Positions 1-64,000 of a stretch of DNA of 64,000 nt are shown piece after piece. Origin of the DNA: Bacteroidota bacterium (GTDB lineage: Bacteria > Bacteroidota > Bacteroidia > Bacteroidales > UBA12481); contig JABHCC010000149.1 of the NCBI GenBank assembly GCA_018669475.1, forward strand, positions 79,137 to 143,136, given 5' to 3'. A program made the translations under genes and the position numbers. Position 1 is the stretch's first letter. The number at the start of each line of letters is the position of its first letter. The notes under the pieces were generated by a model. The model was given only the letters and a program-made list of their open reading frames with translations, did not search any database and was not told where the DNA came from.

Positions 1-1172
1 CCTGCTTGTTCATACTCAGGTAAATATATTGGCGTTGTTGGCTCCAGTCTCATTGCATCCCAAACCATCCAGTCATCGAGTCCGTTTCTTGTGTTTTGGT
101 TTGAAATAACAATATTTTCACCGACTGTAACTTTATCACCCAATTTATAATCAGTGTTTAATCGGAATGTCACCCGATTATATCCGCCGCCTTTCAGAAC
201 GCCATCCTGTCCAAAATAGGATAGACTTGAGCTAATATTGTAGTTTTCCTCTCCTTTTGAAAGACTGAGATAATATTCATGCATTGGAGCCTGTTGTGTG
301 GCTGCCTCCCACCAATTGGTTCCGGCACCCATTGACATTGGATCATCGAACGGAAGGTTTTTCTTACCGTCATTAATGGCTGCCTGATTTTGCATAAGAG
401 CATATTCTGTAGCATCAGCCAGCTGTGGATTCCTGGCAACAAGCTGTAAACCATACTGACTGCTAAAATCTACTTGTAAATGTCCCATTTTGCCCTTTTT
501 GGTCTCAATGATTATAACACCATTGGCCCCCTGGGCACCATAAATGGCAGCTGCTGAAGCATCTTTCAAGACTTGCACTGATTCAATATCTCTTGGATTC
601 AGGTAATCAATAGATTTCAAAGGCATTCCATCGACTACCCACAATACACTATTATCATTTAGGGAAGATACTCCACGAATCGATACAAAAGCTCCTGACC
701 CAGGTGCTCCACTGGTGGACGAAACCTGAACTCCTGACATGGTACCTGCCAGTGCTTCAGACATCGACGCTACATTTCTTTGCTCGAAATCCTTTGAGGA
801 TATCTGTGACACTGCTCCGGTAACATTTCTCTTTTTTTCAGTACCATAGCCTATCACTACCACCTCGTCAATATTCTCATACTTTTCGAGTAGTTGAATA
901 TCTATCGTGTTTGATGTTTCAACTGATTTTTCCTGAGTACTATACCCGACAAATGCAAATCTCAGAATGTCACCAGTATTGGCCTGAATGGAATACTGCC
1001 CGTCAATATTTGTGACTGTTCCGTTAGAGCTTCCTTTCACCGATACTGTAGCCATTGGAATAGCTGAGCCATCAGTTGCGGATGTAACAGTTCCGGTTAT
1101 GGTTTTTTGAGCAAATGCCCACGCTGGTATCAGCATGAGCATTTGAATCACAACAATTTTCAACCTAAACAT
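1..1172 (-). CDS. SusC/RagA-type TonB-dependent outer membrane receptor, N-terminal part (partial)
   Basis: About 390 N-terminal residues are in the window; the gene runs off the left edge. It starts with a signal peptide (MFRLKIVVIQMLMLIPAWAFAQ), followed by a carboxypeptidase-regulatory-like domain (KTITGTVTSA... DGQYSI, about residues 24-105). The SusC hallmark VVVIGYGTEKKRNVTGAV comes next, then the plug domain with SIRGVSSLNDN, VLWVVDGMP and IYGAQGANGVIII. Such receptors import glycan oligomers across the outer membrane with a SusD partner, which would lie left of position 1. It follows the lipoprotein gene by 30 bp and is surely in the same operon. The specific substrate cannot be told from this part. 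Confidence 0.95.
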   Translation of the reverse strand, partial: MFRLKIVVIQMLMLIPAWAFAQKTITGTVTSATDGSAIPMATVSVKGSSNGTVTNIDGQYSIQANTGDILRFAFVGYSTQEKSVETSNTIDIQLLEKYENIDEVVVIGYGTEKKRNVTGAVSQISSKDFEQRNVASMSEALAGTMSGVQVSSTSGAPGSGAFVSIRGVSSLNDNSVLWVVDGMPLKSIDYLNPRDIESVQVLKDASAAAIYGAQGANGVIIIETKKGKMGHLQVDFSSQYGLQLVARNPQLADATEYALMQNQAAINDGKKNLPFDDPMSMGAGTNWWEAATQQAPMHEYYLSLSKGEENYNISSSLSYFGQDGVLKGGGYNRVTFRLNTDYKLGDKVTVGENIVISNQNTRNGLDDWMVWDAMRLEPTTPIYLPEYEQA

Positions 1173-1202
1173 AATTTGGATAGAGTTTTATTTGTATAAA
1201 TA

Positions 1203-2285
1203 CTACTCCTGCCAAATGAGAGCTCTTTTTAAGAAATGATCATAAACAACAGTGTATTTACCTGCTTGATCTTTGAATTTCACATCAGCGGTTCCGTCAC
1301 CGGCAACACACTTCACCCATGTTAATGGTGTCTGTAATTCTCCACCAATCTCGAACCCAACGTCCAGGGGTGTCCATCCATCAGTTTGTCCGATAAATTT
1401 CATACTAACATCTGATGAGAGTTCGAGACTGTAAATTCCAAAGATGTGTTCACCATAGCCATCCAGGTTGCCTTGTAATGGTATTGCTTCCGTTGTATTC
1501 CAATCTAAATTTGGATACTCAGGATAACCATTCCCAACGATATACATGTTGGCTTGAACAGGGATATCAGGAATCAACTCTTCAGCTGTGTATGTCATTT
1601 CATATGGATTAAACCTCACCCTGTAATAGGCCGGATTCTTCCCTTTGTCATCCAGATAAATGGATTCACTTGATTCACCATTGATCATGCCCATTGAAGG
1701 ATCTGATGAGCTAACCAAACCCCAGTTGTCACCTTCCCAGCCGGGCTGGCCCAGAAACTTCACGGTATTAAAATCGCCACCCCAAACCGGGATATCAATT
1801 TCATACCAATTTGGATCATTTTCATCCTGAGTCATGGGGTAGGAGAGATTAACATTATCCCATCCCCACCACCACATGAAACCACCTACAGCATAAATGG
1901 CATCATATGAGATAGGTTCTGAGACAGATACAACTACAGTGAACTCAGTCATTTTCTCGGAGTTATTATACGCTGTGATAATAATCGTGTGATCCCCGGC
2001 AGAAGCATCTGTAGGAACCTGGAATGTGAAATCTAATGTGTAAGTAAGGGGTTCATCAGATAAATCAATAGTCTTGCTGAGGGACCAATCAAGATATTCA
2101 ATAGAGATCTGTGTTAAACCGTAGTCATCATTGAAGATGCCACCAAAGGTGATGTCTCCGCCTGGTTCTCCGGATAGTGGAGTAATTACATTAATTCCTG
2201 TTGGAGGAGGGCCATCTTTTTTACAGCCCATAATGCTAAATGCGATCGCAACAATCAAAAAGATGTAGGTAAATCTAGTTTTCAT
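1203..2285 (-). CDS. SusE/SusF-like surface glycan-binding lipoprotein
   Basis: The start is placed at MKTRFTYIFLIVAIAFSIMG because it gives a clean lipoprotein signal with lipobox Cys at residue 20; an upstream in-frame start would add an unlikely polar leader. After the lipid anchor comes an Ig-like SusE-type domain (about 25-125), then two tryptophan-rich beta modules (about 130-245 and 250-360) resembling the starch-binding modules of SusE/SusF. These contain aromatic clusters such as FMWWWGWDN and GWEGDNWG that could stack on sugars. It lies directly upstream of the susC-like gene, unlike classic sus loci where susE/F follow susD. Glycan binding is inferred from fold and context; the ligand is unknown. 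Confidence 0.75.
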   Translation of the reverse strand: MKTRFTYIFLIVAIAFSIMGCKKDGPPPTGINVITPLSGEPGGDITFGGIFNDDYGLTQISIEYLDWSLSKTIDLSDEPLTYTLDFTFQVPTDASAGDHTIIITAYNNSEKMTEFTVVVSVSEPISYDAIYAVGGFMWWWGWDNVNLSYPMTQDENDPNWYEIDIPVWGGDFNTVKFLGQPGWEGDNWGLVSSSDPSMGMINGESSESIYLDDKGKNPAYYRVRFNPYEMTYTAEELIPDIPVQANMYIVGNGYPEYPNLDWNTTEAIPLQGNLDGYGEHIFGIYSLELSSDVSMKFIGQTDGWTPLDVGFEIGGELQTPLTWVKCVAGDGTADVKFKDQAGKYTVVYDHFLKRALIWQE

Positions 2286-2366
2286 TTTTTCTAGCTTAGA
2301 TGATTTATTATGCAATTTATTATGACATAAAGTTACTTTGACTTGTTCTGGCACGAGATGGCGAAT

Positions 2367-2417
2367 TTGTCCAAATAAGAGGGGCAGAATGTCCGAACAC
2401 GAAAATACTTGCCCAAA
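2367..2417. promoter_or_regulatory. three direct repeats (TTGTCCAAA / ATGTCCGAA / TTGCCCAAA) in a divergent promoter region
   Basis: Three 9-bp repeats start at 2367, 2389 and 2409, so they are spaced 22 and 20 bp apart, about two helical turns. They lie in the divergent intergenic region between the SusE/F-SusC operon (start 2285) and the esterase gene (start 2472). Direct repeats at this spacing are typical of AraC-type or hybrid two-component regulators controlling Bacteroidota glycan loci. No such regulator is visible in the window, so the assignment is inference. Confidence 0.4.
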
Positions 2418-2471
2418 CGAATAAAAACCAATAGAGCATTATGCATATTTATGATGAATTATACAGAAACT

Positions 2472-3374
2472 ATGAAATACTGGTTAACACTTTTCAGCTT
2501 GCTTACACTTTTAGTGTGTTGTAATAAAGAACGGGATCAATTAATTGGCAAGGGTGCAACAGATAAAACCTTTGAAGTTGACAATTCAGTCAGGGATTAT
2601 ATTTTGTACTTGCCTGAAGGCCTGGATAAAAACGCTCCCCTGGTATTTGTTTGTCATGGTTATACAGGAACTGCCCGGGGAATAATGGAATATTCAGTTA
2701 TGAATGAGATAGCTGATTCAAATGGATTTGCTGTTTGTTATCCTCAGGGAACAAAAGATGGTAGCGGAAAGAATTTTTGGCAGGTGGGCTATGAATTTAA
2801 TGAGCAGGATACAGTCGATGATGTGAGATTTATTACCCAGCTCGCCATCAAACTTCAAAAGGATTATAAACTCAGTAAGGAAAATACTTTCATTACAGGG
2901 ATGTCAAATGGTGGTGACATGTGCAATCTGTTGGCTGCTTCTTCTACAGAAATATTCAAGGCTGCCGCTCCTGTTGTAGGTTGCATGATGAAATGGTTTA
3001 TTGATACTTATCCTGATCCAAATCCTATTCCAATGCTCTTAATGAACGGAACTGCTGATAATATTACTCTTTGGGCTGGTGATTTAGCAAATCAATATGA
3101 ATGGGGCCCATATCATCCAACAGAGGATATGTTCGATTACTGGATTCAGGCAAACAATTGTATAGAAGTTGAAAAGAAACTTGTACCAAATTTAAATTCT
3201 GAAGACGGTAGTCATGTTATTCTGGAGAAACATTCAGGCCCCGAATCCAATACTCCTGTTTGGATATACAAGATTATTGGAGGAGGACACGATTGGCCAG
3301 GTTCATCTGGCAATATGGATTTTGACGCCAGTAAGGTTATTTGGGATTTTTTTGAACAGTTTATGGATATATAG
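2472..3374 (+). CDS. PHB depolymerase/feruloyl-esterase-like alpha/beta hydrolase lipoprotein
   Basis: The chosen start (MKYWLTLFSLLTLLVCC) gives a lipoprotein signal; in-frame starts exist upstream at 2409 and 2454. The mature protein is an alpha/beta hydrolase of the LpqC/poly(3-hydroxybutyrate) depolymerase-feruloyl esterase group: strand LVFVCHGYTG, nucleophile elbow GMSNGGDM with catalytic Ser, and a C-terminal GGGHDWPG carrying the catalytic His. In glycan loci this family usually removes acyl or feruloyl side groups, and the adjacent SusC-type operon supports that role. Its 3' end overlaps the convergent glycosidase gene by 14 bp. The exact ester substrate is not deducible. Confidence 0.8.
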   Translation: MKYWLTLFSLLTLLVCCNKERDQLIGKGATDKTFEVDNSVRDYILYLPEGLDKNAPLVFVCHGYTGTARGIMEYSVMNEIADSNGFAVCYPQGTKDGSGKNFWQVGYEFNEQDTVDDVRFITQLAIKLQKDYKLSKENTFITGMSNGGDMCNLLAASSTEIFKAAAPVVGCMMKWFIDTYPDPNPIPMLLMNGTADNITLWAGDLANQYEWGPYHPTEDMFDYWIQANNCIEVEKKLVPNLNSEDGSHVILEKHSGPESNTPVWIYKIIGGGHDWPGSSGNMDFDASKVIWDFFEQFMDI

Positions 3375-4962
3375 TCTGTCGTAGTTCTCGTAGTGAAGAG
3401 CTCTTTTGTTTTAATTTCCCATCAACGAAGATGAGCAGACCTTTGCCCTGATGATACTTGCGTCCAGTTTTATCCCAAATAATGGAGATGCTGTGCCCTT
3501 TGTAATTTACCTTGTCCAGACAAAACCAATCCCAATGATCAGGAATTAAAGGCATCACAATAATTTGATTATCCAAGCTTGGCCTTAGTCCTGCCAGACC
3601 AGTAATAATCAAATCACAATACGTAGAATGATTGTAGTAAATTCCTCTTTCTCTGAAACCATGATTGTAATTCTGAACTTCCATTCGGGTTCTGGCCAGC
3701 CAGTCACCATTAAAAGGATTCAAATTTTCATCAATCCATAAATCGTCACTAACAATTGTATCTCCAGTAGGTGGAATCTGTCTGAAACGATGTGAATTTG
3801 TGTAGATCTTGAGTGTTTTAAAATAGTCTTCTTTGCTTATTACATTTTGTTGGTAGTTATTCAAAACATTGGCCAGAGCTGTTAAAGTTTGTGAAGTAGC
3901 AAATGGCCAGCTTGGACCATTCCACTGACATTCATGACCCTCATAACTTACCTTGAACCCAGGATCCCGTTGTTCAGCTGTGGTGGGGCCAAAAGGGGCA
4001 TAAAATCCTTGCGGATCCATTAACTGTTTCCAGGCTACTTCATATTTCTGATCCCTTGGAACCAGCTCTAAATACCAGGGTACAAAACCTAGTAGCTCTC
4101 TTGTTGAACTCAAAGAATCAGTACCCCTTGGCATCACCTTGAAAAACTGATCTTGCTCATCCCATAAGGTTTCGAGGACTTTCTTTTTTAACTCTTTTGC
4201 CTTCTCTGAAAACTGAGTCCGGAGTGCCGAAAATTGCTTGCCTGCCATTGCTGCAATCTCTGAGATCGCTAAAGCGTCAGCATACATATAGGTGTTAATC
4301 GTAGGTCGTTTTCCGTGGCCACCAATTGCAAGCTCCATACCATCCTGACCGTCAACTTGCCAGAAAAGTCCATCTGGCTCAAGTCTCATATCTTCCCACT
4401 TTTTGTAGTTGCTTACTAAATCTGGTAAAACATCGATTAGTAAAGAATCGTTTGGGTGGACCATATGATATCGCAAATAACTATCTGAAATCCAGAAACT
4501 ATAACGATGTGGATTACCACCACCCCTTAACCAGAATTGCCCATAATTTTTTAGAATATCGGGATTGTGAAGCCATCTGCCCTCTCTGAAATGATGTCCG
4601 GCCGGACATGGAATAGTATTGTATTTTTCAGCCCAGGGGACATTTGGCATAAACTCTGTTATCACATATCCATCAGGAGTTTGTTTGATATGTTTTCTGA
4701 ATGTCCACCATCGGTAATAATACACTTCCTCAATTTCTTTGTCCGGACACTCAAAAAAAGGAATATTTTCTTCCAGGAAAGCCCAGGTGTCTTCATTACT
4801 GATCATATGGGTGATAGGAATCACATCCATATGAAGATTCATTGTGTCCTGTAAATTGAAATTATCTATGTATTGTTGGATTTGAATAGTATTTAGTGAA
4901 AAGTCACTTGCCTGGCAAGAAACAATCAGCAGAAGAGCTAGCAAAAGAGCTGGTTTTGTCAT
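3361..4962 (-). CDS. MGH1-like (GH63-related) alpha/alpha-barrel glycoside hydrolase lipoprotein
   Basis: The start is set at MTKPALLLALLLIVSC, a lipoprotein signal; an in-frame extension reaches 5034 but adds a non-signal leader. The body is an (alpha/alpha)6 glycosidase of the mannosylglycerate-hydrolase/GH63-like type. DGQDGMELAIGG contains the expected acidic residue, and GPSWPFATSQTLTALANV is the highly characteristic QWNGPSWPF segment before the last helices. It ends with a beta-sandwich (about 480-530). Likely role: periplasmic hydrolysis of alpha-linked glycosides from the neighbouring uptake system. It overlaps the esterase gene tail to tail. Substrate unknown. Confidence 0.78.
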   Translation of the reverse strand: MTKPALLLALLLIVSCQASDFSLNTIQIQQYIDNFNLQDTMNLHMDVIPITHMISNEDTWAFLEENIPFFECPDKEIEEVYYYRWWTFRKHIKQTPDGYVITEFMPNVPWAEKYNTIPCPAGHHFREGRWLHNPDILKNYGQFWLRGGGNPHRYSFWISDSYLRYHMVHPNDSLLIDVLPDLVSNYKKWEDMRLEPDGLFWQVDGQDGMELAIGGHGKRPTINTYMYADALAISEIAAMAGKQFSALRTQFSEKAKELKKKVLETLWDEQDQFFKVMPRGTDSLSSTRELLGFVPWYLELVPRDQKYEVAWKQLMDPQGFYAPFGPTTAEQRDPGFKVSYEGHECQWNGPSWPFATSQTLTALANVLNNYQQNVISKEDYFKTLKIYTNSHRFRQIPPTGDTIVSDDLWIDENLNPFNGDWLARTRMEVQNYNHGFRERGIYYNHSTYCDLIITGLAGLRPSLDNQIIVMPLIPDHWDWFCLDKVNYKGHSISIIWDKTGRKYHQGKGLLIFVDGKLKQKSSSLRELRQTIYP

Positions 4963-5235
4963 GGTTTTACATCTTAGTACAATATTACGATGTAATATTA
5001 TGATGAGTCTAAGTTTATCCTTGTTTAATTTCAATAATACACATATCTGCTGATAAGTGCCTTTAGTTTTGGTAGGTAAATATTCTTAGAATGGGTATTG
5101 ATAAAAAATTAACAATTCATAAGCTATACATTTAAAGCAACTTATTGTAGATTCTGTTAATTTGTAACCTTTGTGACAGTTTCTGTTTTTTGCTGTTATT
5201 AGTTTCGCAACAAATTTTAATTAATAAGCGTCATT

Positions 5236-6441
5236 ATGAAGAGATTAAATTATTTGTTGGCAATTTTATTTGTCGCATACCTTTTTACCAGCTGTAAACC
5301 AGATGAGGTACCTGATGCAGGTTCAAGCACAACTGATTTGCTGGTGAAAAAATTTACTGAAGCACCAGTTATGGATGCTACAATTGAAGACATGTGGGCA
5401 GGCGCCCAAAAATTAGTAGGATCTACAACTGTACCTCAACTAAATGCCCGTGGAACCCATTTAAATGGTGATGGTGAAGGTGTTGAAGAAGCATTAGGAT
5501 TATTTGATCCTTATTCCGGGGAATCATATGACTTCACTATGCGTGCTGGTTACTCAGGAAGTGATATCTATTTCTTATTAGAGTGGGAAGATGAAGCAGA
5601 CAGCAAAGATCGTCAGTCATGGTATTTTGATACTGATGATAAACTGTGGAAGGGTGAGCACAAGTATGCAAACCATATCGATGATAAATTTTACGAAGAC
5701 AAATTTGCTTTCTTATTTCCTATTGGCGAAGTAGAAGGATTCAGTTCTTCAACTTGTTATGCTACTTGCCATACTTCGACACCTGTTGTTAATGCTAAAG
5801 ATAAGCATACACGTCACTATTTGAATAACGAAGATGAAAAGATAGACATGTGGCACTGGAAGCGTGTTAGAGGTACTTATTTAGGTCAGGTTGATGATCA
5901 GAAAATGCTTTATGCTGATCCTTCAAAAGGTTCTGCTGCAAATGGAAGAACCGGTGATGGTACAGGAGAAGGTGGATACTCAAGCAATGGTCAAACTCTC
6001 ACTATCACAGGAACAGCGATTGAGGTTAGTGTGCCTTTATACATTATTCCTAATCAAACTGATTATTACTGGATTGACCAGGATCAAATTGATAATGGTA
6101 CAGCCAAGATGATTACTGCAGTTGATGAAAATGGTGTTCTTTCATACGATGGTGGTACAATTAATCCTGCTGATGGTGGATATGAGCAAGGAATTGGCAA
6201 CAAGCGCTTTCCAAGTGTTACTACAAAGGCTTTCACTTTAGGTCGTGCTGATATCAGTATCTCAGCGAATTACACTGGTACAGGTTGGGTTTGTGAATTT
6301 ACCCGCAAATTAAACACTGGTGATGAAGACGATGTAATATTTGACGTAACTCAGGAATTGCCATTTGGTTTTGCCATTTTTAATAACGCGGCTATTGCTC
6401 ACGGTGTTAAAGCTGGTTTGATGATGAAATTTGAAGAGTAG
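5236..6441 (+). CDS. ethylbenzene-dehydrogenase-type heme-binding lipoprotein with CX3CH motif
   Basis: A lipoprotein signal (MKRLNYLLAILFVAYLFTSC) is followed by an EB_dh-type heme-binding beta-sandwich of the kind found in DMSO-reductase-family gamma subunits and related cytochromes. At about residues 176-181 the sequence reads CYATCH, a heme-c-like motif with three, not two, residues between the cysteines. Other features are YDFTMRAGYSGSDIYFLLEWEDEADSKDR early and a W-H-W patch after the heme site. Family knowledge suggests periplasmic or outer-surface electron transfer. No oxidoreductase partner lies nearby, so its role is open. It is a single-gene unit, followed by a strong bidirectional terminator. 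Confidence 0.7.
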   Translation: MKRLNYLLAILFVAYLFTSCKPDEVPDAGSSTTDLLVKKFTEAPVMDATIEDMWAGAQKLVGSTTVPQLNARGTHLNGDGEGVEEALGLFDPYSGESYDFTMRAGYSGSDIYFLLEWEDEADSKDRQSWYFDTDDKLWKGEHKYANHIDDKFYEDKFAFLFPIGEVEGFSSSTCYATCHTSTPVVNAKDKHTRHYLNNEDEKIDMWHWKRVRGTYLGQVDDQKMLYADPSKGSAANGRTGDGTGEGGYSSNGQTLTITGTAIEVSVPLYIIPNQTDYYWIDQDQIDNGTAKMITAVDENGVLSYDGGTINPADGGYEQGIGNKRFPSVTTKAFTLGRADISISANYTGTGWVCEFTRKLNTGDEDDVIFDVTQELPFGFAIFNNAAIAHGVKAGLMMKFEE

Positions 6442-6501
6442 AATATACTTATAAGCTCATATCCAATTGCCGGATATAATAGGTTTGGAATATATTTGGA
6501 G

Positions 6502-6537
6502 ATAAACAAAGTCCGCTAAACAGCGGACTTTGTTTAT
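6502..6537. terminator. perfect 16-bp stem-loop, bidirectional terminator
   Basis: Arms 6502-6517 (ATAAACAAAGTCCGCT) and 6522-6537 are exact inverted complements with a 4-base loop. The GC-rich core is flanked by T-rich arms on both strands. It separates the EB_dh gene from the arsR operon. Confidence 0.85.
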
Positions 6538-6565
6538 TCATCGTTATAACAAAATAAAAAAGTTG

Positions 6566-6592
6566 TATCTTTGTTCGTGTTTTAACGAACAA
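6566..6592 (+). promoter_or_regulatory. arsR promoter -7 element with overlapping ArsR operator
   Basis: TATCTTTG (6566-6573) matches the Bacteroidota -7 consensus TAnnTTTG. It runs directly into an inverted repeat TTGTTCGT-N6-ACGAACAA (6571-6592), ending 3 bp before the arsR start codon at 6596. The core GTTCG-N8-CGAAC occurs again before the next gene. The overlap of promoter and palindrome is the usual autorepression layout of ArsR/SmtB regulators. Confidence 0.75.
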
Positions 6593-6595
6593 GTA

Positions 6596-6895
6596 ATGGC
6601 GAAAGTAAAAGGACCCACACCTGAGCAACAGATAACAGCAAGATATGCGAAGGCACTTGGTCATCCGGTCAGGGTATATGTTATTCAATTATTGTCTAGT
6701 CAGACGTGTTGCTACAGTGGAGACTTATCTGAAGAATTACCTATCGCTAAATCAACTCTTTCTCAGCACTTAAAAGAGCTGAAAGACGCCGGATTAATTC
6801 AGGGTGAAATAGAAGCACCCAGAATTAAGTATTGTTTAAATAAGGAAAACTGGGAGGAAGCAAAACGATTGCTTCGAATTACTTTCAACATGTAA
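6596..6895 (+). CDS. arsR: ArsR/SmtB-family metalloid-responsive repressor
   Basis: This 99-residue winged-helix protein has ARYAKALGHPVRVYVIQLL (helices 1-2), ELPIAKSTLSQHLKELKDAG (recognition helix-turn-helix) and a C-terminal wing. A vicinal Cys38-Cys39 pair (QTCCYSGD) sits just before the DNA-binding helices, where many ArsR proteins coordinate As(III) or Sb(III). The ATG start is chosen because the frame upstream runs through the operator and terminator. It is first gene of a five-gene operon with thiol proteins and two permeases, which it probably represses until metalloid binds. The metal specificity is inferred from the neighbours. Confidence 0.88.
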   Translation: MAKVKGPTPEQQITARYAKALGHPVRVYVIQLLSSQTCCYSGDLSEELPIAKSTLSQHLKELKDAGLIQGEIEAPRIKYCLNKENWEEAKRLLRITFNM

Positions 6896-6912
6896 AATTT
6901 TTTAAATACAGT

Positions 6913-6930
6913 GTTCGTGATTTTGCGAAC
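6913..6930 (+). promoter_or_regulatory. second ArsR operator copy upstream of the arsE-like gene
   Basis: GTTCGTGATTTTGCGAAC has the same GTTCG-N8-CGAAC architecture as the arsR operator at 6573-6590 and matches it at most positions. A further ACGAACA half site follows at 6932-6938. It lies in the 59-bp gap between arsR and the next gene, so the downstream genes may have their own ArsR-controlled promoter. Confidence 0.6.
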
Positions 6931-6954
6931 TACGAACAGATAAATAAAGCGAAA

Positions 6955-7188
6955 ATGGATATCAAAGTTTTAGGAACGGGTTGTCAGAAGTGTCAGTCTC
7001 TGGAAAAAGCAATCAGGGAGGTTGTGAGCGAAAATGGCATTCAGGCAAATGTCACAAAAGTGGAGGATATTGTTGAGATTATGGGTTTTGGCGTTATGGC
7101 TACTCCGGCCATTGTGGTAGATGGGATAGTTATGATCAAAGGAAGGGTTCCATCCTCGAAAGAAATAAAAACACTGTTAATCAAGTAA
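6955..7188 (+). CDS. small thioredoxin-like redox protein (ArsE-like, TM0996/MTH895 family)
   Basis: A 77-residue cytosolic glutaredoxin/thioredoxin-fold protein. The active site is CQKC at residues 10-13 (GTGCQKCQSLEKAI), followed by the conserved cis-Pro region MATPAIVVDG. No signal peptide. The family is often encoded with DsbD/CcdA-like permeases, and in arsEFG-type operons it corresponds to ArsE. Role: probably supplies electrons or binds trivalent arsenic for the efflux proteins encoded next. It is 11 bp upstream of the arsF-like gene. Confidence 0.75.
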   Translation: MDIKVLGTGCQKCQSLEKAIREVVSENGIQANVTKVEDIVEIMGFGVMATPAIVVDGIVMIKGRVPSSKEIKTLLIK

Positions 7189-7199
7189 ATAACTTAGCT

Positions 7200-7640
7200 A
7201 TGAAACAATCTATTCATCTAATTGGACTGGTTTTACTGTTTACAGTATTTAGCCTACCTACAGGAAACGTTCAAGCATTGTGTCTTTCTAATGGTGAAAA
7301 AGGGTGTAACTATCTGTATGACAATTTGGACTCCAAAGAAATACAAGTTCTGTATTTTCATGCTACCGGCCGATGTGTAACATGCAAAGCTGTTGAAGCA
7401 GTTACAAAAAGTGCACTTAAGGAATACTATGGGAAGAAAATTCCATTTACAACCATTAACCGAGAGAAAAACAAGAAGAATCCATTACTTAAGAAGTACA
7501 AGATTACAGGACAAACTCTCCTAATTGTTAGTGGTGATGAAGTTGTAAATATTACGACCGAGGCATTTTTAAACGCACGAAAAAAGCCTGAGAAGCTAAA
7601 GTCAACTCTGAAATCTACAATCGATAAAATGCTCAAGTAG
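7200..7640 (+). CDS. exported thioredoxin-like protein, ArsF-like
   Basis: A signal peptide (MKQSIHLIGLVLLFTVFSLPTGNVQA) precedes a thioredoxin fold with CVTC active site in ATGRCVTCKAVEAV (about residues 59-62) and a basic C-terminus. Size and placement between an ArsE-like redoxin and a DsbD-like permease match the ArsF protein of aromatic-arsenical resistance operons. A general periplasmic thiol reductase is the alternative. Its stop codon lies only 2 bp before the next start, which indicates coupled translation. Confidence 0.65.
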   Translation: MKQSIHLIGLVLLFTVFSLPTGNVQALCLSNGEKGCNYLYDNLDSKEIQVLYFHATGRCVTCKAVEAVTKSALKEYYGKKIPFTTINREKNKKNPLLKKYKITGQTLLIVSGDEVVNITTEAFLNARKKPEKLKSTLKSTIDKMLK

Positions 7641-7642
7641 AA

Positions 7643-8341
7643 ATGGAGTTTTTGCAAAATCTGTTGGAAAGCTCACAATTTCCAATACTTACCTCTTTTG
7701 TTCTAGGCCTTATGACAGCGATAAGCCCCTGTCCTTTAGCTACCAATATTACAGCAATAGGCTTTATTAGCAAGGATCTGGAAGATAAAAAAAAGGTATT
7801 TCTGAATGGCTTAGTTTATACATTAGGAAGGGGAATCTCTTATACAATTATCGGATTGCTATTTTATTTTAGCATTGGACAATTCGAGCTGTCTGGTTTT
7901 TTGCAAAATTGGGGTGAAAAGATTCTTGGTCCCTTGATGCTAATTATTGGCCTCTTCATGCTTGGTGTGATTCATTTACGTATACCTGGGATAGCTTCAC
8001 TAACTGAGAAAATGGAGAGAAAATCAAATTCCGGATTCTGGGGAGTTTTGTTTTTAGGTATGGTCTTTGCCCTTGCTTTTTGCCCATATAGTGGTGTTCT
8101 ATATTTCGGAATGTTGATTCCAATAACCATCAGCAGTGCAAGTGGATTATATCTTCCTCTGATTTTTGCTTTAGGCACTGGAATTCCAGTTATCATTTTT
8201 GCATGGCTAATTGCTTTTAGCATTGGAAAAATCGGAGGTTTGTATAATGGCATTAAAATTTTTGAGAAATGGTTTAGAAAGATAGTTGCTGTTTTATTTA
8301 TCGGGGTTGGATTATTTTATATTATCAGATTATTTCTTTAG
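7643..8341 (+). CDS. CcdA/DsbD-like membrane protein, ArsG-like efflux permease
   Basis: 232 residues with six predicted membrane helices. Conserved cysteines lie in helix 1 (AISPCPLATNITAIGF) and helix 4 (LAFCPYSGVLYFGM), the thiol pair that DsbD-type transporters use to pass electrons. In arsEFG-like operons the homologue is annotated as an efflux permease for aromatic trivalent arsenicals. A plain cytochrome-c-biogenesis electron transporter is the alternative. The arsR and redoxin context favours the arsenical assignment. Confidence 0.7.
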   Translation: MEFLQNLLESSQFPILTSFVLGLMTAISPCPLATNITAIGFISKDLEDKKKVFLNGLVYTLGRGISYTIIGLLFYFSIGQFELSGFLQNWGEKILGPLMLIIGLFMLGVIHLRIPGIASLTEKMERKSNSGFWGVLFLGMVFALAFCPYSGVLYFGMLIPITISSASGLYLPLIFALGTGIPVIIFAWLIAFSIGKIGGLYNGIKIFEKWFRKIVAVLFIGVGLFYIIRLFL

Positions 8342-8392
8342 AATTTATCGTTTTTGGGCTGAATATTTTGCTGACTAATATTTTCAATTGTC

Positions 8393-9709
8393 ATGGGATG
8401 GAAGAAGGAAATTAAGACCCTGTTATGGATTGGGGCTGTTTTTATCGGAGTTTATTTTTTACCACTGGAGAGTAAACATTTTGCCACGGCATTAGCAGCA
8501 ACACTTGATCTGGCTAAATGGTACGCCAGGGAGCATGTAATTTTATGTCTCTTGCCTGCATTCTTTATAGCCGGAGTGATTTCTGTTTTTGTGAGCCAGG
8601 GAGCCGTGATGAAGTATTTTGGCGCCAAGGCTAAAAAGTGGTTAGCCTATACGATTGCATCATTGTCGGGAACTATTTTAGCGGTTTGTAGTTGCACAAT
8701 TTTGCCCCTTTTTTCAAGTATTCACAAACGTGGTGCCGGATTAGGGCCTGCTATAGCATTTTTGTACTCTGGTCCGGCGATAAACATTTTGGCCATTATT
8801 CTAACAGCCAGGATTCTTGGCTTCGAAATGGGCCTTGCACGAATCATAGGTGCAGTGGTTTTTGCCATTGTCATTGGGTCGGCAATGTCGCTTATTTACC
8901 GTAAGGAAGAAAAGACCAAGCGTGAAGAGCAAATAAATTTTCCTGATGTTGAAGAGAAGCGGCCCATGTGGAAAACCGCTTTCCATTTTTTTGTTTTAGT
9001 TCTGATTCTTGTTTTTGCCAATTGGGGTAAACCCGCTGAAGGTGTAAGCAGCGGCTCCTGGTATTGGCTCTGGGCTAACAAATGGTTGATAACAGGAGGC
9101 TTTGCCCTATTATTGAGTTTCTCATTAATATATATATTGAAGCTGCAATGGATGCAAGTGCTTATTCTGATACTTCTAACAATTACGTCAGGCTTTCTTT
9201 TTACTTCTCCGCTAATTCCTGTTTTAGTGGCAATGGCAGGTCTGAGTATTATAACCCTGCTGGATAAAAATGATGTTGATAACAGAGAGTGGACTCTTGC
9301 TTCATGGGGCTTTGCGAAGCAGATCATGCCCTTACTTGCGGTTGGGGTCTTGATTGCTGGTTTCCTTTTAGGATCTACACATGATGACACTGCTATTGCC
9401 GGAATTATTCCAAACGATTGGATTGCCACCTTGGTGGGAGGAAATTCAGTGTTTTCTAATCTTTTTGCATCTATTATTGGGGCATTCATGTATTTTGCAA
9501 CTTTAACAGAAGTGCCGATTTTGCAAGGACTTATTTCGGCAGGAATGGGAAAAGGCCCCGCATTGGCTTTACTCTTGGCCGGACCATCTTTGTCTTTGCC
9601 AAATATGCTGGTTATCCGGGGTGTACTGGGCACTCAGAAAACAATTGTTTACGTGGTTTTAGTTGTAATTATGGCAACAATTTCAGGATTAATTTTTGGC
9701 GCTATTTAG
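8393..9709 (+). CDS. DUF318/ArsP-YraQ family permease
   Basis: 438 residues with about 10 hydrophobic helices. Two internal repeats carry the family signatures AVCSCTILPLFSSIHKRGAG with FLYSGPAINI (about 100-130) and TEVPILQGLISAGMGKGPAL with LLAGPSLSLPN (about 370-405). The family includes ArsP, which exports trivalent organoarsenicals, and conserved cysteines in the VCSCT motif are present. It is the last gene of the arsR operon, 51 bp after the ArsG-like gene, and likely provides the second efflux route. The substrate is inferred from context. Confidence 0.8.
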   Translation: MGWKKEIKTLLWIGAVFIGVYFLPLESKHFATALAATLDLAKWYAREHVILCLLPAFFIAGVISVFVSQGAVMKYFGAKAKKWLAYTIASLSGTILAVCSCTILPLFSSIHKRGAGLGPAIAFLYSGPAINILAIILTARILGFEMGLARIIGAVVFAIVIGSAMSLIYRKEEKTKREEQINFPDVEEKRPMWKTAFHFFVLVLILVFANWGKPAEGVSSGSWYWLWANKWLITGGFALLLSFSLIYILKLQWMQVLILILLTITSGFLFTSPLIPVLVAMAGLSIITLLDKNDVDNREWTLASWGFAKQIMPLLAVGVLIAGFLLGSTHDDTAIAGIIPNDWIATLVGGNSVFSNLFASIIGAFMYFATLTEVPILQGLISAGMGKGPALALLLAGPSLSLPNMLVIRGVLGTQKTIVYVVLVVIMATISGLIFGAI

Positions 9710-9750
9710 CTGGTTCCAATTACTAAAACATGTTTCGGTGCCTTTAAAAA

Positions 9751-11985
9751 TTACTTTCGAACATCAAAAAATATTCGCTCAGTTCTTCTGGGCCAGTAAT
9801 TATTCTTCGTATCCATATCAGCAGTTTCGAGATGTGGATCCAGAGTTATGCTCTTTACTTCATTCTCAAAAATGAAAACTTTGCTGACTGCAGTATGATT
9901 CTTCATCCAGATCTCTGCCGGGATTCGCACTTCTTCAATGCTTCCATCTTCAAATTCAAACTCCAGGATTATGGGCATTATCATTCCGCCGTGAGCTTTG
10001 AAGCTTAGCTCGTAGAACTTTTGTCCTTTTCGAAGTTGGCTAATTTCTTCATCACTGAATTTCTTGCCTAATGCCTTCAGCCTTATTAATTCCTGCTCAG
10101 TGACAAGTGGCTCAGGATTATTGTACTTATCTCTCAAGGATGTGTCACGGTCTATCTCACTGATGAATTGACCTTTGTCTCTAAGAGATGCAATATGTGG
10201 TCTGAGTTTTTTCTTTGTGTATTCAGCAGCCCGTAATGCGGACTTCTCATCATAGATAGCTTCAAAAACTTTCACGTTTTCAATGGCCAGATCAACATGC
10301 TCGGTTGTAAAGAACCATCCACGCCAAAACCAGTCAAGGTCAACACCAGAGGCATCTTCCATGATTCTGAAGAAGTCTGCAGCTTGAGGATGTTTAAACA
10401 TCCATGTCCGGGCATATTCTTTAAAAGCCTGATCAAAAAGCTCACGACCCAGGATTGTTTCACGTAATATTGTCAGCCCAACTGCAGGCTTTCGATAGCT
10501 GTTCATTCCGCCTTGTAACAGGCCATCACCATGGGTCATAATTGGAACAATAGTGCTTTTATCGTCATCCATATACCCTATCATTTCTGCGGGTATTCCT
10601 GACCAGTATTGATTAATATCCCATTCACGCTCAGCCAGTCCCTGCATGAAGACATTGAAACCCTCATCCATCCAAGCTGATTGCCGCTCATCACTATTAA
10701 CGATCATTGGAAAATAATTGTGACCAACTTCATGTCTCACTACACCGATATGCCAATTTCTGGTTCCCACATCATAGCTTCCGTCAGCTTTTGGACGCCC
10801 ACCATTAAAAGCAATCATTGGATATTCCATCCCCAGGCTTGCATCGATTGATTGAGCTACAGGATAGGGATAATCAAAGGTGTATTTTGAGTATGCCCTC
10901 AAGGTTTGCGCAATGGTTTTTGTCGAAAATTTGCTCCACAAAGGATTACTTTCTTTTGAGTAAAATGACATAGCCAGAACATTGTTGTTTTCGAATGGAA
11001 CACTCATTGCATCCCAGATAAATTTACGAGAGCTTGCGAAGGCAAAATCCCGAACATTTTCAGCCTTGAAGTGCCATTTTTTACTATTTTCTGCTCTGGA
11101 TTTCTCATTTTCTATAGCCTCTTTCTCCGATACAATGAATACCGGAGTATCTGATTCTTTAGCTTTTTCAAGTCTTTGAAGCATTTGAGGGCTAAGAACC
11201 TTTTTTCCGTTTTGCAATTCACCGCTTGCTGCTACAATATGGTCAGAAGGAGCATTTATTGTCACATCAAAGTTGCCGAACTCCAATGCAAATTCAGCAC
11301 CAATGAACTGCTTGATCTGCCATCCGTAATCGTTATATACACAAAGTCGTGGGTAGAATTGTGCTATTGCAAAGGTGCTTTCATCTTGATTTTCAAATGG
11401 ATCATATCCTGATCGGCCCCCCTGGGTTCTGAGATTATTAAGATTATAGTGCCATTTGATAATCAGTTCTGTCTTTTTACCCGGAGCCAGTCCTTCGGAT
11501 AGTAAAACTTTTAAAATAGTGTGGTTTTTCACAGTTTGTAGTGCCTGGTCCTGGGCATCCCTTATTGATTCGATTCTGAAACCACCCTCAAAATGATTGT
11601 TATACCGCATAATTGAAGAAATATGCTCCTGATTTCGCATTGTTGACTGGGCTATCTTGCTTCCTAATGAGTTTGGTTCCCGGATATTTTGATCCAGTTG
11701 AAGCCAAAGGTAAGTTAGGGTTTGAGGTGAATTGTTATAATAGGTAATCATTTCAACTCCAGAAATCACTTTGTCATTCTCATCCAGAGTAATCTCCATT
11801 TTATAATCCACTTGTTGCTGAAAATAATCAGGACCCGGATGACCACTAGCCGTTCGGTAGCTATTTGGAGATGGTAATTCTTCAGTTAACTGTCTGAATA
11901 TATTTTTATTGACATGATCTTGTGAAAACAGAGCTGCCGAAAAGGTTATCATCAATGCAAACCCAGTTATGATTATCTTTTTCAT
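9751..11985 (-). CDS. exported M1-family (gluzincin) metallopeptidase
   Basis: A signal peptide ends near ALFSQ. An aminopeptidase-N-like beta domain (about 40-270) precedes the catalytic domain, where the zinc site is complete: His418-Glu419-xx-His422 (RHEVGHNYF) and Glu441 (WMDEGFN). The GAMEN exopeptidase motif is replaced by GMEYPMIAFNGG, common in bacterial M1 relatives. The C-terminal 200 residues form the low-similarity domain often fused to this group. It is the last gene of the long glycan operon, 56 bp after the GH2 gene. It may trim peptides from glycoproteins or proteoglycans degraded by its neighbours. Confidence 0.85.
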   Translation of the reverse strand: MKKIIITGFALMITFSAALFSQDHVNKNIFRQLTEELPSPNSYRTASGHPGPDYFQQQVDYKMEITLDENDKVISGVEMITYYNNSPQTLTYLWLQLDQNIREPNSLGSKIAQSTMRNQEHISSIMRYNNHFEGGFRIESIRDAQDQALQTVKNHTILKVLLSEGLAPGKKTELIIKWHYNLNNLRTQGGRSGYDPFENQDESTFAIAQFYPRLCVYNDYGWQIKQFIGAEFALEFGNFDVTINAPSDHIVAASGELQNGKKVLSPQMLQRLEKAKESDTPVFIVSEKEAIENEKSRAENSKKWHFKAENVRDFAFASSRKFIWDAMSVPFENNNVLAMSFYSKESNPLWSKFSTKTIAQTLRAYSKYTFDYPYPVAQSIDASLGMEYPMIAFNGGRPKADGSYDVGTRNWHIGVVRHEVGHNYFPMIVNSDERQSAWMDEGFNVFMQGLAEREWDINQYWSGIPAEMIGYMDDDKSTIVPIMTHGDGLLQGGMNSYRKPAVGLTILRETILGRELFDQAFKEYARTWMFKHPQAADFFRIMEDASGVDLDWFWRGWFFTTEHVDLAIENVKVFEAIYDEKSALRAAEYTKKKLRPHIASLRDKGQFISEIDRDTSLRDKYNNPEPLVTEQELIRLKALGKKFSDEEISQLRKGQKFYELSFKAHGGMIMPIILEFEFEDGSIEEVRIPAEIWMKNHTAVSKVFIFENEVKSITLDPHLETADMDTKNNYWPRRTERIFFDVRK

Positions 11986-12041
11986 CCGTGTGTGTGTTAA
12001 AATATTTTTCCTTTTGTAATGTTCGGTTCATATTGTTGTGA

Positions 12042-14993
12042 TTAATTCTTTCTGTTTACCGATTGAAGTATAAGCTTTCCACTGATTTGATCCCCCTTTT
12101 TCAGGGGCTTGTCATCTTTTTTGGCATGAGGTCGCAGGAAGCGTTCGCTGCCACCGTTGGAATAGTTGGCAATCAGCCAGTGGATTTCGTCTTCTTCAAT
12201 CCAGGATCTTGAATGAAGTTTTGCATTGCTTCGTACTTCAAATCCTTTTTCTGAGGCATCTCTTAAAGAAGCCCTGTAAATATTGTGCTTGGTTGATGCA
12301 AAGTCATTCGATCCAATCTTTGTTCTGTCGTGCCTCCATTCGTGATCTGGTTTTGTTCGCGGTCCAACAGGGCTTGATTCAATACCTTCTGAAGCAGTTG
12401 CTTTGCCTTCAAGTCGGGCAATATGCCAATCAGGATAGGTGCTCCAATAGCCTTTGCGCTTCCAGTAAAGATTTTCATATTTCTTTGGAAGATCGAAAAC
12501 CAGACCCATCTGTCTTGGATTGATATCGTCATTCAACACAAAATCATACTCAATTGATATACCTCCACTGGCGCGAAATTTATAAATAAAAGACCCATTT
12601 GCCTCCTTATATGTTCCATGAATCTTTATTTCCAATTTGCTATAAAAAAGATTTTCAACTGAATCAAGTTTCCAGTCGGTGCATACAGGTGTAAAGGGCT
12701 CATAATACTTGGTGGGGCCGTGCATCTGTGTTTCACCTCCATTATTCATCGGAAGGATCATTAATCGAGGGCCTGTGAGATCCTTGATGTAGAGTAAGCC
12801 TGTAGCAGTACTTATTTTGTATTTTTCCTGATTTGAGGTGACTAAAAGGTATTCCTCTTTTTCCTCAATTTTCATCCGGCTCGTTTCATTTAATGGTACT
12901 TTGTATGATATAATTTGGGGATGAATGGGGAGAATGAAAGAATCAACAGTGAATCCTCTTGGATCAATGAATTCCAATTCGAGTTTTGCGTTTTCCTTCA
13001 GAGGGTGCTTCGAATTAATCTCCAAAAGATCCATTTGTTTGGGTGGAATATCGGCATATAATAATCCCTTTTCCTGGCCTATCTTCCAATTAATCCTCAG
13101 TCTTTTTAGATTTGAAAAGTCCTGTCTGTTTTCTACCATGAAACTGACAACATTATTCTTTTTTTCAACATCTATAATTCGAATAGGTGAGTAGGTTTTC
13201 TTCATACCCCACCATTCGGGCTTTTTCCTTCTCCATCCATCAATGGGCCCCCAGGTTCCGTAGCCTACTGTGCGTTCTTCTATTGAGCCATCATCAAGAG
13301 GGTAATCCCAATAGAATGTATCATCTATCCCTGCCCAAATGGAACCTCCGGCAACTCCCTGAGATTTATACATATCCTCCCACATGCTGTGAAGATAAAT
13401 TCCCCACTTATCTCTAAGAGCAACATCGCTTGCTAATTCAAAGCGATTGTATGCATTGAGATGCACAAACTCACCAAAGCTGATTGGTCTTCGGTAGTCA
13501 GAGTATTTTCCTGGTCCTGTAGGGCTTGGGTAATGATCAGAACCCAAGGCACAGATTGCCTCGTCTTCTTGTTGATTTTTTACCCATCCCCAGGGGAAGT
13601 AATTGAATGTTAAAGGACGCGTAGGATCCAGTTTTTTCATGGCCTGACCAGCAATATCATATGACTTGTTCCATATTGATTCATTGGAGATAGACCAGAA
13701 AATAATGCTTGGATGATTTCTGTTCAGGACAATCATCTCTAATAACTGACTGGTCATAACTTTCTGAATAGAAACACTATCGCCTTTCGTTTCATGTGAC
13801 CAGCAAAACGGACCCTCACATTCAATAAACATTCCCAGTTCATCGGCTATTTCCATCAGTTCTTCATCGGGAGGGTAATGACAAGTCCGGATATGGTTAA
13901 CATTTCCTTCACGAAATAACTCCACATCTTCCCTGTACATTTCTTTCGGAACTACACGGCCCGTTAGTGGATACACCTCATGTCGGTTGACACCCCTTAG
14001 TTTAATCGGTTTTCCATTGACAAATAATTGATTTCCTTTTACTTCGGATTGTCTGAAACCAAAGCGCTGATGAATAGTTTCAATAATTTCACCATTCTTT
14101 TTAAGTTTTAAAGTAAGGACGTATAAATTTGGTGTTTCACAATTCCATTGCTTGGGTTTTAATACCGGCATCTTGAGTTTAAGAACCTCTTTTCCTCCGG
14201 ATTTAATCACCTGGATATCCACTTGTGAATCCGGCAGGTGAATCAAATCTTCATTTTTCCATTCCCTGAGCTCTGCAGAAAGGCTTAAATCTTTGACTTT
14301 ATTTGAATTTTCGTTGCTTATTTCAACATAAGTGATGAGATCAGCATCCACAAAATCCTTTTCAAATGAAGTTTCTACAGCAAGGGAACTTACATTGACC
14401 ACGGGCAGAGCCATTATAAAAACTGATCGGTTGATGCCGCCAAGGGGATGACACGCATATCTCGATCCGCTGCTCAATGAGTTGGATAGTGACTCATTGC
14501 GTACTGAAAGAAGCAAAGTGTTTTCATCATTAAATTTTGTCAGATCGGTAATGTCCAGTTCAAAAGCAGTGAACCCACCATGATGTTCTCCTGCCTTTTG
14601 TCCGTTAATGAAGATCTCACATAAACTGTAAACCGCATTGAAGCGGAGTTTAATTCGTTGTCCTTTCCAATCTTTTGGAAGAGAAAATGTTCTGAAGTAG
14701 GCAGCCGGCTGCGCAGAATCCACTACGTGACCTTGCATTGACCATTCTCCGGGTACTTTGATATCAGACCAGGAATCAGGCTGTTGGATAGAAGTGAAAC
14801 TGTCTTCAAATTTGGCATTGAATTTCCATTGGCCATCTAAGCTTAGCTTTATCAGCTTATCTCCGGATATGTCTGTTGGAACAGGAGATAGCCGGGGAAT
14901 GGCATCACTTTGGGCTTGAAGCCCGTGATTTGGGTACAATAGACCAATAATTAGAGAAATGATCAGGAGCCTGAGATTTGTAATGCTTTTCAT
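12042..14993 (-). CDS. exported GH2 family glycoside hydrolase (beta-galactosidase type)
   Basis: The start at MKSITNLRLLIISLIIG gives a signal peptide and has a clear GGAG ribosome site 7-10 bases upstream, inside the end of the sulfatase gene. Layout: sugar-binding jelly roll (about 40-220), Ig-like domain (to 320), TIM barrel with GVNRHEVYPLTGRVV, acid/base Glu438 in SISNESIW and nucleophile Glu508 in SFGEFVH. A long beta-rich C-terminus (about 630-983) resembles the Bgal small-chain region. Length matches LacZ-like GH2 enzymes. It is 4 bp from the sulfatase stop, suggesting coupled removal of sulfate and a beta-linked sugar. Confidence 0.9.
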   Translation of the reverse strand: MKSITNLRLLIISLIIGLLYPNHGLQAQSDAIPRLSPVPTDISGDKLIKLSLDGQWKFNAKFEDSFTSIQQPDSWSDIKVPGEWSMQGHVVDSAQPAAYFRTFSLPKDWKGQRIKLRFNAVYSLCEIFINGQKAGEHHGGFTAFELDITDLTKFNDENTLLLSVRNESLSNSLSSGSRYACHPLGGINRSVFIMALPVVNVSSLAVETSFEKDFVDADLITYVEISNENSNKVKDLSLSAELREWKNEDLIHLPDSQVDIQVIKSGGKEVLKLKMPVLKPKQWNCETPNLYVLTLKLKKNGEIIETIHQRFGFRQSEVKGNQLFVNGKPIKLRGVNRHEVYPLTGRVVPKEMYREDVELFREGNVNHIRTCHYPPDEELMEIADELGMFIECEGPFCWSHETKGDSVSIQKVMTSQLLEMIVLNRNHPSIIFWSISNESIWNKSYDIAGQAMKKLDPTRPLTFNYFPWGWVKNQQEDEAICALGSDHYPSPTGPGKYSDYRRPISFGEFVHLNAYNRFELASDVALRDKWGIYLHSMWEDMYKSQGVAGGSIWAGIDDTFYWDYPLDDGSIEERTVGYGTWGPIDGWRRKKPEWWGMKKTYSPIRIIDVEKKNNVVSFMVENRQDFSNLKRLRINWKIGQEKGLLYADIPPKQMDLLEINSKHPLKENAKLELEFIDPRGFTVDSFILPIHPQIISYKVPLNETSRMKIEEKEEYLLVTSNQEKYKISTATGLLYIKDLTGPRLMILPMNNGGETQMHGPTKYYEPFTPVCTDWKLDSVENLFYSKLEIKIHGTYKEANGSFIYKFRASGGISIEYDFVLNDDINPRQMGLVFDLPKKYENLYWKRKGYWSTYPDWHIARLEGKATASEGIESSPVGPRTKPDHEWRHDRTKIGSNDFASTKHNIYRASLRDASEKGFEVRSNAKLHSRSWIEEDEIHWLIANYSNGGSERFLRPHAKKDDKPLKKGDQISGKLILQSVNRKN

Positions 14994-14997
14994 CCGT

Positions 14998-16434
14998 TTA
15001 TCTCCTTTCCCATCCACTTTCACGTTTACCCGAACCGGTTTCTTCGCTGTCTCCAAGTTCTTCTTTCATCTCGTTCGCTTTTACCAACAGCTCTTTCACA
15101 ATTTCGGGGTATTGATCAACAAGGTTGTTTTGTTCTCCAATGTCTTCATCGAGATTAAAGAGGGATAAACCGATTTCGGAGCGAATACCTTTTCTACCAT
15201 GACTGTTTCCGTCATCGCTTTCAATGATAGCCGAATATTTATGCGGAAGGTGAAGTTTCCACTTTCCTCTTCGTAATGCCTGTAATTGCCAGTTTTGATA
15301 AAAGAAGTAAGTGTCGGTTGGACTTACTGCGTCCTTTTCGCCCCAGAGCAAATTTTGAATATTATGTCCATCAATTTTATGATCTGGCAAATCAGCTCCG
15401 GATATTGCCGCAATTGTCGGAAGTATATCTATGCTTGCGGCAATTTCATTGCATTCGCTTCCCTCTGGAATTTTTCCAGGCCATTTCATGATACAAGGAA
15501 CTCTCATTCCGCCCTCAAATGTTGTGAACTTGCCTTCTCTCAGGGGATCAGCTGATCCTCCGTGATCACCAAAAATCAGCCAGGGACCATTATCCGTAGC
15601 AAACATCACCAGGGTATTCTGATCTAAGCCAAGCTCTTCAAGGGTTTGGTTAATTTGACCTACTGACCAATCAATCTCCTCAATAACATCCCCATATATG
15701 CCTTTGATTGACTTTCCTTTGAATTGTTCAGAAACGTAAAGGGGAATGTGGGGCATGGTATGTGGCAGATAGACGAAAAAAGGTTGATCCTGATGTCTTT
15801 TTATAAAATCGATAGCTTTTTCGGTGTACTCCCGGGTTATCATGGATTGGTCGTCATCCATGAAACGATGAACTCCGTTGCCATCCATAAGCGGTAAGGG
15901 GGGATAGGGTGTTTTCCCCGGATTTTTCCCGGGACGCATATCATTGGAGTAAGGGATTCCGAAGTATTCATCGAAACCTTGCTGCAGGGGAAGGAATTGT
16001 TTATGATGCCCAAGGTGCCATTTGCCGAAGCATCCGGTGGCATAACCTTTTTCCCGGAGCATTTCAGCAATAGTTAACTCATTCTGATGCAATCCCGTTT
16101 TTGTTCTTCTTTCCTCTGGGTTCCAATCTGTATTCTCATGTTCCGGAAACAAAACACTGGGTATCCCAATCCGTTGGGGATAACAGCCGGTCAGGAGAGC
16201 TGCACGTGAGGGTGAGCAAACAGGAGAAGCCACATAGAAATCCGTAAAGCGCATTCCTTCTGCTGCCATTTGATCCAGATTCGGGGTTTCAAAGTCATCT
16301 GCTCCATATACACCAATATCTGCGTACCCCTGGTCATCTGTGAAGATGATGACGATATTGGGAGTCGTCTCAAGTTTTGACTTACATGCCCCAAGGGCAA
16401 GAATCAGCAATAAGAGGCTTATGTAGGTTCTCAT
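14998..16434 (-). CDS. formylglycine-dependent sulfatase (S1 family) lipoprotein
   Basis: A lipoprotein signal (MRTYISLLLLILALGAC) is followed by the arylsulfatase core: metal-binding IFTDDQGYADIG (about 30-41), and C-S-P-S-R at residues 73-77, where Cys73 becomes formylglycine. Further blocks are GKWHLGH, HTMPHIPL and NGPWLIFGDHGGS. It removes sulfate esters from sugar units in the periplasm or at the surface. The matching anaerobic sulfatase-maturating enzyme is not in this window. Its gene is sandwiched between GH95 and GH2, so the target glycan is probably sulfated and possibly fucosylated. Confidence 0.93.
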   Translation of the reverse strand: MRTYISLLLLILALGACKSKLETTPNIVIIFTDDQGYADIGVYGADDFETPNLDQMAAEGMRFTDFYVASPVCSPSRAALLTGCYPQRIGIPSVLFPEHENTDWNPEERRTKTGLHQNELTIAEMLREKGYATGCFGKWHLGHHKQFLPLQQGFDEYFGIPYSNDMRPGKNPGKTPYPPLPLMDGNGVHRFMDDDQSMITREYTEKAIDFIKRHQDQPFFVYLPHTMPHIPLYVSEQFKGKSIKGIYGDVIEEIDWSVGQINQTLEELGLDQNTLVMFATDNGPWLIFGDHGGSADPLREGKFTTFEGGMRVPCIMKWPGKIPEGSECNEIAASIDILPTIAAISGADLPDHKIDGHNIQNLLWGEKDAVSPTDTYFFYQNWQLQALRRGKWKLHLPHKYSAIIESDDGNSHGRKGIRSEIGLSLFNLDEDIGEQNNLVDQYPEIVKELLVKANEMKEELGDSEETGSGKRESGWERR

Positions 16435-16478
16435 TTGATTTTAGTTTAGATTACAAGTTAAAACTAGATGTATATCAG

Positions 16479-18824
16479 TTAGTTGTTGTATGTGTATTTT
16501 TTTCCAGGTTCAATCTTTACTTCAAGGACATCTGATTTGTATTTAATCTTTGCCAGACCTCCTTTTTCCGTGTGGATTATTGCCTTGGTTAATTGACCTT
16601 CTTCCCACCAGATATCACATTCGAAGCCATTGCGGGCTTTCAGACCGGTAATATGACCATTATGCCAGGCAGCAGGCAGGGCCGGTAGAAGATGTATGAC
16701 ACCATTATGAGATTGCAAAAGCATTTCCGCAATACCCGCAGTACCACCAAAATTACCGTCAATCTGGAAGGGAGGATGATTGTCAAACAGATTATTTTTT
16801 GTTGATTTTGCTAACAGTTGCTGTAGGTGATGCCATGCTTGTTCACCATCATGTATACGGGAATAAAAGTTTACGATCCAGGCGCGACTCCATCCGGTGT
16901 GTCCACCACCACTCTCCAGTCGCCTCTGGATGGTCTTTTTTGCTGCATCAAACAGCTGAGGGTTTTCTTCTGTGATCTGGGATAAAGGGTAGAGACCCAG
17001 TAGGTGAGACATATGCCTGTGGCCTATCTCAACTTCCTCATAGTCATGTATCCATTCCTGAATTGTTCCATCTCCTCCTATTTGCACTGGAGGAAGTTTC
17101 TTCCTTATTTCTTCGAGCTCATTAGCAAATTCATGATCAATATTCAGGATCTCGGAGGCTATTTTGATCTCATCAAACAATTCATTTATTATTTGAATGT
17201 CAGTTGTTGCAGCATAGGTTAGAGAAGATCTTTCCTGCTTATCCGTACCGGGCACGAAGAAGGCATTTTCGGGTGAATGAGAGGGATTGCTTACCAGATA
17301 ACCTTCGGGTGACTCAATTAAAAATCCTTTTATAAATTCTGCTGATCCTTTAAGCAGGGGATAAATGCGGGCCAGATAGTCAGTGTCTCCGGTAAACTCA
17401 AAATGACGAAATACCGGAAATGTCATCCATGGTCCGTCAAGAGGAGTAATTCCCCAAACTCCGTCGGCAACACCGGTACGTCCGAATGGATCGGTCAGGT
17501 GATGGAATGTCCAACCATCCGTGCCGTACATGTTTTTTGCAGTGACTGTTCCCGGCTCTACTAGTTTCTCCATGAATCGTGTAAGAACCAGGCTGGTTTC
17601 AGAAAGGTTACATACCTCTGCTGGCCAGTAATTCATCTGAAGGTTAATGTTAGTATGAAAGTCAGCATTCCAGGGGGCATTGAGATGATTATTCCATATG
17701 CCCTGGAGATTTGCAGGCAGAACACCAGGTAGCCTTGATGACCCCATCAGTAAATACCTTCCATACTGGAAATAGGTGGTCACCAGCCCCTTATCAATAC
17801 CTCCTTCTTTTACAAGGTTTAGTCTTTCATTTATGGGCAGGTTTTCAAAACTATCAGACCCAAGGCTGAATGAAACCCGGTTAAAAATTTCTGAGTGGTC
17901 GGCAATATGTTGTTTTCTTAACTGGGCAAAAGATGTACCATCAAGATTACTCAGAATCGTCTCGCATTTTTCTATAGGGTCAACAGAATCCAAAAAATTA
18001 AGCTTTGTAATATCATAATTGGTAGCTCCGGTCAGGTAGATTGTCAATTTATTCACAGATTTACAAGATAGTCCTGCTTCTGTTTTGTCAACAACTCCTC
18101 CTGTGTTTTCGACCACTGCCAGTGCAGCAAATTTCATATGAGCTCCTGCAGGCCCCCTGTTGGCTTGTTCAGGATCGATGATCTGCCCTGACATAATAAT
18201 CTTGCCTTCTGCAAAATATTCAGTATTTGCATCTTTCTCTCTTTTCAATTGCAGATCGATGTCAAATGCTTCATCAGCCGAGATCCTGATCACCAATAAG
18301 TCAGCTGGAGCAGATGCAAAAACCTCCTGAGCGATGTGGTTTCCTCCAACATCATAAGTGGTTCTTGAAATACCTGAATTAAGAGTCAGGTCTCGTGTAT
18401 AATTTTGAATCTCACCTTCCCAGTGATATGACATATGAAGATCTCCGAAAGTCTGATGCGAGCGAATATTCGGAGGGGTTCCCAGTAAGTGTTTTTTGGC
18501 CATTGTGTATGCCTCACTGTACTGTTCGTTAAATATTAAGCTTTGAATCTCAGGCAGGTTTTCTTTTGCACCGGGATTGTTATTGTCGATTTTAGTCCCT
18601 GCCCAAAGACTTTCCTCATTGATTTGAATCTTTTCATTGTGTGGGTCACCAAAGATCATAGCGCCTAATCTGCCATTTCCTACAGGCAAAGCTTCTGTCC
18701 ATTCTGAGGCAGGTTCATCATACCATAGTTGGTAGTTTGTTACCAGGTCTTTTTTCACGGAATTGCATCCGGAAGAAAGAATTATCAGGGTAAGAATTAG
18801 TAGAGATCGAAATACTTCTTTCAT
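16479..18824 (-). CDS. GH95 alpha-L-fucosidase/alpha-galactosidase lipoprotein
   Basis: A lipoprotein signal (MKEVFRSLLILTLIILSSGC) precedes the GH95 N-terminal signature WTEALPVGNGRLGAMIFGD and NEESLWAG. The (alpha/alpha)6 barrel carries LQGIWNNHLNAPWNADFHTN, INLQMNYWPAEVCNLSE (with the Asn pair that activates water) and IDGNFGGTAGIAEML near the end. The 781-residue length is typical. The family hydrolyses alpha-1,2-L-fucosides, with some members acting on alpha-L-galactosides. It sits 44 bp upstream of the sulfatase gene in the same operon. Position in the chain of degradation is inferred. Confidence 0.93.
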   Translation of the reverse strand: MKEVFRSLLILTLIILSSGCNSVKKDLVTNYQLWYDEPASEWTEALPVGNGRLGAMIFGDPHNEKIQINEESLWAGTKIDNNNPGAKENLPEIQSLIFNEQYSEAYTMAKKHLLGTPPNIRSHQTFGDLHMSYHWEGEIQNYTRDLTLNSGISRTTYDVGGNHIAQEVFASAPADLLVIRISADEAFDIDLQLKREKDANTEYFAEGKIIMSGQIIDPEQANRGPAGAHMKFAALAVVENTGGVVDKTEAGLSCKSVNKLTIYLTGATNYDITKLNFLDSVDPIEKCETILSNLDGTSFAQLRKQHIADHSEIFNRVSFSLGSDSFENLPINERLNLVKEGGIDKGLVTTYFQYGRYLLMGSSRLPGVLPANLQGIWNNHLNAPWNADFHTNINLQMNYWPAEVCNLSETSLVLTRFMEKLVEPGTVTAKNMYGTDGWTFHHLTDPFGRTGVADGVWGITPLDGPWMTFPVFRHFEFTGDTDYLARIYPLLKGSAEFIKGFLIESPEGYLVSNPSHSPENAFFVPGTDKQERSSLTYAATTDIQIINELFDEIKIASEILNIDHEFANELEEIRKKLPPVQIGGDGTIQEWIHDYEEVEIGHRHMSHLLGLYPLSQITEENPQLFDAAKKTIQRRLESGGGHTGWSRAWIVNFYSRIHDGEQAWHHLQQLLAKSTKNNLFDNHPPFQIDGNFGGTAGIAEMLLQSHNGVIHLLPALPAAWHNGHITGLKARNGFECDIWWEEGQLTKAIIHTEKGGLAKIKYKSDVLEVKIEPGKKYTYNN

Positions 18825-18869
18825 GGTTTTTTAATTTTCTGTTTCCTGTTTATTTGGCAGATGTTCACC

Positions 18870-20429
18870 TTATTTTACTGACATGGTTTTAGTTTCAATG
18901 TAATTCCCGGTTTCGAGGGTATAGTAATACGTTCCTGTTCTGATTTGACCGACATTAATATAAGCAGTGTGTCTCCCTGCCGGCTTTTCTCCCTCATAGA
19001 GTTTTATAATCTGTCGTCCTGCCATATCAGTAATCGTTATTGTCACCTCCCCGTTGAGAATAAGCTCATAAGGGATGGAGGTTATTGAATCAAAGGGATT
19101 GGGATAGTTTTCTCCCAGAGTATTCTTATTATGAACAGTTTCAATACCGGTTTTTACACTATAATCAATTTTCACCTGATAGAAGAACTTCTGATTCCCC
19201 CTGAAAGACACCGGGGTGGAGATAATCACCAGATAGACTTCCTCATCATCCGGATTGGCCTTATAAGTGAAAGACCCATCAGTCAAATTTAGCATATCCA
19301 TATCATAGTAGGAGACTGAATTGTCTTTTTTTACCACAATTCGCCCTTTGAAGCTAGCTAAATCTCCATCCCTTCCATGAGAATCACCTTTCAGATCGAA
19401 GGTGTAATCGGCTCTTTGAGAGTTTTCTATTTTATAGACATTGTAAGCCCAGGCCCGGGTAACGAAATCATTTTCAGGAGATATCCATTCTCCATTGCTG
19501 CCTTCGTTTGTAAAAGTTTTGACGATGGGGTGAACGTCATTTAGGTCTCCGTAGTTCTTTAACTCCTGATAGCTTCGTGCCTCTGTGCCCACAGGAAAGT
19601 GCTCAAATCCCCCAACATTATGAGCGGCATAATCAGCAAATAATTCACTGAAAGTATCCGCCCCAATCTCCTTATACAGATATTCCTGAGGAAGATCATT
19701 GGTCTCGGCAAAAAAGCCACCAACAATTATTTCTGGTGATACACCCCGTACATCCGTTAGGTAATTAATCATGATATTCATCCCATATTGATGACAGAAT
19801 CGTTGCCAATTTGCCTGATCCTGAGCTTCGCGATTGTTATAAGTATACCACATGGGAACCTGAGGGTTAAACGTTATACATGAAGCAGTAACATATTCGT
19901 CTTTCGAGCCTGGATGTTTAAGGGCTGCATACCAGTTTGCTGTTGCCTCTATGTACCACTGACTATCACCACTATAAGCATATCCTGGCGAGTTTGCATT
20001 GTACTGAAAAATATGAAATCCTTCATGCTGAAGACCTGCATTATTACGATTGGCGTATCCGATCGGGATTGTCAAATAGGGGTAGCCGTTTGAATCTGTT
20101 CCTTGCCCCATGGCCCATCCATCTGGAAAGAGATCATGACCGTTATGTATATACACATTGTAATAATATCCATCCAGGGGATTAGGAGGATTTCTCATCT
20201 GGTAAGTATTCAAACAATCATTTTGGCAATCCACAAGAGTTAACAATAATTCTTCAGCCTCATCTGCATAATCGTATGCCTTATCCCACCATGCAACAAA
20301 GATTCCTTTTGTCTTGTATCCACAGTTATCTACAGTTGAAAAAACAGAATTCAATTGTAGATCATCCTGGCCAAGAGCAAAAATGGTACACATCAGGAGT
20401 ACAAATAGTAATCTTGCTTTCTTTTCCAT
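18870..20429 (-). CDS. secreted DUF6055-type putative metallopeptidase with T9SS sorting tail
   Basis: Signal peptide MEKKARLLFVLLMCTIFALGQ. The core contains LQHEGFHIFQY (HExxH, about residue 130) and a downstream WYIEATANW whose Glu fits a third zinc ligand, so it looks like a gluzincin-type peptidase, although the DUF6055 family is not biochemically defined to my knowledge. The last 80 residues (ENYPNPFDSITSIPYEL... KTMSVK) are a classic Por-type C-terminal sorting domain for type IX secretion. It lies between GH2 and GH95 genes with 45-53 bp gaps, so its role may be to open protein parts of a glycoconjugate. Confidence 0.75.
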   Translation of the reverse strand: MEKKARLLFVLLMCTIFALGQDDLQLNSVFSTVDNCGYKTKGIFVAWWDKAYDYADEAEELLLTLVDCQNDCLNTYQMRNPPNPLDGYYYNVYIHNGHDLFPDGWAMGQGTDSNGYPYLTIPIGYANRNNAGLQHEGFHIFQYNANSPGYAYSGDSQWYIEATANWYAALKHPGSKDEYVTASCITFNPQVPMWYTYNNREAQDQANWQRFCHQYGMNIMINYLTDVRGVSPEIIVGGFFAETNDLPQEYLYKEIGADTFSELFADYAAHNVGGFEHFPVGTEARSYQELKNYGDLNDVHPIVKTFTNEGSNGEWISPENDFVTRAWAYNVYKIENSQRADYTFDLKGDSHGRDGDLASFKGRIVVKKDNSVSYYDMDMLNLTDGSFTYKANPDDEEVYLVIISTPVSFRGNQKFFYQVKIDYSVKTGIETVHNKNTLGENYPNPFDSITSIPYELILNGEVTITITDMAGRQIIKLYEGEKPAGRHTAYINVGQIRTGTYYYTLETGNYIETKTMSVK

Positions 20430-20482
20430 TTCTTAAATTTTAATCAATTCTACCTATAGAAAGTTTAATGCCCGAAAAAAAA

Positions 20483-22294
20483 TTATTCCAGACTATTGCA
20501 AACTTTCAGATTTACCTTCCGGATCTTCTCTTCAAGCATCTTTATCTTCTTCCTATCGTAGGTCATAAGACCATTGATCTCGGATTCCACATCGCTTGTT
20601 TGTGTATATACAGCTGCAGAATATCCATATGGAATAAGCTCCATAAGTTTTTCAGCCAGGTTAATATAGGCATCCGTAGCCTCAGCTGAAGTCTTATATT
20701 GTACATAGCCCCAGTTTCTTCCTGTCTCCCAAAGGTGTCCGTCAATAGCTAAACCAATACCACCATATTCACCTAAAACATTGCTTCTTTTTGAATCAAA
20801 AAGCCCCATCTTAGGTTCTGGATAATTATGCATATCCAAAATATCTCCCACATCATAGTGGTTTCCACCACTTGCCGGATTCACAAGACGTGAAGGATCA
20901 TAGTTTTTTGTCCATTGAGCAATCTCGACAGTCTTAAATTGCCCCCATGATTCATTGAAAGGAACCCAAACCACAACACTTGGATTTGAGTATGTCAGGT
21001 CCATGATTTCTTTCCATTCCTGCCTGAAATTATTCTCAGATTCTACACTCCTAACTAATTCTTTACCGTTGAAATAATTTCGTCCTTGCCATCTTGGTGA
21101 ACGGTCTCCACCAGGCATGTCCTGCCATACCAGAATACCTTCGCGATCGCAATGGTAATACCAGCGAGCAGGTTCAACTTTAACATGCTTTCGAATCATG
21201 TTAAAACCAAGATCCTTTGTCTTTTTTATATCATACAAAAGTGCTTCATCAGTTGGCGCAGTATAAAGCCCGTCGGGCCACCAACCCTGGTCAAGAGGGC
21301 CAAACTGGAAGTAGTCTTTGTTGTTCAGTTGCATCCTGATAATGCCATTTTTATCACGGGCGGTTGAAATTTTTCGCATCCCGAAATAGCTTTTGACCTG
21401 ATCAATTGCTTTTCCTTTTCTGATAATTTCCACCTCCATATCATAGAGGAAAGGAGATTCAGGAGTCCAGAGTTTTGCATCTGGTACAGCAATCAGCACT
21501 TCCTGACCGGCTGCAGCTTTACCGGTACTAATGATCTTTCCATCATCCAGTACATTGACAAGCACAATGTCAGCTGGATCAGAGCCAGATAAACAAGTGT
21601 TTACACATATATTCTGTCCATCAATATTGGGTATGGTTTTCAGCTGAGATACATAGCAGGTGTTAACAGCCTCCAACCATACTGTCTGCCAGATACCGCT
21701 TACCGGAGTATAGAATATCCCACCCGGTTTTACCACCTGCTTACCGCGGGGTTGATAACCGTCGCTGGTTGGATCCCAAACTTTCACAAGCAGTTTCTGA
21801 TCTCCGGATTTGTTTAGAAAAGGAGTAATATCAAAGGAAAATGGGGTATATCCTCCCTGATGGCTTCCAATTTTTATATCGTTCAGCCAGATATCTGCTT
21901 TCCAATCTACTCCCCCAAAATGAAGTACAATATTTTTGTTTTTCCATTCTTTTGGGATGCTTAATGATTGCTGGTACCAGAGTTCATTGTTTTTTCCGAC
22001 TCTTTTTTGTACTCCTGATAAGCTGGATTCAATAGCAAATGGAACCAATATTTTTCCATCGAAGGATTCGGGTATATTTCCTCCTTTTGGAAGAATAGCA
22101 TAGTTCCAAAGGCCATTTAAATTCTTCCATGAATTTCTTACTAACTGTGGTCTTGGGTATTCAGGAAGTGGATTGTTTGGATCCACCTTCTCAGCCCATT
22201 CAGTTTTAATTTTATCTCCGGCGGGTTTCCAATCCTGGGCAAACAAGTTGATTGCAGCGATAGTAATCAATGCCAGTAATAGTATTCTTTTCAT
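20483..22294 (-). CDS. exported GH2 family glycoside hydrolase (603 aa, short form)
   Basis: Signal peptide MKRILLLALITIAAINLFAQ, jelly-roll sugar-binding domain (about 45-205) with WKADIWLNDIKIGSHQGGY, Ig-like domain (to 300) and TIM barrel. The acid/base is Glu448 in WVPFNESWGQ and the nucleophile Glu509 in NVLGEYGGIG. It lacks the extra C-terminal domains of the longer GH2 enzyme in this operon, so the two probably act on different linkages. Beta-galactosidase, beta-glucuronidase and beta-mannosidase-like activities all occur in this family. It follows the GH78 gene by only 11 bp. Confidence 0.9.
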   Translation of the reverse strand: MKRILLLALITIAAINLFAQDWKPAGDKIKTEWAEKVDPNNPLPEYPRPQLVRNSWKNLNGLWNYAILPKGGNIPESFDGKILVPFAIESSLSGVQKRVGKNNELWYQQSLSIPKEWKNKNIVLHFGGVDWKADIWLNDIKIGSHQGGYTPFSFDITPFLNKSGDQKLLVKVWDPTSDGYQPRGKQVVKPGGIFYTPVSGIWQTVWLEAVNTCYVSQLKTIPNIDGQNICVNTCLSGSDPADIVLVNVLDDGKIISTGKAAAGQEVLIAVPDAKLWTPESPFLYDMEVEIIRKGKAIDQVKSYFGMRKISTARDKNGIIRMQLNNKDYFQFGPLDQGWWPDGLYTAPTDEALLYDIKKTKDLGFNMIRKHVKVEPARWYYHCDREGILVWQDMPGGDRSPRWQGRNYFNGKELVRSVESENNFRQEWKEIMDLTYSNPSVVVWVPFNESWGQFKTVEIAQWTKNYDPSRLVNPASGGNHYDVGDILDMHNYPEPKMGLFDSKRSNVLGEYGGIGLAIDGHLWETGRNWGYVQYKTSAEATDAYINLAEKLMELIPYGYSAAVYTQTSDVESEINGLMTYDRKKIKMLEEKIRKVNLKVCNSLE

Positions 22295-22305
22295 AGTTAT
22301 CTTAG

Positions 22306-24780
22306 TTATAATTCTGTTAGTTTGAGTTTCGTATTGTTTGTGATCTCTAATTTATAAGCTGATGGAAGAGAATACTGAATATGCAATTCGTTCCCGATTT
22401 TTTCCCATTCCAATGTAAGGATATCATCTCCTATCGGAACCTGTCCTTTACACTTTGTCAAAGGTAATTCTGAAAATTGAAAACGGATGAGTGAGTTCTT
22501 TGTGTCAATTTTCTCAATTCCAAGAATATCACGATAAAGCACATGTACAACATGAGATGCAAAGCCATGATTACAACTGGCATAGGTGCCAATATTCTCC
22601 CAGAGAGTGCCGGTTTCTTTGGCCATATAGTCAAAGAAATCAACGGATTCCTCGATGATTTGTGTTTTAAGATTATATCTTGACAATAGCTCGAGCCTGA
22701 GGTAATTTCCGATAAAAGAATTTGCAGGATGAATCTCAGGATAAAGACCTGACTCTTGTCTTTTCGGACCAAATTCAGTACTTAATTTTCTCCATAGTTC
22801 CGGATGGGATTCAGGGCTGGCGAGATCAAAGAAAAACGCGTAGTATTGACAGACTTCTGTGGAGTTTTCTGTTGGTGTGCAATGAGTTTCAAGGCTAAGT
22901 TCAGGATCGCCGGAGTTTAGTCGGATGGCATTGTCGACGAAGAATTCTCCGTTCCAGGATTGCTTACGAATAGTCTTTCTGATCTGTTCTGCTTCCTTTG
23001 TTAATTCTGACTTACCATAGAGGCTTCCTGCTACTTCAAGTGTTTTGGCAAAAAGCATATTTGTAGGATAGTTGACATCCTGAACGAATCCATTGGCAGC
23101 AGACCATTCTACGAAAATCCATGAATCCAAACTTTCAAGTAAGCCATCTTCGTTTTTGAAAGGCATGAAATAATCGAGGAGAGCCATCACTTTAGGTTCC
23201 AGTTCATCAAGCAGCTGTCTGTCTTGACTACGATCAAGGTATTCTTCTAATTCAACAACAAACCACATCGCCCAGTTTGGGATAAACACACTGTCGTTGT
23301 GGTCGGCCGGGTAACACATTGGTAGCATTCCATCCGGCAGGTGAGAAAAGGAATCTGGAAGAAGGAAATTTTCAAGGAAATTTTTCTCTATCAGAGTATT
23401 GCCAGAGATGTCATTGGCCACACGAGCTGTAAAGTAAGAATCACATAACCAACCAGCACGTTCACGATGAGGACAGTCCATGAAAATGTCTACTGCATTC
23501 TGACGAAAAGTTTCAACTCCAGCATCATATATCCGGTTCAGTTTTTCATTTGAAGAAGAGAAGGATGCTCTCTTGATATCTGGATTGGCATACTCGCGGA
23601 GGTACACATGATCGATGGTGCATGAACCATCCGAAATGATGAATTTCAAATATCTGAAGGTATATGGCTCGATGGATTCAAGTTTATAAAATCCGGGTTG
23701 CAGATCATAAGTTACTGCGGCGATTGTTCCCAGCCTTCTGAAGTTCACATCTCCGTTTTGTAAAATCTCGTCAAATACAGCAAACAGACGTGTAGGTTCA
23801 TGTACTTTGAGCTCCAGGCCTATGAAGCCGCTCAGGTTAGTTCCCAGATCCACAATTTGAAACTCACCACTTTGAAGATTGATTCTGCTTGAGTCTTTTT
23901 TGAAAACTGACGACTGTAAACTAATGGCTTCATTCTCCATCTCCTGCAGCTCAATAGCTGGATTGTATTCGAGTTCATCTTCAGTAAATCCTCCTAGTTT
24001 AGGTCCGATATTCACTACCGCACGGTCTCGCCAATACTGCTCACGTTTAATTCCGGTTTTAACTGTTCCTTTAGCTACTAATGACTTTGGATTCACAATC
24101 GCAAACTCAGGATAAGGGATTCTACGTGGAATTAATTTCTTAGGCCCAACATCTTCAAGCACTAACTCAGCCTTATTCTCAAGTCTCAAACCATAAGCCT
24201 CATGGCTTATCCGGTAGTATTCAATAAATGGTCTTTGGAAGGAATATCTGGGTACTTTCTGAACCCTTTCAGGCAGTGTGAATGCCACGAAATCATTATT
24301 CTCAGGATGAGTAGCTGCAAGTATGTTTTTACCTGAAACAATCTCTGCCTGAACGAAAGAAGGCTGATCAAGTAAGTAGAAAGAATTAACGTTATAAGCC
24401 ACCACCTCTATGCTCAGAATATTTGTACCCTCGACAATATATTCATCCAGATCCCACTCATCCACACGGTAATATCCATGTCCGGCCCGTGCAGGTCCAT
24501 GGCCAATAAATTCATTATTCAGATAAATCCGATAGAGACTTGATCCGCATATCCGGAGGAAGGTATCATCTTTATCAGGCTTATCAGGCTTCTCAAAATC
24601 GCTTTGAAATCCAATGGTGACATTTTTTTGAAACTGCTGATCAATTGGCCAAATGGCGCGGGCTTTCTTAAATTCAACAGCACCAGGTTCTTTTTGCGGA
24701 GTGCAATGAGTAAGAAAAGTCGCAAATATAACTAAGCCAACAAGTGAAAATATTAACAGTCTGTTCATAGTATTAATCAT
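22306..24780 (-). CDS. GH78-like alpha-L-rhamnosidase lipoprotein
   Basis: Lipoprotein signal MNRLLIFSLVGLVIFATFLTHC; an in-frame ATG at 24768 is an equally good start. N-terminal beta-sandwich domains carry YRIYLNNEFIGHGPARAGHGYYRVDEWD, characteristic of the rhamnosidase N domain. The (alpha/alpha)6 catalytic barrel has the family motif MDCPHRERAGWLCDSYF (near 430) and WAMWFVVELEEYL. A C-terminal beta-sandwich ends the protein. Expected to release alpha-L-rhamnose from glycan ends. The exact sugar needs testing, as GH78 relatives (GH106, unclassified) share this fold. It is 20 bp after the GH172 gene. Confidence 0.85.
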   Translation of the reverse strand: MINTMNRLLIFSLVGLVIFATFLTHCTPQKEPGAVEFKKARAIWPIDQQFQKNVTIGFQSDFEKPDKPDKDDTFLRICGSSLYRIYLNNEFIGHGPARAGHGYYRVDEWDLDEYIVEGTNILSIEVVAYNVNSFYLLDQPSFVQAEIVSGKNILAATHPENNDFVAFTLPERVQKVPRYSFQRPFIEYYRISHEAYGLRLENKAELVLEDVGPKKLIPRRIPYPEFAIVNPKSLVAKGTVKTGIKREQYWRDRAVVNIGPKLGGFTEDELEYNPAIELQEMENEAISLQSSVFKKDSSRINLQSGEFQIVDLGTNLSGFIGLELKVHEPTRLFAVFDEILQNGDVNFRRLGTIAAVTYDLQPGFYKLESIEPYTFRYLKFIISDGSCTIDHVYLREYANPDIKRASFSSSNEKLNRIYDAGVETFRQNAVDIFMDCPHRERAGWLCDSYFTARVANDISGNTLIEKNFLENFLLPDSFSHLPDGMLPMCYPADHNDSVFIPNWAMWFVVELEEYLDRSQDRQLLDELEPKVMALLDYFMPFKNEDGLLESLDSWIFVEWSAANGFVQDVNYPTNMLFAKTLEVAGSLYGKSELTKEAEQIRKTIRKQSWNGEFFVDNAIRLNSGDPELSLETHCTPTENSTEVCQYYAFFFDLASPESHPELWRKLSTEFGPKRQESGLYPEIHPANSFIGNYLRLELLSRYNLKTQIIEESVDFFDYMAKETGTLWENIGTYASCNHGFASHVVHVLYRDILGIEKIDTKNSLIRFQFSELPLTKCKGQVPIGDDILTLEWEKIGNELHIQYSLPSAYKLEITNNTKLKLTEL

Positions 24781-24800
24781 TTTTGCATAATATCCGAGCC

Positions 24801-26426
24801 TTACCTCGTCTCTAACATCCTCTTTGCATCTTCGATTCTGGATGAACCAAGAGCATGGGCATCTTTGTCTCCATACCAGAAAATAGTAGATGAATAGTCA
24901 GCCTCTCCGACAAACCAACTGAGCAATTCGAAGTCAAATTTCAAGTGTTTCCGGAAAGGGATTTCATCCAGGTTTCTGGTTCTGAGCCAGGTATTATGGC
25001 CCCTTGAGTTAGTTGAATCAGCCCGAATTGCTCCTCCAAAAGGGGTATGAAAAACATAAACGGGAGCCCAGGAGCTGTTGTAGTAATCCTCAGTTCCTGT
25101 GCCAAAGTGGGATGGGAAAGTATCCTCATCTACCCAGATTGTTTCATCTCCTTCTCCATACCAACTCTGTGAATAATTGATCAAACTCAGAAGGTCGCCT
25201 CGCATTACTCCTTTACCGGTGATAGTAATCATGTTGAAGGGATAAGCATCCGGATTGCTGACGTCATCAGCGCAATGAAAGAGATGAAGATTGTTGTTCT
25301 GCTTCCAGCTGGTATGAAAATACAGGGTGTTTGAATCCCATTTATAGGGAGCTGTTTTTATTTGCATATGCACTCCTACCTCCTGATCCGACAGGTTCTT
25401 CAGACATACGATCGCTTCTTTTTTGTAAGGCATTACCCAGCGGCTTGTTATTCTCCCTTTACCATCTGAAGAAATAAACCAGCTTTCAACCATTGGAGCT
25501 CCCATTCCACCTCCGGAGAAATCACTGAGCGGAGCCCAGATGGTTTGCTTTCCATCAAATTGTGCTGAGAGAATAAGCTGGTGCATTACACTCGCGTACG
25601 CTGAAGAATCCTGAATGTCTATATCCAGTTGAAGTTCATAGATGGCTTTTTTACCTCTACTTGTAATCAGCAGAATTGAATCTCCCTGGATAAGCTTCTC
25701 TTTTTCTTCAAGAAGATCTAATTCAGGCAATTGAATGTCTTTGTTTCCCAGCTTATCATTAACTGTTTTGATTTGGATCTCAAGCTCTTGTGCTTTCTCA
25801 GGACTAAAGGTCTCCAAGAGGGCCTTTTCTTCGTATTTGCGGTAATTAACTTGGTAATACCTTGGGTTTTGATCAACGTCAATGGGGATTTCAACCGTTA
25901 TTTTACAGCTGTTTGCATAAGGAATTGGAAAATATGAGGTACTTCCACCAATGTATTCTTCTGACCAACTGGTATGTGGAAATGCCAGATTTTCACCAAC
26001 TCCGGGGATGCCCATCTGAGTCATATCCCAGGCTGGAATTTCATAACCTGGTTCATGTTTCCCATCGAAATAGAAACGAATTACAGGGCGTTTATCCAAT
26101 GAAGTTATCCAAATACGGGTTATGACACCAGGTCCGTCATGATCCAACATTACTTTTTCAATTCTTCCATTAATCGTATCGATGCGGATGAAGTTACCCC
26201 CTACATAGCCATCGCTATTGGCCATCCATAATGCGGAGTCGGGTGATACGGATCCACGATCATAGCTACTGGCCTGATGACATGTGTAATAAGGATCAGG
26301 GAATTGAGCAATCTGATCTACACTAGCCATCTCATTAAGCAAAGATTCAAGAGTAATAATCGAAGTTTTCTGACAAGATGCAGTCAATATCAGAAGGAGA
26401 AAGATTGTGAGTTTTATGTATTTCAT
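24801..26426 (-). CDS. DUF2961/GH172 family glycoside hydrolase lipoprotein
   Basis: The start is set at MKYIKLTIFLLLILTASC for a clean lipoprotein signal; it lies one base after the upstream stop codon. The mature protein begins with the DUF2961 block (QASSYDRGSVSPDSALWMANSDGY), followed by IWITSLDKRPVIRFYFDGKHEP and, near the C-terminus, WVDEDTFPSHFGTGTEDYYN. GH172 members form or cleave alpha-linked fructofuranose (difructose dianhydride I) or D-arabinofuranose units. With a GH32 gene two positions upstream and an MFS sugar porter, fructose-containing material is a reasonable but unproven target. Confidence 0.85.
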   Translation of the reverse strand: MKYIKLTIFLLLILTASCQKTSIITLESLLNEMASVDQIAQFPDPYYTCHQASSYDRGSVSPDSALWMANSDGYVGGNFIRIDTINGRIEKVMLDHDGPGVITRIWITSLDKRPVIRFYFDGKHEPGYEIPAWDMTQMGIPGVGENLAFPHTSWSEEYIGGSTSYFPIPYANSCKITVEIPIDVDQNPRYYQVNYRKYEEKALLETFSPEKAQELEIQIKTVNDKLGNKDIQLPELDLLEEKEKLIQGDSILLITSRGKKAIYELQLDIDIQDSSAYASVMHQLILSAQFDGKQTIWAPLSDFSGGGMGAPMVESWFISSDGKGRITSRWVMPYKKEAIVCLKNLSDQEVGVHMQIKTAPYKWDSNTLYFHTSWKQNNNLHLFHCADDVSNPDAYPFNMITITGKGVMRGDLLSLINYSQSWYGEGDETIWVDEDTFPSHFGTGTEDYYNSSWAPVYVFHTPFGGAIRADSTNSRGHNTWLRTRNLDEIPFRKHLKFDFELLSWFVGEADYSSTIFWYGDKDAHALGSSRIEDAKRMLETR

Positions 26427-26427
26427 T

Positions 26428-29190
26428 CTAGTCAAATTTAATCTTAGTCTTATTCTTGTCTGCAGGAATACCATGATCATTAAACCATTTGAAAAGATCT
26501 CTTCCCATTGCTTTGCTCAATAAAGACACTGTGTTATGAATGTCATATCTGCTGATCAGCTCAGGCTTTGCATAAGTTCTTTTAAGTTTAAAATAGTCAG
26601 CTACAATTGTAGGATTCTCTTTCCGCAGTTGTTCCCACACCCAATATGATTTGCCCCAATGGATGTTGTTCTTTTCACTTTGTGAGAGTTCTTTCCCTTT
26701 TCCGGTGAGGTTTCCGTGAAGATCATAATTTTTCATTTCAGGATCGAGTTTGCTTGCCCGTTCGATGGTTCTTTCGATTCTACGAAGGGCTTCTTCCTCA
26801 TGTCCCATATCGATCATCACTAGATTTCCTACATAGGTAGCGATAGGCTCATTCCATACTTCAGCGAACGGTAGTACCCATGAATGAACAGATTCGTGTG
26901 TCAGAAATTCAATCATACCATCCTCACGTTCCGGAAATCCACCCCACCAAACCGCCAGGGCAACAACGGTACCACTAGAAAATCCACCTCCACCGGTTGC
27001 CAGGAGAGTAAGCTGAGAAGCCATACCAGGTGAAAGCGGAACACCCATTCTTTTTTCTACATAGGGCTTCGACCTCTTGTACACATCAAGCATAGCATCG
27101 GCAAATGGTTTCATATAGTCATTGTAGCTCAGTTTAAACGTACCATGATTGTCGTTGTATTCCAGATCATTAATACCAAGAGTGTTGAATGATTTTAGTG
27201 GATCAATTGTTTTTCCTGATGCTGTCTCTACTAAAAGAGGTTTCCAAATTTCTGTATTGATTGAATCTTTGGCACTGGGGTGACTGCCGGATAAAGACCG
27301 GGAGGATACCAATAGTGTTCCTTTTCCTACTTTTTTTCTGGCGAGCATGGCTTTTTGCTTTGCATCCTTCAGCAGGATATCCCATTTTTTTGCCTGATCA
27401 AAGCTGAGAACAGATCCTCCTTTGCTTTCAACTTCAATTTGTGCGATTTTATCAGTAGGAGACAAGGGATATTTCGCTGCTTCAGTAAAACTTGCTCCGT
27501 AATGCTCGAGTAGCAGGTTTTGAGAACGATTGTTTTCTGATCCAAAGACAACAACCCCACCACCAGATTTGAGAAATGCATCAATTGCTTCAATGTCTTT
27601 ATCCACATATTTTATGCGATTATCACAACCCAATAAAACCAGGAGATTGGCATTGCTGAAATCAAAATTGTACAGGTTACACCAGTTAGTAACGGCCTTT
27701 TGTTCAGGTAAATACTGTCTGTCAAAGCGATGATCAGCATAGAAAGTAAATTCATGGGCCAGATCAGAAACAACATGAACTGCCGGAGCTGCCTTTATTT
27801 TTTGAGGCCCGAAGCAAGAGGCTGGCAGATTTGCACTGTTGAACAAAGCGGGAGTGGCTGTATTGCTGAATGCAAACTGTACCCATTGTGCCTGATCAAT
27901 TTTTCTTGTATCGAGAATAATCCGATCATCTATTATTTCTGCCTTTACTCTGGTGTAAATACCATCAGCTCCGGCAACCTCAAAATAGCCTCTTTCTTGT
28001 CCATCGAAATGAAGTCCATCAGAATGCTTAAAACTGATAATGACTTTTCCTTTATAAAGCATTGCGGACTCAAAATCAGGAGATTCCACTTCCGTGTCAA
28101 TAATTTGATAATGGTGCTTCAGAGCAAGGTTGGCCAGTCGATTACCTACTTCACGCTTGTTACCCGGATGAATGTTTGTTGTATCCCCAATATCGCTGGT
28201 AACTATCATTCCTGTATTTGGAATTCGTAAGGATAAACGTTGCTGATCACGTATGACCTGAGATCGCTCTTCAGGGTGTCGATAGGCATATGGAGCAATC
28301 TGAACATGGTAAAGAGGTAGCTTGTGCCCGAATTGTTTTCTTCTTTCCCTGACAAGGACTTCCATCTTATCAGCATATGTATATGGGTCGCGTGCATTGC
28401 TTTCTCCCTGGTACCAAATCATACCGGCAATAGAATAATTGCCAAGTGGATAGGTCATTGCATTATAGCCCCAACCAGGTTCTGATGAAGGCCACCACTG
28501 AAACTCTTTGAGCTTTTTAGCCGATTTGACCAGTTCATTATTATCCATGTATGAACTTTCGGGATACCAAAACTCTATCGGAGTTCCTCCCCAGGCATCA
28601 ACTATGACTCCTACAGGAACATCCAGAGCTTCTTGCAAATGCTTTGCAAAATAGTATCCGGTGCCACTGGTGTTCTGCATTACATCCGGATTACATACAT
28701 TCCAATCGCCTTCCAGATCATCCTGTGTGGTTTCGCTGGTTCTCAGGTATACCTTGAAAAAACGAATGTTGGGTAAATTAGCGGATCCGACTTCTTTTTC
28801 ATAATTGTCAACCCTCAGCCACTGGTTAGTCCATTCCATATTGGACTGGCCCGAAGCTAGCCAAACTTCACCTATCAGGATATTCTTCAAAAAGATAGTT
28901 TTGGCTTTCGAGTTTCCGCTGATTGTTATTGTGTGGGCTAGATAGCTTGCTCCAGGAGTTTGTAGTTCAGCTCTCCATTTTGCACTGTTCTGGGCGCGTA
29001 CAATAGCAGTATCCCCCCAGCTTGAAATCAAAGTAATTTCTTCTCCCGGATGAGACCAGCCCCAAATTGGTACTTTCTCATTTTGTTGCAATACCATGTT
29101 GTCAGCAAAAACTGTTGCCAGCTTTAGTGGTTGTCCTTTTACTCCCCAGGCAGAGAGCAGGATAAATAGAGTGACAATTGACTTTCTCAT
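26428..29190 (-). CDS. sialate O-acetylesterase fused to a GATase-like domain and a gluzincin peptidase domain
   Basis: At 920 residues it is far longer than usual sialate O-acetylesterases (about 500-650). Signal peptide MRKSIVTLFILLSAWGVKG. Residues about 22-460 are the SGNH esterase: Ser116 in ASGQSNMEW, MIWYQGESN near 260 and His341 in DTTNIHPGNK. Residues about 475-650 look like a Rossmann/GATase1-like domain (NLLVLLGCD, KSGGGVVVFGSENN). Residues about 685-915 carry H765-E-S-V-H769 with Glu781 in NEPIATY, a zinc peptidase site. It overlaps the GH32 gene by one base (TAATG) and is one base from GH172. Likely deacetylates sugars and perhaps cleaves linked peptide. Confidence 0.8.
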   Translation of the reverse strand: MRKSIVTLFILLSAWGVKGQPLKLATVFADNMVLQQNEKVPIWGWSHPGEEITLISSWGDTAIVRAQNSAKWRAELQTPGASYLAHTITISGNSKAKTIFLKNILIGEVWLASGQSNMEWTNQWLRVDNYEKEVGSANLPNIRFFKVYLRTSETTQDDLEGDWNVCNPDVMQNTSGTGYYFAKHLQEALDVPVGVIVDAWGGTPIEFWYPESSYMDNNELVKSAKKLKEFQWWPSSEPGWGYNAMTYPLGNYSIAGMIWYQGESNARDPYTYADKMEVLVRERRKQFGHKLPLYHVQIAPYAYRHPEERSQVIRDQQRLSLRIPNTGMIVTSDIGDTTNIHPGNKREVGNRLANLALKHHYQIIDTEVESPDFESAMLYKGKVIISFKHSDGLHFDGQERGYFEVAGADGIYTRVKAEIIDDRIILDTRKIDQAQWVQFAFSNTATPALFNSANLPASCFGPQKIKAAPAVHVVSDLAHEFTFYADHRFDRQYLPEQKAVTNWCNLYNFDFSNANLLVLLGCDNRIKYVDKDIEAIDAFLKSGGGVVVFGSENNRSQNLLLEHYGASFTEAAKYPLSPTDKIAQIEVESKGGSVLSFDQAKKWDILLKDAKQKAMLARKKVGKGTLLVSSRSLSGSHPSAKDSINTEIWKPLLVETASGKTIDPLKSFNTLGINDLEYNDNHGTFKLSYNDYMKPFADAMLDVYKRSKPYVEKRMGVPLSPGMASQLTLLATGGGGFSSGTVVALAVWWGGFPEREDGMIEFLTHESVHSWVLPFAEVWNEPIATYVGNLVMIDMGHEEEALRRIERTIERASKLDPEMKNYDLHGNLTGKGKELSQSEKNNIHWGKSYWVWEQLRKENPTIVADYFKLKRTYAKPELISRYDIHNTVSLLSKAMGRDLFKWFNDHGIPADKNKTKIKFD

Positions 29191-30779
29191 TACCAGATAG
29201 ATTTTAGCTCGTAAACTTTTAGTGAATGGATTTTAGTTTCTTCTGCATTACCATGAATCTCAAGACCCAGATCTTTCCTGGATTCTCCAAGCGGTTTAAC
29301 AAAAACTATCTGGCCATCATTAATAAATGACTCAACTGAAGTTCTGTCAATCAGTATTTCGATATCGAAAAGCAATTTTCCGGGGTTTCTCTGAGGTGTT
29401 TGTACCTCATTGATCTGATCAGCATCAATACTTACATATTTATTCCCTTTGTAATCAATAGATATACCCTGACCATTCATTGACTCAATCCGTGCAACCA
29501 CATGCAATAAATCATTATCAATAGCTTTGAGTTTTTCATTGGCTTCAAGGATACTCAAACCCGACAAATCGTGAGTTTTACTGTGTAAATCATTGATGGC
29601 ATCAATAGGTTCGCTAAAAATTCGAACACCTTCATTTGTTGTTCTAAGAGTGAGCTCGGTGGGGAAGCACATCATTTGATTAAAAGGCATCCCTTTGGCT
29701 TCAATGGTACCCCATCCAATTTGAATCCGTTTGCCATCAGGCGTGTTGTTATATGTCTGAGCAGCATAATGGTTACCATGTGTATAGCGGTATTTGCCAT
29801 ATTTGGGAGTAAATGTTTTCCCATTGAAGTCTCCTAAAAGGTATGTTCCGGAACCACCATAAGCAACCCAAAGAGTATTCATCGGATCCCCGTCAATTGG
29901 CAGTTCAAATAGTTCAGGACACTCGTAAAAACCATTAATGTGACTTTCTTCTTTCCAGTCTTTCAGGTTTTTTGATGTGAAAAAGCTTATTCCGGCTACT
30001 TTGTATAATGCCATTACCCATTCCTTATTGGGCTCGTACCATATTACCTTTGGATCCCGGGTTGGACCAAGCACCGGATTGCCCTCATATTTTGTAAAAG
30101 TTCGTCCCTTATCGGTACTATAAGCAATGCATTGAGTCTGTTCTTTTCCGGCTGCGGTGTAAGCGGCAATCAGAGCATTCTTTCCCCAACCCGCTGTGTT
30201 GTTCTTGTCTATAACAGCACTCCCGGAGAACATTGTGCCCAGTGGATCAGGGTATAAGGCATCATTGAGCTCTGTCCAATGGACCAGGTCCGGACTTACT
30301 GCATGTCCCCAGGTCATGTTTTGCCAGTGGATTTCGTATGGATTGTGTTGATAATAAAGGTGATATTCCCCATCAAAATAGACCAATCCATTTGGGTCGT
30401 TGTTCCATCCTCTCTTAGAAGAAAAATGGAATTGTGGACGATTTTTCTCTTTGTACAGGCTGTCTTGTCCGGCAAACTCATCAGATTGATAAATTTTATC
30501 TAATCCGGATACTTCTTCTGAGAAGATTAGCTTGAGTTTTTTCCCTTTATAAGCTGAGACATCTTTAAATACCCAATAATCCGGTTCGGCATCTGCGATC
30601 CTAATCACATTGTAGCATAGTGTGTCCTTTTTTAAAACAAAATGAACCATTTGCCGGTCCTGTTGCATGTCGATCGGAAAGTTCAGATACTGTTTTTTGA
30701 TTTTGTATTCTTTAACAATTTGTCCCATTCCGGCAGATGCCAGAAGGGATAAAAGCAAAAGGAGGCTTAGTTTTTTCAT
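29190..30779 (-). CDS. exported GH32 fructan hydrolase (levanase/inulinase/invertase type)
   Basis: Signal peptide MKKLSLLLLLSLLASAGMGQ, then about 90 residues of extra N-terminal beta structure before the five-bladed propeller. All three catalytic residues are present: Asp128 in GWNNDPNGL (nucleophile), Asp242 in TRDPKVIWY (transition-state stabiliser) and Glu286 in FYECPELFEL (acid/base). A C-terminal beta-sandwich follows (about 400-525). It hydrolyses beta-fructofuranosides. The next upstream gene encodes an MFS sugar porter only 14 bp away, which suggests uptake of the released sugar. Confidence 0.93.
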   Translation of the reverse strand: MKKLSLLLLLSLLASAGMGQIVKEYKIKKQYLNFPIDMQQDRQMVHFVLKKDTLCYNVIRIADAEPDYWVFKDVSAYKGKKLKLIFSEEVSGLDKIYQSDEFAGQDSLYKEKNRPQFHFSSKRGWNNDPNGLVYFDGEYHLYYQHNPYEIHWQNMTWGHAVSPDLVHWTELNDALYPDPLGTMFSGSAVIDKNNTAGWGKNALIAAYTAAGKEQTQCIAYSTDKGRTFTKYEGNPVLGPTRDPKVIWYEPNKEWVMALYKVAGISFFTSKNLKDWKEESHINGFYECPELFELPIDGDPMNTLWVAYGGSGTYLLGDFNGKTFTPKYGKYRYTHGNHYAAQTYNNTPDGKRIQIGWGTIEAKGMPFNQMMCFPTELTLRTTNEGVRIFSEPIDAINDLHSKTHDLSGLSILEANEKLKAIDNDLLHVVARIESMNGQGISIDYKGNKYVSIDADQINEVQTPQRNPGKLLFDIEILIDRTSVESFINDGQIVFVKPLGESRKDLGLEIHGNAEETKIHSLKVYELKSIW

Positions 30780-30793
30780 ATTAGCAACTGTGT

Positions 30794-32140
30794 TTATGTT
30801 TTTGGTGATACCAACTCTTTTTCCAATTCTTCCAGGCTTTTCCCTTTAGTTTCAGGCATTACAAGGATAACAAAGAGTAGTTGTATTATCATGAATATGG
30901 CAAAAAAGGCAAATATGGGCCATGGATTGCTTCCAAAGATACCTTCTTGTTCATCAAGAAATACAGGGGTAAGCAAGGTGATTAATGCAGCGAAGACCCA
31001 ATGGGTTGTTGCTCCAATAGATTGTCCAAAGGCCCTGACCTGATTGGGAAATATTTCAGCAATAAAAACCCAAATAACAGCCCCCTGTCCTACACCATGA
31101 GAGGCCATAAAGAGAAGGATAAAGCCGAGTAATATCCCTGATCCGGCCCCTGAGAAAAAAGCCCAGGCAACCATCGACAGGCTAATAATATAGCCAAATG
31201 ATCCCCACAAGAGTAATTTCTTCCTTCCAACCCGATCAATCAGGTACATTCCCAGAAAAGTAAAAATGATATTTATTATTCCGATAGATACTGCACTCAT
31301 GAGTGATTCTTTTGAAGCCAATCCTGCTCTTTCAAGAATCTCAGGAGCATAATAGAGAATGAAGTTTATTCCGGATAATTGATTAAAAAATGCCACTGTA
31401 AAAGCAAGAATAATAGGGAAAGCATAGCGTTTTTTCCATACTTTCTCTGATTTGGATGAACCCATGCTATCCAAAATTGCTTTTATCGATTGATCAATAT
31501 TTTTTCTTCCAAGTCTGAGCAGTGAATCTCTGGCGCCTTTCTCATCACCATTATGAACCAGGAGCCACCGTGGGCTTTCAGGAGTGAAGAATACCATGAT
31601 GGTATATGCAACAGCAGGGATGGCTTCGACACCCAGCATCAATCGCCAGTCAATACTCCCCCCAACACCTTTAAGCAGGTAATTGCTGAAAAATGCTATC
31701 ATGATTCCGAATACAATCATGAACTGGTATCTGACCACCAGTCTTCCGCGCATATTTGCAGGAGAGATTTCAGATAAATATGTTGGAGCAGCTACACTGG
31801 AAACTCCTACTCCGATTCCACCAATAAATCTGAAAAATGAGAATGAATAGGGCTCTGGAGCTAAAGCAGATCCCAGGGCGGAAACAGCATAAAGTATCCC
31901 GATAAATATGAGTGTTTTTTTGCGGCCCCATGCATTAGTTGGAAATCCTCCCAGGGCAGCACCTAATACTGTTCCCCACAAGGCCATTGACATAATAAAT
32001 GTGCCATGAAACCAGGGTGAGGTATTCCAAAGCTCTTTGATGGGTAAATTGGCTCCTGAAATAACAACGGTATCAAAGCCGAACAGGAATCCAGCCAGGG
32101 CAACTGCAAGACTGATGTTGGACAGTTTGTTTTTTGACAT
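30794..32140 (-). CDS. MFS sugar porter (inner membrane)
   Basis: 448 residues, 12 predicted helices, with all sugar-porter landmarks: GRKKTLIFIG in loop 2-3, FFRFIGGIGVGVSSVAAPTYLSEISPANMRGR, PESPRWLL after helix 6, QLSGINFILYYAPEI in helix 7, DRVGRKKLLLWG in loop 8-9 and PETKGKSLEELE at the C-terminus. It resembles xylose, arabinose or fructose H+ symporters. As first gene before GH32 it likely imports fructose or another monosaccharide set free by the operon enzymes. A promoter may lie in the 60-bp gap to the S9 peptidase gene. Confidence 0.93.
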   Translation of the reverse strand: MSKNKLSNISLAVALAGFLFGFDTVVISGANLPIKELWNTSPWFHGTFIMSMALWGTVLGAALGGFPTNAWGRKKTLIFIGILYAVSALGSALAPEPYSFSFFRFIGGIGVGVSSVAAPTYLSEISPANMRGRLVVRYQFMIVFGIMIAFFSNYLLKGVGGSIDWRLMLGVEAIPAVAYTIMVFFTPESPRWLLVHNGDEKGARDSLLRLGRKNIDQSIKAILDSMGSSKSEKVWKKRYAFPIILAFTVAFFNQLSGINFILYYAPEILERAGLASKESLMSAVSIGIINIIFTFLGMYLIDRVGRKKLLLWGSFGYIISLSMVAWAFFSGAGSGILLGFILLFMASHGVGQGAVIWVFIAEIFPNQVRAFGQSIGATTHWVFAALITLLTPVFLDEQEGIFGSNPWPIFAFFAIFMIIQLLFVILVMPETKGKSLEELEKELVSPKT

Positions 32141-32200
32141 GAAGCTTAGGTTTAAGCCTCCAAGTTAACAAGTCTTCGTTAAAGTTTTTTTCTCAGCTGA

Positions 32201-35071
32201 TTATTTCCACTTTGGCAATGTTGATTTGCTTTCTTTAGCTTCCTTGTTTGTTGATGATTTTTTAGCTTGATAGGGTATGCCATCAGTAATCCATTCCCCT
32301 GCATCCTTGCCCTTAAGAAAATGATCAAAATATTCTTTCAGCCGTTTTTGAATATCTATTCTGTTGGCTTTCTTTCTCAAACCGTGACCTTCACCATGAT
32401 ATGACAGAAACACGACGGGTTTTTTCAGATAACGAAGGATACTATAAAATCCAAAAGAATGCTCCCATTGCACTACATAATCGAGCGTGCCATGGAAAAG
32501 CAATAGGGGTGTATTCATTGTGTTAGCATTAAAAACAGCTGATTCTGAGATGTACATTTGTGTATTACTAAGCGGATCAGTACCGAGTCTTCCTTGTCCG
32601 GTCATGTAATAGTCCTGTTCATTGCTGCCGTCTCTTACTATGTCGACATTGAATCCCTGCACCAGATTACTGACTCCAGCTCCTGCTGCAATTGCTGCAA
32701 ATTTATTTTCCTGGGTGGAAATATACATGCCACAGTGTCCACCATAGCTAAAGCCTTCATAGCCTATATACTCTTCATCTACATAACCGAGTTCCATTAC
32801 TTTTTCAATAGCAGCATCGATACATTCGTGCATGTCAGAATGAGGGGTTCCAACATTGAAATGAATATCTGGTTGTAAAACCAAATATCCGTCAGAAACG
32901 TACATCATTTCACAAATGCTTGAGCCTGAAAGTCGTGGTGAGGCATAGCTGAAAGTATTCTGAGACATTTTCTCATATGAGTAGACAATCATCGGCAACT
33001 TTTGTCCTGCTGAATATGTGTCAGGGATGCTTAGTATTCCTTGTAGAGGAACTCCATCATCATTGGTATAGTCGATTAATATTCGACGACCCCATATGTA
33101 ATTCTCCTGATGCGGATTTGTGTTAGTGATTTTTTTTGATTTCGAAAAACCAATATCACTCAGGTAGGCTTCAGGATAATTCATGTAGTCACCTTTTTTA
33201 TAAATAATGACATCTGATTCTTTCGATTTAGTGATTCCACTCCCTCTGAATGAACCGGGAAAGGAAGCTGGCTCATAAATCAGTTTTTTCAGCTTTTGTT
33301 TATTTAGCTGGAAAAACCCTGCATGTTTTGTTTGAATGTTAAAAGCACTGAGAATTATTGGTGTATCAAGATCAATATAGCGCTCATCAATTTCACTTTT
33401 CGAAATAAAGCTCATATCATCTACTCTGAAACGGATAGAATCAGTATCAGTAAGAGTCTCTGTCAGATTTCTTGCTTTTTTTCTGGTGTCAAGAGGTAGA
33501 ACCCATAGATCGAGTTTATGGTTAACTATCACTGCATTTTCATCCTTAACCCAGCACACAAATCCATATGATGGCTGAGATCCCCAATGGTCGTTTGCCT
33601 GATTAATAAAAGATACATCCACACCGGATGAGATATTGGATTCCATATCATCTTCAAAATCATAGTGCCAAAAATGACCTTCCTTCCATAGAATCAACTT
33701 TTCTCCATCGGGTGAGATTTCAATAATGCCGCTATATTGTTTTTCAATTAGCTTCTTCTCCCCGTTTATGAGATTGATCCTGTATAAATCATTCTTCCTC
33801 ACATCCCAATCAGAAATGTAGGCGCGATTATCAGTTCCTATGGCCCATTGATCGGTATTCCTGCTAGTTCGTAAGCCTTGTATTTCTTTGTTAGTCAGCT
33901 GGATTATACTATTCGATTCGAGACAAAAAACAGTATTATAAATCTCTTTCCTGTTTCTGTCTGCTTCGATCATTCTCTGTGAGAGAAGCTTCTCATCCTT
34001 CCAGTGCCAGACATTGACTGTAGGGTCTTCATCATTATTTTTGTCATTTTTCTGATCAGCTTTTTCTTTGGGCTCATTCTCACAAATATTCAGAAACAAG
34101 CGCTCATCATCATTGCTCCATCTGATGTTACCAAAACGTCCAGAGGATTTGACCACAAGTCTCATGTTTTCTGGCAATCCGTCAACTTCATTCAGCTTGT
34201 ATTCAGCTGATTCAGTATTGTTTGATCCAATGCCGGTAAAGACAGAGATGCTCATTTTTTCAGCATCTATTTCTTTCCTGACCAGATTATATTTAATTGC
34301 TGCCAGGCTATTTTTTTTCGTATTCCAGGATAGATCTGAATAGATAAAATTTCCTGTTTCCAGAGCCCTGGTGGTTGTAGTACCTGGATTATACAAATAG
34401 ACTCCGTTTCCCCGTTTATCATCAGTAGAAATTGTATAGGCAATGAACTTTGATTTCTTATCAATGATAAATTCACCAATGTTACCAATAAAGTGTTCTC
34501 TTTGATTCTCCAGGTCATAAATCAACAGGCTGTTATTGCTCGAGGAGATGAAATAATTTCCGTCTTCTGTGAATTGAAATTGTGCATTTGATTCATATTG
34601 TCTGCTGGTACCTGAACTCAGGTTTTTCAGTTCAATAATTGATTTGCTCTTTTCCTTTTCCTTTTCCTCATCTTCTGGTTTTGGTTTTATCCGGTAGGCT
34701 ATCCACTTGGAACTTGCTGAAAATTGGGGATTAGTGGCATTTGCAATCCTGTATTTCACACCACCAGCTGAATTTATGATATACAGTGTATCGCTACCAA
34801 TATCTTCACCATAGGTTTTATAATCAATAAGATTACTATCTGTACTATCTTTTTTTGTCCCTTTTTTTTGCTCAGGTTTTTCAATTAAAGAATACAGAAC
34901 AGTATACCACTTACCATCATCAGACAGAGTAAGTGAATGATTCCTCCAAAGTTCAACATCTTCAATATTAAGAATCTCTTTCTCTGATTGAGCCTGAAGA
35001 TTTGCCATACCGGCAAAAAGTGAAACAACAAATATCGCTGCAGAAAAGGTAGAAAGTTTGAAATTTTTCAT
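32201..35071 (-). CDS. exported S9 family prolyl-oligopeptidase-like serine peptidase
   Basis: The start is MKNFKLSTFSAAIFVVSLFAG (a TTT-rich upstream in-frame ATG at 35083 is less likely). A long N-terminal beta-propeller region (about 40-650) precedes an alpha/beta hydrolase domain with the triad Ser775 (YEGFSYGGH), Asp864 (FHGTLDYVV) and His896 (YHGEGHGLR). The tail is Lys/Ser-rich. Such DPP-IV or acyl-peptidase-like enzymes take peptides in the periplasm. It lies between the amidohydrolase and MFS genes in the same orientation, with gaps of 51 and 60 bp. Substrate unknown. Confidence 0.88.
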   Translation of the reverse strand: MKNFKLSTFSAAIFVVSLFAGMANLQAQSEKEILNIEDVELWRNHSLTLSDDGKWYTVLYSLIEKPEQKKGTKKDSTDSNLIDYKTYGEDIGSDTLYIINSAGGVKYRIANATNPQFSASSKWIAYRIKPKPEDEEKEKEKSKSIIELKNLSSGTSRQYESNAQFQFTEDGNYFISSSNNSLLIYDLENQREHFIGNIGEFIIDKKSKFIAYTISTDDKRGNGVYLYNPGTTTTRALETGNFIYSDLSWNTKKNSLAAIKYNLVRKEIDAEKMSISVFTGIGSNNTESAEYKLNEVDGLPENMRLVVKSSGRFGNIRWSNDDERLFLNICENEPKEKADQKNDKNNDEDPTVNVWHWKDEKLLSQRMIEADRNRKEIYNTVFCLESNSIIQLTNKEIQGLRTSRNTDQWAIGTDNRAYISDWDVRKNDLYRINLINGEKKLIEKQYSGIIEISPDGEKLILWKEGHFWHYDFEDDMESNISSGVDVSFINQANDHWGSQPSYGFVCWVKDENAVIVNHKLDLWVLPLDTRKKARNLTETLTDTDSIRFRVDDMSFISKSEIDERYIDLDTPIILSAFNIQTKHAGFFQLNKQKLKKLIYEPASFPGSFRGSGITKSKESDVIIYKKGDYMNYPEAYLSDIGFSKSKKITNTNPHQENYIWGRRILIDYTNDDGVPLQGILSIPDTYSAGQKLPMIVYSYEKMSQNTFSYASPRLSGSSICEMMYVSDGYLVLQPDIHFNVGTPHSDMHECIDAAIEKVMELGYVDEEYIGYEGFSYGGHCGMYISTQENKFAAIAAGAGVSNLVQGFNVDIVRDGSNEQDYYMTGQGRLGTDPLSNTQMYISESAVFNANTMNTPLLLFHGTLDYVVQWEHSFGFYSILRYLKKPVVFLSYHGEGHGLRKKANRIDIQKRLKEYFDHFLKGKDAGEWITDGIPYQAKKSSTNKEAKESKSTLPKWK

Positions 35072-35122
35072 AATCAGATTCATTTTATACTGTGTCTTAA
35101 TGTTTTATTCTGAATTAATAAA

Positions 35123-36775
35123 CTATTGGCGTTTGTAAACAAGAGATCCTCCGGTGTATGTAAATAGCACATTCACATTTTGAATTTCCATGTGATTGAT
35201 TGAAAAAAGATCTTTGTCGAGGACAACAAAATCAGCCAGCTTGCCTTCTTCCAAAGAACCTTTTACATCCTCATCAAAGGATGCGTAAGCTCCATTCAGA
35301 GTATATCCAATTAAAGCTTCCTCCAGGGAGATTTTTTCTTCTGGCACCCAGCCATCTGGTAATGATCCGTCTAATACCTGCCTTGTAAGAGCTGCATATA
35401 TACCTAGCAGTGGAACGGGTGGAGCTACAAACCAATCTGATCCGAAAGCCAATGTAGCTCCTGCATCTAAAAGTGATCTGAAGCAATATGTTGTTTTGGC
35501 TCTTTCTTGTCCGATTGTACGCTCAGCCCACCTGCCATCATCCATCAAATGCCAGGGTTGCATACTGCCAATCACACCTAATTCTTCAAATCTTATAATA
35601 TCCTCCGGATGTAAATGCTGGGCGTGCTCAATTCTGAACCTACGGTCTCTTTCTCCATTCTGTTGTATAGCTTTCTCATAGAAATTCAAAATGATATTAT
35701 TTGCCCGGTCGCCGATGGCATGAACCACCACTTGCAGACCAGCTTTATCTGCGGCCAGAATGCCTTCAAGCATGTTTTCGGGATCGTCCATTAACAAACC
35801 TGATTCTTCTGGTTCGTCGAGATATGGGTCGAAAAAAGCTGCAGTTTTTGAGCCAAGTGATCCATCAGCAAAAATTTTAGCCCCCTTAAGCTTGAGCCAG
35901 GGATTATGCAATCCTAATTCTTGCTGTTTCTCAAGGATGGTTTCATATTGGCTTAGAGGGGCTGTTGAATAGATACGGGTTGTTAATTCTTCTTTCTCAA
36001 GCATCTCTTTGAAAACCTCATAATCCGCCAGTGTCCCCATGTGATGAACACTTGTTACTCCATGTGATGCAACAAAGGTCATTGCTGCTGTTAAAGCATT
36101 GTGATATTGTTCATTTGAATAGTCAGGGATATGTTGACTTATCAAAGGCATGGCATTGTCTTTGAAAACCCCGGAGGGTGTACCATCCGGCAGGTGCTCT
36201 ATTTCACCCCCAACGGGTTCTTCAATTTCATTGCTAATGCCTGCAGCTTTCATTGCGGCAGTATTGGCCAGGGCCATATGTCCATCGCTTCGGCTTACAA
36301 ATACCGGAATATCCTGTGTGAATTCGTCTATCCATTCACAGGTGGGTAATTCTCCTCCCCAATTTTCATGATCCCAGTTCCCTTCAAGCATCCAATCGCC
36401 TGGATTCATAGTTTTGGCAAATTCTTTAATACGCCTGATGAACTCAATTTTGGTTTGAGCAGATTTTAATTGCACACTGGAGAGAGAAAATCCTCCCTGT
36501 ATAAAATGCAGATGGCTGTCAATAAACCCTGGTATAATCAATTTCCCTGGCTTGTCCAATACCTGAGTTTTGTTGGTTTTATATTTAAGGATTTCTTTAT
36601 TGCTACCAATCGCTATGATTTCATCTTCAGCCACAGCCATTGCCTCTGCGAAAGCTTGGCCCGGATTAGCGGTCCAGATTTTCGAATTGATTACTATAAG
36701 GTCTGCCATTTGAGTATTAGGATTACAGGATATCAGGGATGTGATAATGAATAAAAGAACGGAGATTTTTTTCAT
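35123..36775 (-). CDS. amidohydrolase family 3 (YtcJ-like) lipoprotein
   Basis: Lipoprotein signal MKKISVLLFIITSLISC. The amidohydrolase frame is clear: small beta-sandwich at both ends (ADLIVINSKIWTANPG; GKLADFVVLDKDLF), metal-binding IDSHLHFIQGG at about residue 85, later His residues in VVVHAIGDRANN and RIEHAQHLHP, and Asp in LAFGSDWFVAPP. This YtcJ-like group cleaves amide or related bonds in small metabolites; the true substrate is usually unknown. It is the first gene of the long leftward run and faces the LolA-like gene across a divergent promoter region. Confidence 0.88.
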   Translation of the reverse strand: MKKISVLLFIITSLISCNPNTQMADLIVINSKIWTANPGQAFAEAMAVAEDEIIAIGSNKEILKYKTNKTQVLDKPGKLIIPGFIDSHLHFIQGGFSLSSVQLKSAQTKIEFIRRIKEFAKTMNPGDWMLEGNWDHENWGGELPTCEWIDEFTQDIPVFVSRSDGHMALANTAAMKAAGISNEIEEPVGGEIEHLPDGTPSGVFKDNAMPLISQHIPDYSNEQYHNALTAAMTFVASHGVTSVHHMGTLADYEVFKEMLEKEELTTRIYSTAPLSQYETILEKQQELGLHNPWLKLKGAKIFADGSLGSKTAAFFDPYLDEPEESGLLMDDPENMLEGILAADKAGLQVVVHAIGDRANNIILNFYEKAIQQNGERDRRFRIEHAQHLHPEDIIRFEELGVIGSMQPWHLMDDGRWAERTIGQERAKTTYCFRSLLDAGATLAFGSDWFVAPPVPLLGIYAALTRQVLDGSLPDGWVPEEKISLEEALIGYTLNGAYASFDEDVKGSLEEGKLADFVVLDKDLFSINHMEIQNVNVLFTYTGGSLVYKRQ

Positions 36776-36933
36776 GTCACAAAATAATTAATTAATACTT
36801 ATCCCTGAGCAAATTACCTTAATTCCTTGTCTCTAAACAGCAGACTTTCCCTCGCTTACCGAGATAAAAGCATCTTTCACCGATTTTTAGAACTATCTCG
36901 TAAGTTTTTTGTTTCTACTTGTGCCGATATCAA

Positions 36934-36941
36934 TAGATTTG
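36934..36941 (+). promoter_or_regulatory. -7 promoter element of the LolA-like/VPS10 operon
   Basis: TAGATTTG matches the Bacteroidota TAnnTTTG element, 22 bp upstream of the ATG at 36964. A TTTG at 36908-36911 could be the -33 element, with a spacing of 22 bp, slightly long. Confidence 0.5.
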
Positions 36942-36963
36942 CAATATAAATATCATCAAAATT

Positions 36964-37683
36964 ATGAAAAAAATTACCTTAAGTTTAGCTTTTGCATTGC
37001 TGGTTTCAAGCACTTTTCTGAATGCACAGAACCTTGAAGAAGTATTAGATAACTATTTTGAAGTTTTGGGACAGGAGACCATACTGGAGGCAAAAAATTC
37101 TCAGACCAATGGAAAAATGCTTCAGTCGGGTTTGGAGATTCCATTTAAGCAATATGCTGCTAGCCCAAATAAGTTCAGATCAGAGGGAACCTTTCAGGGA
37201 ATGACTTTTATCCAATCCTTTAATGGTGAGAATGGCTGGAGTTTTAATCCATTTGCAGGGATGACCGAAGCGCAGGAATTGAATGAGGATGAACTAAAAG
37301 TTATGAAAGTACAGGCTGATTATGAAGGTGTACTTTGGAATTGGAAAGACAAGGGACATTCGGTAACTCTTGAAGGTACTGAAGAAGTTGAAGGAGCAGA
37401 GTGTCATGTGGTTAAATCAGTGTTAGCTGGAGGAGATATCTATACCAGTTATATTGATGTTGAGAATTTTGTAATGATCAAGCAGAGTGCGAAAATTACA
37501 ATGCAGGGTCAGGAGATTGAATCCGACACCTTCATGAGTAATTTTCAGGAGGGAGATGGATTTATTTACCCCGGAAAGATTGAGAATCGGGTGAACGGTC
37601 AGGTAATGAGCACAATTGTGATAGAAGAAATGATTTTGGGGGCTGAATTAGATGCAAGTTTATTTGAAAAACCTGTGATATAG
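36964..37683 (+). CDS. exported LolA/LolB-fold outer membrane lipoprotein-sorting-like protein
   Basis: Signal peptide MKKITLSLAFALLVSSTFLNAQ, then a 220-residue half-barrel protein. It has a DNYFEVLGQETILEAKNSQTNGKM start, KFRSEGTFQGMTFIQSFNGENGW, and a late block DIYTSYIDVENFVMIKQSAKI, the pattern of LolA-like or MucB/RseB-like domains that bind lipid or a lipoprotein tail. It is not the housekeeping LolA by size or context. It is translationally coupled (2 bp gap) to the VPS10/BNR gene, so it may carry or anchor that protein. Function is inferred from fold only. Confidence 0.6.
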   Translation: MKKITLSLAFALLVSSTFLNAQNLEEVLDNYFEVLGQETILEAKNSQTNGKMLQSGLEIPFKQYAASPNKFRSEGTFQGMTFIQSFNGENGWSFNPFAGMTEAQELNEDELKVMKVQADYEGVLWNWKDKGHSVTLEGTEEVEGAECHVVKSVLAGGDIYTSYIDVENFVMIKQSAKITMQGQEIESDTFMSNFQEGDGFIYPGKIENRVNGQVMSTIVIEEMILGAELDASLFEKPVI

Positions 37684-37685
37684 TC

Positions 37686-40661
37686 ATGAAGAAACATTTA
37701 TTATTAAGCCTGGTTCTCATTGGAGGACTGGGTTTGTCTTCAAATTTGGCACAGATCACCGATGCTACATTCGGTGATCTGCGTGGACGACAAATCGGAC
37801 CGGCCCAAATGAGTGGGCGTATCAGCAGTATTGATGCCGAAGTGAAAAACCCAAATACTATTTGGGTAGGATCTGCAGGTGGAGGTGTATGGAAATCAAT
37901 AGACAAGGGAACTACTTTCAAGTCAGTGTTTGATAAGCACACCCAATCGATAGGAACTGTGAAGATTGATCAGCTCAGACCTGATACTGTTTGGGTTGGT
38001 ACTGGTGAGGTTTGGACACGAAATTCTGTTTCCATCGGTACAGGTATTTACAGAACCGTAAACGGAGGGGATAAATGGGAGTTTAAAGGATTACCGAATT
38101 CTGAACGTATTGCACGTATCATTATCCATCCTGATAATCCTGATATTTTATATGTGGCTGTGTTAGGAGCTTTGTGGGGAGATAGTGATGACAGGGGAGT
38201 GTACAAGACTACTGATGGTGGTACAAGCTGGACTAAACTGTTGTACAAATCGCCATCTACAGGTTGTTCAGATTTGATTATGGATCCTAATAATCCGGAT
38301 GTTTTGTATGCGGCTATGTGGGATTTCAGAAGGGAAGCTCATTTTTTCAGATCCGGAGGACCTGGTTCAGGAATTTTCAAAACTACAGATGGTGGACAGA
38401 GTTGGGAAGAAGTAAGAAAGGGACTCCCTGAATCAACATTAGGCAGAATTGCATTGGCAATCCATCCTCTGGAAAGCGAAGCAGTTTATGCTGTAGTTGA
38501 ATCTGAGAAATCAGCTCTGTATAAGACAACTAATCAAGGAGAAAGCTGGGAGCAGTTGTCAGATCAGGGACAAATGGGTGATCGTCCTTTCTATTACAGC
38601 CTTCTGGTTCCTGATCCTGTTGAGAAAGACAGGATATATAAGCCTGGTACACAGCTTTGGGTGAGTAAAGACGGGGGAAAGCGCTTCGACAGCCCTTCTG
38701 TATTAGGAGCTGGCTATCACAGTGACACACACGCACTTTGGATCAATCCACTTAATAACAAAGAGCTCTATTTAGGAACTGATGGAGGGGTATACATTTC
38801 TTCTGATCAAGGTAATTCCTGGAGAATGGTAAAGCAATTACCAGTATCTCAATTCTATCAGATCAGTGCAGACAATCAGGATCCTTATTGGGTATATGGT
38901 GGATTGCAGGATAACAATTCCTGGAGAGCTCCATCTTATAATCCGGGAGGTATTTGGAGTAGTGATTGGGAGAGAATTGGATTCGGAGATGGATTTTATA
39001 CATATGCTGATCCTGATAATGCCGATATCACCTATTCACAGTATCAGGGTGGCCGGATGTACAAAATGAATCATAAAACCGGAGAGACCCAGTATATCAA
39101 GCCTTTCCCGGAGGAGGGTACGGATGAACTTCGTTTTAACTGGAACTCCCCTACAATATTCGGGGCTAAAACAAATTGGCTGTATGCCGGTTCTCAATAT
39201 CTGTACAGATCAAAGGACAGAGGAAATAGCTGGGAAAGAATTTCTCCGGATCTTACTACAAATGATCCCGAAAGACAGAGGCAGGAAGAGACCGGAGGAT
39301 TGACTATTGACAATAGTACTGCTGAGAACAATACGTGTATTTTGTCAATTGCTGAGTCACCAATAAATGAAAACCTTATCTGGGTTGGTACTGATGATGG
39401 AAATGTTCAGATAAGCAGAGATGGTGGAAAATCATGGACACTTCTGAATGCCAATATTCCAGGCTTGCCTGTAAAAGCTTTTATCTCTGAAATATCCCCG
39501 AGCCGATATTCTGAAGGCGAGGCTTTCATGACAGTGGAGGCCCACAGAGATGGTAACATGAAGCCTTATGTGTATTTCACATCAGATTATGGACAGAGCT
39601 GGATTTCATTGGTGACAGATGACCTCGATAGTTATTGCCATACCATTAAGCAGGATTTGGTGAATGAGGATCTGCTTTTCCTGGGCACTGAATTTGGTTT
39701 ATTTGTCAGCCTTGATAAAGGGAAAGTATGGAAGCGATTTAAGAACAATATTCCTAAAGTTGGAGTACATGATATCATGATACATCCTGAGAAGCATGAT
39801 GTTATCCTGGGTACTCATGGGAGAGGGATTATTATTATTGATGATATCTCCCCTTTGCGGGCTCTTACACTTGATAAAATGAAGGAAGATCTGGCCTTTT
39901 TGCCCTTACGTCCGTTCAATTTCAGTTCTGGAATAAGTTTGCATGGATACGGAAGCAACGAGGATTTTGTTGGACCGAATTATGGCAACCTGCCCCGGAT
40001 AGCCTACCATCTTAAGAAACGTCACATATTTGGTGATTTATATATGGAGATTTACGATGCAGAAGGTAAGTTCATTAAAAAAGTTCAGACCGGCGGACGA
40101 AAAGGTATAAACAAGGTGGTTATCCCGATCAGTCTTGATCCTCCAAAGGTGCCTGAGTCACCTGTCATGCTTGGCCAGGCCGCATTTGGTCCTTCATTAA
40201 TGGCTGGAAGCTATAAGCTTAAAATAATTAAAGGAAAAAACAGCTATGAAACAGAACTGGTTCTGGGTGTGAATCCTGAATTAAGCCATTCTGCTGCAGA
40301 AAGAGATCTCCGCTACAATACCCTGATGCGTGCATACCGGATGCTGGAGGAATTGGCAGATGTTGATAAGAAGATATTAGCTCAGCATACTGATGTTCAG
40401 GCAGAATTTGATGCTTCAAAGAATAAGCGAGCAAAGAAAAAGGCACAGGAGCAGCTTGATAAATTGATGAGTTTGCATGAAAGCATTTCAGCTACTCAGG
40501 TTGGAGAAAGTGGAATTCCGGGACAGATAAGACTACGTGAAAAAATCGCGGAAATCTATAGTGCTTTAGGGAGTTATGAAGGAGCACCAACAAATTTACA
40601 AATTAAGGCATTGGATTTATATCAGGGAGAGATTGAGAACCTGAAGAGCCTGATTAACTAA
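37686..40661 (+). CDS. exported VPS10/BNR-repeat beta-propeller protein
   Basis: Signal peptide ending near SSNLAQ. From about residue 25 to 720 there are many BNR/Asp-box-like repeats, for example GVWKSIDKGTTFKSV, GIYRTVNGGDKWEFKG, GVYKTTDGGTSWTKL, GIFKTTDGGQSWEEV and VQISRDGGKSWTLL, typical of sortilin/VPS10-type or GH74-like two-propeller proteins. A beta domain (about 755-860) and a helical tail (about 870-991, charged and coiled-coil-like) follow. No acidic pair for GH74 catalysis could be fixed by eye, so glycosidase activity is not claimed. Such proteins are common next to peptidases in Bacteroidota. Confidence 0.8.
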   Translation: MKKHLLLSLVLIGGLGLSSNLAQITDATFGDLRGRQIGPAQMSGRISSIDAEVKNPNTIWVGSAGGGVWKSIDKGTTFKSVFDKHTQSIGTVKIDQLRPDTVWVGTGEVWTRNSVSIGTGIYRTVNGGDKWEFKGLPNSERIARIIIHPDNPDILYVAVLGALWGDSDDRGVYKTTDGGTSWTKLLYKSPSTGCSDLIMDPNNPDVLYAAMWDFRREAHFFRSGGPGSGIFKTTDGGQSWEEVRKGLPESTLGRIALAIHPLESEAVYAVVESEKSALYKTTNQGESWEQLSDQGQMGDRPFYYSLLVPDPVEKDRIYKPGTQLWVSKDGGKRFDSPSVLGAGYHSDTHALWINPLNNKELYLGTDGGVYISSDQGNSWRMVKQLPVSQFYQISADNQDPYWVYGGLQDNNSWRAPSYNPGGIWSSDWERIGFGDGFYTYADPDNADITYSQYQGGRMYKMNHKTGETQYIKPFPEEGTDELRFNWNSPTIFGAKTNWLYAGSQYLYRSKDRGNSWERISPDLTTNDPERQRQEETGGLTIDNSTAENNTCILSIAESPINENLIWVGTDDGNVQISRDGGKSWTLLNANIPGLPVKAFISEISPSRYSEGEAFMTVEAHRDGNMKPYVYFTSDYGQSWISLVTDDLDSYCHTIKQDLVNEDLLFLGTEFGLFVSLDKGKVWKRFKNNIPKVGVHDIMIHPEKHDVILGTHGRGIIIIDDISPLRALTLDKMKEDLAFLPLRPFNFSSGISLHGYGSNEDFVGPNYGNLPRIAYHLKKRHIFGDLYMEIYDAEGKFIKKVQTGGRKGINKVVIPISLDPPKVPESPVMLGQAAFGPSLMAGSYKLKIIKGKNSYETELVLGVNPELSHSAAERDLRYNTLMRAYRMLEELADVDKKILAQHTDVQAEFDASKNKRAKKKAQEQLDKLMSLHESISATQVGESGIPGQIRLREKIAEIYSALGSYEGAPTNLQIKALDLYQGEIENLKSLIN

Positions 40662-40713
40662 TCCATAAAATAAGGATAGTCAGACAAGGAGAGAGGGCCG
40701 ATCATAATTTTAG

Positions 40714-40721
40714 TATTTTTG
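40714..40721 (+). promoter_or_regulatory. -7 promoter element of the M28-PHP gene
   Basis: TATTTTTG fits TAnnTTTG and ends 20 bp before the ATG at 40741. No convincing -33 TTTG was found upstream. Confidence 0.4.
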
Positions 40722-40740
40722 AGATATAAAGTCTAAAATT

Positions 40741-42717
40741 ATGAAAAAGCTTCTCTCCTTTATTTTGTGTGCATTTTTTGCAAGCTCCTTTTTATTTTCT
40801 CAAAACCTTGAGTATACAAAAAAGTTGTTGGACGACATTTGCTCGCCGGCTTATTTCGGACGAGGATATGTAAATGATGGAGGATTAAAAGTAGCTGAAT
40901 ATCTTGCTGATGAGTTGGCTAGATGGAAAGTCAAGCCATTCGGAGAAAGCTATCTGCAAGACTTTACAATGCCCATCAATTCTCAAACAAAAGCTGATCT
41001 TTGGTTTGATGGGGAGTTTGTTGAACCGACTGGAAATGTGCTGGTTGAAGCTTCATCTCCTTCTTTATCAGGAACTTATTCTGTGGTGACTTTAGATGCA
41101 AAGGTAATAAGGAATTCCCCTGCATTTTTGAGCAAGACTATGGATAACCCGGAAGCTTTTTTTCTACTCGATTCTGCCGGATTAAATAATAAGGAACTAT
41201 TTGATTTTGCTAAAAATCTTCTGTACAATCCCTTAATCGAGAAGAAAGGAATAATTGAAGTCGTTTATCGCCTGCCCTTTGGAGTACCAAGAAGTCATTT
41301 TGATCCTTTTGTGAAGATCCAGCTGAATGAATCAGTCAAGCCTGAGTTGATTAAGGAGATAAAAATTAATAGTAAAAATACTTATTTCGAGAAATTTCAG
41401 AATAGAAATGTAGTTGGATATATTCCCGGTAAAACTGATGAGTGGATTGTTTTTACAGCCCACTATGACGGAATGGGAATGTATGGTAACGTTCTTTTTC
41501 CAGGTGCCAACGATAATGGATCTGGAACTGTTATGGTAGTTGATTTGGCCAGACATTATGCCACAAGTAAAAAATCGAAATACTCAGTTGCAGTTGTTTT
41601 ATGTGCAGGAGAGGAAGCCGGACTTCACGGCTCGAGATATTTTGCGGATAATCCACTTTTGCCTCTGGAGAATGTCAGGATGGTTATTAATCTGGATATG
41701 GTGGCATCAGGACAAACAGGAGTTACCTTATTTAATGGGTTGACCTGGCCTAAGGAAACGGAGATGATCCAACGAATTAACAAGGAAGTAGATGCTTTTA
41801 GCAAGATACGTGTGGTTGGTCCTGCAGCAAACAGCGATCATCATCCCTTCCATCTTAAGGGAGTGCCTGCCCTGTTTTTTATTACCAGTGGGAAGGTTGG
41901 ACCCGGACATACTGCTTTCGATTATGCTAAAGACTCTCACTTTCCAAGATATGATCAGATGTTTACTCTGATTACAGACTTTATTGATCAATTACCAGGC
42001 ACGCCTGAGCCTGTGAGATATCCTCTGATTGATTATCATGTGCATCTGAAAGGTGATATGACTTATGAAATGGCTTTGGAGAAATCCAGAAAAAGTGGAA
42101 TTCAGTATGGCATTGCTGTGAACTGTGGACTTGGTTTTCCGGTGAATGACGATGCAGGTGCCCTTGCCTTTCTGGAATCAATGAAAGACAGTCCCTTTAT
42201 GCTGGCAATGCAGGCAGAAGGACGCGAATGGATTAGCACCTTTTCGAAGAAAGTCATCCGTCAGTTTGACTATGTTTTTACTGATGCAATGACTTACACT
42301 GATGAGAATGGTAAGAGAGTGAGATTATGGATTCCAGATGAGGTTGAGGTCGGTGATCCAGAGGTGTTTATGGATGATCTGGTTGGTCGGATAGTAAAGA
42401 TTATCAGCACCGAACCCATTGATATATACGTTAATCCAACTTTCCTTCCTCCTGTTATAGCTGATCAATACGATGCTTTATGGACTCCCGAGCGAATGGA
42501 CAGGGTAATTGCTGCGGCAAAGAAGCACAGGGTAGCCATAGAGATCAATAACCGATACCGGATACCGAGTGAAACCTTTATCAAAAGAGCAAAAGATCAG
42601 GGAGTGAAATTTGCTTTTGGAACAAACAACACCGACAGTAAAATGGGGGATCTGAATTATTGCCGAGAGATGGTAACTAAGTGCGGGCTGGTTGCTTCAG
42701 ATATTTGGAAGTTGTAA
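40741..42717 (+). CDS. exported M28 aminopeptidase fused to a PHP-like C-terminal domain
   Basis: Signal peptide MKKLLSFILCAFFASSFLFSQ. The M28 domain has all metal ligands: FTAHYDGMG (His), PGANDNGSGT (Asp), CAGEEAGLHGS (Glu-Glu), VINLDMVAS (Asp) and NSDHHPFH (His). After about residue 425 a second domain starts with PLIDYHVHLKGDMTYEMALEK, a PHP/amidohydrolase-like HxH block, and ends in an IEINNRYR... FAFGTNNTDSKMGDL segment with further possible ligands. Typical M28 enzymes lack this domain. Its last 167 bp are duplicated, in decayed form, behind the next gene (44041-44207). Confidence 0.85.
   Translation: MKKLLSFILCAFFASSFLFSQNLEYTKKLLDDICSPAYFGRGYVNDGGLKVAEYLADELARWKVKPFGESYLQDFTMPINSQTKADLWFDGEFVEPTGNVLVEASSPSLSGTYSVVTLDAKVIRNSPAFLSKTMDNPEAFFLLDSAGLNNKELFDFAKNLLYNPLIEKKGIIEVVYRLPFGVPRSHFDPFVKIQLNESVKPELIKEIKINSKNTYFEKFQNRNVVGYIPGKTDEWIVFTAHYDGMGMYGNVLFPGANDNGSGTVMVVDLARHYATSKKSKYSVAVVLCAGEEAGLHGSRYFADNPLLPLENVRMVINLDMVASGQTGVTLFNGLTWPKETEMIQRINKEVDAFSKIRVVGPAANSDHHPFHLKGVPALFFITSGKVGPGHTAFDYAKDSHFPRYDQMFTLITDFIDQLPGTPEPVRYPLIDYHVHLKGDMTYEMALEKSRKSGIQYGIAVNCGLGFPVNDDAGALAFLESMKDSPFMLAMQAEGREWISTFSKKVIRQFDYVFTDAMTYTDENGKRVRLWIPDEVEVGDPEVFMDDLVGRIVKIISTEPIDIYVNPTFLPPVIADQYDALWTPERMDRVIAAAKKHRVAIEINNRYRIPSETFIKRAKDQGVKFAFGTNNTDSKMGDLNYCREMVTKCGLVASDIWKL
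42550..42717 (+). repeat. upstream copy of a 167-bp direct repeat (intact 3' end of the M28 gene)
   Basis: This stretch aligns without gaps to 44040-44207 with about 11 differences, roughly 93% identity. It encodes the last 55 codons of the M28-PHP gene. The two copies bracket the AAA_14/DUF4143 ATPase gene and its promoter palindrome. Confidence 0.9.
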
Positions 42718-42801
42718 GGTTATTCTACCGATTTGCCATTTACTACAAATCCAAACGATAAAGCCTGATGGCATTTAGATAGTGCATAATTTTTTGTTAA
42801 T

Positions 42802-42840
42802 TCCATGAAATACTCAATCAAGGTTTGAGTAATTCATGGA
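42802..42840. promoter_or_regulatory. near-perfect 16-bp inverted repeat upstream of the ATPase gene
   Basis: Left arm TCCATGAAATACTCAA (42802-42817) and right arm TTGAGTAATTCATGGA (42825-42840) pair at 15 of 16 positions around a 7-base spacer. The repeat ends 20 bp before the ATPase start codon. A weak promoter can be read across it: TTTG at 42824-42827 and TATCTTCA 21 bases later. It may be an operator, or an end of the inserted unit. Confidence 0.6.
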
Positions 42841-42860
42841 TAAAGTAGTATCTTCACACT

Positions 42861-44012
42861 ATGATACAAAGAAGTGCAGAGAAAAAACTACTCGAAACTT
42901 TAAGCTTTTTTCCGGTCGTTGGAATTGTGGGACCAAGGCAAGTTGGGAAAACAACATTGGCGAAAAAATTGCAAACAATTATTGATAAGGAAAGCTTGTA
43001 CATTGACCTGGAGAACCCACGCGATTTAGCCAGATTAAGCGATCCTGTACTTTTTTTTGAGACTCATGCAGATAAATGCATTCTTATTGATGAAATTCAG
43101 TTAATGCCTGAATTGTTCTCAATAATCAGGCCAATGGTTGACATGAATCGTATTCCAGGCCGCTTTATCATATTAGGATCTGCTTCTCCCATCCTTATCA
43201 GAAAAAGTTCTGAATCCCTTGCCGGAAGAATTGCCTATTTTGAATTATCGGGATTGAATTTTACAGAGGTCAGGAAAATCAATCAAAATAAACTTTGGAT
43301 GCGCGGAGGGTTCCCCGATGCATTTCTTGCACCTAACAGTGATCTTTGGAAGCAGTGGCAGGAGAATTTTATAAAGACATACATTGAAAGAGATCTACCA
43401 TTGCTTGGGCTTAATATTGGCACAAAACTCTTACGGAATTTATGGACTATGATAGCGCATAGTCATGGAAGTGTTATTAACTACACCAATATTAGTAAGT
43501 CGTTGGAGATGAGTTCAACCAGTATAAAAAAGTACATTGATTTTTTTGAGAGTGCTTTTCTATTCAGGCAACTTCAGCCTTACCATACTAATATTAAAAA
43601 AAGAGTGGTTAAATCTCCAAAGGTTTTCATCAGAGATTCCGGTGTTCTTCATAGCCTGTTGAATATAGATTCGGATTTTGATCTTGAAGGACATCCTATA
43701 AAAGGAAATTCTTGGGAGGGATATGTAATTGAACAGATTCTCCAGCATGCCGGATCAAACTATCAGGCATTTTTCTACAGAACCCATCAGGGTGCTGAAT
43801 TGGATCTTATCCTTACCAAATCGTTACGGCCGGTTTTTGCTATTGAAATAAAATATAGCTCATCACCGAAACTGACAAAGGGAAATCTGATATCATTCGA
43901 GGATATCCAGGCAGAACATAATTTTATTATCACACCTGATTCAGAAGATTATCTGATTAGCAGAACCACCAGAGTCTGTAGTCTTTCAGAATTTTTAAAA
44001 ACTCAGAAATAG
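42861..44012 (+). CDS. AAA_14/DUF4143 ATPase
   Basis: 383 residues. Walker A GIVGPRQVGKTTLAKK (residues 21-36), Walker B CILIDEIQLM (73-82), sensor segment GRFIILGSASPILI and the DUF4143 C-terminal part, with an HTH-like stretch (YTNISKSLEMSSTSIKKYIDFF) and a nuclease-like fold end (RTHQGAELDLILTK, VFAIEIKYSSSP) recalling the PD-(D/E)xK core D...ExK. The family is abundant, patchily distributed and of unknown function; links to defence or toxin-like systems are speculative. Here it is bounded by two copies of its upstream neighbour's 3' end, a sign of insertion. Confidence 0.92.
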   Translation: MIQRSAEKKLLETLSFFPVVGIVGPRQVGKTTLAKKLQTIIDKESLYIDLENPRDLARLSDPVLFFETHADKCILIDEIQLMPELFSIIRPMVDMNRIPGRFIILGSASPILIRKSSESLAGRIAYFELSGLNFTEVRKINQNKLWMRGGFPDAFLAPNSDLWKQWQENFIKTYIERDLPLLGLNIGTKLLRNLWTMIAHSHGSVINYTNISKSLEMSSTSIKKYIDFFESAFLFRQLQPYHTNIKKRVVKSPKVFIRDSGVLHSLLNIDSDFDLEGHPIKGNSWEGYVIEQILQHAGSNYQAFFYRTHQGAELDLILTKSLRPVFAIEIKYSSSPKLTKGNLISFEDIQAEHNFIITPDSEDYLISRTTRVCSLSEFLKTQK

Positions 44013-44040
44013 CAGCGTTGTGGGATATGTAAAAGGAAAA

Positions 44041-44207
44041 ACCGATACCTGATACCAAGTGAAACCTTCATCAAAAGAGCAAAAGATTAGGGAGTGAAAT
44101 TTGCTTTTGGAACAAACAACACCGACAGTAATATGAGGGATTTGGATTATTGCCGAGAGATGGTAACTAAGTGCGGGCTGGTAGCTTCAGATCTTTGGAA
44201 GCTGTAA
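44041..44207 (+). pseudogene. decayed second copy of the M28-PHP gene 3' end
   Basis: Ninety-three percent identical to 42551-42717, keeping the same reading frame to the same stop codon. One difference turns a Gln codon into TAG (AAAGATTAGGGA), so it cannot be read through. No start codon or signal precedes it. It is a relic formed when the ATPase unit entered, or by a duplication around it. Confidence 0.9.
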
Positions 44208-44275
44208 GAGGGAAATTGGTATTATATGGGTTATGTTTCTTGCAGCCAAAGTTATCGCCCATGCCGGAAACACAT

Positions 44276-44308
44276 AAAAAAACCCAGGTTGTTTACCTGG
44301 GCTTTTTT
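44276..44308 (+). terminator. rho-independent terminator
   Basis: CCCAGGT-TGTTT-ACCTGGG (44283-44301) is a 7-bp perfect stem followed by C and TTTTTT, with a matching A-run before it. It would end transcription from the M28-ATPase segment and also works on the other strand. Confidence 0.85.
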
Positions 44309-44375
44309 ACAATCTCTAAGTACTCAACTTAGTTCAATTGGTCTGGTTGGGTAGAAAAGTCACAATAATAGGAAT

Positions 44376-44465
44376 GCTAATTTGGATTAGCTTTAGGTCC
44401 CCATGAGGGGGGAAACCCCGGGGTGTTACTGCTACCCGACCCCTGCACTATTTTTTTAAAATAGT
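44376..44465. other. cluster of short hairpins around a GC-rich core, no gene
   Basis: Within the 390-bp gap after the terminator there is GCTAAT-TTGG-ATTAGC (44376-44391), a GC-rich block with CCCC-ATGA-GGGG (44399-44410), GGGG-AAA-CCCC and GGGGT...ACCCC (44420-44443), then ACTATTTT-TTT-AAAATAGT (44447-44465). The block is much richer in GC than its surroundings. It could be a structured RNA or a mobile-element end. I found no ORF. From 44466 to 44696 I see only a weak AAGGCC/GGCCTT hairpin (44550-44573). Confidence 0.45.
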
Positions 44466-44696
44466 AATGGCTTCACATTTTCATTATGTTTGATTTGACA
44501 GGAGTAAAAAAGCAGGGAGGAAAATCGAGGTTGGCAAGGGGGATGAAAAAAGGCCTATAGAATAATGGGCCTTATTCTTCAGGAGTAACTGGTCATATTA
44601 TCCCAAAACATGGTTTAACCTTGTGCCATTGTCGGAATCCGGCTCTAATGATTATTAAGATTTGCTTTTCAAAAACCATTTTTCCCTTTCCTCCAA

Positions 44697-44972
44697 TTAT
44701 TCTTCTTCAGGTGGTGGGTCTTTTTTAAACAATCTACCTTGAAAATTCGCACCAGTTTCATTACCACAACACGTTACCGTATATGGATATACTTCCATGT
44801 AGTCAGTAGACCAATATTCCATTTCCAAGGTATTAGGATTTATAGTTTGAGGACATGAGGCTCCGCTACAACTACCTGATTCTTCAAAAGCAAGTCTAAA
44901 AGAAGAGCTACCAAAAAGAATGACACCACAGCTAAACAAAGTTAGCGCTACTAGAAGAAAGTTCTTTTTCAT
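44697..44972 (-). CDS. small exported cysteine-rich protein C (NVEALA-like precursor)
   Basis: 91 residues. A hydrophobic signal (MKKNFLLVALTLFSCGVILFGSSSF) precedes a Cys-rich part with CSGASC, NPNTLEMEY, STDY and TVTCCGN, then a basic-acidic tail KKDPPPEEE. It is clearly paralogous to the protein at 45292-45561 (CSGxxC, NPxT, YxTD, P[FY]xVxCC) and shares the proline-glutamate C-terminus with the protein at 49794. Size, Cys content and location beside 6-bladed propeller genes recall the NVEALA group of Bacteroidota small exported proteins, whose function is unknown. Its 5' leader DNA is conserved with that of its paralogue. Confidence 0.7.
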   Translation of the reverse strand: MKKNFLLVALTLFSCGVILFGSSSFRLAFEESGSCSGASCPQTINPNTLEMEYWSTDYMEVYPYTVTCCGNETGANFQGRLFKKDPPPEEE

Positions 44973-45030
44973 AATTATTGAATTTGATTGTAATCGGAAA
45001 ATATTTGGCTCCGAGATACTTTTAGTTTAG
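44971..45030 (-). repeat. conserved upstream leader of peptide gene C (partner of 45560-45618)
   Basis: Read on the minus strand, TCTCGGA(A)GCC, ATTTTCCGAT and AATCAAATTCAATAATTATG occur in the same order before both paralogous peptide genes, with small insertions. It marks a tandem duplication that included the regulatory region. The rest of the 318-bp gap to 45291 shows no supported gene; a 42-codon plus-strand ORF near 45205 has no recognisable product. Confidence 0.6.
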
Positions 45031-45291
45031 TGAAAATTTACAATTTGAGAGGTTTTCTGTACTAAATTACACTTCTTTACTGTTTTTAACGGCTATTATT
45101 TTTGTGATAATTTTATTAAACATCTAAATATCCATTACATCAAATAGAAACATAAATAAGCCATTGGTAATGGTCAATTTTTGTGACTCTAATCAATTTA
45201 TTTTATGAGGAACAAAAAGAAATCCAACGGTAACCTTGATCCTTTTCACTGGATTCCTGGAAGCTATGTTAGGTTTAGTACAATCTTAAAA

Positions 45292-45561
45292 TTAATTTCC
45301 CGTTGGAATAAATTCGAGGTCACATCCTGATTCATCTGGGATACAATCATTTGCGCAACACACTTTAAAAGGAGGACCGGTAACAAAGTCCGTTTTGTAA
45401 TAAGTGGAATCTCCGGTGGAAGGATTGTAGCCCTGAAGACAAGCATCTCCAGAACATGTACCTTCTTCCTCAATAGGAGGGGATCCAAAAGATGAGCTAC
45501 CAAAAAAAACTACACCAAAGCTAAACAAAGCTAGCGCTAGAATAAGAAGATTCTTCTTCAT
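45292..45561 (-). CDS. small exported cysteine-rich protein B (NVEALA-like precursor)
   Basis: 89 residues: signal MKKNLLILALALFSFGVVFFGSSSFG, then an acidic patch (PPIEEEG) and six cysteines in CSGDAC, VCCANDC and SGC. The Cys pattern and TDF...PPFKVCC match the neighbour at 44697-44972. It starts 54 bp after the propeller gene stop and is probably in the same operon. Disulfide formation after export is likely, which fits the thioredoxin-like genes in the cluster. No known toxin or bacteriocin signature was recognised. Confidence 0.7.
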   Translation of the reverse strand: MKKNLLILALALFSFGVVFFGSSSFGSPPIEEEGTCSGDACLQGYNPSTGDSTYYKTDFVTGPPFKVCCANDCIPDESGCDLEFIPTGN

Positions 45562-45615
45562 AATTATTGAATTTGATTTATCGGAAAATTGAAGGCTTCC
45601 GAGATGCCTTTGAGT

Positions 45616-46767
45616 TTAATACAAACTTTCTATTTGGAAGGTTATCAGTATTGGATTGTCGTTTTTTGTAATTTTCAAATGATCATATCTTTGAGTTAAT
45701 TCATTGAATCTCACAAAATCCTCAGCATCAACAATAGCATAGATACACCCATTTTCTTTCATCCCCCAAACATTACAAGGTGGTAATAAACCATGATCAA
45801 TGTAGTTTTTAAGACTGTAGGTTTTCTTGTCATTAAAAGAATAAAATATGGTAATTCCATAATCACCATAAGCAGCAGTAATCATCAATATATGCTTGTT
45901 TGAATAAACACTTAATAGACTACCGACCTTGTTCTCATAGCTGTGATGAACTAATGAAATGAGGTCATCTATCGAAAGTTTTTCCCATTGTTCAGATGAT
46001 ATCGCAGCATTACCGAAATCTAGTGCATATTTAATTCTGTAAGTATCATCTATTAATTCACAAATATTATAGCTCAAAGGAGCAATAAAGAGAATCTGAT
46101 CAGAGGAAATATCAACAGGGCTCATGAGATTATATGCACCCTTATTTTCCTCTAAAAAGATCTCTAGGTTCTTTGCTCGTGAAATATCTTCAGTATAAAG
46201 AGAATATGTTGTAAGTCTCTTTTCTCCTTTAGAATTTGTAAATCCCTGTATATTATAGACTAATAGTGTATCTATCCCAACAGGAAAAAAGTCCATCATA
46301 AAAAGATTCGGGTATGGTTTGGAATCAATAAAATTGCAATTAAGGTCAAATTCCACAATTGATTTTTGCCCTTGATCCCACATTGAAATCGTTGAATCTC
46401 TTTTATTAATACTCATAGCTGCTGGCCACACAACCTCCCCAGGGCCTTTACCTAAAGTTGTCTTTGAAACTAATTTTCCGACTGTATCAAATACAAACAT
46501 CGATCTACTTCGGTGCTTATCAAGTATTATGATCCTGTTATTCCATAAATCCACATCTTTAATGTAGCCAATCAAACAATTATCGGATGTTTCAAGAGGA
46601 ATAACATCCTTGATCACTAGCTCCTTCTCAATTTGTGTTTCTGTGATGTCAACTTTGATAACCTGAAATTTGTCATTCTGAGGGCCAGTTAAAGGATCAC
46701 AAGAATATAAAATACAACATATCAAAAATGATATCAATACGGGCAAAATGGAAGCGTACCTGTTCAT
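45616..46767 (-). CDS. 6-bladed beta-propeller lipoprotein (module B)
   Basis: Lipoprotein signal MNRYASILPVLISFLICC with lipobox Cys in ILYSCDP. The rest is a 6-bladed propeller of the type common in Bacteroidota: DVDLWNNRIIILDKHRSRSMFVFDTVG, TLGKGPGEVVWP (the conserved G-x-G-P-G-E turn) and SMWDQGQKSIVEFDLNCNF. The propeller with 425 residues at 48421 is a distant paralogue. The family function is unknown; it could bind the small exported proteins encoded beside it. It follows the thioredoxin-like gene by 35 bp. Confidence 0.85.
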   Translation of the reverse strand: MNRYASILPVLISFLICCILYSCDPLTGPQNDKFQVIKVDITETQIEKELVIKDVIPLETSDNCLIGYIKDVDLWNNRIIILDKHRSRSMFVFDTVGKLVSKTTLGKGPGEVVWPAAMSINKRDSTISMWDQGQKSIVEFDLNCNFIDSKPYPNLFMMDFFPVGIDTLLVYNIQGFTNSKGEKRLTTYSLYTEDISRAKNLEIFLEENKGAYNLMSPVDISSDQILFIAPLSYNICELIDDTYRIKYALDFGNAAISSEQWEKLSIDDLISLVHHSYENKVGSLLSVYSNKHILMITAAYGDYGITIFYSFNDKKTYSLKNYIDHGLLPPCNVWGMKENGCIYAIVDAEDFVRFNELTQRYDHLKITKNDNPILITFQIESLY

Positions 46768-46802
46768 AATTTGTTAAATTCTATATTTGTAGTAGTGTTT
46801 GA

Positions 46803-47429
46803 CTACCATTGTTCATCATCAAATAATTTCCTTATTCTACTCAAATAGATCGAGTTGAGTTCATCATTCTCTTCAGCAAAGAATGGGAAACTAACTTTTA
46901 ACTCTTGATTCAGTATCATGTAATATGGTTTTCTATCTGATCCCAATTTGCCTTCTATTTCAAAGTTCAACTGCCCACTGTATGAAAAGCAAGGTGACAA
47001 AATGCTATTCATATCTATTAGAATTTTCAAAATCCTTGAATTCTTACAGTCTGAAATTACAATGATATTATTGTGACCAATACTGTCACCAAGATTCTTG
47101 AGTGATGTTAAAGCACTTTCTATACAGGGGGGACAGAATTGGTTAGGAAATCGAAAGATTAGTTTTGGTGTTATTACCAGATCTTGAATGGGAATAGAGT
47201 CATTAGTTGAGTTTAATAAAAATACTGGTTGTAGTTCTTCAGAATCCATGAACATCTTCATCTTCGATCTTTTATTATAATCTTGGATTTTCTGATTTTG
47301 TATAATAAGCTCAATCTTGGTTTCATTCAAAAAGTTATTATACTTTTTTGACCTGAAGGCTAAGAATACAGATAAACCAAAGAATATTAGAACAAAAATA
47401 GAATAAAGGAAGTTATCTCTAGATTTCAT
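46803..47429 (-). CDS. membrane-tethered thioredoxin-like protein with CPPC (module B)
   Basis: A single N-terminal membrane helix (YSIFVLIFFGLSVFLAF), a coiled linker (about 30-60) and a periplasmic TlpA-like domain with FRFPNQFCPPCIESAL as active site. An in-frame GTG lies two codons upstream (47435). The domain later has VISDCKNSRIL and SPCFSY, additional cysteines. Role: thiol-disulfide exchange on exported substrates, plausibly the Cys-rich proteins of this cluster. It partners with the propeller gene that follows. Confidence 0.8.
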   Translation of the reverse strand: MKSRDNFLYSIFVLIFFGLSVFLAFRSKKYNNFLNETKIELIIQNQKIQDYNKRSKMKMFMDSEELQPVFLLNSTNDSIPIQDLVITPKLIFRFPNQFCPPCIESALTSLKNLGDSIGHNNIIVISDCKNSRILKILIDMNSILSPCFSYSGQLNFEIEGKLGSDRKPYYMILNQELKVSFPFFAEENDELNSIYLSRIRKLFDDEQW

Positions 47430-47460
47430 CTTCACTATTGAGGTTAACAGTTAAGGTAGC

Positions 47461-47690
47461 TTTGAATAACAGTAAATTACATTTGCCCCTAAAATTATTT
47501 TTGGGCGACAGTCAATGCAATATAGATGCAGATCTGGATACCCATGCTGGCTAATCTCCTGGTGAGCTTGGTAAGAAGTAGAACAAAGCATAGCTGGTCA
47601 TTTTCGAATATGGTCTCATTGATTCGTAAGCAATTCATGAACTAAATTGATATTTATAGACTCCTTGAAGACCACGAAGGTGCTTGGATT
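47461..47690 (+). pseudogene. degraded IS4-type transposase C-terminal fragment
   Basis: In one frame LPLKLFLGDSQCNI, then after a frameshift QIWIPMLANLLVSLVRSRT, KHSWSFSNMVSLIRKQF, a stop, and IDIYRLLEDHEGAW. This matches the C-terminal pattern of IS4-family transposases (FPLKYFFGDSENAI, QIWIALIANLL, WSFSNLVALIR). It carries a frameshift and stops and lacks the DDE core and the inverted ends. The remainder of this 390-bp gap (47690-47825) holds a short frame (EVKPEYQAIIDKLNEYSGF) that I cannot assign. Confidence 0.75.
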
Positions 47691-47825
47691 GCGGCAAATA
47701 AAAGTTATAAAATCAATTGCCAAGGGACGCTTTCCTCTGAAATCACGTGGACTTGGTTGCGAAGTCAAAAGAAGTAAAGCCAGAATATCAGGCAATTATT
47801 GACAAATTAAACGAATATTCCGGGT

Positions 47826-48431
47826 TTACCTGACAACAATGGTATTTGTATATAAATCAAAAATACTTTCAAAACTATTTGATGGAAAAAAAACATCCCG
47901 TATTTCCAATCTATTATTAATTGTAAAAACACAAGGCTCGGTAAAACCTTTGAAAGTCTCAAATGTTGATTGAGATTTAATGTTGAAAACACGAATGCTT
48001 ATTCTGTTTAGCCTTATGAATGATACAATATCTCTCAAAATTTGGTACTTAGTTAGTACAATTATTCTGTCCTCACCATATTTCGTGATTAGCTTTCCAA
48101 TAATTGGCATAGCCTCAATTACACATTCTCTGCAATCAACTTCCTTATAATGAAATACAATACTCCAATCATCAACAATATCTTTAAGCAAAAACTCTCT
48201 TCCTTTTAAATCAGTGACCAAGCTGTTAGCATCCATCACGGCTCCATTGAGCAATAGTGAGTTTTTCAGTCCATTAACCAATTGATTAATTTCATAATTA
48301 CAATTATTGACAATAGAACTATTTACCCTGAGGCTTGACCTCAGATCCTTTACTTTGGTTATCAACAACAGACAAATTACGATAAGAGCTGTAATTGATA
48401 TTCCGTAAACAAAGTAATACTTAGATCTCAT
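47826..48431 (-). CDS. membrane-tethered thioredoxin-like protein with CREC (module A)
   Basis: N-terminal membrane helix (YGISITALIVICLLLIT), linker, and a thioredoxin-like domain with HYKEVDCRECVIEAMP as presumed redox site, followed by IIVLTKYQILRDIV and FTINNRLEIRDVFFPS. It overlaps the preceding propeller gene by 11 bp, so the two are translationally coupled. It is a diverged paralogue of the CPPC protein at 46803. The unusual CREC dipeptide would give a different redox potential if active. Confidence 0.75.
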   Translation of the reverse strand: MRSKYYFVYGISITALIVICLLLITKVKDLRSSLRVNSSIVNNCNYEINQLVNGLKNSLLLNGAVMDANSLVTDLKGREFLLKDIVDDWSIVFHYKEVDCRECVIEAMPIIGKLITKYGEDRIIVLTKYQILRDIVSFIRLNRISIRVFNIKSQSTFETFKGFTEPCVFTINNRLEIRDVFFPSNSFESIFDLYTNTIVVR

Positions 48432-49662
48432 CTTTCTTTTGGTTGGAATTAAGTTGTACCAGGGTTATTATTGGATTGGCATTAACGTTAGAATCATAGC
48501 ATTTTTTTAGCAGTAATGAATTACTTCCAGAGACTAGGTCACTGGATACATTCTTTGATTTTGCCTCAAGATAACTCTTGCTGTTAAATGGGTATGAGTA
48601 ATCGAAAGCATACTCTTTGTCACCGCACATTACAATGCCCTTTGGCCAAAAGGGCATTCCTCCAAAAACATCATCTACAAAACCATCCACAAAGCAAAAC
48701 TCTCGCATCCATTCGCTTCTTCTTTTCATCAAATAGCTCTTTTTAGTGGATTTTGAATAAACAATATTATGAACGAGTCTGTCCTTAATTGCCTCAATAA
48801 AAATGTATTCTTTTGACTCAAAAAGATCCACTATCATTGTTTTGTGAAGGTTTTGATTAAGCAGGCTCTTATTGCGATATTCAATTCTTGACATTTTTTC
48901 AAACGTATGCGTTATTGTATATTCAGGTTTTAATAACCGATTACTACAAAGCATAAAAACTGTATCAGGTCTATAGCCATCCCATAACTTTAATCGCTCA
49001 TCCTCTAAAAAGAGAGAAAAACTACCAAGATATTCATCTTTTTTGAATTCACTATTGTGTAATTGTTGGGATACTAAATCGAGGTTCTCGTCCAATAGAA
49101 CAAAAGAATTATTGTCGTTTAAAAAGGAATACTTCCTTGAAGTAAATAAAGCACAGCACCCATCAACACCTACCTCAAAATCATTTATCAGAGTTTCAAT
49201 CTTTCGTTTTGCAATGAATGATCCATCAATAGAGTACTTTATTACCTGATGAGTCTTTCCATCCCATAAATAAATCTCCTTTGTCAAATTGCTAAACGCA
49301 GTAAAATATATCGAAACATACTCTCCAGGGCCTTGCCCTTTAACACCAATTTTTCTAATAAACTTTCCATCCCAATCAAATACAAAGATAGACTCATTCA
49401 TCTTGTCGAAAATTACGATCTCATTAGTGGTTAAGAATATCCTATCTATATCTCCAATAAAGCAGTTCTTTGAATCCTCCAATTTTATTAGTCGATAATC
49501 AAATCCAACTGAAGAAATTCTAATGCTAGTGTCCCTGCCAAATCCATTTGTTATATTGATTTGTGGAATTGCTTCTCTAGTTGTATCATTTGATAATTTC
49601 CCACAGGAAACAATAAACAAGCAACAAACAACTATCCAAAATTTACATATCATTTCTTTCAT
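48421..49662 (-). CDS. 6-bladed beta-propeller lipoprotein (module A)
   Basis: The start MKEMICKFWIVVCCLFIVSCGK is chosen for the lipobox (IVSC); an upstream in-frame codon at 49698 adds a basic leader. The propeller begins near residue 50, with IDRIFLTTNEIVIFDKMNESIFVFDWDG and RKIGVKGQGPGEYVSIYF (conserved G-x-G-P-G-E). It is about 45 residues longer than the module-B propeller. The C-terminal region carries Ser/Asn-rich loops. Same unknown-function family; gene order peptide, propeller, thioredoxin is suggestive of a functional set. Confidence 0.82.
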   Translation of the reverse strand: MKEMICKFWIVVCCLFIVSCGKLSNDTTREAIPQINITNGFGRDTSIRISSVGFDYRLIKLEDSKNCFIGDIDRIFLTTNEIVIFDKMNESIFVFDWDGKFIRKIGVKGQGPGEYVSIYFTAFSNLTKEIYLWDGKTHQVIKYSIDGSFIAKRKIETLINDFEVGVDGCCALFTSRKYSFLNDNNSFVLLDENLDLVSQQLHNSEFKKDEYLGSFSLFLEDERLKLWDGYRPDTVFMLCSNRLLKPEYTITHTFEKMSRIEYRNKSLLNQNLHKTMIVDLFESKEYIFIEAIKDRLVHNIVYSKSTKKSYLMKRRSEWMREFCFVDGFVDDVFGGMPFWPKGIVMCGDKEYAFDYSYPFNSKSYLEAKSKNVSSDLVSGSNSLLLKKCYDSNVNANPIITLVQLNSNQKKDEI

Positions 49663-49793
49663 CTTTCTATTCCTAAATATAACCCGAAAGAATATCATCA
49701 GAAGCCCCCAGAATTAGAAACTGAGGAGCTTCTGTTGCATAACCTATTATCACCTCCAGCCGACGTTATATTTGGTTAATACTTCTTCAATTA

Positions 49794-50105
49794 CTATTCT
49801 TCAGGGGGAGGATATGTTTTTCCGTTACAATTTTTGTTCAATGTTGAGGGCAAGCATCCCGTTCCTTCACAAGAAGTAAATGGATAACCTTCACTACAAT
49901 CATCAGCCATAAACTCAGCAGTAGTCATCCAGATGCATTGGTAAGTTCCTGCAGTATAGTATCCATCAATATCCATATTATAGTCACAATTGTATTCATC
50001 CGCTGCGTAGACATTGTCTACAGAAATAACCTGAACACCGTATAAGAAAGTACAAGCTGCCAGCAAAAGCAATGCCGATAATATTTTAGTTTTTTTCATT
50101 TTCAT
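49794..50105 (-). CDS. small exported cysteine-rich protein A (NVEALA-like precursor)
   Basis: 103 residues: signal MKMKKTKILSALLLLAACTFLYG, then VQVISVDNVYAADEYNC, where DNVYAA occupies the place of the NVEALA motif of that family. Seven further cysteines follow to C-terminus (DDCSEGYPFTSCEGTGCLPS, NKNCNG), and it ends YPPPEE as protein C ends in PPPEEE. It lies 21 bp after the signal peptidase gene. The NVEALA-like segment may be the processing site; this is inference. Confidence 0.7.
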   Translation of the reverse strand: MKMKKTKILSALLLLAACTFLYGVQVISVDNVYAADEYNCDYNMDIDGYYTAGTYQCIWMTTAEFMADDCSEGYPFTSCEGTGCLPSTLNKNCNGKTYPPPEE

Positions 50106-50126
50106 TTCTTTTAGTTTTAAAATTAT

Positions 50127-50978
50127 TTATTTCTGGAGGTTTTCAAAAATTAAAATACTCTTTAGTAAATCCATTGGAATAGGTCCAAAACAACGGGAAT
50201 CAATGGACTTCTCATGGTTATCTCCCAAGAGGAAGCAATAGTTCTTCTTAAAATCAAATGAGTTGATTGGGCTATTGCAACAATACAAAACACCATTTTC
50301 AATCATGATTTGTTGATTTTCGAAATGATTTGCTAAATCACTGTAATACTCCACAAACTCATGATTTACATCAACTTCCATCCCAGAATATGGTATTGCA
50401 AGCTCCATATCCCTAATTCTCTTCCATGATCCTAAGACCTTCAAATTTCCGAGATAAGGTTCCACTATCTCAATTTTCAAAAAAGAGCTATACGATTCAC
50501 GAAATTTTTTTACTGTGGAATCCGTGCAAATACATCTAATAAGTAGCAGATCTTTTACTCTGTTACAACTGGATATTTTCATCTCACTCAAATCAACACT
50601 GTCTATGTTTACTGGTTTGATGTATAATAAAACATCAATCAAACCATCAGTTAGACTTATAATTTGGTCTCTATTGACAAATACTTCATCCAAATTGGAT
50701 TGAATGATATCCCCTGATACAGCGACACACCTTTTTACCAATAAACCATGGTCAAAAGCACTGCCCCTAAGTGGATTTTCAAAAACGACAATCCTGTTAA
50801 TGATTATCCGGTCAAGTTTCTTTGACAAATTAGATAACCAACCTCTGGAACATATTATGTATTCCCCACTGAGCAATGTGGGGCTCATTGAGTTGGAATT
50901 AACTCGATAAACTGTGAATGAAAATAAAATCAAGACCAAAATCAATCCTGATAGAAGAGTAATTATTCGTTTGCTCAT
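50127..50978 (-). CDS. type I signal peptidase (S26) in the peptide locus
   Basis: The ATG at 50978 is preferred over an upstream in-frame TTG. One N-terminal membrane helix, then the catalytic Ser30 (NSNSMSPTLLSG), the Lys82 box (VKRCVAVSGD) and the GDNHEKSIDSRCFGPIP box. Between the Lys and GDN boxes is a long insert (about 150 residues). It is not the housekeeping gene by context: it opens an operon of small exported Cys-rich proteins, suggesting a dedicated processing role. Active site is complete. Confidence 0.85.
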   Translation of the reverse strand: MSKRIITLLSGLILVLILFSFTVYRVNSNSMSPTLLSGEYIICSRGWLSNLSKKLDRIIINRIVVFENPLRGSAFDHGLLVKRCVAVSGDIIQSNLDEVFVNRDQIISLTDGLIDVLLYIKPVNIDSVDLSEMKISSCNRVKDLLLIRCICTDSTVKKFRESYSSFLKIEIVEPYLGNLKVLGSWKRIRDMELAIPYSGMEVDVNHEFVEYYSDLANHFENQQIMIENGVLYCCNSPINSFDFKKNYCFLLGDNHEKSIDSRCFGPIPMDLLKSILIFENLQK

Positions 50979-51434
50979 ATTATTTCCGTTTTTCAAATAA
51001 CTCTCTAAATAACAATGTGCTGCAAACAGGCCTGAAAGAATTATTATATATCAGCTAAAATGCTTTTCTAGCTGAGTCTGGCTATCCCATTATACACAAT
51101 GAATAAAGGTTTGCATGAATTAACTTGTTTCAATAATTTGATAATTGTCAGTAAATACAGCGGGCAATTCAGCCAGATACTGATCTGTTTTTATCATCAT
51201 TGCCTGTTTGTTCATTAACAATGCTTAAAAGCCAATTATCTCAACCACCATTATCAAAGATAATCTGGCGTAAAAGACAAACTTTACAGAAAATCAGTGA
51301 ACAGTGATTTCTGGTAATCATAGAGCTGTAATTCGATCCAGTTAGGCGAGGTTATCTTTCTCACAGAGGCGGCTCACATGCTTCGGATTTTCCATCACAA
51401 TGCTGATAGGTAGATTAGTGATGGATAATTTGTT
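50979..51434. other. intergenic region without a supported gene
   Basis: About 450 bp. I found only short frames: a 31-codon minus-strand ORF (MNKQAMMIKTDQYLAEL...) near 51200 and a 17-codon one near 51390, neither with a convincing ribosome site or a recognised family. It must hold the promoter of the signal-peptidase operon on the minus strand; no -7 element stood out. Confidence 0.5.
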
Positions 51435-51641
51435 CTATCCTGTATGACACTCTCTACAGCAGTAATAGCATCCGTTTGCTTTTGTATAAGTCTTCTTAGC
51501 TTCCTTCACTGCTCCATGACAGGAATAATGGCTGCCCAAGTTTTTTCGATTACTCAAACTTGGTAAAAAACTGCAATCTTCATGATGAACTTCGTGATCA
51601 CCATTAGCTTGGGCTTGCCGGTTTACATAGTCTTCTTCCAT
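51435..51641 (-). CDS. small conserved Cys/His-rich protein
   Basis: 68 residues, no signal peptide: NRQAQANGDHEVHHEDCSFLP, then NRKNLGSHYSCHGAVKEAKK and NGCYYCCRECHTG at the end. The spaced Cys/His residues (H-C...C...CYYCCRECH) suggest zinc or another metal bound by a small knuckle. Similar 60-70-residue proteins occur in many bacteria, to my recollection without assigned function. It stands alone, with a 140-bp gap to the XRE gene. Confidence 0.75.
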   Translation of the reverse strand: MEEDYVNRQAQANGDHEVHHEDCSFLPSLSNRKNLGSHYSCHGAVKEAKKTYTKANGCYYCCRECHTG

Positions 51642-51785
51642 AGCATTTGTAATTTATTTTGAGCTAATTCTTTGCGGTGTGACTTGGTGGCTTCTCACAG
51701 CTTCGCCCCGTCAGTCACATGACAAGGCTTTATTTGTGCATTATAAATTTATGCTATTCCGAAATAGAAAACGGATACTAAAATG

Positions 51786-52022
51786 TTATTGCTCCAAATT
51801 ATTTCTCTCTTCTTCGATTCTGCCTGGAATCAAATCCAATGGAATTTTTAGGTAATTGCATAATGCAAAGTAAGTTCTGAGTGTTATGGAGTTTTTGTAG
51901 CTTTCAATTCTGCCAATTTGAATACCTGTTTCTGCTATAACTCTTTTTTGACTGAGCTTAAGACGCTTCCTTTCTTTGGCAAGTTCGTAGGCAAATAATC
52001 TTAGAAATACATTATCAGACAT
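51786..52022 (-). CDS. XRE-family helix-turn-helix regulator
   Basis: 78 residues with one DNA-binding domain: ELAKERKRLKLSQKRVIAETGIQIGRIESYKNSITLRTYFALCNYLKIPLDLI pattern, i.e. a five-helix Cro/XRE fold where SQKRVIAETGIQIGRIESY is the HTH. A short acidic tail follows. It is divergent from the sigma-factor gene and may control it or itself across the 200-bp gap. Confidence 0.85.
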   Translation of the reverse strand: MSDNVFLRLFAYELAKERKRLKLSQKRVIAETGIQIGRIESYKNSITLRTYFALCNYLKIPLDLIPGRIEEERNNLEQ

Positions 52023-52190
52023 CGTTTGGTAGTTTATAGAGTTGAGCTTGAGATCAAGGAATACATATTGTCAAACCGTTGGTAATCTTGATTAATTATA
52101 ATATCTCATGGGTGGGTTAAAATATTCCCCCCTTCAATCTTACCATGATCAAAACCATTAAAACCTTACCACATGATTCAGCATTTTTTT

Positions 52191-52198
52191 TACTTTTG
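52191..52198 (+). promoter_or_regulatory. -7 promoter element of the sigma-TPR operon
   Basis: TACTTTTG fits TAnnTTTG and lies 24 bp upstream of the sigma factor ATG (52223). No good -33 box is seen; the gene could depend on another sigma factor. Confidence 0.45.
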
Positions 52199-52222
52199 TA
52201 AGAGCCTTGCTATTAACTACCT

Positions 52223-52795
52223 ATGGATCAGTCGAAAAAATTCCCAGTATTATTAAGGGAAATCTGGGAGAAAGATGAAAATGCTACCAGAATTGCCAGG
52301 AAAGAGTTGAAATATATACTCAAATGGGTTAGAAGAGAGAAAAAAATTAAACCCAATATTCAGGATGATGATCTGGTTCAGGAGGCCCTGATTAGGTTTT
52401 ACAACAAAAAGAAATTGCCCGATCTCGACACAAAAGCAAAGACCTATTTAATGGGGATGATCAGGATGAACCTTAAAGAGGAAAGACGACTGAATAAAGA
52501 GATCCCCACACCAGAATTTTTATTGAATGGATATGGTATTGTTGAGAATTTGATTGTACTTTTCGAAAAAGATGAATCGAATACACTTCTTCAGGAAATG
52601 GTTTTTCAATTACCTCAGAAGTGTCAGGAACTCCTATATATGATGTATTATAAGGATTTTACAACAAATGAAATCTGTGAAAAGCTGGGGTATGCCTCAA
52701 TTGAGATAGTGCATAAGAAGAAGTCCCTATGTATTAAGGTATTAAGAGGCAACATGAAGGGTAATAAGGAATGTTGTTTAAATTTCGATTTATAG
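52223..52795 (+). CDS. sigma-70 family (ECF-like) RNA polymerase sigma factor
   Basis: 190 residues. Region 2 reads IQDDDLVQEALIRFYNKKKLPD...KTYLMGMIRMNLKEERR, and region 4 LPQKCQELLYMMYYKDFTTNEICEKLGYASIEIVHKKKSLCIK, with the usual HTH. It lacks an obvious region 3. It is directly followed (15 bp) by a membrane protein that probably acts as its anti-sigma factor. Target genes may include the convergent CHAT gene and the small ORF nearby; this is inference. Confidence 0.88.
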   Translation: MDQSKKFPVLLREIWEKDENATRIARKELKYILKWVRREKKIKPNIQDDDLVQEALIRFYNKKKLPDLDTKAKTYLMGMIRMNLKEERRLNKEIPTPEFLLNGYGIVENLIVLFEKDESNTLLQEMVFQLPQKCQELLYMMYYKDFTTNEICEKLGYASIEIVHKKKSLCIKVLRGNMKGNKECCLNFDL

Positions 52796-52810
52796 ATTAT
52801 TGGAGAAGCT

Positions 52811-53485
52811 ATGAACAAGGGAAAAAATACTAAAATTGATCTTGAAGATGCCCTCACAGAATTGGTTGAACTCAGGCATAATATACAAAAGGATGTGAAT
52901 CTGGGTCATGAGCTACTTGAGGAGATCAGGCGTGAAGAAAGAATCAGGAATCGTGCGATTGGAGTTGTTTCCATTGCGGCAATATTGGCCATGGCAATTT
53001 GGGTATTTGGGCCCTCATTCTTTAGACTCGATCCTGAGTTAACGTTTGAGAACTATTACTCACGCATGAACCCTGACCTGTTAACCAGAGATGGGGGAAA
53101 TGATAATATTCTGACCAAGGCAATTCAGACCTACCAACATGGAGAATCTGAGTCAGCCATTGAAATGCTTGCTTCTTCTGAGGTTCATAATATTGATAGC
53201 CAGGTTGCGGAGTTTTTCCTTTCTCTGGCTTATCTGGATTCAGGTCAAGAGAGTATGGCCAAAACTGGTTTGGAAAATCTGCACTCAGAAGGAATTTTTA
53301 TACAGCCGGAAATCTACTGGTATCTGAGCTTGATTGATCTTAAGGAAGGGGATTTTGATTCGGCAAAGCAAAACCTAAAAAGTCTGAAAAAGCTGGATGC
53401 CAGCTTTAAAAAGAAACAAGTTAGAAAATTACGTCGGAAGCTAAGGTTTCGTTATAAACCTCGTAATCTCCTGATCCCTAAATAA
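52811..53485 (+). CDS. TPR-containing single-pass membrane protein, likely anti-sigma partner
   Basis: 224 residues; GGAGAA ribosome site 3 bases before the ATG. Cytosolic amphipathic N-terminus (NTKIDLEDALTELVELRHNI, about 1-47), one membrane helix (GVVSIAAILAMAIWVFG, about 51-68), then periplasmic TPR-like repeats (AIQTYQHGESESAIEML, VAEFFLSLAYLDSGQESMA, IYWYLSLIDLKEGDFDSAKQ) and a very basic C-terminus. The position after the sigma gene is that of an anti-sigma factor, but no zinc-finger motif is present. Its last 34 bp overlap the end of the CHAT gene. Confidence 0.75.
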   Translation: MNKGKNTKIDLEDALTELVELRHNIQKDVNLGHELLEEIRREERIRNRAIGVVSIAAILAMAIWVFGPSFFRLDPELTFENYYSRMNPDLLTRDGGNDNILTKAIQTYQHGESESAIEMLASSEVHNIDSQVAEFFLSLAYLDSGQESMAKTGLENLHSEGIFIQPEIYWYLSLIDLKEGDFDSAKQNLKSLKKLDASFKKKQVRKLRRKLRFRYKPRNLLIPK

Positions 53486-56043
53486 AGGAGAAATCCAATA
53501 AAAAGGATCAGTAATCCAAATAAATATCCTGAAGTCTTTTTCTCCGATGGACCATAAAAAACGACTCCGGCCCAGTAGAAAGGATGATCTTTACCAATGC
53601 TGGCATCTTTCAAATACTTCTGACGGGCTTTTTGAAGAGCCTTGTGTCTGGCCAGGTAGCGATTTTTCATATAATAGTGGACGGAAATTTTTGTTGAAGC
53701 CTGGTTTGAGGCCTGCCACAAATGCTGAATAACCGAGCCGGCCCCGGCCATGGTATAGGCCAGGCTTAATGACATCAATCCTTCTCCATGGTTCAATGGT
53801 CCATTTCCCGAATCACAAGAATTGATGTATATGTTTGATCCCCTTATCCGTCCGAAAAGGATATCTTTAAATGTCAGTTGTTGGGTAGGAGAGGCAAGGT
53901 TACAGGATAAACCCGATTTTAAGAAGTCTTCATTGTTTGTTACCAGATGAGTGGAAATGTGAATGTTGCCATACTGTTGAATAAGCTCTTTGTAGGTATG
54001 CTGTAATTGTGGAAGGCTGATCAGACTTGGGTGTTTTAAACTTTTTCTTAAAAGCTCAATTTCTTCAGTACCCACAGTTTCGCCTGAATTTACGGAACAG
54101 GAAACCAGAAGGGTGTTTTTACGAGTTTTATTTCTCTTACCTCCAGTAAGCAAATAGGGTGTTGCCACATAGCGAATGGAATAGCTGTTCATTAGATAGA
54201 GTAGCTCTTTGAACCCTGCTGTTTTTGCCCCCACATCATCTGTTATTAATACCTCAAAAGGAAGTCCAAGGAGCACTCCATCCGGGTGAATGGCCAGGTT
54301 CTTTGAAAACAAATGATTTTTAATTGGCTTGAAAAGAGTTTCATAAATCCGAAAGGATGCATATGAAAAGGAGCTCTGATCATCCTGTTTATTCAGTCCA
54401 AACCGTGGTTCTGACAATTCAGTCTTTATAAACCTTAAATCTCTTCTTAGGCTTGAATCTACCGGAATCATTTCATAGAACCGTTCTTTTCTGTTTACGC
54501 CAAAAACTATGAAAAGAGAATCCATATCCTGATATCCCAAATAATTCTCCTTCCTGAATATTCTTGGATTTAGATAATCTGTCAGCAAATCCTCATCTAT
54601 CCGATTCCTGATCTGACTGTGTTCTTTTTGGATATACTGCTCCAGGATTTCATAATGGATAACCAGCTGACACATCCTGTTGAGTTCAGAGGTATCCATT
54701 AATGGCCGTGAGAAATCCATTATACTCTGTTTATCCATCCAATTCTGAATATCTTCCCTTATGTTTTGCAGTTTATATAGACTATCCATCGGCATCCCGG
54801 CTATCGGATATATATGATCACGCTGGGTAAGCCAGTAAAGAGATAAGGATTTCGAAACTAAAGACCATTCAAAAGCCTGATCAAGATAAGTTTTGTTATG
54901 AGTTTCTTCGTATAGCTTCAGGGAACAGTACACTCCCATCTTAAAAGCTTTAATCCATAGATTTGCCATCTGAAACCTGGTTGATTCAGAAGCATAAGCG
55001 TGAGTTAAACGTTCAATACGACTTATGGCGAACTCAATATCCTGATAGCTTTGTGATAGCCTGCCCTGCTCCAGGTAAAACATACCACGATGTACTAAAA
55101 AATCAATAAGGACTGTTTCATAGTCAGATTCTGAAGAGGTTGAATCCGGTAGTTCTGCCATCATTATATCAATGGCTTCATTGAAATGGGTTTCAGCTAA
55201 TTGGTCGTTTTGCAGCTTTTGGTAAGCCAGGGCAAGATGGAAGAGACTTTTTGCTGTCTGATATTTGTTCTCATTTGCTTTGATTGAGAGTGCTAAAGAT
55301 TTCTGCAGGTGCTCTATTCCTGATTCAATATTCTGTTGAACAAGCAAAAACTGCCCATATGTTCTGTGAGAAACAACCGGATCATAATCATCCAATTCCG
55401 ATCCGGAGGCTTGTTCAAGTTTCATCAATCTTTGGAAAGAAAGTTTTGCCAAAATTGAATCACCTGATAATGCAAATGAGTGAGCCAGGTTACTCAGGTT
55501 CTGAGCAAATTTACCTGGCTTTTCAATCGAATCAATCATAATCTGATTATATAGCAGCAAAGGCACAGCTTTATTAGCGTTATTCCGGTCAAGATATGAT
55601 GTACTGAGGTTATTAAACAGTGCCAGAATATAGTTAGAGTGTGAGTGCCTTGCATATTCTATTCCCAAGCTGTTGTTGACATCGGAAAGGAAATAATTGC
55701 CAAGCCTTTTATAAGACATACTTTTGTAATTCAGCAGGTAACAAGAATAGTACAGCCTTCCTGAATTTTTCATTTGACTGCACAAAGTAGAATTTGCTAT
55801 GGATATACACTCTTCATGTTGATCTGATTGGGTTAATAATAGAACCTTATTGCTTAATAGGTATATTTCTCTTATTGTCAGTAGTTCATTAGTTGAATCA
55901 GCTTGTTTTGCAGACTGGGGATTTTGAGCAGTTGCCAAACTGGGGGGGGTAAATGTGCTGAATACCAGAGAGATACTAATGAACAATACTCTGACAAAGA
56001 ATAATATCCTAAAAACCGGTAAGGTTTTTCCTGTTTCTGTCAT
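53452..56043 (-). CDS. exported TPR-CHAT (caspase-like) protein with C-terminal membrane anchor
   Basis: 863 residues. Signal region (VFRILFFVRVLFISISLVF), many TPR-type helices (about 45-480, e.g. HRTYGQFLLVQQNIESGIEHLQKSL), then a CHAT domain (about 560-830) with the dyad His699 (IHISTHLV) and Cys743 (YINSCDSGNG) and the trailing GEGLMSLSLAYTMAGAGSVIQHLW and HPFYWAGVVFYG. A final helix (YLFGLLILFIGFLLYLG) and basic end anchor it, so both domains would face the periplasm. CHAT proteins are cysteine peptidases of the caspase clan. It is convergent with the sigma-TPR operon. Confidence 0.9.
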   Translation of the reverse strand: MTETGKTLPVFRILFFVRVLFISISLVFSTFTPPSLATAQNPQSAKQADSTNELLTIREIYLLSNKVLLLTQSDQHEECISIANSTLCSQMKNSGRLYYSCYLLNYKSMSYKRLGNYFLSDVNNSLGIEYARHSHSNYILALFNNLSTSYLDRNNANKAVPLLLYNQIMIDSIEKPGKFAQNLSNLAHSFALSGDSILAKLSFQRLMKLEQASGSELDDYDPVVSHRTYGQFLLVQQNIESGIEHLQKSLALSIKANENKYQTAKSLFHLALAYQKLQNDQLAETHFNEAIDIMMAELPDSTSSESDYETVLIDFLVHRGMFYLEQGRLSQSYQDIEFAISRIERLTHAYASESTRFQMANLWIKAFKMGVYCSLKLYEETHNKTYLDQAFEWSLVSKSLSLYWLTQRDHIYPIAGMPMDSLYKLQNIREDIQNWMDKQSIMDFSRPLMDTSELNRMCQLVIHYEILEQYIQKEHSQIRNRIDEDLLTDYLNPRIFRKENYLGYQDMDSLFIVFGVNRKERFYEMIPVDSSLRRDLRFIKTELSEPRFGLNKQDDQSSFSYASFRIYETLFKPIKNHLFSKNLAIHPDGVLLGLPFEVLITDDVGAKTAGFKELLYLMNSYSIRYVATPYLLTGGKRNKTRKNTLLVSCSVNSGETVGTEEIELLRKSLKHPSLISLPQLQHTYKELIQQYGNIHISTHLVTNNEDFLKSGLSCNLASPTQQLTFKDILFGRIRGSNIYINSCDSGNGPLNHGEGLMSLSLAYTMAGAGSVIQHLWQASNQASTKISVHYYMKNRYLARHKALQKARQKYLKDASIGKDHPFYWAGVVFYGPSEKKTSGYLFGLLILFIGFLLYLGIRRLRGL

Positions 56044-56148
56044 AGTACTAGTGTAATTAATTATCCATTTTAAAACTAAACAAAATGAAGGAAAAGGAAT
56101 TGGAATTGAAAAAAAATCCCGGAAAGCAGTTATTTAGAAGTTATTGAG

Positions 56149-56250
56149 ATGTTCTTTATTCGCGGAGGAGACGGATCACACCCTGGAGATGGTGATGATG
56201 ATTACACTCCACCACCACCACCACCACCACCACCAGGCGGAGGAGGCTAA
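56149..56250 (+). CDS. tiny Gly/Asp/Pro-rich ORF, 33 codons
   Basis: Encodes MFFIRGGDGSHPGDGDDDYT, nine Pro and four Gly. The nine CCA codons are a microsatellite-like run. It is upstream of, and divergent from, the CHAT gene; no homologue was recognised. A preceding 20-codon ORF at 56085 (MKEKELELKKNPGKQLFRSY) is in another frame and ends at 56147, so the two may be translated in tandem. Possibly a CHAT substrate or secreted peptide; equally possibly non-coding. Confidence 0.35.
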   Translation: MFFIRGGDGSHPGDGDDDYTPPPPPPPPPGGGG

Positions 56251-56261
56251 AATTCACACTG

Positions 56262-56343
56262 ACGCCCACACCCACTAATCCATTCGTCTATTCGAGGTTT
56301 GTTTATTGTTAGAGAGACAATCAGACAAACCGAGGATGGGCGT
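56262..56343. other. nested imperfect inverted repeats, possible structured RNA or terminator
   Basis: Outer arms ACGCCCA (56262-56268) and TGGGCGT (56337-56343). Inner arms GGTTTGT-tt-ATTGT (56296-56309) and ACAAT-cag-ACAAACC (56317-56331). It follows the small Gly/Pro ORF directly, so it may end that transcript. No T-run follows, which is against a simple terminator. Confidence 0.4.
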
Positions 56344-56408
56344 TTGGATTGATAGTATTTGTGTGATTCATCAAAAGCTATTCATAGAATTGACGTTAAT
56401 ACATTCAG

Positions 56409-56444
56409 TTCATTGAAGTAATTAACGTTAATTACTTCAATGAA
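56409..56444. repeat. perfect 36-bp palindrome
   Basis: Arms TTCATTGAAGTAATTAAC (56409-56426) and GTTAATTACTTCAATGAA (56427-56444) match exactly with no spacer, centred on AACGTT. It lies between the CHAT/small-ORF segment and the DUF2892 gene. It could be a protein-binding site, a bidirectional terminator or an element end. Confidence 0.7.
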
Positions 56445-56495
56445 GAATCATAATCTATGAACAAGTACTTAGCTGAGATGTTAATCGCGAATAAT

Positions 56496-56699
56496 TTATT
56501 TCTTCCTGATCGTTCTTATTTTGAAGGGTATGTAAAGCGGACATACTCCTATCAGGCTTGTCAGAACTAAGCTTCCTGCAACAATAAGTAACACGGTTCC
56601 CAGTACTCCGGTGATCACTTTTGTGAAGAATAATGTTACTACAACTGCAGCCAGAATTATCCGGATGCTTCGGTCGGCTCTACCTAAATTTATTTTCAT
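56496..56699 (-). CDS. DUF2892 (YgaP-like) small inner membrane protein
   Basis: 67 residues: MKINLGRADRSIRIILAAVVV start, typical of DUF2892, two membrane helices (IILAAVVVTLFFTKVITG; LGTVLLIVAGSLVLTSLIG), then the conserved VCPLYIPFKI with one Cys. In other bacteria this domain is fused to rhodanese (YgaP). Here it stands alone, 50 bp after the B12 operon, and may be cotranscribed with it. Confidence 0.85.
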   Translation of the reverse strand: MKINLGRADRSIRIILAAVVVTLFFTKVITGVLGTVLLIVAGSLVLTSLIGVCPLYIPFKIRTIRKK

Positions 56700-56749
56700 A
56701 ATATTTTGTATTTATTGGCAGTTATACATTGTAGGATTGACTTTGTTTA

Positions 56750-57829
56750 TTATTCTGTCATGAATGCAAAAAAACCTGGAATTCGATCGGCCCTCATTGA
56801 ATCAATCAAGGCTCCATCCGGAGTGAACCTGAATACAAAGCCCTTTTGCATGTAATCTAATGCATCGCTAATGTAAATGGTGGAATATACAGGATCAATG
56901 CCCATGCGATAGTATAATCTGTTTTTTTCAGGGATGAAGGGATCATCAGGAAGTTCATTACTGTTTACAGACATGCGGTACGCTCCGGAGTCAAAATCTG
57001 TTTCACCTGTCCAGCTTCCGTAGAGAAAGAAAATACTATCCCTTGAACCATTGATGAGCAGATTATTGGGAGATCCGGATATATTTGGAAAGAGAACAGT
57101 TGTAAGCACATCCATTTTATCCGGATCAATTACAGTAAGAGCCGGATAATCAACACCCAGAGGCGAACCTTCATATCCCCCATCTGATAATACCCATAGA
57201 TTATTATTCTTATCAATCACCATACTATTTGGCTGATTATTGACACGAATCGAATCTTCTACCTGATTGGTTAAGGTGTTTATTTTCAATACCTCATTTC
57301 CGAATGACCAGCATGTTGCAAATACATAATCATTCCAAACTACCATTTGTTCTGTACTGCGGCCTGTTTCAATCGTATCAGTTATTTGTAAACTGCCAGG
57401 ATCGAAAACCAGAATTGAGGTGGAATACAGGTCGCTGATATAGGCCTTGGTCTTAGAGATCAGTTGAATGTATCTGGGTGATGATAGTCCTGCAATTGTT
57501 CCCTGGTGCTTGAATGTGCGGGTATTAACTGAAAATATTTTTCCCGAATTATTGATGCTGATAAAGGCCATCGAATCGGAGATAGTCATTGAGAAAGCCA
57601 CATCACCTAATGGAAATCCATTGGCTTTATAGAATACCTGATTGTCAATTTCGCCTGTAGTAAGATCCAGAAAAGACAGGGAAGCATTACCATATGTAAA
57701 GTTTCCTTCATTGATAATGAACACTCCGGTTGACTTACTAAAAGTCCTGAATTCAGGATCTTCACGTTCACAGCCAAGAGATAGAAGGAGTACAAAGGCA
57801 AAGAGTAATATGACCAGATTCTTATTCAT
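56750..57829 (-). CDS. BtuG-like YncE/DUF5074 beta-propeller lipoprotein (B12 binding)
   Basis: Start MNKNLVILLFAFVLLLSLGC overlaps the TonB receptor stop by one base (TGATG), an arrangement for coupled translation. Lipoprotein with a seven-bladed YVTN-type propeller: GVFIINEGNFTYGNASLSFLDL, YISDLYSTSILVFDPGSLQITDTI, PNSMVIDKNNNLWVLSDGG and YYRMGIDPVYSTIYISDA. Surface propellers of this type (BtuG) bind cobalamin tightly and deliver it to BtuB in Bacteroides. The riboswitch upstream of the operon supports that role. The assignment to BtuG rests on fold and context. Confidence 0.8.
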   Translation of the reverse strand: MNKNLVILLFAFVLLLSLGCEREDPEFRTFSKSTGVFIINEGNFTYGNASLSFLDLTTGEIDNQVFYKANGFPLGDVAFSMTISDSMAFISINNSGKIFSVNTRTFKHQGTIAGLSSPRYIQLISKTKAYISDLYSTSILVFDPGSLQITDTIETGRSTEQMVVWNDYVFATCWSFGNEVLKINTLTNQVEDSIRVNNQPNSMVIDKNNNLWVLSDGGYEGSPLGVDYPALTVIDPDKMDVLTTVLFPNISGSPNNLLINGSRDSIFFLYGSWTGETDFDSGAYRMSVNSNELPDDPFIPEKNRLYYRMGIDPVYSTIYISDALDYMQKGFVFRFTPDGALIDSMRADRIPGFFAFMTE

Positions 57830-59769
57830 CAGAATTGGATTGTTAGATTTATTGAATAATGTCTGCCAGGCATCGCTCTCCACAAAATACTCTGATAATC
57901 AGCATTAAACAGATTGTTGATCTGAAAATGTAAATCAGTATTTAGTCCAAGAAGTGCCTGCTTTCTGCCGAGAGAGATTTGATGTAATGAGAAGGCTGGA
58001 AGACTATGCAAACTGAACTCTTCCTCTGTACTCGTAAATCGCTCTGAGGTATATGTATATGAGTAATTCAGGTAGTATGCATTTCTTGCCAGATGCAAAA
58101 AGACCGTCGCTTTATGAATGGGAATGTATATGAGCTGAGCAAGAGTGTTATTCTCTGAGTCAAGCTGATTAGTATGTGTTAATGTATAGTTGGCCCTGAG
58201 TTTTGCTTCAATTTTATTAAGTTGAACCGAAGTATGTATGCTTGTTTCGAAGCCTTTAATCAGAACTGTATTCAGATTTTGAGGTGACCAATATCTGAAT
58301 TCTCCGGGCTTCCACAGAATCCAGTAGTCGATGTATGAAGCAAATCCTGTTATTTCAGCTTCTAATCGCCATATTGAATCAGCGGATAACATTGCATGCA
58401 AGCCAATATCAGCAAGGTATCCTTCTTCAGGGAGCAGATCGGGATTTCCACCTGGTATCCAGTATAAATCATTAAGTGTAGGGAGGTGAAAGTTTCTTCC
58501 TGCAGATGCTTTCAGTTCGAGCAGATTGGGTATGAATTGGTAGGCAAGCCCTATGCTGGGAATGAGAGGGATTTGACTTTTTTGTATCCAATCCTGTTGG
58601 ATGAGGGCATAGGTCTTAAATTGGCGCGTCCAGAATTGTTCCATCATGACTTGTATTCCGACTTCCCCTCTATCAGCATTATATCCTGATCCGGATTTCT
58701 GATCGATGATTTCTACCTTATGATAATTACCATGAATGTGGACCTTTAATTTGTGTTTTTCAGACAGGTACAGGCTGCCCTGATAATTATTGAAGATGCT
58801 CTGACTGATACTTTCAGTTTGATAATTCACCAATAAACCACCGCCTGTTTGATGAGCCAGATAATAATCCAAACGATCGACAGTGATGCCCGAGTTCAAT
58901 TTTGAATTAAAAGCACCTGAGGCAAATTGCCAGTTCGCCGATATTCGAATTTGCGAATCGTTTTGATACTCATTTCTTCCTATGCCTTCATAAGACATGA
59001 TTGGAGGAAGGCTTCTGTTGCTGCTCTGAAGCCAGGCATGAATACCTATCAAATGTTTAGCATTGGGCTGGTAAAAGGCCTGAACCATCAAACCTTTTTT
59101 GCTGAAATCGGCATTTTGCTGCTTTACTCTGTTAAATAAACCGTTGGCTGTGTTAAGAAATGGAAAATCATTCTCTGATTGCTCATGAAACAGCCTCACT
59201 CTGGTCTGAAAGCTCGAGCCACCCCCACCTGCTTCTGCAAGAATGCGATAAGTTTTGAAACTGCCAATTGTATTAGTAAGGCTGCCATAAAACGCTTCTC
59301 CCCATTTTCCATGGCTGGCCAAATCGATGTGTCCGCCCAATCCCCCTGATCCTTTGAGAGTGGATACCGGTCCGCTCAGAATCTGTATTTGATCAGTAAA
59401 AAAAATGGGAATAAGCGAGAAATCCACTTGTCCAAGCATAGGAGAATTTATTCTTATCCCATTCCAGCTGACCTGTGTGTGTGATGCCAACGTACCGCGC
59501 ATTGAAATCGTTGCCAGACTACCAGGAGCAGCTGTTTTAATGAAAACCGGTGCATTCTTTGCGAGGAGATCAGCCAGGGATCCGCCTTGATTATTTTGAA
59601 TTTCAAGACTATCAACCTGCCGGATGTTAGCACTGGTCATGGATAGATTACCTCTGATGCTAACAGCTTTTATCCGGAGGGTATCATTTAATTTTTCCTG
59701 GGCGTGTAAAGGGATACCTGATCCAAAAAGAATAAAGATTGCAATTATATGGACAGCAGCTAGTTTCAC
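57829..59769 (-). CDS. btuB: BtuB-like TonB-dependent cobalamin receptor
   Basis: 646 residues, GTG start overlapping the upstream stop (GTGA). Signal peptide ends near GIPLHAQ. The plug domain has SLADLLAKNAPVFIKTAAPG, TISMRGTLASHTQVSWNGIRINS and LSGPVSTLKGSGGLGGHIDL. The barrel ends with aromatic FQINNLFNADYQSILWRAMPGRHYSINLTIQF-like strands and a terminal Phe. No carboxypeptidase-like N-domain, so it is not SusC. Cobalamin specificity follows from the riboswitch and the propeller partner. Confidence 0.88.
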   Translation of the reverse strand: MKLAAVHIIAIFILFGSGIPLHAQEKLNDTLRIKAVSIRGNLSMTSANIRQVDSLEIQNNQGGSLADLLAKNAPVFIKTAAPGSLATISMRGTLASHTQVSWNGIRINSPMLGQVDFSLIPIFFTDQIQILSGPVSTLKGSGGLGGHIDLASHGKWGEAFYGSLTNTIGSFKTYRILAEAGGGGSSFQTRVRLFHEQSENDFPFLNTANGLFNRVKQQNADFSKKGLMVQAFYQPNAKHLIGIHAWLQSSNRSLPPIMSYEGIGRNEYQNDSQIRISANWQFASGAFNSKLNSGITVDRLDYYLAHQTGGGLLVNYQTESISQSIFNNYQGSLYLSEKHKLKVHIHGNYHKVEIIDQKSGSGYNADRGEVGIQVMMEQFWTRQFKTYALIQQDWIQKSQIPLIPSIGLAYQFIPNLLELKASAGRNFHLPTLNDLYWIPGGNPDLLPEEGYLADIGLHAMLSADSIWRLEAEITGFASYIDYWILWKPGEFRYWSPQNLNTVLIKGFETSIHTSVQLNKIEAKLRANYTLTHTNQLDSENNTLAQLIYIPIHKATVFLHLARNAYYLNYSYTYTSERFTSTEEEFSLHSLPAFSLHQISLGRKQALLGLNTDLHFQINNLFNADYQSILWRAMPGRHYSINLTIQF

Positions 59770-60794
59770 TGTACGATCAGACGTCTGACGATTTTTGTTT
59801 TATGAGTTCGAACTTGTATGAAGTAAATCCCCGGAATTTTAATTATTGATCTCAGATTGAAGGAATCAGCTTGCTGGATTATGCTGCCTCTTTGATCAAT
59901 AATTTCAATCCTGGAGTGCTGGTCTGTGATAAGCCCATCTAATGAAACATTGAATGGCTGAGCCCTTGTTACCGGATTTGGATAAACATTTATTTTGATA
60001 GCTGTATTTTTATCACTGTCGACAAAGCTGCTTGCTCCCAGTATGGCGAGAGCATCCAAATCGAAGCCCCCGGTCCAGAAAGGAGTGGGGAAGGGATCAT
60101 TGATCATGTTTCCATTAGTGTCCCTGGTGCCGTAGTCGCTGTTAAGCGATCCTACCACGTCAGTTATTCTGATGTGAGTAATTGAAAAAATATCTACTTC
60201 AGGAATTTTTGACAAGTCATCTAAATCAAATGGTGTTCCATACAAGGCCGGATACTTTCCTGCCAGGTTTATAATATCAGCCTGATCCAGCTGACCAAAT
60301 GTGGTGACCTGAGTTTGGGTTTGGGTATTGGAAATAGAAGGAAATGCAAAATAATTCTCGCCATCTGAGCTTACTTCCACGATGGCCAGTTCGAGAAACC
60401 AAAGATATGGAGGAACCTTCTCTTTGAAACCATTTTCAAAAATCGCAAAGTCAGGTCCTGGCTTGTCAGATAATGCCTCCTCGAGGGTGTACAAAGCAAT
60501 CCCTCCATCTCCTAAGCTTATTATACTCCCATCTGCTGGTCCTGTGGCATTGACAGGGCTTCCAACTGAAGCCCTATTACTGCCTTGGTCTGTTGCTGAG
60601 GTATCTGAAATATTAATAAAGCCTCGCTGAATTGATACATTGTTGGCCCAAGCGGTGATCAGACTGCTGTCTTTGTGCACTTGGGCTGGTAGAACCGAGG
60701 ACCAAAGACCAAAGACCAAAGACCAAAGACCAAAATTAGGCTGAAGGCTGAAGACTGAAGACTGAAGACTTTTTTTCCTTCTTTTAGGATACAT
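59766..60794 (-). CDS. T9SS-sorted cell-surface protein of the B12 operon, signal peptide encoded by 7-bp repeats
   Basis: 342 residues. The N-terminus MYPKRRKKSLQSSVFSLQ, then FGLWSLVFGLWSSVLPAQ, is encoded by tandem 7-bp repeats (60700-60770). The mature part (HKDSSLITAWANNVSIQRGF, DFAIFENGF, SDGENYFAFPS, FDLDALAILG) is the DUF-type surface domain often seen beside btuB genes. The C-terminal 80 residues (KINVYPNPVTRAQPFNV ... KIVRRLIVQ) are a Por sorting domain. Its ATG overlaps the upstream stop by one base (TAATG). Likely a surface protein in B12 capture; unproven. Confidence 0.75.
   Translation of the reverse strand: MYPKRRKKSLQSSVFSLQPNFGLWSLVFGLWSSVLPAQVHKDSSLITAWANNVSIQRGFINISDTSATDQGSNRASVGSPVNATGPADGSIISLGDGGIALYTLEEALSDKPGPDFAIFENGFKEKVPPYLWFLELAIVEVSSDGENYFAFPSISNTQTQTQVTTFGQLDQADIINLAGKYPALYGTPFDLDDLSKIPEVDIFSITHIRITDVVGSLNSDYGTRDTNGNMINDPFPTPFWTGGFDLDALAILGASSFVDSDKNTAIKINVYPNPVTRAQPFNVSLDGLITDQHSRIEIIDQRGSIIQQADSFNLRSIIKIPGIYFIQVRTHKTKIVRRLIVQ
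60700..60770. repeat. tandem heptanucleotide repeats inside a signal-peptide coding region
   Basis: Five copies of GACCAAA (60700-60734), then after ATTAG four copies of [G/A]CTGAAG (60740-60767) and a partial unit. On the coding strand they read TTTGGTC and CTTCAG[C/T]. Gain or loss of one unit shifts the reading frame by one base and would stop translation, as in phase-variable genes. Confidence 0.9.
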
Positions 60795-62452
60795 TATAGC
60801 TTGATAATTTTTCTGATTTCAGCCACTGAGCCCGACTCTACCTTTACCAGATAGTGTCCGGGTCTGAGATTCGACAAGTCTAATTTATGTTGATAGCCGG
60901 CGTTGAATCCTGTAATAGTTTGTATCAGTTGTCCATTAATGGATAGGATACTTATTCCATCAATCATATCATCTGAGCTTATAGTTATTCTGTCTGATAC
61001 CGGGTTTGGATAAATTTTCAGGGAGCTGATTTTTTCAGAGAGGCTGATTCCCTGATTGAAATCAAAGCTCAGATCATCTATGAAGAAATATGCCGGAGTA
61101 TTCATTCCCCAGTCACCCATGTCTGATGATTTAAGACTAAAAACCAGCTGGTCAATAAGCCCCAGAGAGTTTAAGTCAATCCATGACCAGTCATCGATAA
61201 TGTAATCCAGGGAGTTGTCTTCAAATCTGAAATCCGCCAGGTAGAAATCAATAGTATCACTTACGAAACCATCAAGCAAACCAATAATTTGCAGAATGAA
61301 ATAATCGGGATCATTTCCATTTTCTCCGCCGAATTTCTTTGCAAAAGAATCCCCGTCGCGCATTGACAGATATGGATATGTTCCGTTTGTTACAAATAAA
61401 CCAGAAGCTCTGTATGCAGATTCTAATGATATAGTATCCTGTTGGCGGTTATTGTAGCAGAGAGCATATGTTTCTGAGTTGTTTACTCCTGAACCCGGGA
61501 TTGCTCCGAAGGAATTTCCATATCCGGGGGTGGTGTTATCAGTCAAGCTTGAATATGCCCAGCCTGTCCAGAATCCTGACAATCCATATCCCCAGTCAGA
61601 TAGAGTATAGGAATTATTGAATTGAGCAGCTCCATCTGAAAAGATTGAACCATAGCTTCCCAGAGCGGCCGTAGCTCCATTCCAGAATTCTCCTGAGGTG
61701 AAGCCAAGTGACTCGAAATCTACTGTATCGAGATTGTCGATACAGAAATATCCGGGGGTATTCATGCCCCAGTCTCCTACATCAGAAGAGCTTAGGCTGA
61801 AACTAATAGCATCCACCTCACCCAATGTCCGCAAATCAACACCTGTCCAGTCATCGATGAAATAATCATCATTATTGTTTTCAGATCTGAAATCGGCCAG
61901 ATAGAAATCAATAGTATCAGTCACTTGTCCATCATTCATCCCAACAATATGCAGGATAAAGAAATCAGGATCATCACCTGTGTCTCCTCCGAATTTTTTA
62001 GAGAAGGAATCCCCGTCTCTCATTGAGAAATAGGGATAGGTAGCGTTACATACAGTGAGGTTTTGAATTGTTTTTGGGGTACTAAAGCGAATGGTTTCAG
62101 GTCCGAATCCCACATAAAAAACACCGTAGTTGTCTGAAGCGTTTGCTCCCTTCCCGGCAACACAGCTGTATTGATTGCTGTATCCCGGTGTGGTGTTGTC
62201 GGTAACCTTTGAATACGCGAAGCCGCTCCAGGCTTCAGTTATTCCATAGCCCCAGTCATTGCGGCTATATTGGTTATTGAAGAAAGCCCCTCCGGCTTCC
62301 AGTTCTGATTGGAACAGGCCCAATGTTGCAGAAGCTCCATCCCAATATGTATTAGGATTCAGCTCCAGACTCTCGAATGTTGATACTTTCTGAGCCTGTG
62401 TACTACACAGAATCATCGTAGCCATCAATGTGAGAATCAGTGATTTTCTCAT
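60794..62452 (-). CDS. tandem DUF4465 surface protein with T9SS sorting tail (B12 operon)
   Basis: Signal peptide MRKSLILTLMATMILCSTQA. Two DUF4465 domains of about 230 residues (about 22-245 and 246-470) repeat the same landmarks: NDWGYGITEAWSGFAYSK / SDWGYGLSGFWTGWAYSS, DNTTPGY, YFSMRDGDSFSKKFGG / YLSMRDGDSFAKKFGG, DTIDFYLADFR, DWGMNTPGYFCIDNLD / DWGMNTPAYFFIDDLS. The C-terminal 75 residues are a Por sorting domain. DUF4465 proteins recur in riboswitch-controlled B12 loci; a cobalamin-binding role (BtuH-like) is plausible but I cannot confirm it. First gene after the riboswitch. Confidence 0.85.
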   Translation of the reverse strand: MRKSLILTLMATMILCSTQAQKVSTFESLELNPNTYWDGASATLGLFQSELEAGGAFFNNQYSRNDWGYGITEAWSGFAYSKVTDNTTPGYSNQYSCVAGKGANASDNYGVFYVGFGPETIRFSTPKTIQNLTVCNATYPYFSMRDGDSFSKKFGGDTGDDPDFFILHIVGMNDGQVTDTIDFYLADFRSENNNDDYFIDDWTGVDLRTLGEVDAISFSLSSSDVGDWGMNTPGYFCIDNLDTVDFESLGFTSGEFWNGATAALGSYGSIFSDGAAQFNNSYTLSDWGYGLSGFWTGWAYSSLTDNTTPGYGNSFGAIPGSGVNNSETYALCYNNRQQDTISLESAYRASGLFVTNGTYPYLSMRDGDSFAKKFGGENGNDPDYFILQIIGLLDGFVSDTIDFYLADFRFEDNSLDYIIDDWSWIDLNSLGLIDQLVFSLKSSDMGDWGMNTPAYFFIDDLSFDFNQGISLSEKISSLKIYPNPVSDRITISSDDMIDGISILSINGQLIQTITGFNAGYQHKLDLSNLRPGHYLVKVESGSVAEIRKIIKL

Positions 62453-62581
62453 AATTAATTACTTTTAGATAAAACAAAAAAACTACAATCGAAAAGTAGG
62501 ATTTTGCAGCAGACGATGATGTTTTTGGATTATTCATCGATCTTGCACAGCTCATTCTCCGTAAGCTGCAGAATCATACAT

Positions 62582-62741
62582 GTACTGGCAGGTCTTCTGA
62601 CTTACCCGGTTTTCAGCTTCCTTCCCATTCCGAAGGACGGAACAGTGGAGTGAGGGGGCTGAAACGCATAACGGGCTTACAGCAGCGGGAACTGTTGCCG
62701 ATTCTCACGACATTCCCTATTATCCCAGATGGGACCAATAC
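62582..62741 (-). promoter_or_regulatory. cobalamin (AdoCbl-type) riboswitch
   Basis: On the minus strand the region reads from GTATTGG (62741-62735) to the pairing CCAGTAC (62588-62582), closing P1 with one G-U. Conserved parts include GGGAATG, GTGAGAATC, GCTGCTGTAAGCC and GTCAGAAGACCTGCC. About 130 bp of leader separate it from the DUF4465 gene start at 62452. It should shut the whole B12 operon when cobalamin is plentiful. A -7-like TACTTTTA (62755-62748) just upstream could be the promoter. Confidence 0.93.
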
Positions 62742-62881
62742 TTGGGATAAAAGTAATAATTAATTGGTAAATCGAAATATTTATGTTCCAATGGGAGGAG
62801 GAAATGCAAAAAGGTGTTACAGGCTTGATTTATTGATTTATTTTTTGGAACTTTTCTCTCACACTTTCATCTTAAGCATGA

Positions 62882-63469
62882 ATGACAGAAACCTTGAACA
62901 ATTCGGATTCTGATCTGATAGGGTGTTTTTTAGAGCAGAATGACCAGCATGCATTTGATTTGCTTGTAAAGCGATATCAGGATATGGTATATAATTTTTG
63001 TTATCGTTTTCTGGGCAGCTATGATGATGCTTTGGATTGTTCGCAAGAAGTATTTATCAAAGTATTCAAAAATCTGAGACAGTTCAGGAATGAGGCCAGT
63101 TTTTCATCCTGGTTATATCGAATAGTTATGAATTCGTGCAAAGAAATGGTAAGATCAAAACCATATAAAGTACGCCTGAAAGAAGCTGAAATTGACAAAA
63201 TGGATTTCCAGGCCATGAAAAAAAACCATTTTTCATCTTCACCAGAAAAGGTTCTGTTGCGAAAAGAGTTTAGTGAAGCCTTTCAATCAGCCTTGTTGAG
63301 ATTGAAAAAGACACATCGCCTGATGATTATTATGAGAGATATAGAGGGTAGAAGTTATGATGAAATAGCCACTATTACCGGGATGAAATCAGGAACAGTA
63401 AGGTCATCCCTGGCAAGGGCGAGAATAAGAATGGCAAGCGAACTAAAGGAGTACCGCTATGAGATGTAA
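62882..63469 (+). CDS. ECF RNA polymerase sigma factor (RpoE-like)
   Basis: 195 residues. Region 2: AFDLLVKRYQDMVYNFCYRFLGSYDDALDCSQEVFIKVFKNL pattern, with DDALDCSQEVF at the -10 recognition helix, and SSWLYRIVMNSCKEM. Region 4: THRLMIIMRDIEGRSYDEIA and TGMKSGTVRSSLARARIRM. The ATG at 62882 is used because the ATG at 62878 runs into a stop after 11 codons. The anti-sigma gene overlaps its 3' end by 11 bp. Likely envelope-stress type; target unknown. Confidence 0.95.
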   Translation: MTETLNNSDSDLIGCFLEQNDQHAFDLLVKRYQDMVYNFCYRFLGSYDDALDCSQEVFIKVFKNLRQFRNEASFSSWLYRIVMNSCKEMVRSKPYKVRLKEAEIDKMDFQAMKKNHFSSSPEKVLLRKEFSEAFQSALLRLKKTHRLMIIMRDIEGRSYDEIATITGMKSGTVRSSLARARIRMASELKEYRYEM

Positions 63470-64000
63470 AAAGAGCAGGAGCCATTTCTCTGCATACCTT
63501 GATCAGGAATTACCTGATGAGAAAGCCCAAAATCTGGAGCAACACTTGAATGAATGTCCGAAATGTGAAGAGGAATTCAAAAACCTCCGGAATTACCTGA
63601 GGATTGCACAGTCGCTGGATAGAGTTAAGGCACCTGAAATACTAAGCGAAAGAATACAGGCAAGTCTTAGCTCACCGATGCCAATAAAAAGCCGTTTGCA
63701 AAGAAACCCTATTATTTACATGCCGGTAGCTGTTGTTGCTGCGCTACTTCTGATATCCCTTTTCATCTGGCCTCCCGGATTCTTCCAAGCTGATAATGCA
63801 GAAATTCCATATGTTTTTGAAATAAAAAAGAGGGGGAAGGGGCCTGTAAGCAGGGAAAAGAAAGGTGATTCTCCATCTGAAAATAAAGTAAAAACGATAA
63901 GTGAAATAGTAAAGGCAAATGATGGTTTGGTGAAGATAGTAGATCAGGATCAATATTCCGGTGAGCCGAATTTCATGATAATTCAGGTACCGGCATCAAA
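63459..64000 (+). CDS. zinc-finger anti-sigma factor with one membrane helix (partial at window end)
   Basis: Starts with MRCKKSRSHFSAYLDQELPD and the zinc-binding anti-sigma pattern H-x3-C-x2-C in EQHLNECPKCEEEF (about residues 29-37), i.e. a zf-HC2 domain. A membrane helix (IIYMPVAVVAALLLISLFIW, about 86-105) leads to a charged periplasmic part that runs past the window end. It overlaps the sigma gene (ATG within its last codons), so the two are coupled. It should hold the ECF sigma inactive at the membrane. Confidence 0.88.
   Translation, partial: MRCKKSRSHFSAYLDQELPDEKAQNLEQHLNECPKCEEEFKNLRNYLRIAQSLDRVKAPEILSERIQASLSSPMPIKSRLQRNPIIYMPVAVVAALLLISLFIWPPGFFQADNAEIPYVFEIKKRGKGPVSREKKGDSPSENKVKTISEIVKANDGLVKIVDQDQYSGEPNFMIIQVPAS

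Follow-up and report, generated by a model that had tools for sequence, protein, structure and literature searches.

A candidate cell-envelope peptide maturation module with cysteine-rich peptides, thioredoxin-like proteins and propeller lipoproteins in a Bacteroidota genome

Gene content of the locus

The window, the whole 64,000-nucleotide stretch of DNA that was analysed, contains a set of eight genes within 6.3 kb (44697..50978), all on the minus strand, with a transcription order of S26 signal peptidase, Cys-rich protein A, propeller A, thioredoxin-like A, thioredoxin-like B, propeller B and Cys-rich proteins B and C. The ORF coordinates agree with the original prediction of eight leftward genes in this order. 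A further three genes, discussed below, lie beside the set.

50127..50978, minus strand: S26 signal peptidase, 283 aa (PF10502, 2e-20; TIGR02227 above cutoff; conserved boxes)
49794..50105, minus strand: exported Cys-rich protein A, 103 aa (leader and Cys; no Pfam or NCBIfam family)
48421..49665, minus strand: six-bladed β-propeller A, lipoprotein-type signal by eye (PF17170, 3.8e-31)
47826..48431, minus strand: thioredoxin-like A, N-terminal hydrophobic anchor, CREC (invariant C, C and P in alignments A1 and A6)
46803..47420, minus strand: thioredoxin-like B, N-terminal hydrophobic anchor, CPPC (AlphaFold model; ResA 4nmu best match)
45616..46767, minus strand: six-bladed β-propeller B, lipoprotein-type signal by eye (PF17170, 2e-34)
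45292..45561, minus strand: exported Cys-rich protein B, 89 aa, 6 Cys (relatives P0017, P0019 and one at locus L214)
44697..44972, minus strand: exported Cys-rich protein C, 91 aa, 5 Cys (phmmer 3e-19 with B; shared upstream sequence)
52223..52795, plus strand: putative ECF sigma factor, divergent from the module (Sigma70_r2/r4 matches below cutoff only)
52811..53485, plus strand: single-TM protein, putative anti-sigma by position and topology (no Pfam match)
53452..56043, minus strand: TPR-CHAT caspase-like protein with a leader and a C-terminal hydrophobic segment (PF12770, 4.8e-26)

The module is AT-rich, with a GC content of 33.5% as compared with 39.5% for the whole window, and the thioredoxin-like A gene (48431-47826) overlaps that of propeller A (49665-48421) by 11 bases. 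A Bacteroidota-type promoter pattern had a single match across the 64 kb, no more than chance would give, and this match did not fall within the module.

Proteins A, B and C contain 7, 6 and 5 cysteines in total, about as predicted (5–8), with 6, 6 and 4, respectively, located after the leader. The leader of A ends in VDNVYA, with predicted cleavage before ADE, and is followed by the six cysteines; the L214 relative of B retains CSGxxC...CC. None of the three proteins produced a match above the Pfam cutoff or has an NCBIfam family, and a structure model of protein B was set aside (pLDDT 44). Proteins B and C are paralogues, and the ∼90 bases upstream of each are alike and contain what appears to be a remnant of the propeller B 3′ terminus, so that B and C resemble the products of a tandem duplication. 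No such resemblance is seen between the two halves of the set, with thioredoxin-like A and B 18–19% identical. The mirrored gene order of the halves, pointed out originally, is not distinctive, as gene order varies among modules.

Both thioredoxin-like proteins retain the CxxC motif and cis-Pro, with the C, C and P invariant in 9/9 and 13/13 rows of alignments A1 and A6; Pfam gave only Redoxin/AhpC matches below cutoff for either protein. The fold was modelled for thioredoxin-like B alone (mean pLDDT 80, pTM 0.65), where a ResA/TlpA-like domain is predicted behind one long helix, and ResA (4nmu) was the best match both by profile and by fold. The N-terminal hydrophobic anchors found in both proteins are predicted tethers, consistent with the periplasm-tethered pair proposed originally. 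Fold, anchor, CxxC and cis-Pro are all shared with the ResA/TlpA thiol-disulfide oxidoreductases, but identity is 9–19% over the 50 fold matches listed and no cytochrome-maturation gene is found among the eight. As ResA-type proteins can be reductases, the thioredoxin-like proteins may undo rather than form disulfides.

The two propellers score 119.7 and 108.9 bits with the DUF5128 profile PF17170 (cutoff 22.9). Propellers are common, with 44 frames in the same genome, and among the regions retrieved for these frames, those at L060 and L068 were the sole ones outside the window with relatives of thioredoxin-like A or B; a propeller alone therefore says little.

The S26 protein has the catalytic Ser (NSNSMSP), the Lys (LVKRC) and the GDN..SxDSR box of signal peptidase I, all conserved in alignment A2, and TIGR02227 (signal peptidase I) was the sole NCBIfam family above cutoff among the eight genes. 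It was not placed by the trees within the clade of S26 proteins linked to NVEALA peptides (end branch 3.01; AU p 0.308 for joining that clade), and in a quick tree its neighbours were LepB paralogues, its branch once more being long. This placement counts against a maturation module of the NVEALA-linked kind. Its use as a system marker was rejected, as a search of 5.8 billion proteins returned only itself and one weak match.

Recurrence of the module in the family

The thioredoxin profile (A1) matched 10/12 genomes of the window's family and 3/87 others, one of the three (G084) having supplied a seed row. Twenty-nine thioredoxin genes (27 in the family, with the window counted twice) were compared. 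A DUF5128-type propeller was present within 3.5 kb of 24, the other five being at contig ends; an exported peptide with at least four cysteines was found near 19, and an S26 near four (three loci). Peptides were called by a leader-like N terminus, at least four cysteines after residue 28 and no coverage by a longer ORF, a filter that passed A, B and C in 6.3 kb as compared with one ORF in 217 kb from 18 control loci. Six of these loci had been selected once they were observed to lack a visible module; the remaining 12, for which type was the sole criterion, gave that one passing ORF in 148 kb. A peptide visible at L219 escaped the filter, and another, at L215, falls outside the 3.5-kb limit, while a looser version applied to own-genome regions passed seven further ORFs (five regions and two places in the window). 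At 10/29 thioredoxin genes no peptide passed, which is a point against a maturation module.

Among the family loci examined, an S26 lies near a thioredoxin gene solely in the window and at L220 (in G004). This absence near most family thioredoxin genes also counts against a maturation module, and the peptidase, initially considered a dedicated core part, is better described as optional, perhaps acting on the unusual leaders of B and C. The conservation of neighbours on which the original proposal depended was observed, with the exported Cys peptide, thioredoxin and propeller recurring together across genomes. One copy, linked to moeA, is syntenic and keeps all four mature cysteines in 10/10 and 7/7 sequences. 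The papers listed by literature searches, exclusive of subscription papers and preprints, gave no description of such a system, in keeping with its status as a candidate undescribed system, and no paper on NVEALA or on CHAT with ECF sigma in Bacteroidetes.

The trio next door comprises the sigma factor candidate, with relatives at L060, L227, L267 and L268, the single-TM protein, with relatives at those four loci, L219 and others (the one at L060 having TPRs), and the CHAT protein. Thirty CHAT loci were considered, 13 of a short type (12 frames of 790–905 aa and a fragment at L227) and 17 others, 12 of which were fetched. Modules, called by eye as a propeller plus a thioredoxin or Cys peptide, lie beside the short type at 7/13 loci and at 0/12 of the others (p 0.005); no peptide is visible at L060, L227 and L268, L271 has no thioredoxin match, and two of the six short-type loci without a module end ≤300 bases from the CHAT gene. 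The recurrence of the trio beside modules suggests that the gene set is probably larger than eight.

Relation to NVEALA clusters

In other Bacteroidota, the genes near peptides with NVEALA leaders encode propellers, a short S26 and an O-antigen-ligase-like protein, in many cases together with an RND pump. Loci in named genomes (80, including L289, with no S26 ORF, and L294, a seed genome) were compared by S26 length, where the short class (≤320 aa) includes at least one Chlorobi S26 (L331). Leaving out L335 and loci that seeded a profile, short and long S26 loci differed in NVEALA peptides (27/37 versus 0/37), propellers (25/37 versus 0/37), O-antigen-ligase-like proteins (30/37 versus 1/37), MFP (18/37 versus 0/37), RND (15/37 versus 0/37, having been noticed in these loci before being counted) and thioredoxins (6/37 versus 0/37). 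The RND, MFP or ligase-like profiles were built in part on sequences from L297, L311 and L322, and those for RND and MFP also on sequences from L335; with these four loci kept, the counts were 28/40 versus 0/38, 26/40 versus 1/38, 33/40 versus 1/38, 21/40 versus 1/38, 18/40 versus 1/38 and 7/40 versus 1/38 (p 0.06), respectively, L335 being the long-S26 exception for propeller, thioredoxin, MFP and RND. Among non-seed genomes of the order with an S26 above 300 bits, 5/6 carry PF14055 (NVEALA; p 2.7e-7); inclusion of seed genomes gives 15/17 (p 8.8e-19), a partly circular figure because NVEALA loci supplied the seeds of the S26 profile (A2).

A regulator or histidine kinase is immediately upstream of 12/16 two-Cys NVEALA peptides, a set in which the regex match at L295 is loose, L293 is without upstream sequence, the neighbour at L147 has no Pfam match and that at L302 is not a regulator. 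Of the eight Trans_reg_C matches on which a signalling role draws, five fall below the Pfam cutoff, a point against that role. The other NVEALA peptides have a divergent upstream gene in 9/61 cases, and scanning of five of the six such genes at ≤700 bases, divergent neighbours only, gave one Trans_reg_C match (L304).

The NVEALA-like features attributed to A, B and C were not borne out. The PF14055 profile has no match in the whole of their genome, the three proteins included, and the stretch from leader core to cleavage site (c-region) is 10 in A and 5 in B, with no site found in C, as compared with a median of 21 for NVEALA peptides (60 usable of 61), using a rough script that measured NVEALA rows to the motif and others to the first AxA-like site. 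Two peptides at L101, with c-regions of 4 and 11, run contrary to the long-c-region trend. The short c-regions of A and B are a further point against a maturation module.

The NVEALA cluster of Phocaeicola vulgatus ATCC 8482 (L304) resembles the window in its small exported Cys peptide, DUF5128 propeller and S26. The window differs from such clusters in the absence of PF14055 from its peptides, their short c-regions, and the lack of a DUF1573 or transglutaminase-like gene among the eight. The O-antigen-ligase-like and RND profiles likewise produced no match in the 64 kb, so no route across the outer membrane is visible there, which likewise counts against a maturation module; RND is also absent at 22/37 short-S26 loci. 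An array in Prolixibacteraceae bacterium UBA8504 (L335) contains three complete Cys peptide–propeller–thioredoxin units with an S26, as in the window, but also RND and MFP genes, a DUF1573-like ORF (by eye), a 393-aa S26 and c-regions of 22–25 in three of four peptides. With such units beside both S26 and RND/MFP genes, L335 links the window-type and NVEALA-type forms.

Proposed mechanism and alternatives

Taken together, these data favour, with a probability of roughly 55%, a cell-envelope peptide maturation module with predicted disulfide-bonded peptides, propellers as their predicted partners and the peptides possibly acting as signals. The three small Cys proteins would be exported by their leaders and likely cut by signal peptidases, with their disulfides set by the two predicted membrane-tethered thioredoxin-like proteins; the peptides would then act as predicted ligands of the two neighbouring propeller lipoproteins and could work as signals in the envelope or outside the cell. 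In the window's family, the sigma/single-TM/CHAT trio may take the regulator's place. At the level of sequence, direct support extends to the gene set, leaders, cysteines, CxxC with cis-Pro, and recurrence of peptide, propeller and thioredoxin in the family. From these we infer cleavage, disulfide formation and peptide–propeller binding. Signal use is one step further removed, being suggested by analogy with the regulators beside two-Cys NVEALA peptides and the RND pumps of many related clusters.

The variable mature parts behind similar leaders, the paralogue arrays (L321 and L335), the eight thioredoxin genes of G004 and the RND pumps of related clusters would also suit antagonism, where bacteriocin-like peptides would act against related bacteria, the thioredoxins form their disulfides and the propellers provide self-immunity or a receptor. 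This is a serious rival, although we consider it rather unlikely, as the leaders are Sec-like, no ABC/C39 transporter is found among the eight genes and one NVEALA peptide type is adjoined by regulators. Within genus g4, the peptides of the moeA-linked copy (mean identity 52% and 56%) are no less conserved than its thioredoxin (46%), but less so than its propeller (65%). Class II bacteriocin clusters with a thioredoxin-like accessory also combine a Cys peptide with a thioredoxin-like protein, but have a double-glycine leader and ABC exporter rather than Sec-like leaders and propellers.

Envelope redox sensing, with periplasmic peptides as disulfide sensors that relay thiol stress via thioredoxin and propeller to the trio, would draw on the ResA/TlpA-like character of the thioredoxins, the conserved cysteines of the moeA-linked copy and the trio beside modules at 7/13 loci; it appears improbable, given that the RND pumps and variable paralogues of related clusters fit export better. 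The abundance of propellers (44 frames in one genome) could point to chance neighbours, that is, small proteins, common propellers and thioredoxin genes with no joint function, but co-occurrence at 24/29 and 19/29 thioredoxin genes, against one control ORF per 217 kb, and the synteny of the moeA-linked copy render this highly implausible.

Beyond the maturation module itself, a more speculative and on balance doubtful proposal is that Bacteroidota have their own form of peptide communication, in which Sec-exported disulfide peptides would be matured by dedicated peptidases and tethered thioredoxins, paired with propellers and, where they are of the NVEALA form, exported by RND pumps; they would be read out by histidine kinases, membrane-bound regulators or, in the window's family, an ECF sigma–CHAT relay. 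Bacteroidota are major members of gut and environmental communities, and little has been established about peptide signalling or warfare among them. The related gene set in the culturable P. vulgatus ATCC 8482 makes the system directly testable, and the module offers candidates for peptide export by RND pumps, for a further signal peptidase class that acts on a distinct type of leader, the second such class, and for an envelope role of CHAT caspase-like proteins.

The module in the window and its genome

The eight leftward genes were confirmed in the order originally described: S26 signal peptidase, Cys-rich protein A, propeller A and thioredoxin-like protein A, followed by thioredoxin-like protein B, propeller B and Cys-rich proteins B and C. 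A Pfam scan gave clear matches for both propellers and the peptidase, weak matches for thioredoxin-like proteins A and B, and none above cutoff for Cys-rich proteins A, B and C. The module is AT-rich (33.5% GC versus 39.5% for the window), and the propeller A and thioredoxin A genes overlap by 11 bases. Cys-rich proteins B and C are a paralogue pair with a common upstream stretch that contains what looks like a remnant of the 3' end of propeller B. A TCGGA...TCCGA inverted repeat is common to the regions upstream of C (44961–45060) and B (45550–45650), close before the start codon. The two thioredoxin-like proteins share 18–19% identity and, judged from sequence, halves A and B of the module are old paralogues.

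The genome contains 44 frames of the DUF5128 propeller type. Among the regions fetched for these, relatives of thioredoxin-like proteins A and B beyond the window were found at two loci only: L068, with the order peptide, thioredoxin, propeller, peptide, next to genes that by eye are of the molybdenum-cofactor type, and L060, with propeller and thioredoxin and an adjacent CHAT gene. Besides the window, S26 occurs at just one locus, on contig C178, where three LepB-like frames lie in a row.

Recurrence and the adjoining trio

Thioredoxin profile matches were found in 10 of 12 family genomes compared with 3 of 87 others, and 29 genes were counted (27 in the family and 2 outside; two are from the window). 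Propellers, the constant partner in the modules, were identified with a profile from the genome's own DUF5128 frames, at most 3.5 kb away on the same strand, near 24/29; the remaining five genes are all no more than 420 bases from a contig end. Exported peptides with four or more cysteines were found near 19/29, and a single ORF of this type in 217 kb of control DNA, of which 148 kb was selected by type alone. S26 was near 4/29, representing three loci (the window, L220 of family genome G004, and L236 of another family). The order of parts differs among modules. In the two peptides of the moeA-linked copy, all four mature cysteines are invariant (10/10 and 7/7 sequences), and a G004 relative of Cys-rich proteins B and C retains CSGxxC and CC.

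In several genomes a trio of putative ECF sigma, single-TM and TPR-CHAT genes lies beside propeller modules:

window, 52223–56043: putative sigma, single-TM and TPR-CHAT genes
L060, 1229–5318: putative sigma, single-TM and TPR-CHAT genes
L268, 5326–9066: putative sigma, single-TM and TPR-CHAT genes

In the window, the putative sigma factor has sub-cutoff Pfam matches and the single-TM protein has none; here and at L268, both genes are directed towards the CHAT gene. A module adjoins the CHAT gene of the window's type at 7 of 13 family loci, compared with 0 of 12 fetched (of 17) other CHAT loci (all classed by eye; p 0.005). The window's genome has two CHAT genes of this type, each at a module, and three longer ones, none of which is at a module.

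NVEALA clusters in other Bacteroidota

Exported NVEALA peptides (PF14055) were found in 25 of 393 genomes of the order. The loci fetched around these peptides contain a short S26 and propellers, the latter matched by the own profile and, at L148, by PF15869. They also contain a DUF1573 protein, for which L148 and L304 were scanned, along with Wzy_C proteins, several carrying TPRs, and transglutaminase-like proteins (one clear match, others near or below cutoff). S26 matches above 300 bits occurred in 17 genomes, 15 with PF14055 (5/6 when seed genomes were excluded). In named genomes, with profile-seed loci and L335 excluded, NVEALA peptides were found at 27 of 37 short-S26 loci, propellers at 25, MFP at 18, RND at 15 and thioredoxins at 6, each versus 0 of 37 long-S26 loci, and ligase-like proteins at 30/37 versus 1/37. 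The long-S26 exception, L335 (Prolixibacteraceae, 45–20264), is an array of three Cys peptide–propeller–thioredoxin units with S26 and RND/MFP.

In Phocaeicola vulgatus ATCC 8482 (L304, 4948–19651), NVEALA-cluster genes form a single-strand run with a divergent Trans_reg_C gene:

gene order: NVEALA, DUF1573, DUF5128, transglutaminase-like (sub-cutoff), S26, transglutaminase-like, Wzy_C, HlyD-type, AcrB-type, OEP

A similar run occurs beyond Bacteroidales, in Sphingobacterium haloxyli (L322). In a B. thetaiotaomicron table (PMC10434189), BT0662 (O-antigen ligase), BT0664 (propeller), BT0667 (lepB) and BT0669 (RND adaptor) have second-column values of 0.11–0.35. At L321 (15695–20550), Prevotella carries seven NVEALA-profile peptides in an array; their leaders resemble one another and their Cys-rich mature parts vary.

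By a rough script, the NVEALA leader stretch from core to motif has a median of 21 (60/61 usable), and that of module-locus peptides, measured differently, from core to first AxA-like site, a median of 6 (25/28 with a site). The stretch is 14 at L220, which has S26, 22–25 in 3/4 L335 peptides, 4 and 11 at L101, where S26 is also present, and 10 and 5 in Cys-rich proteins A and B of the window. A short S26 tends to be accompanied by a long stretch, the window excepted.

Predicted roles of the peptides

The leaders and conserved cysteines suggest that the small peptides are exported and probably disulfide-bonded, and the fold and motif of the thioredoxin-like proteins predict thiol exchange outside the inner membrane. 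The leaders would be cleaved, the thioredoxin-like proteins may form or undo disulfides in the peptides, and the peptides may bind the propellers and cross the outer membrane.

The peptides could serve in antagonism or in signalling. Directly upstream of two-Cys NVEALA peptides, a Trans_reg_C protein (8, three above cutoff) or histidine kinase (4) was found in 12/16 cases, most of them divergent from the peptide. Because regulators adjoin the peptides, and because peptides of the moeA-linked copy are at least as conserved as the thioredoxins encoded with them, antagonism is the less favoured role, by a small margin, and we prefer the reading in which the peptides would act in signalling.
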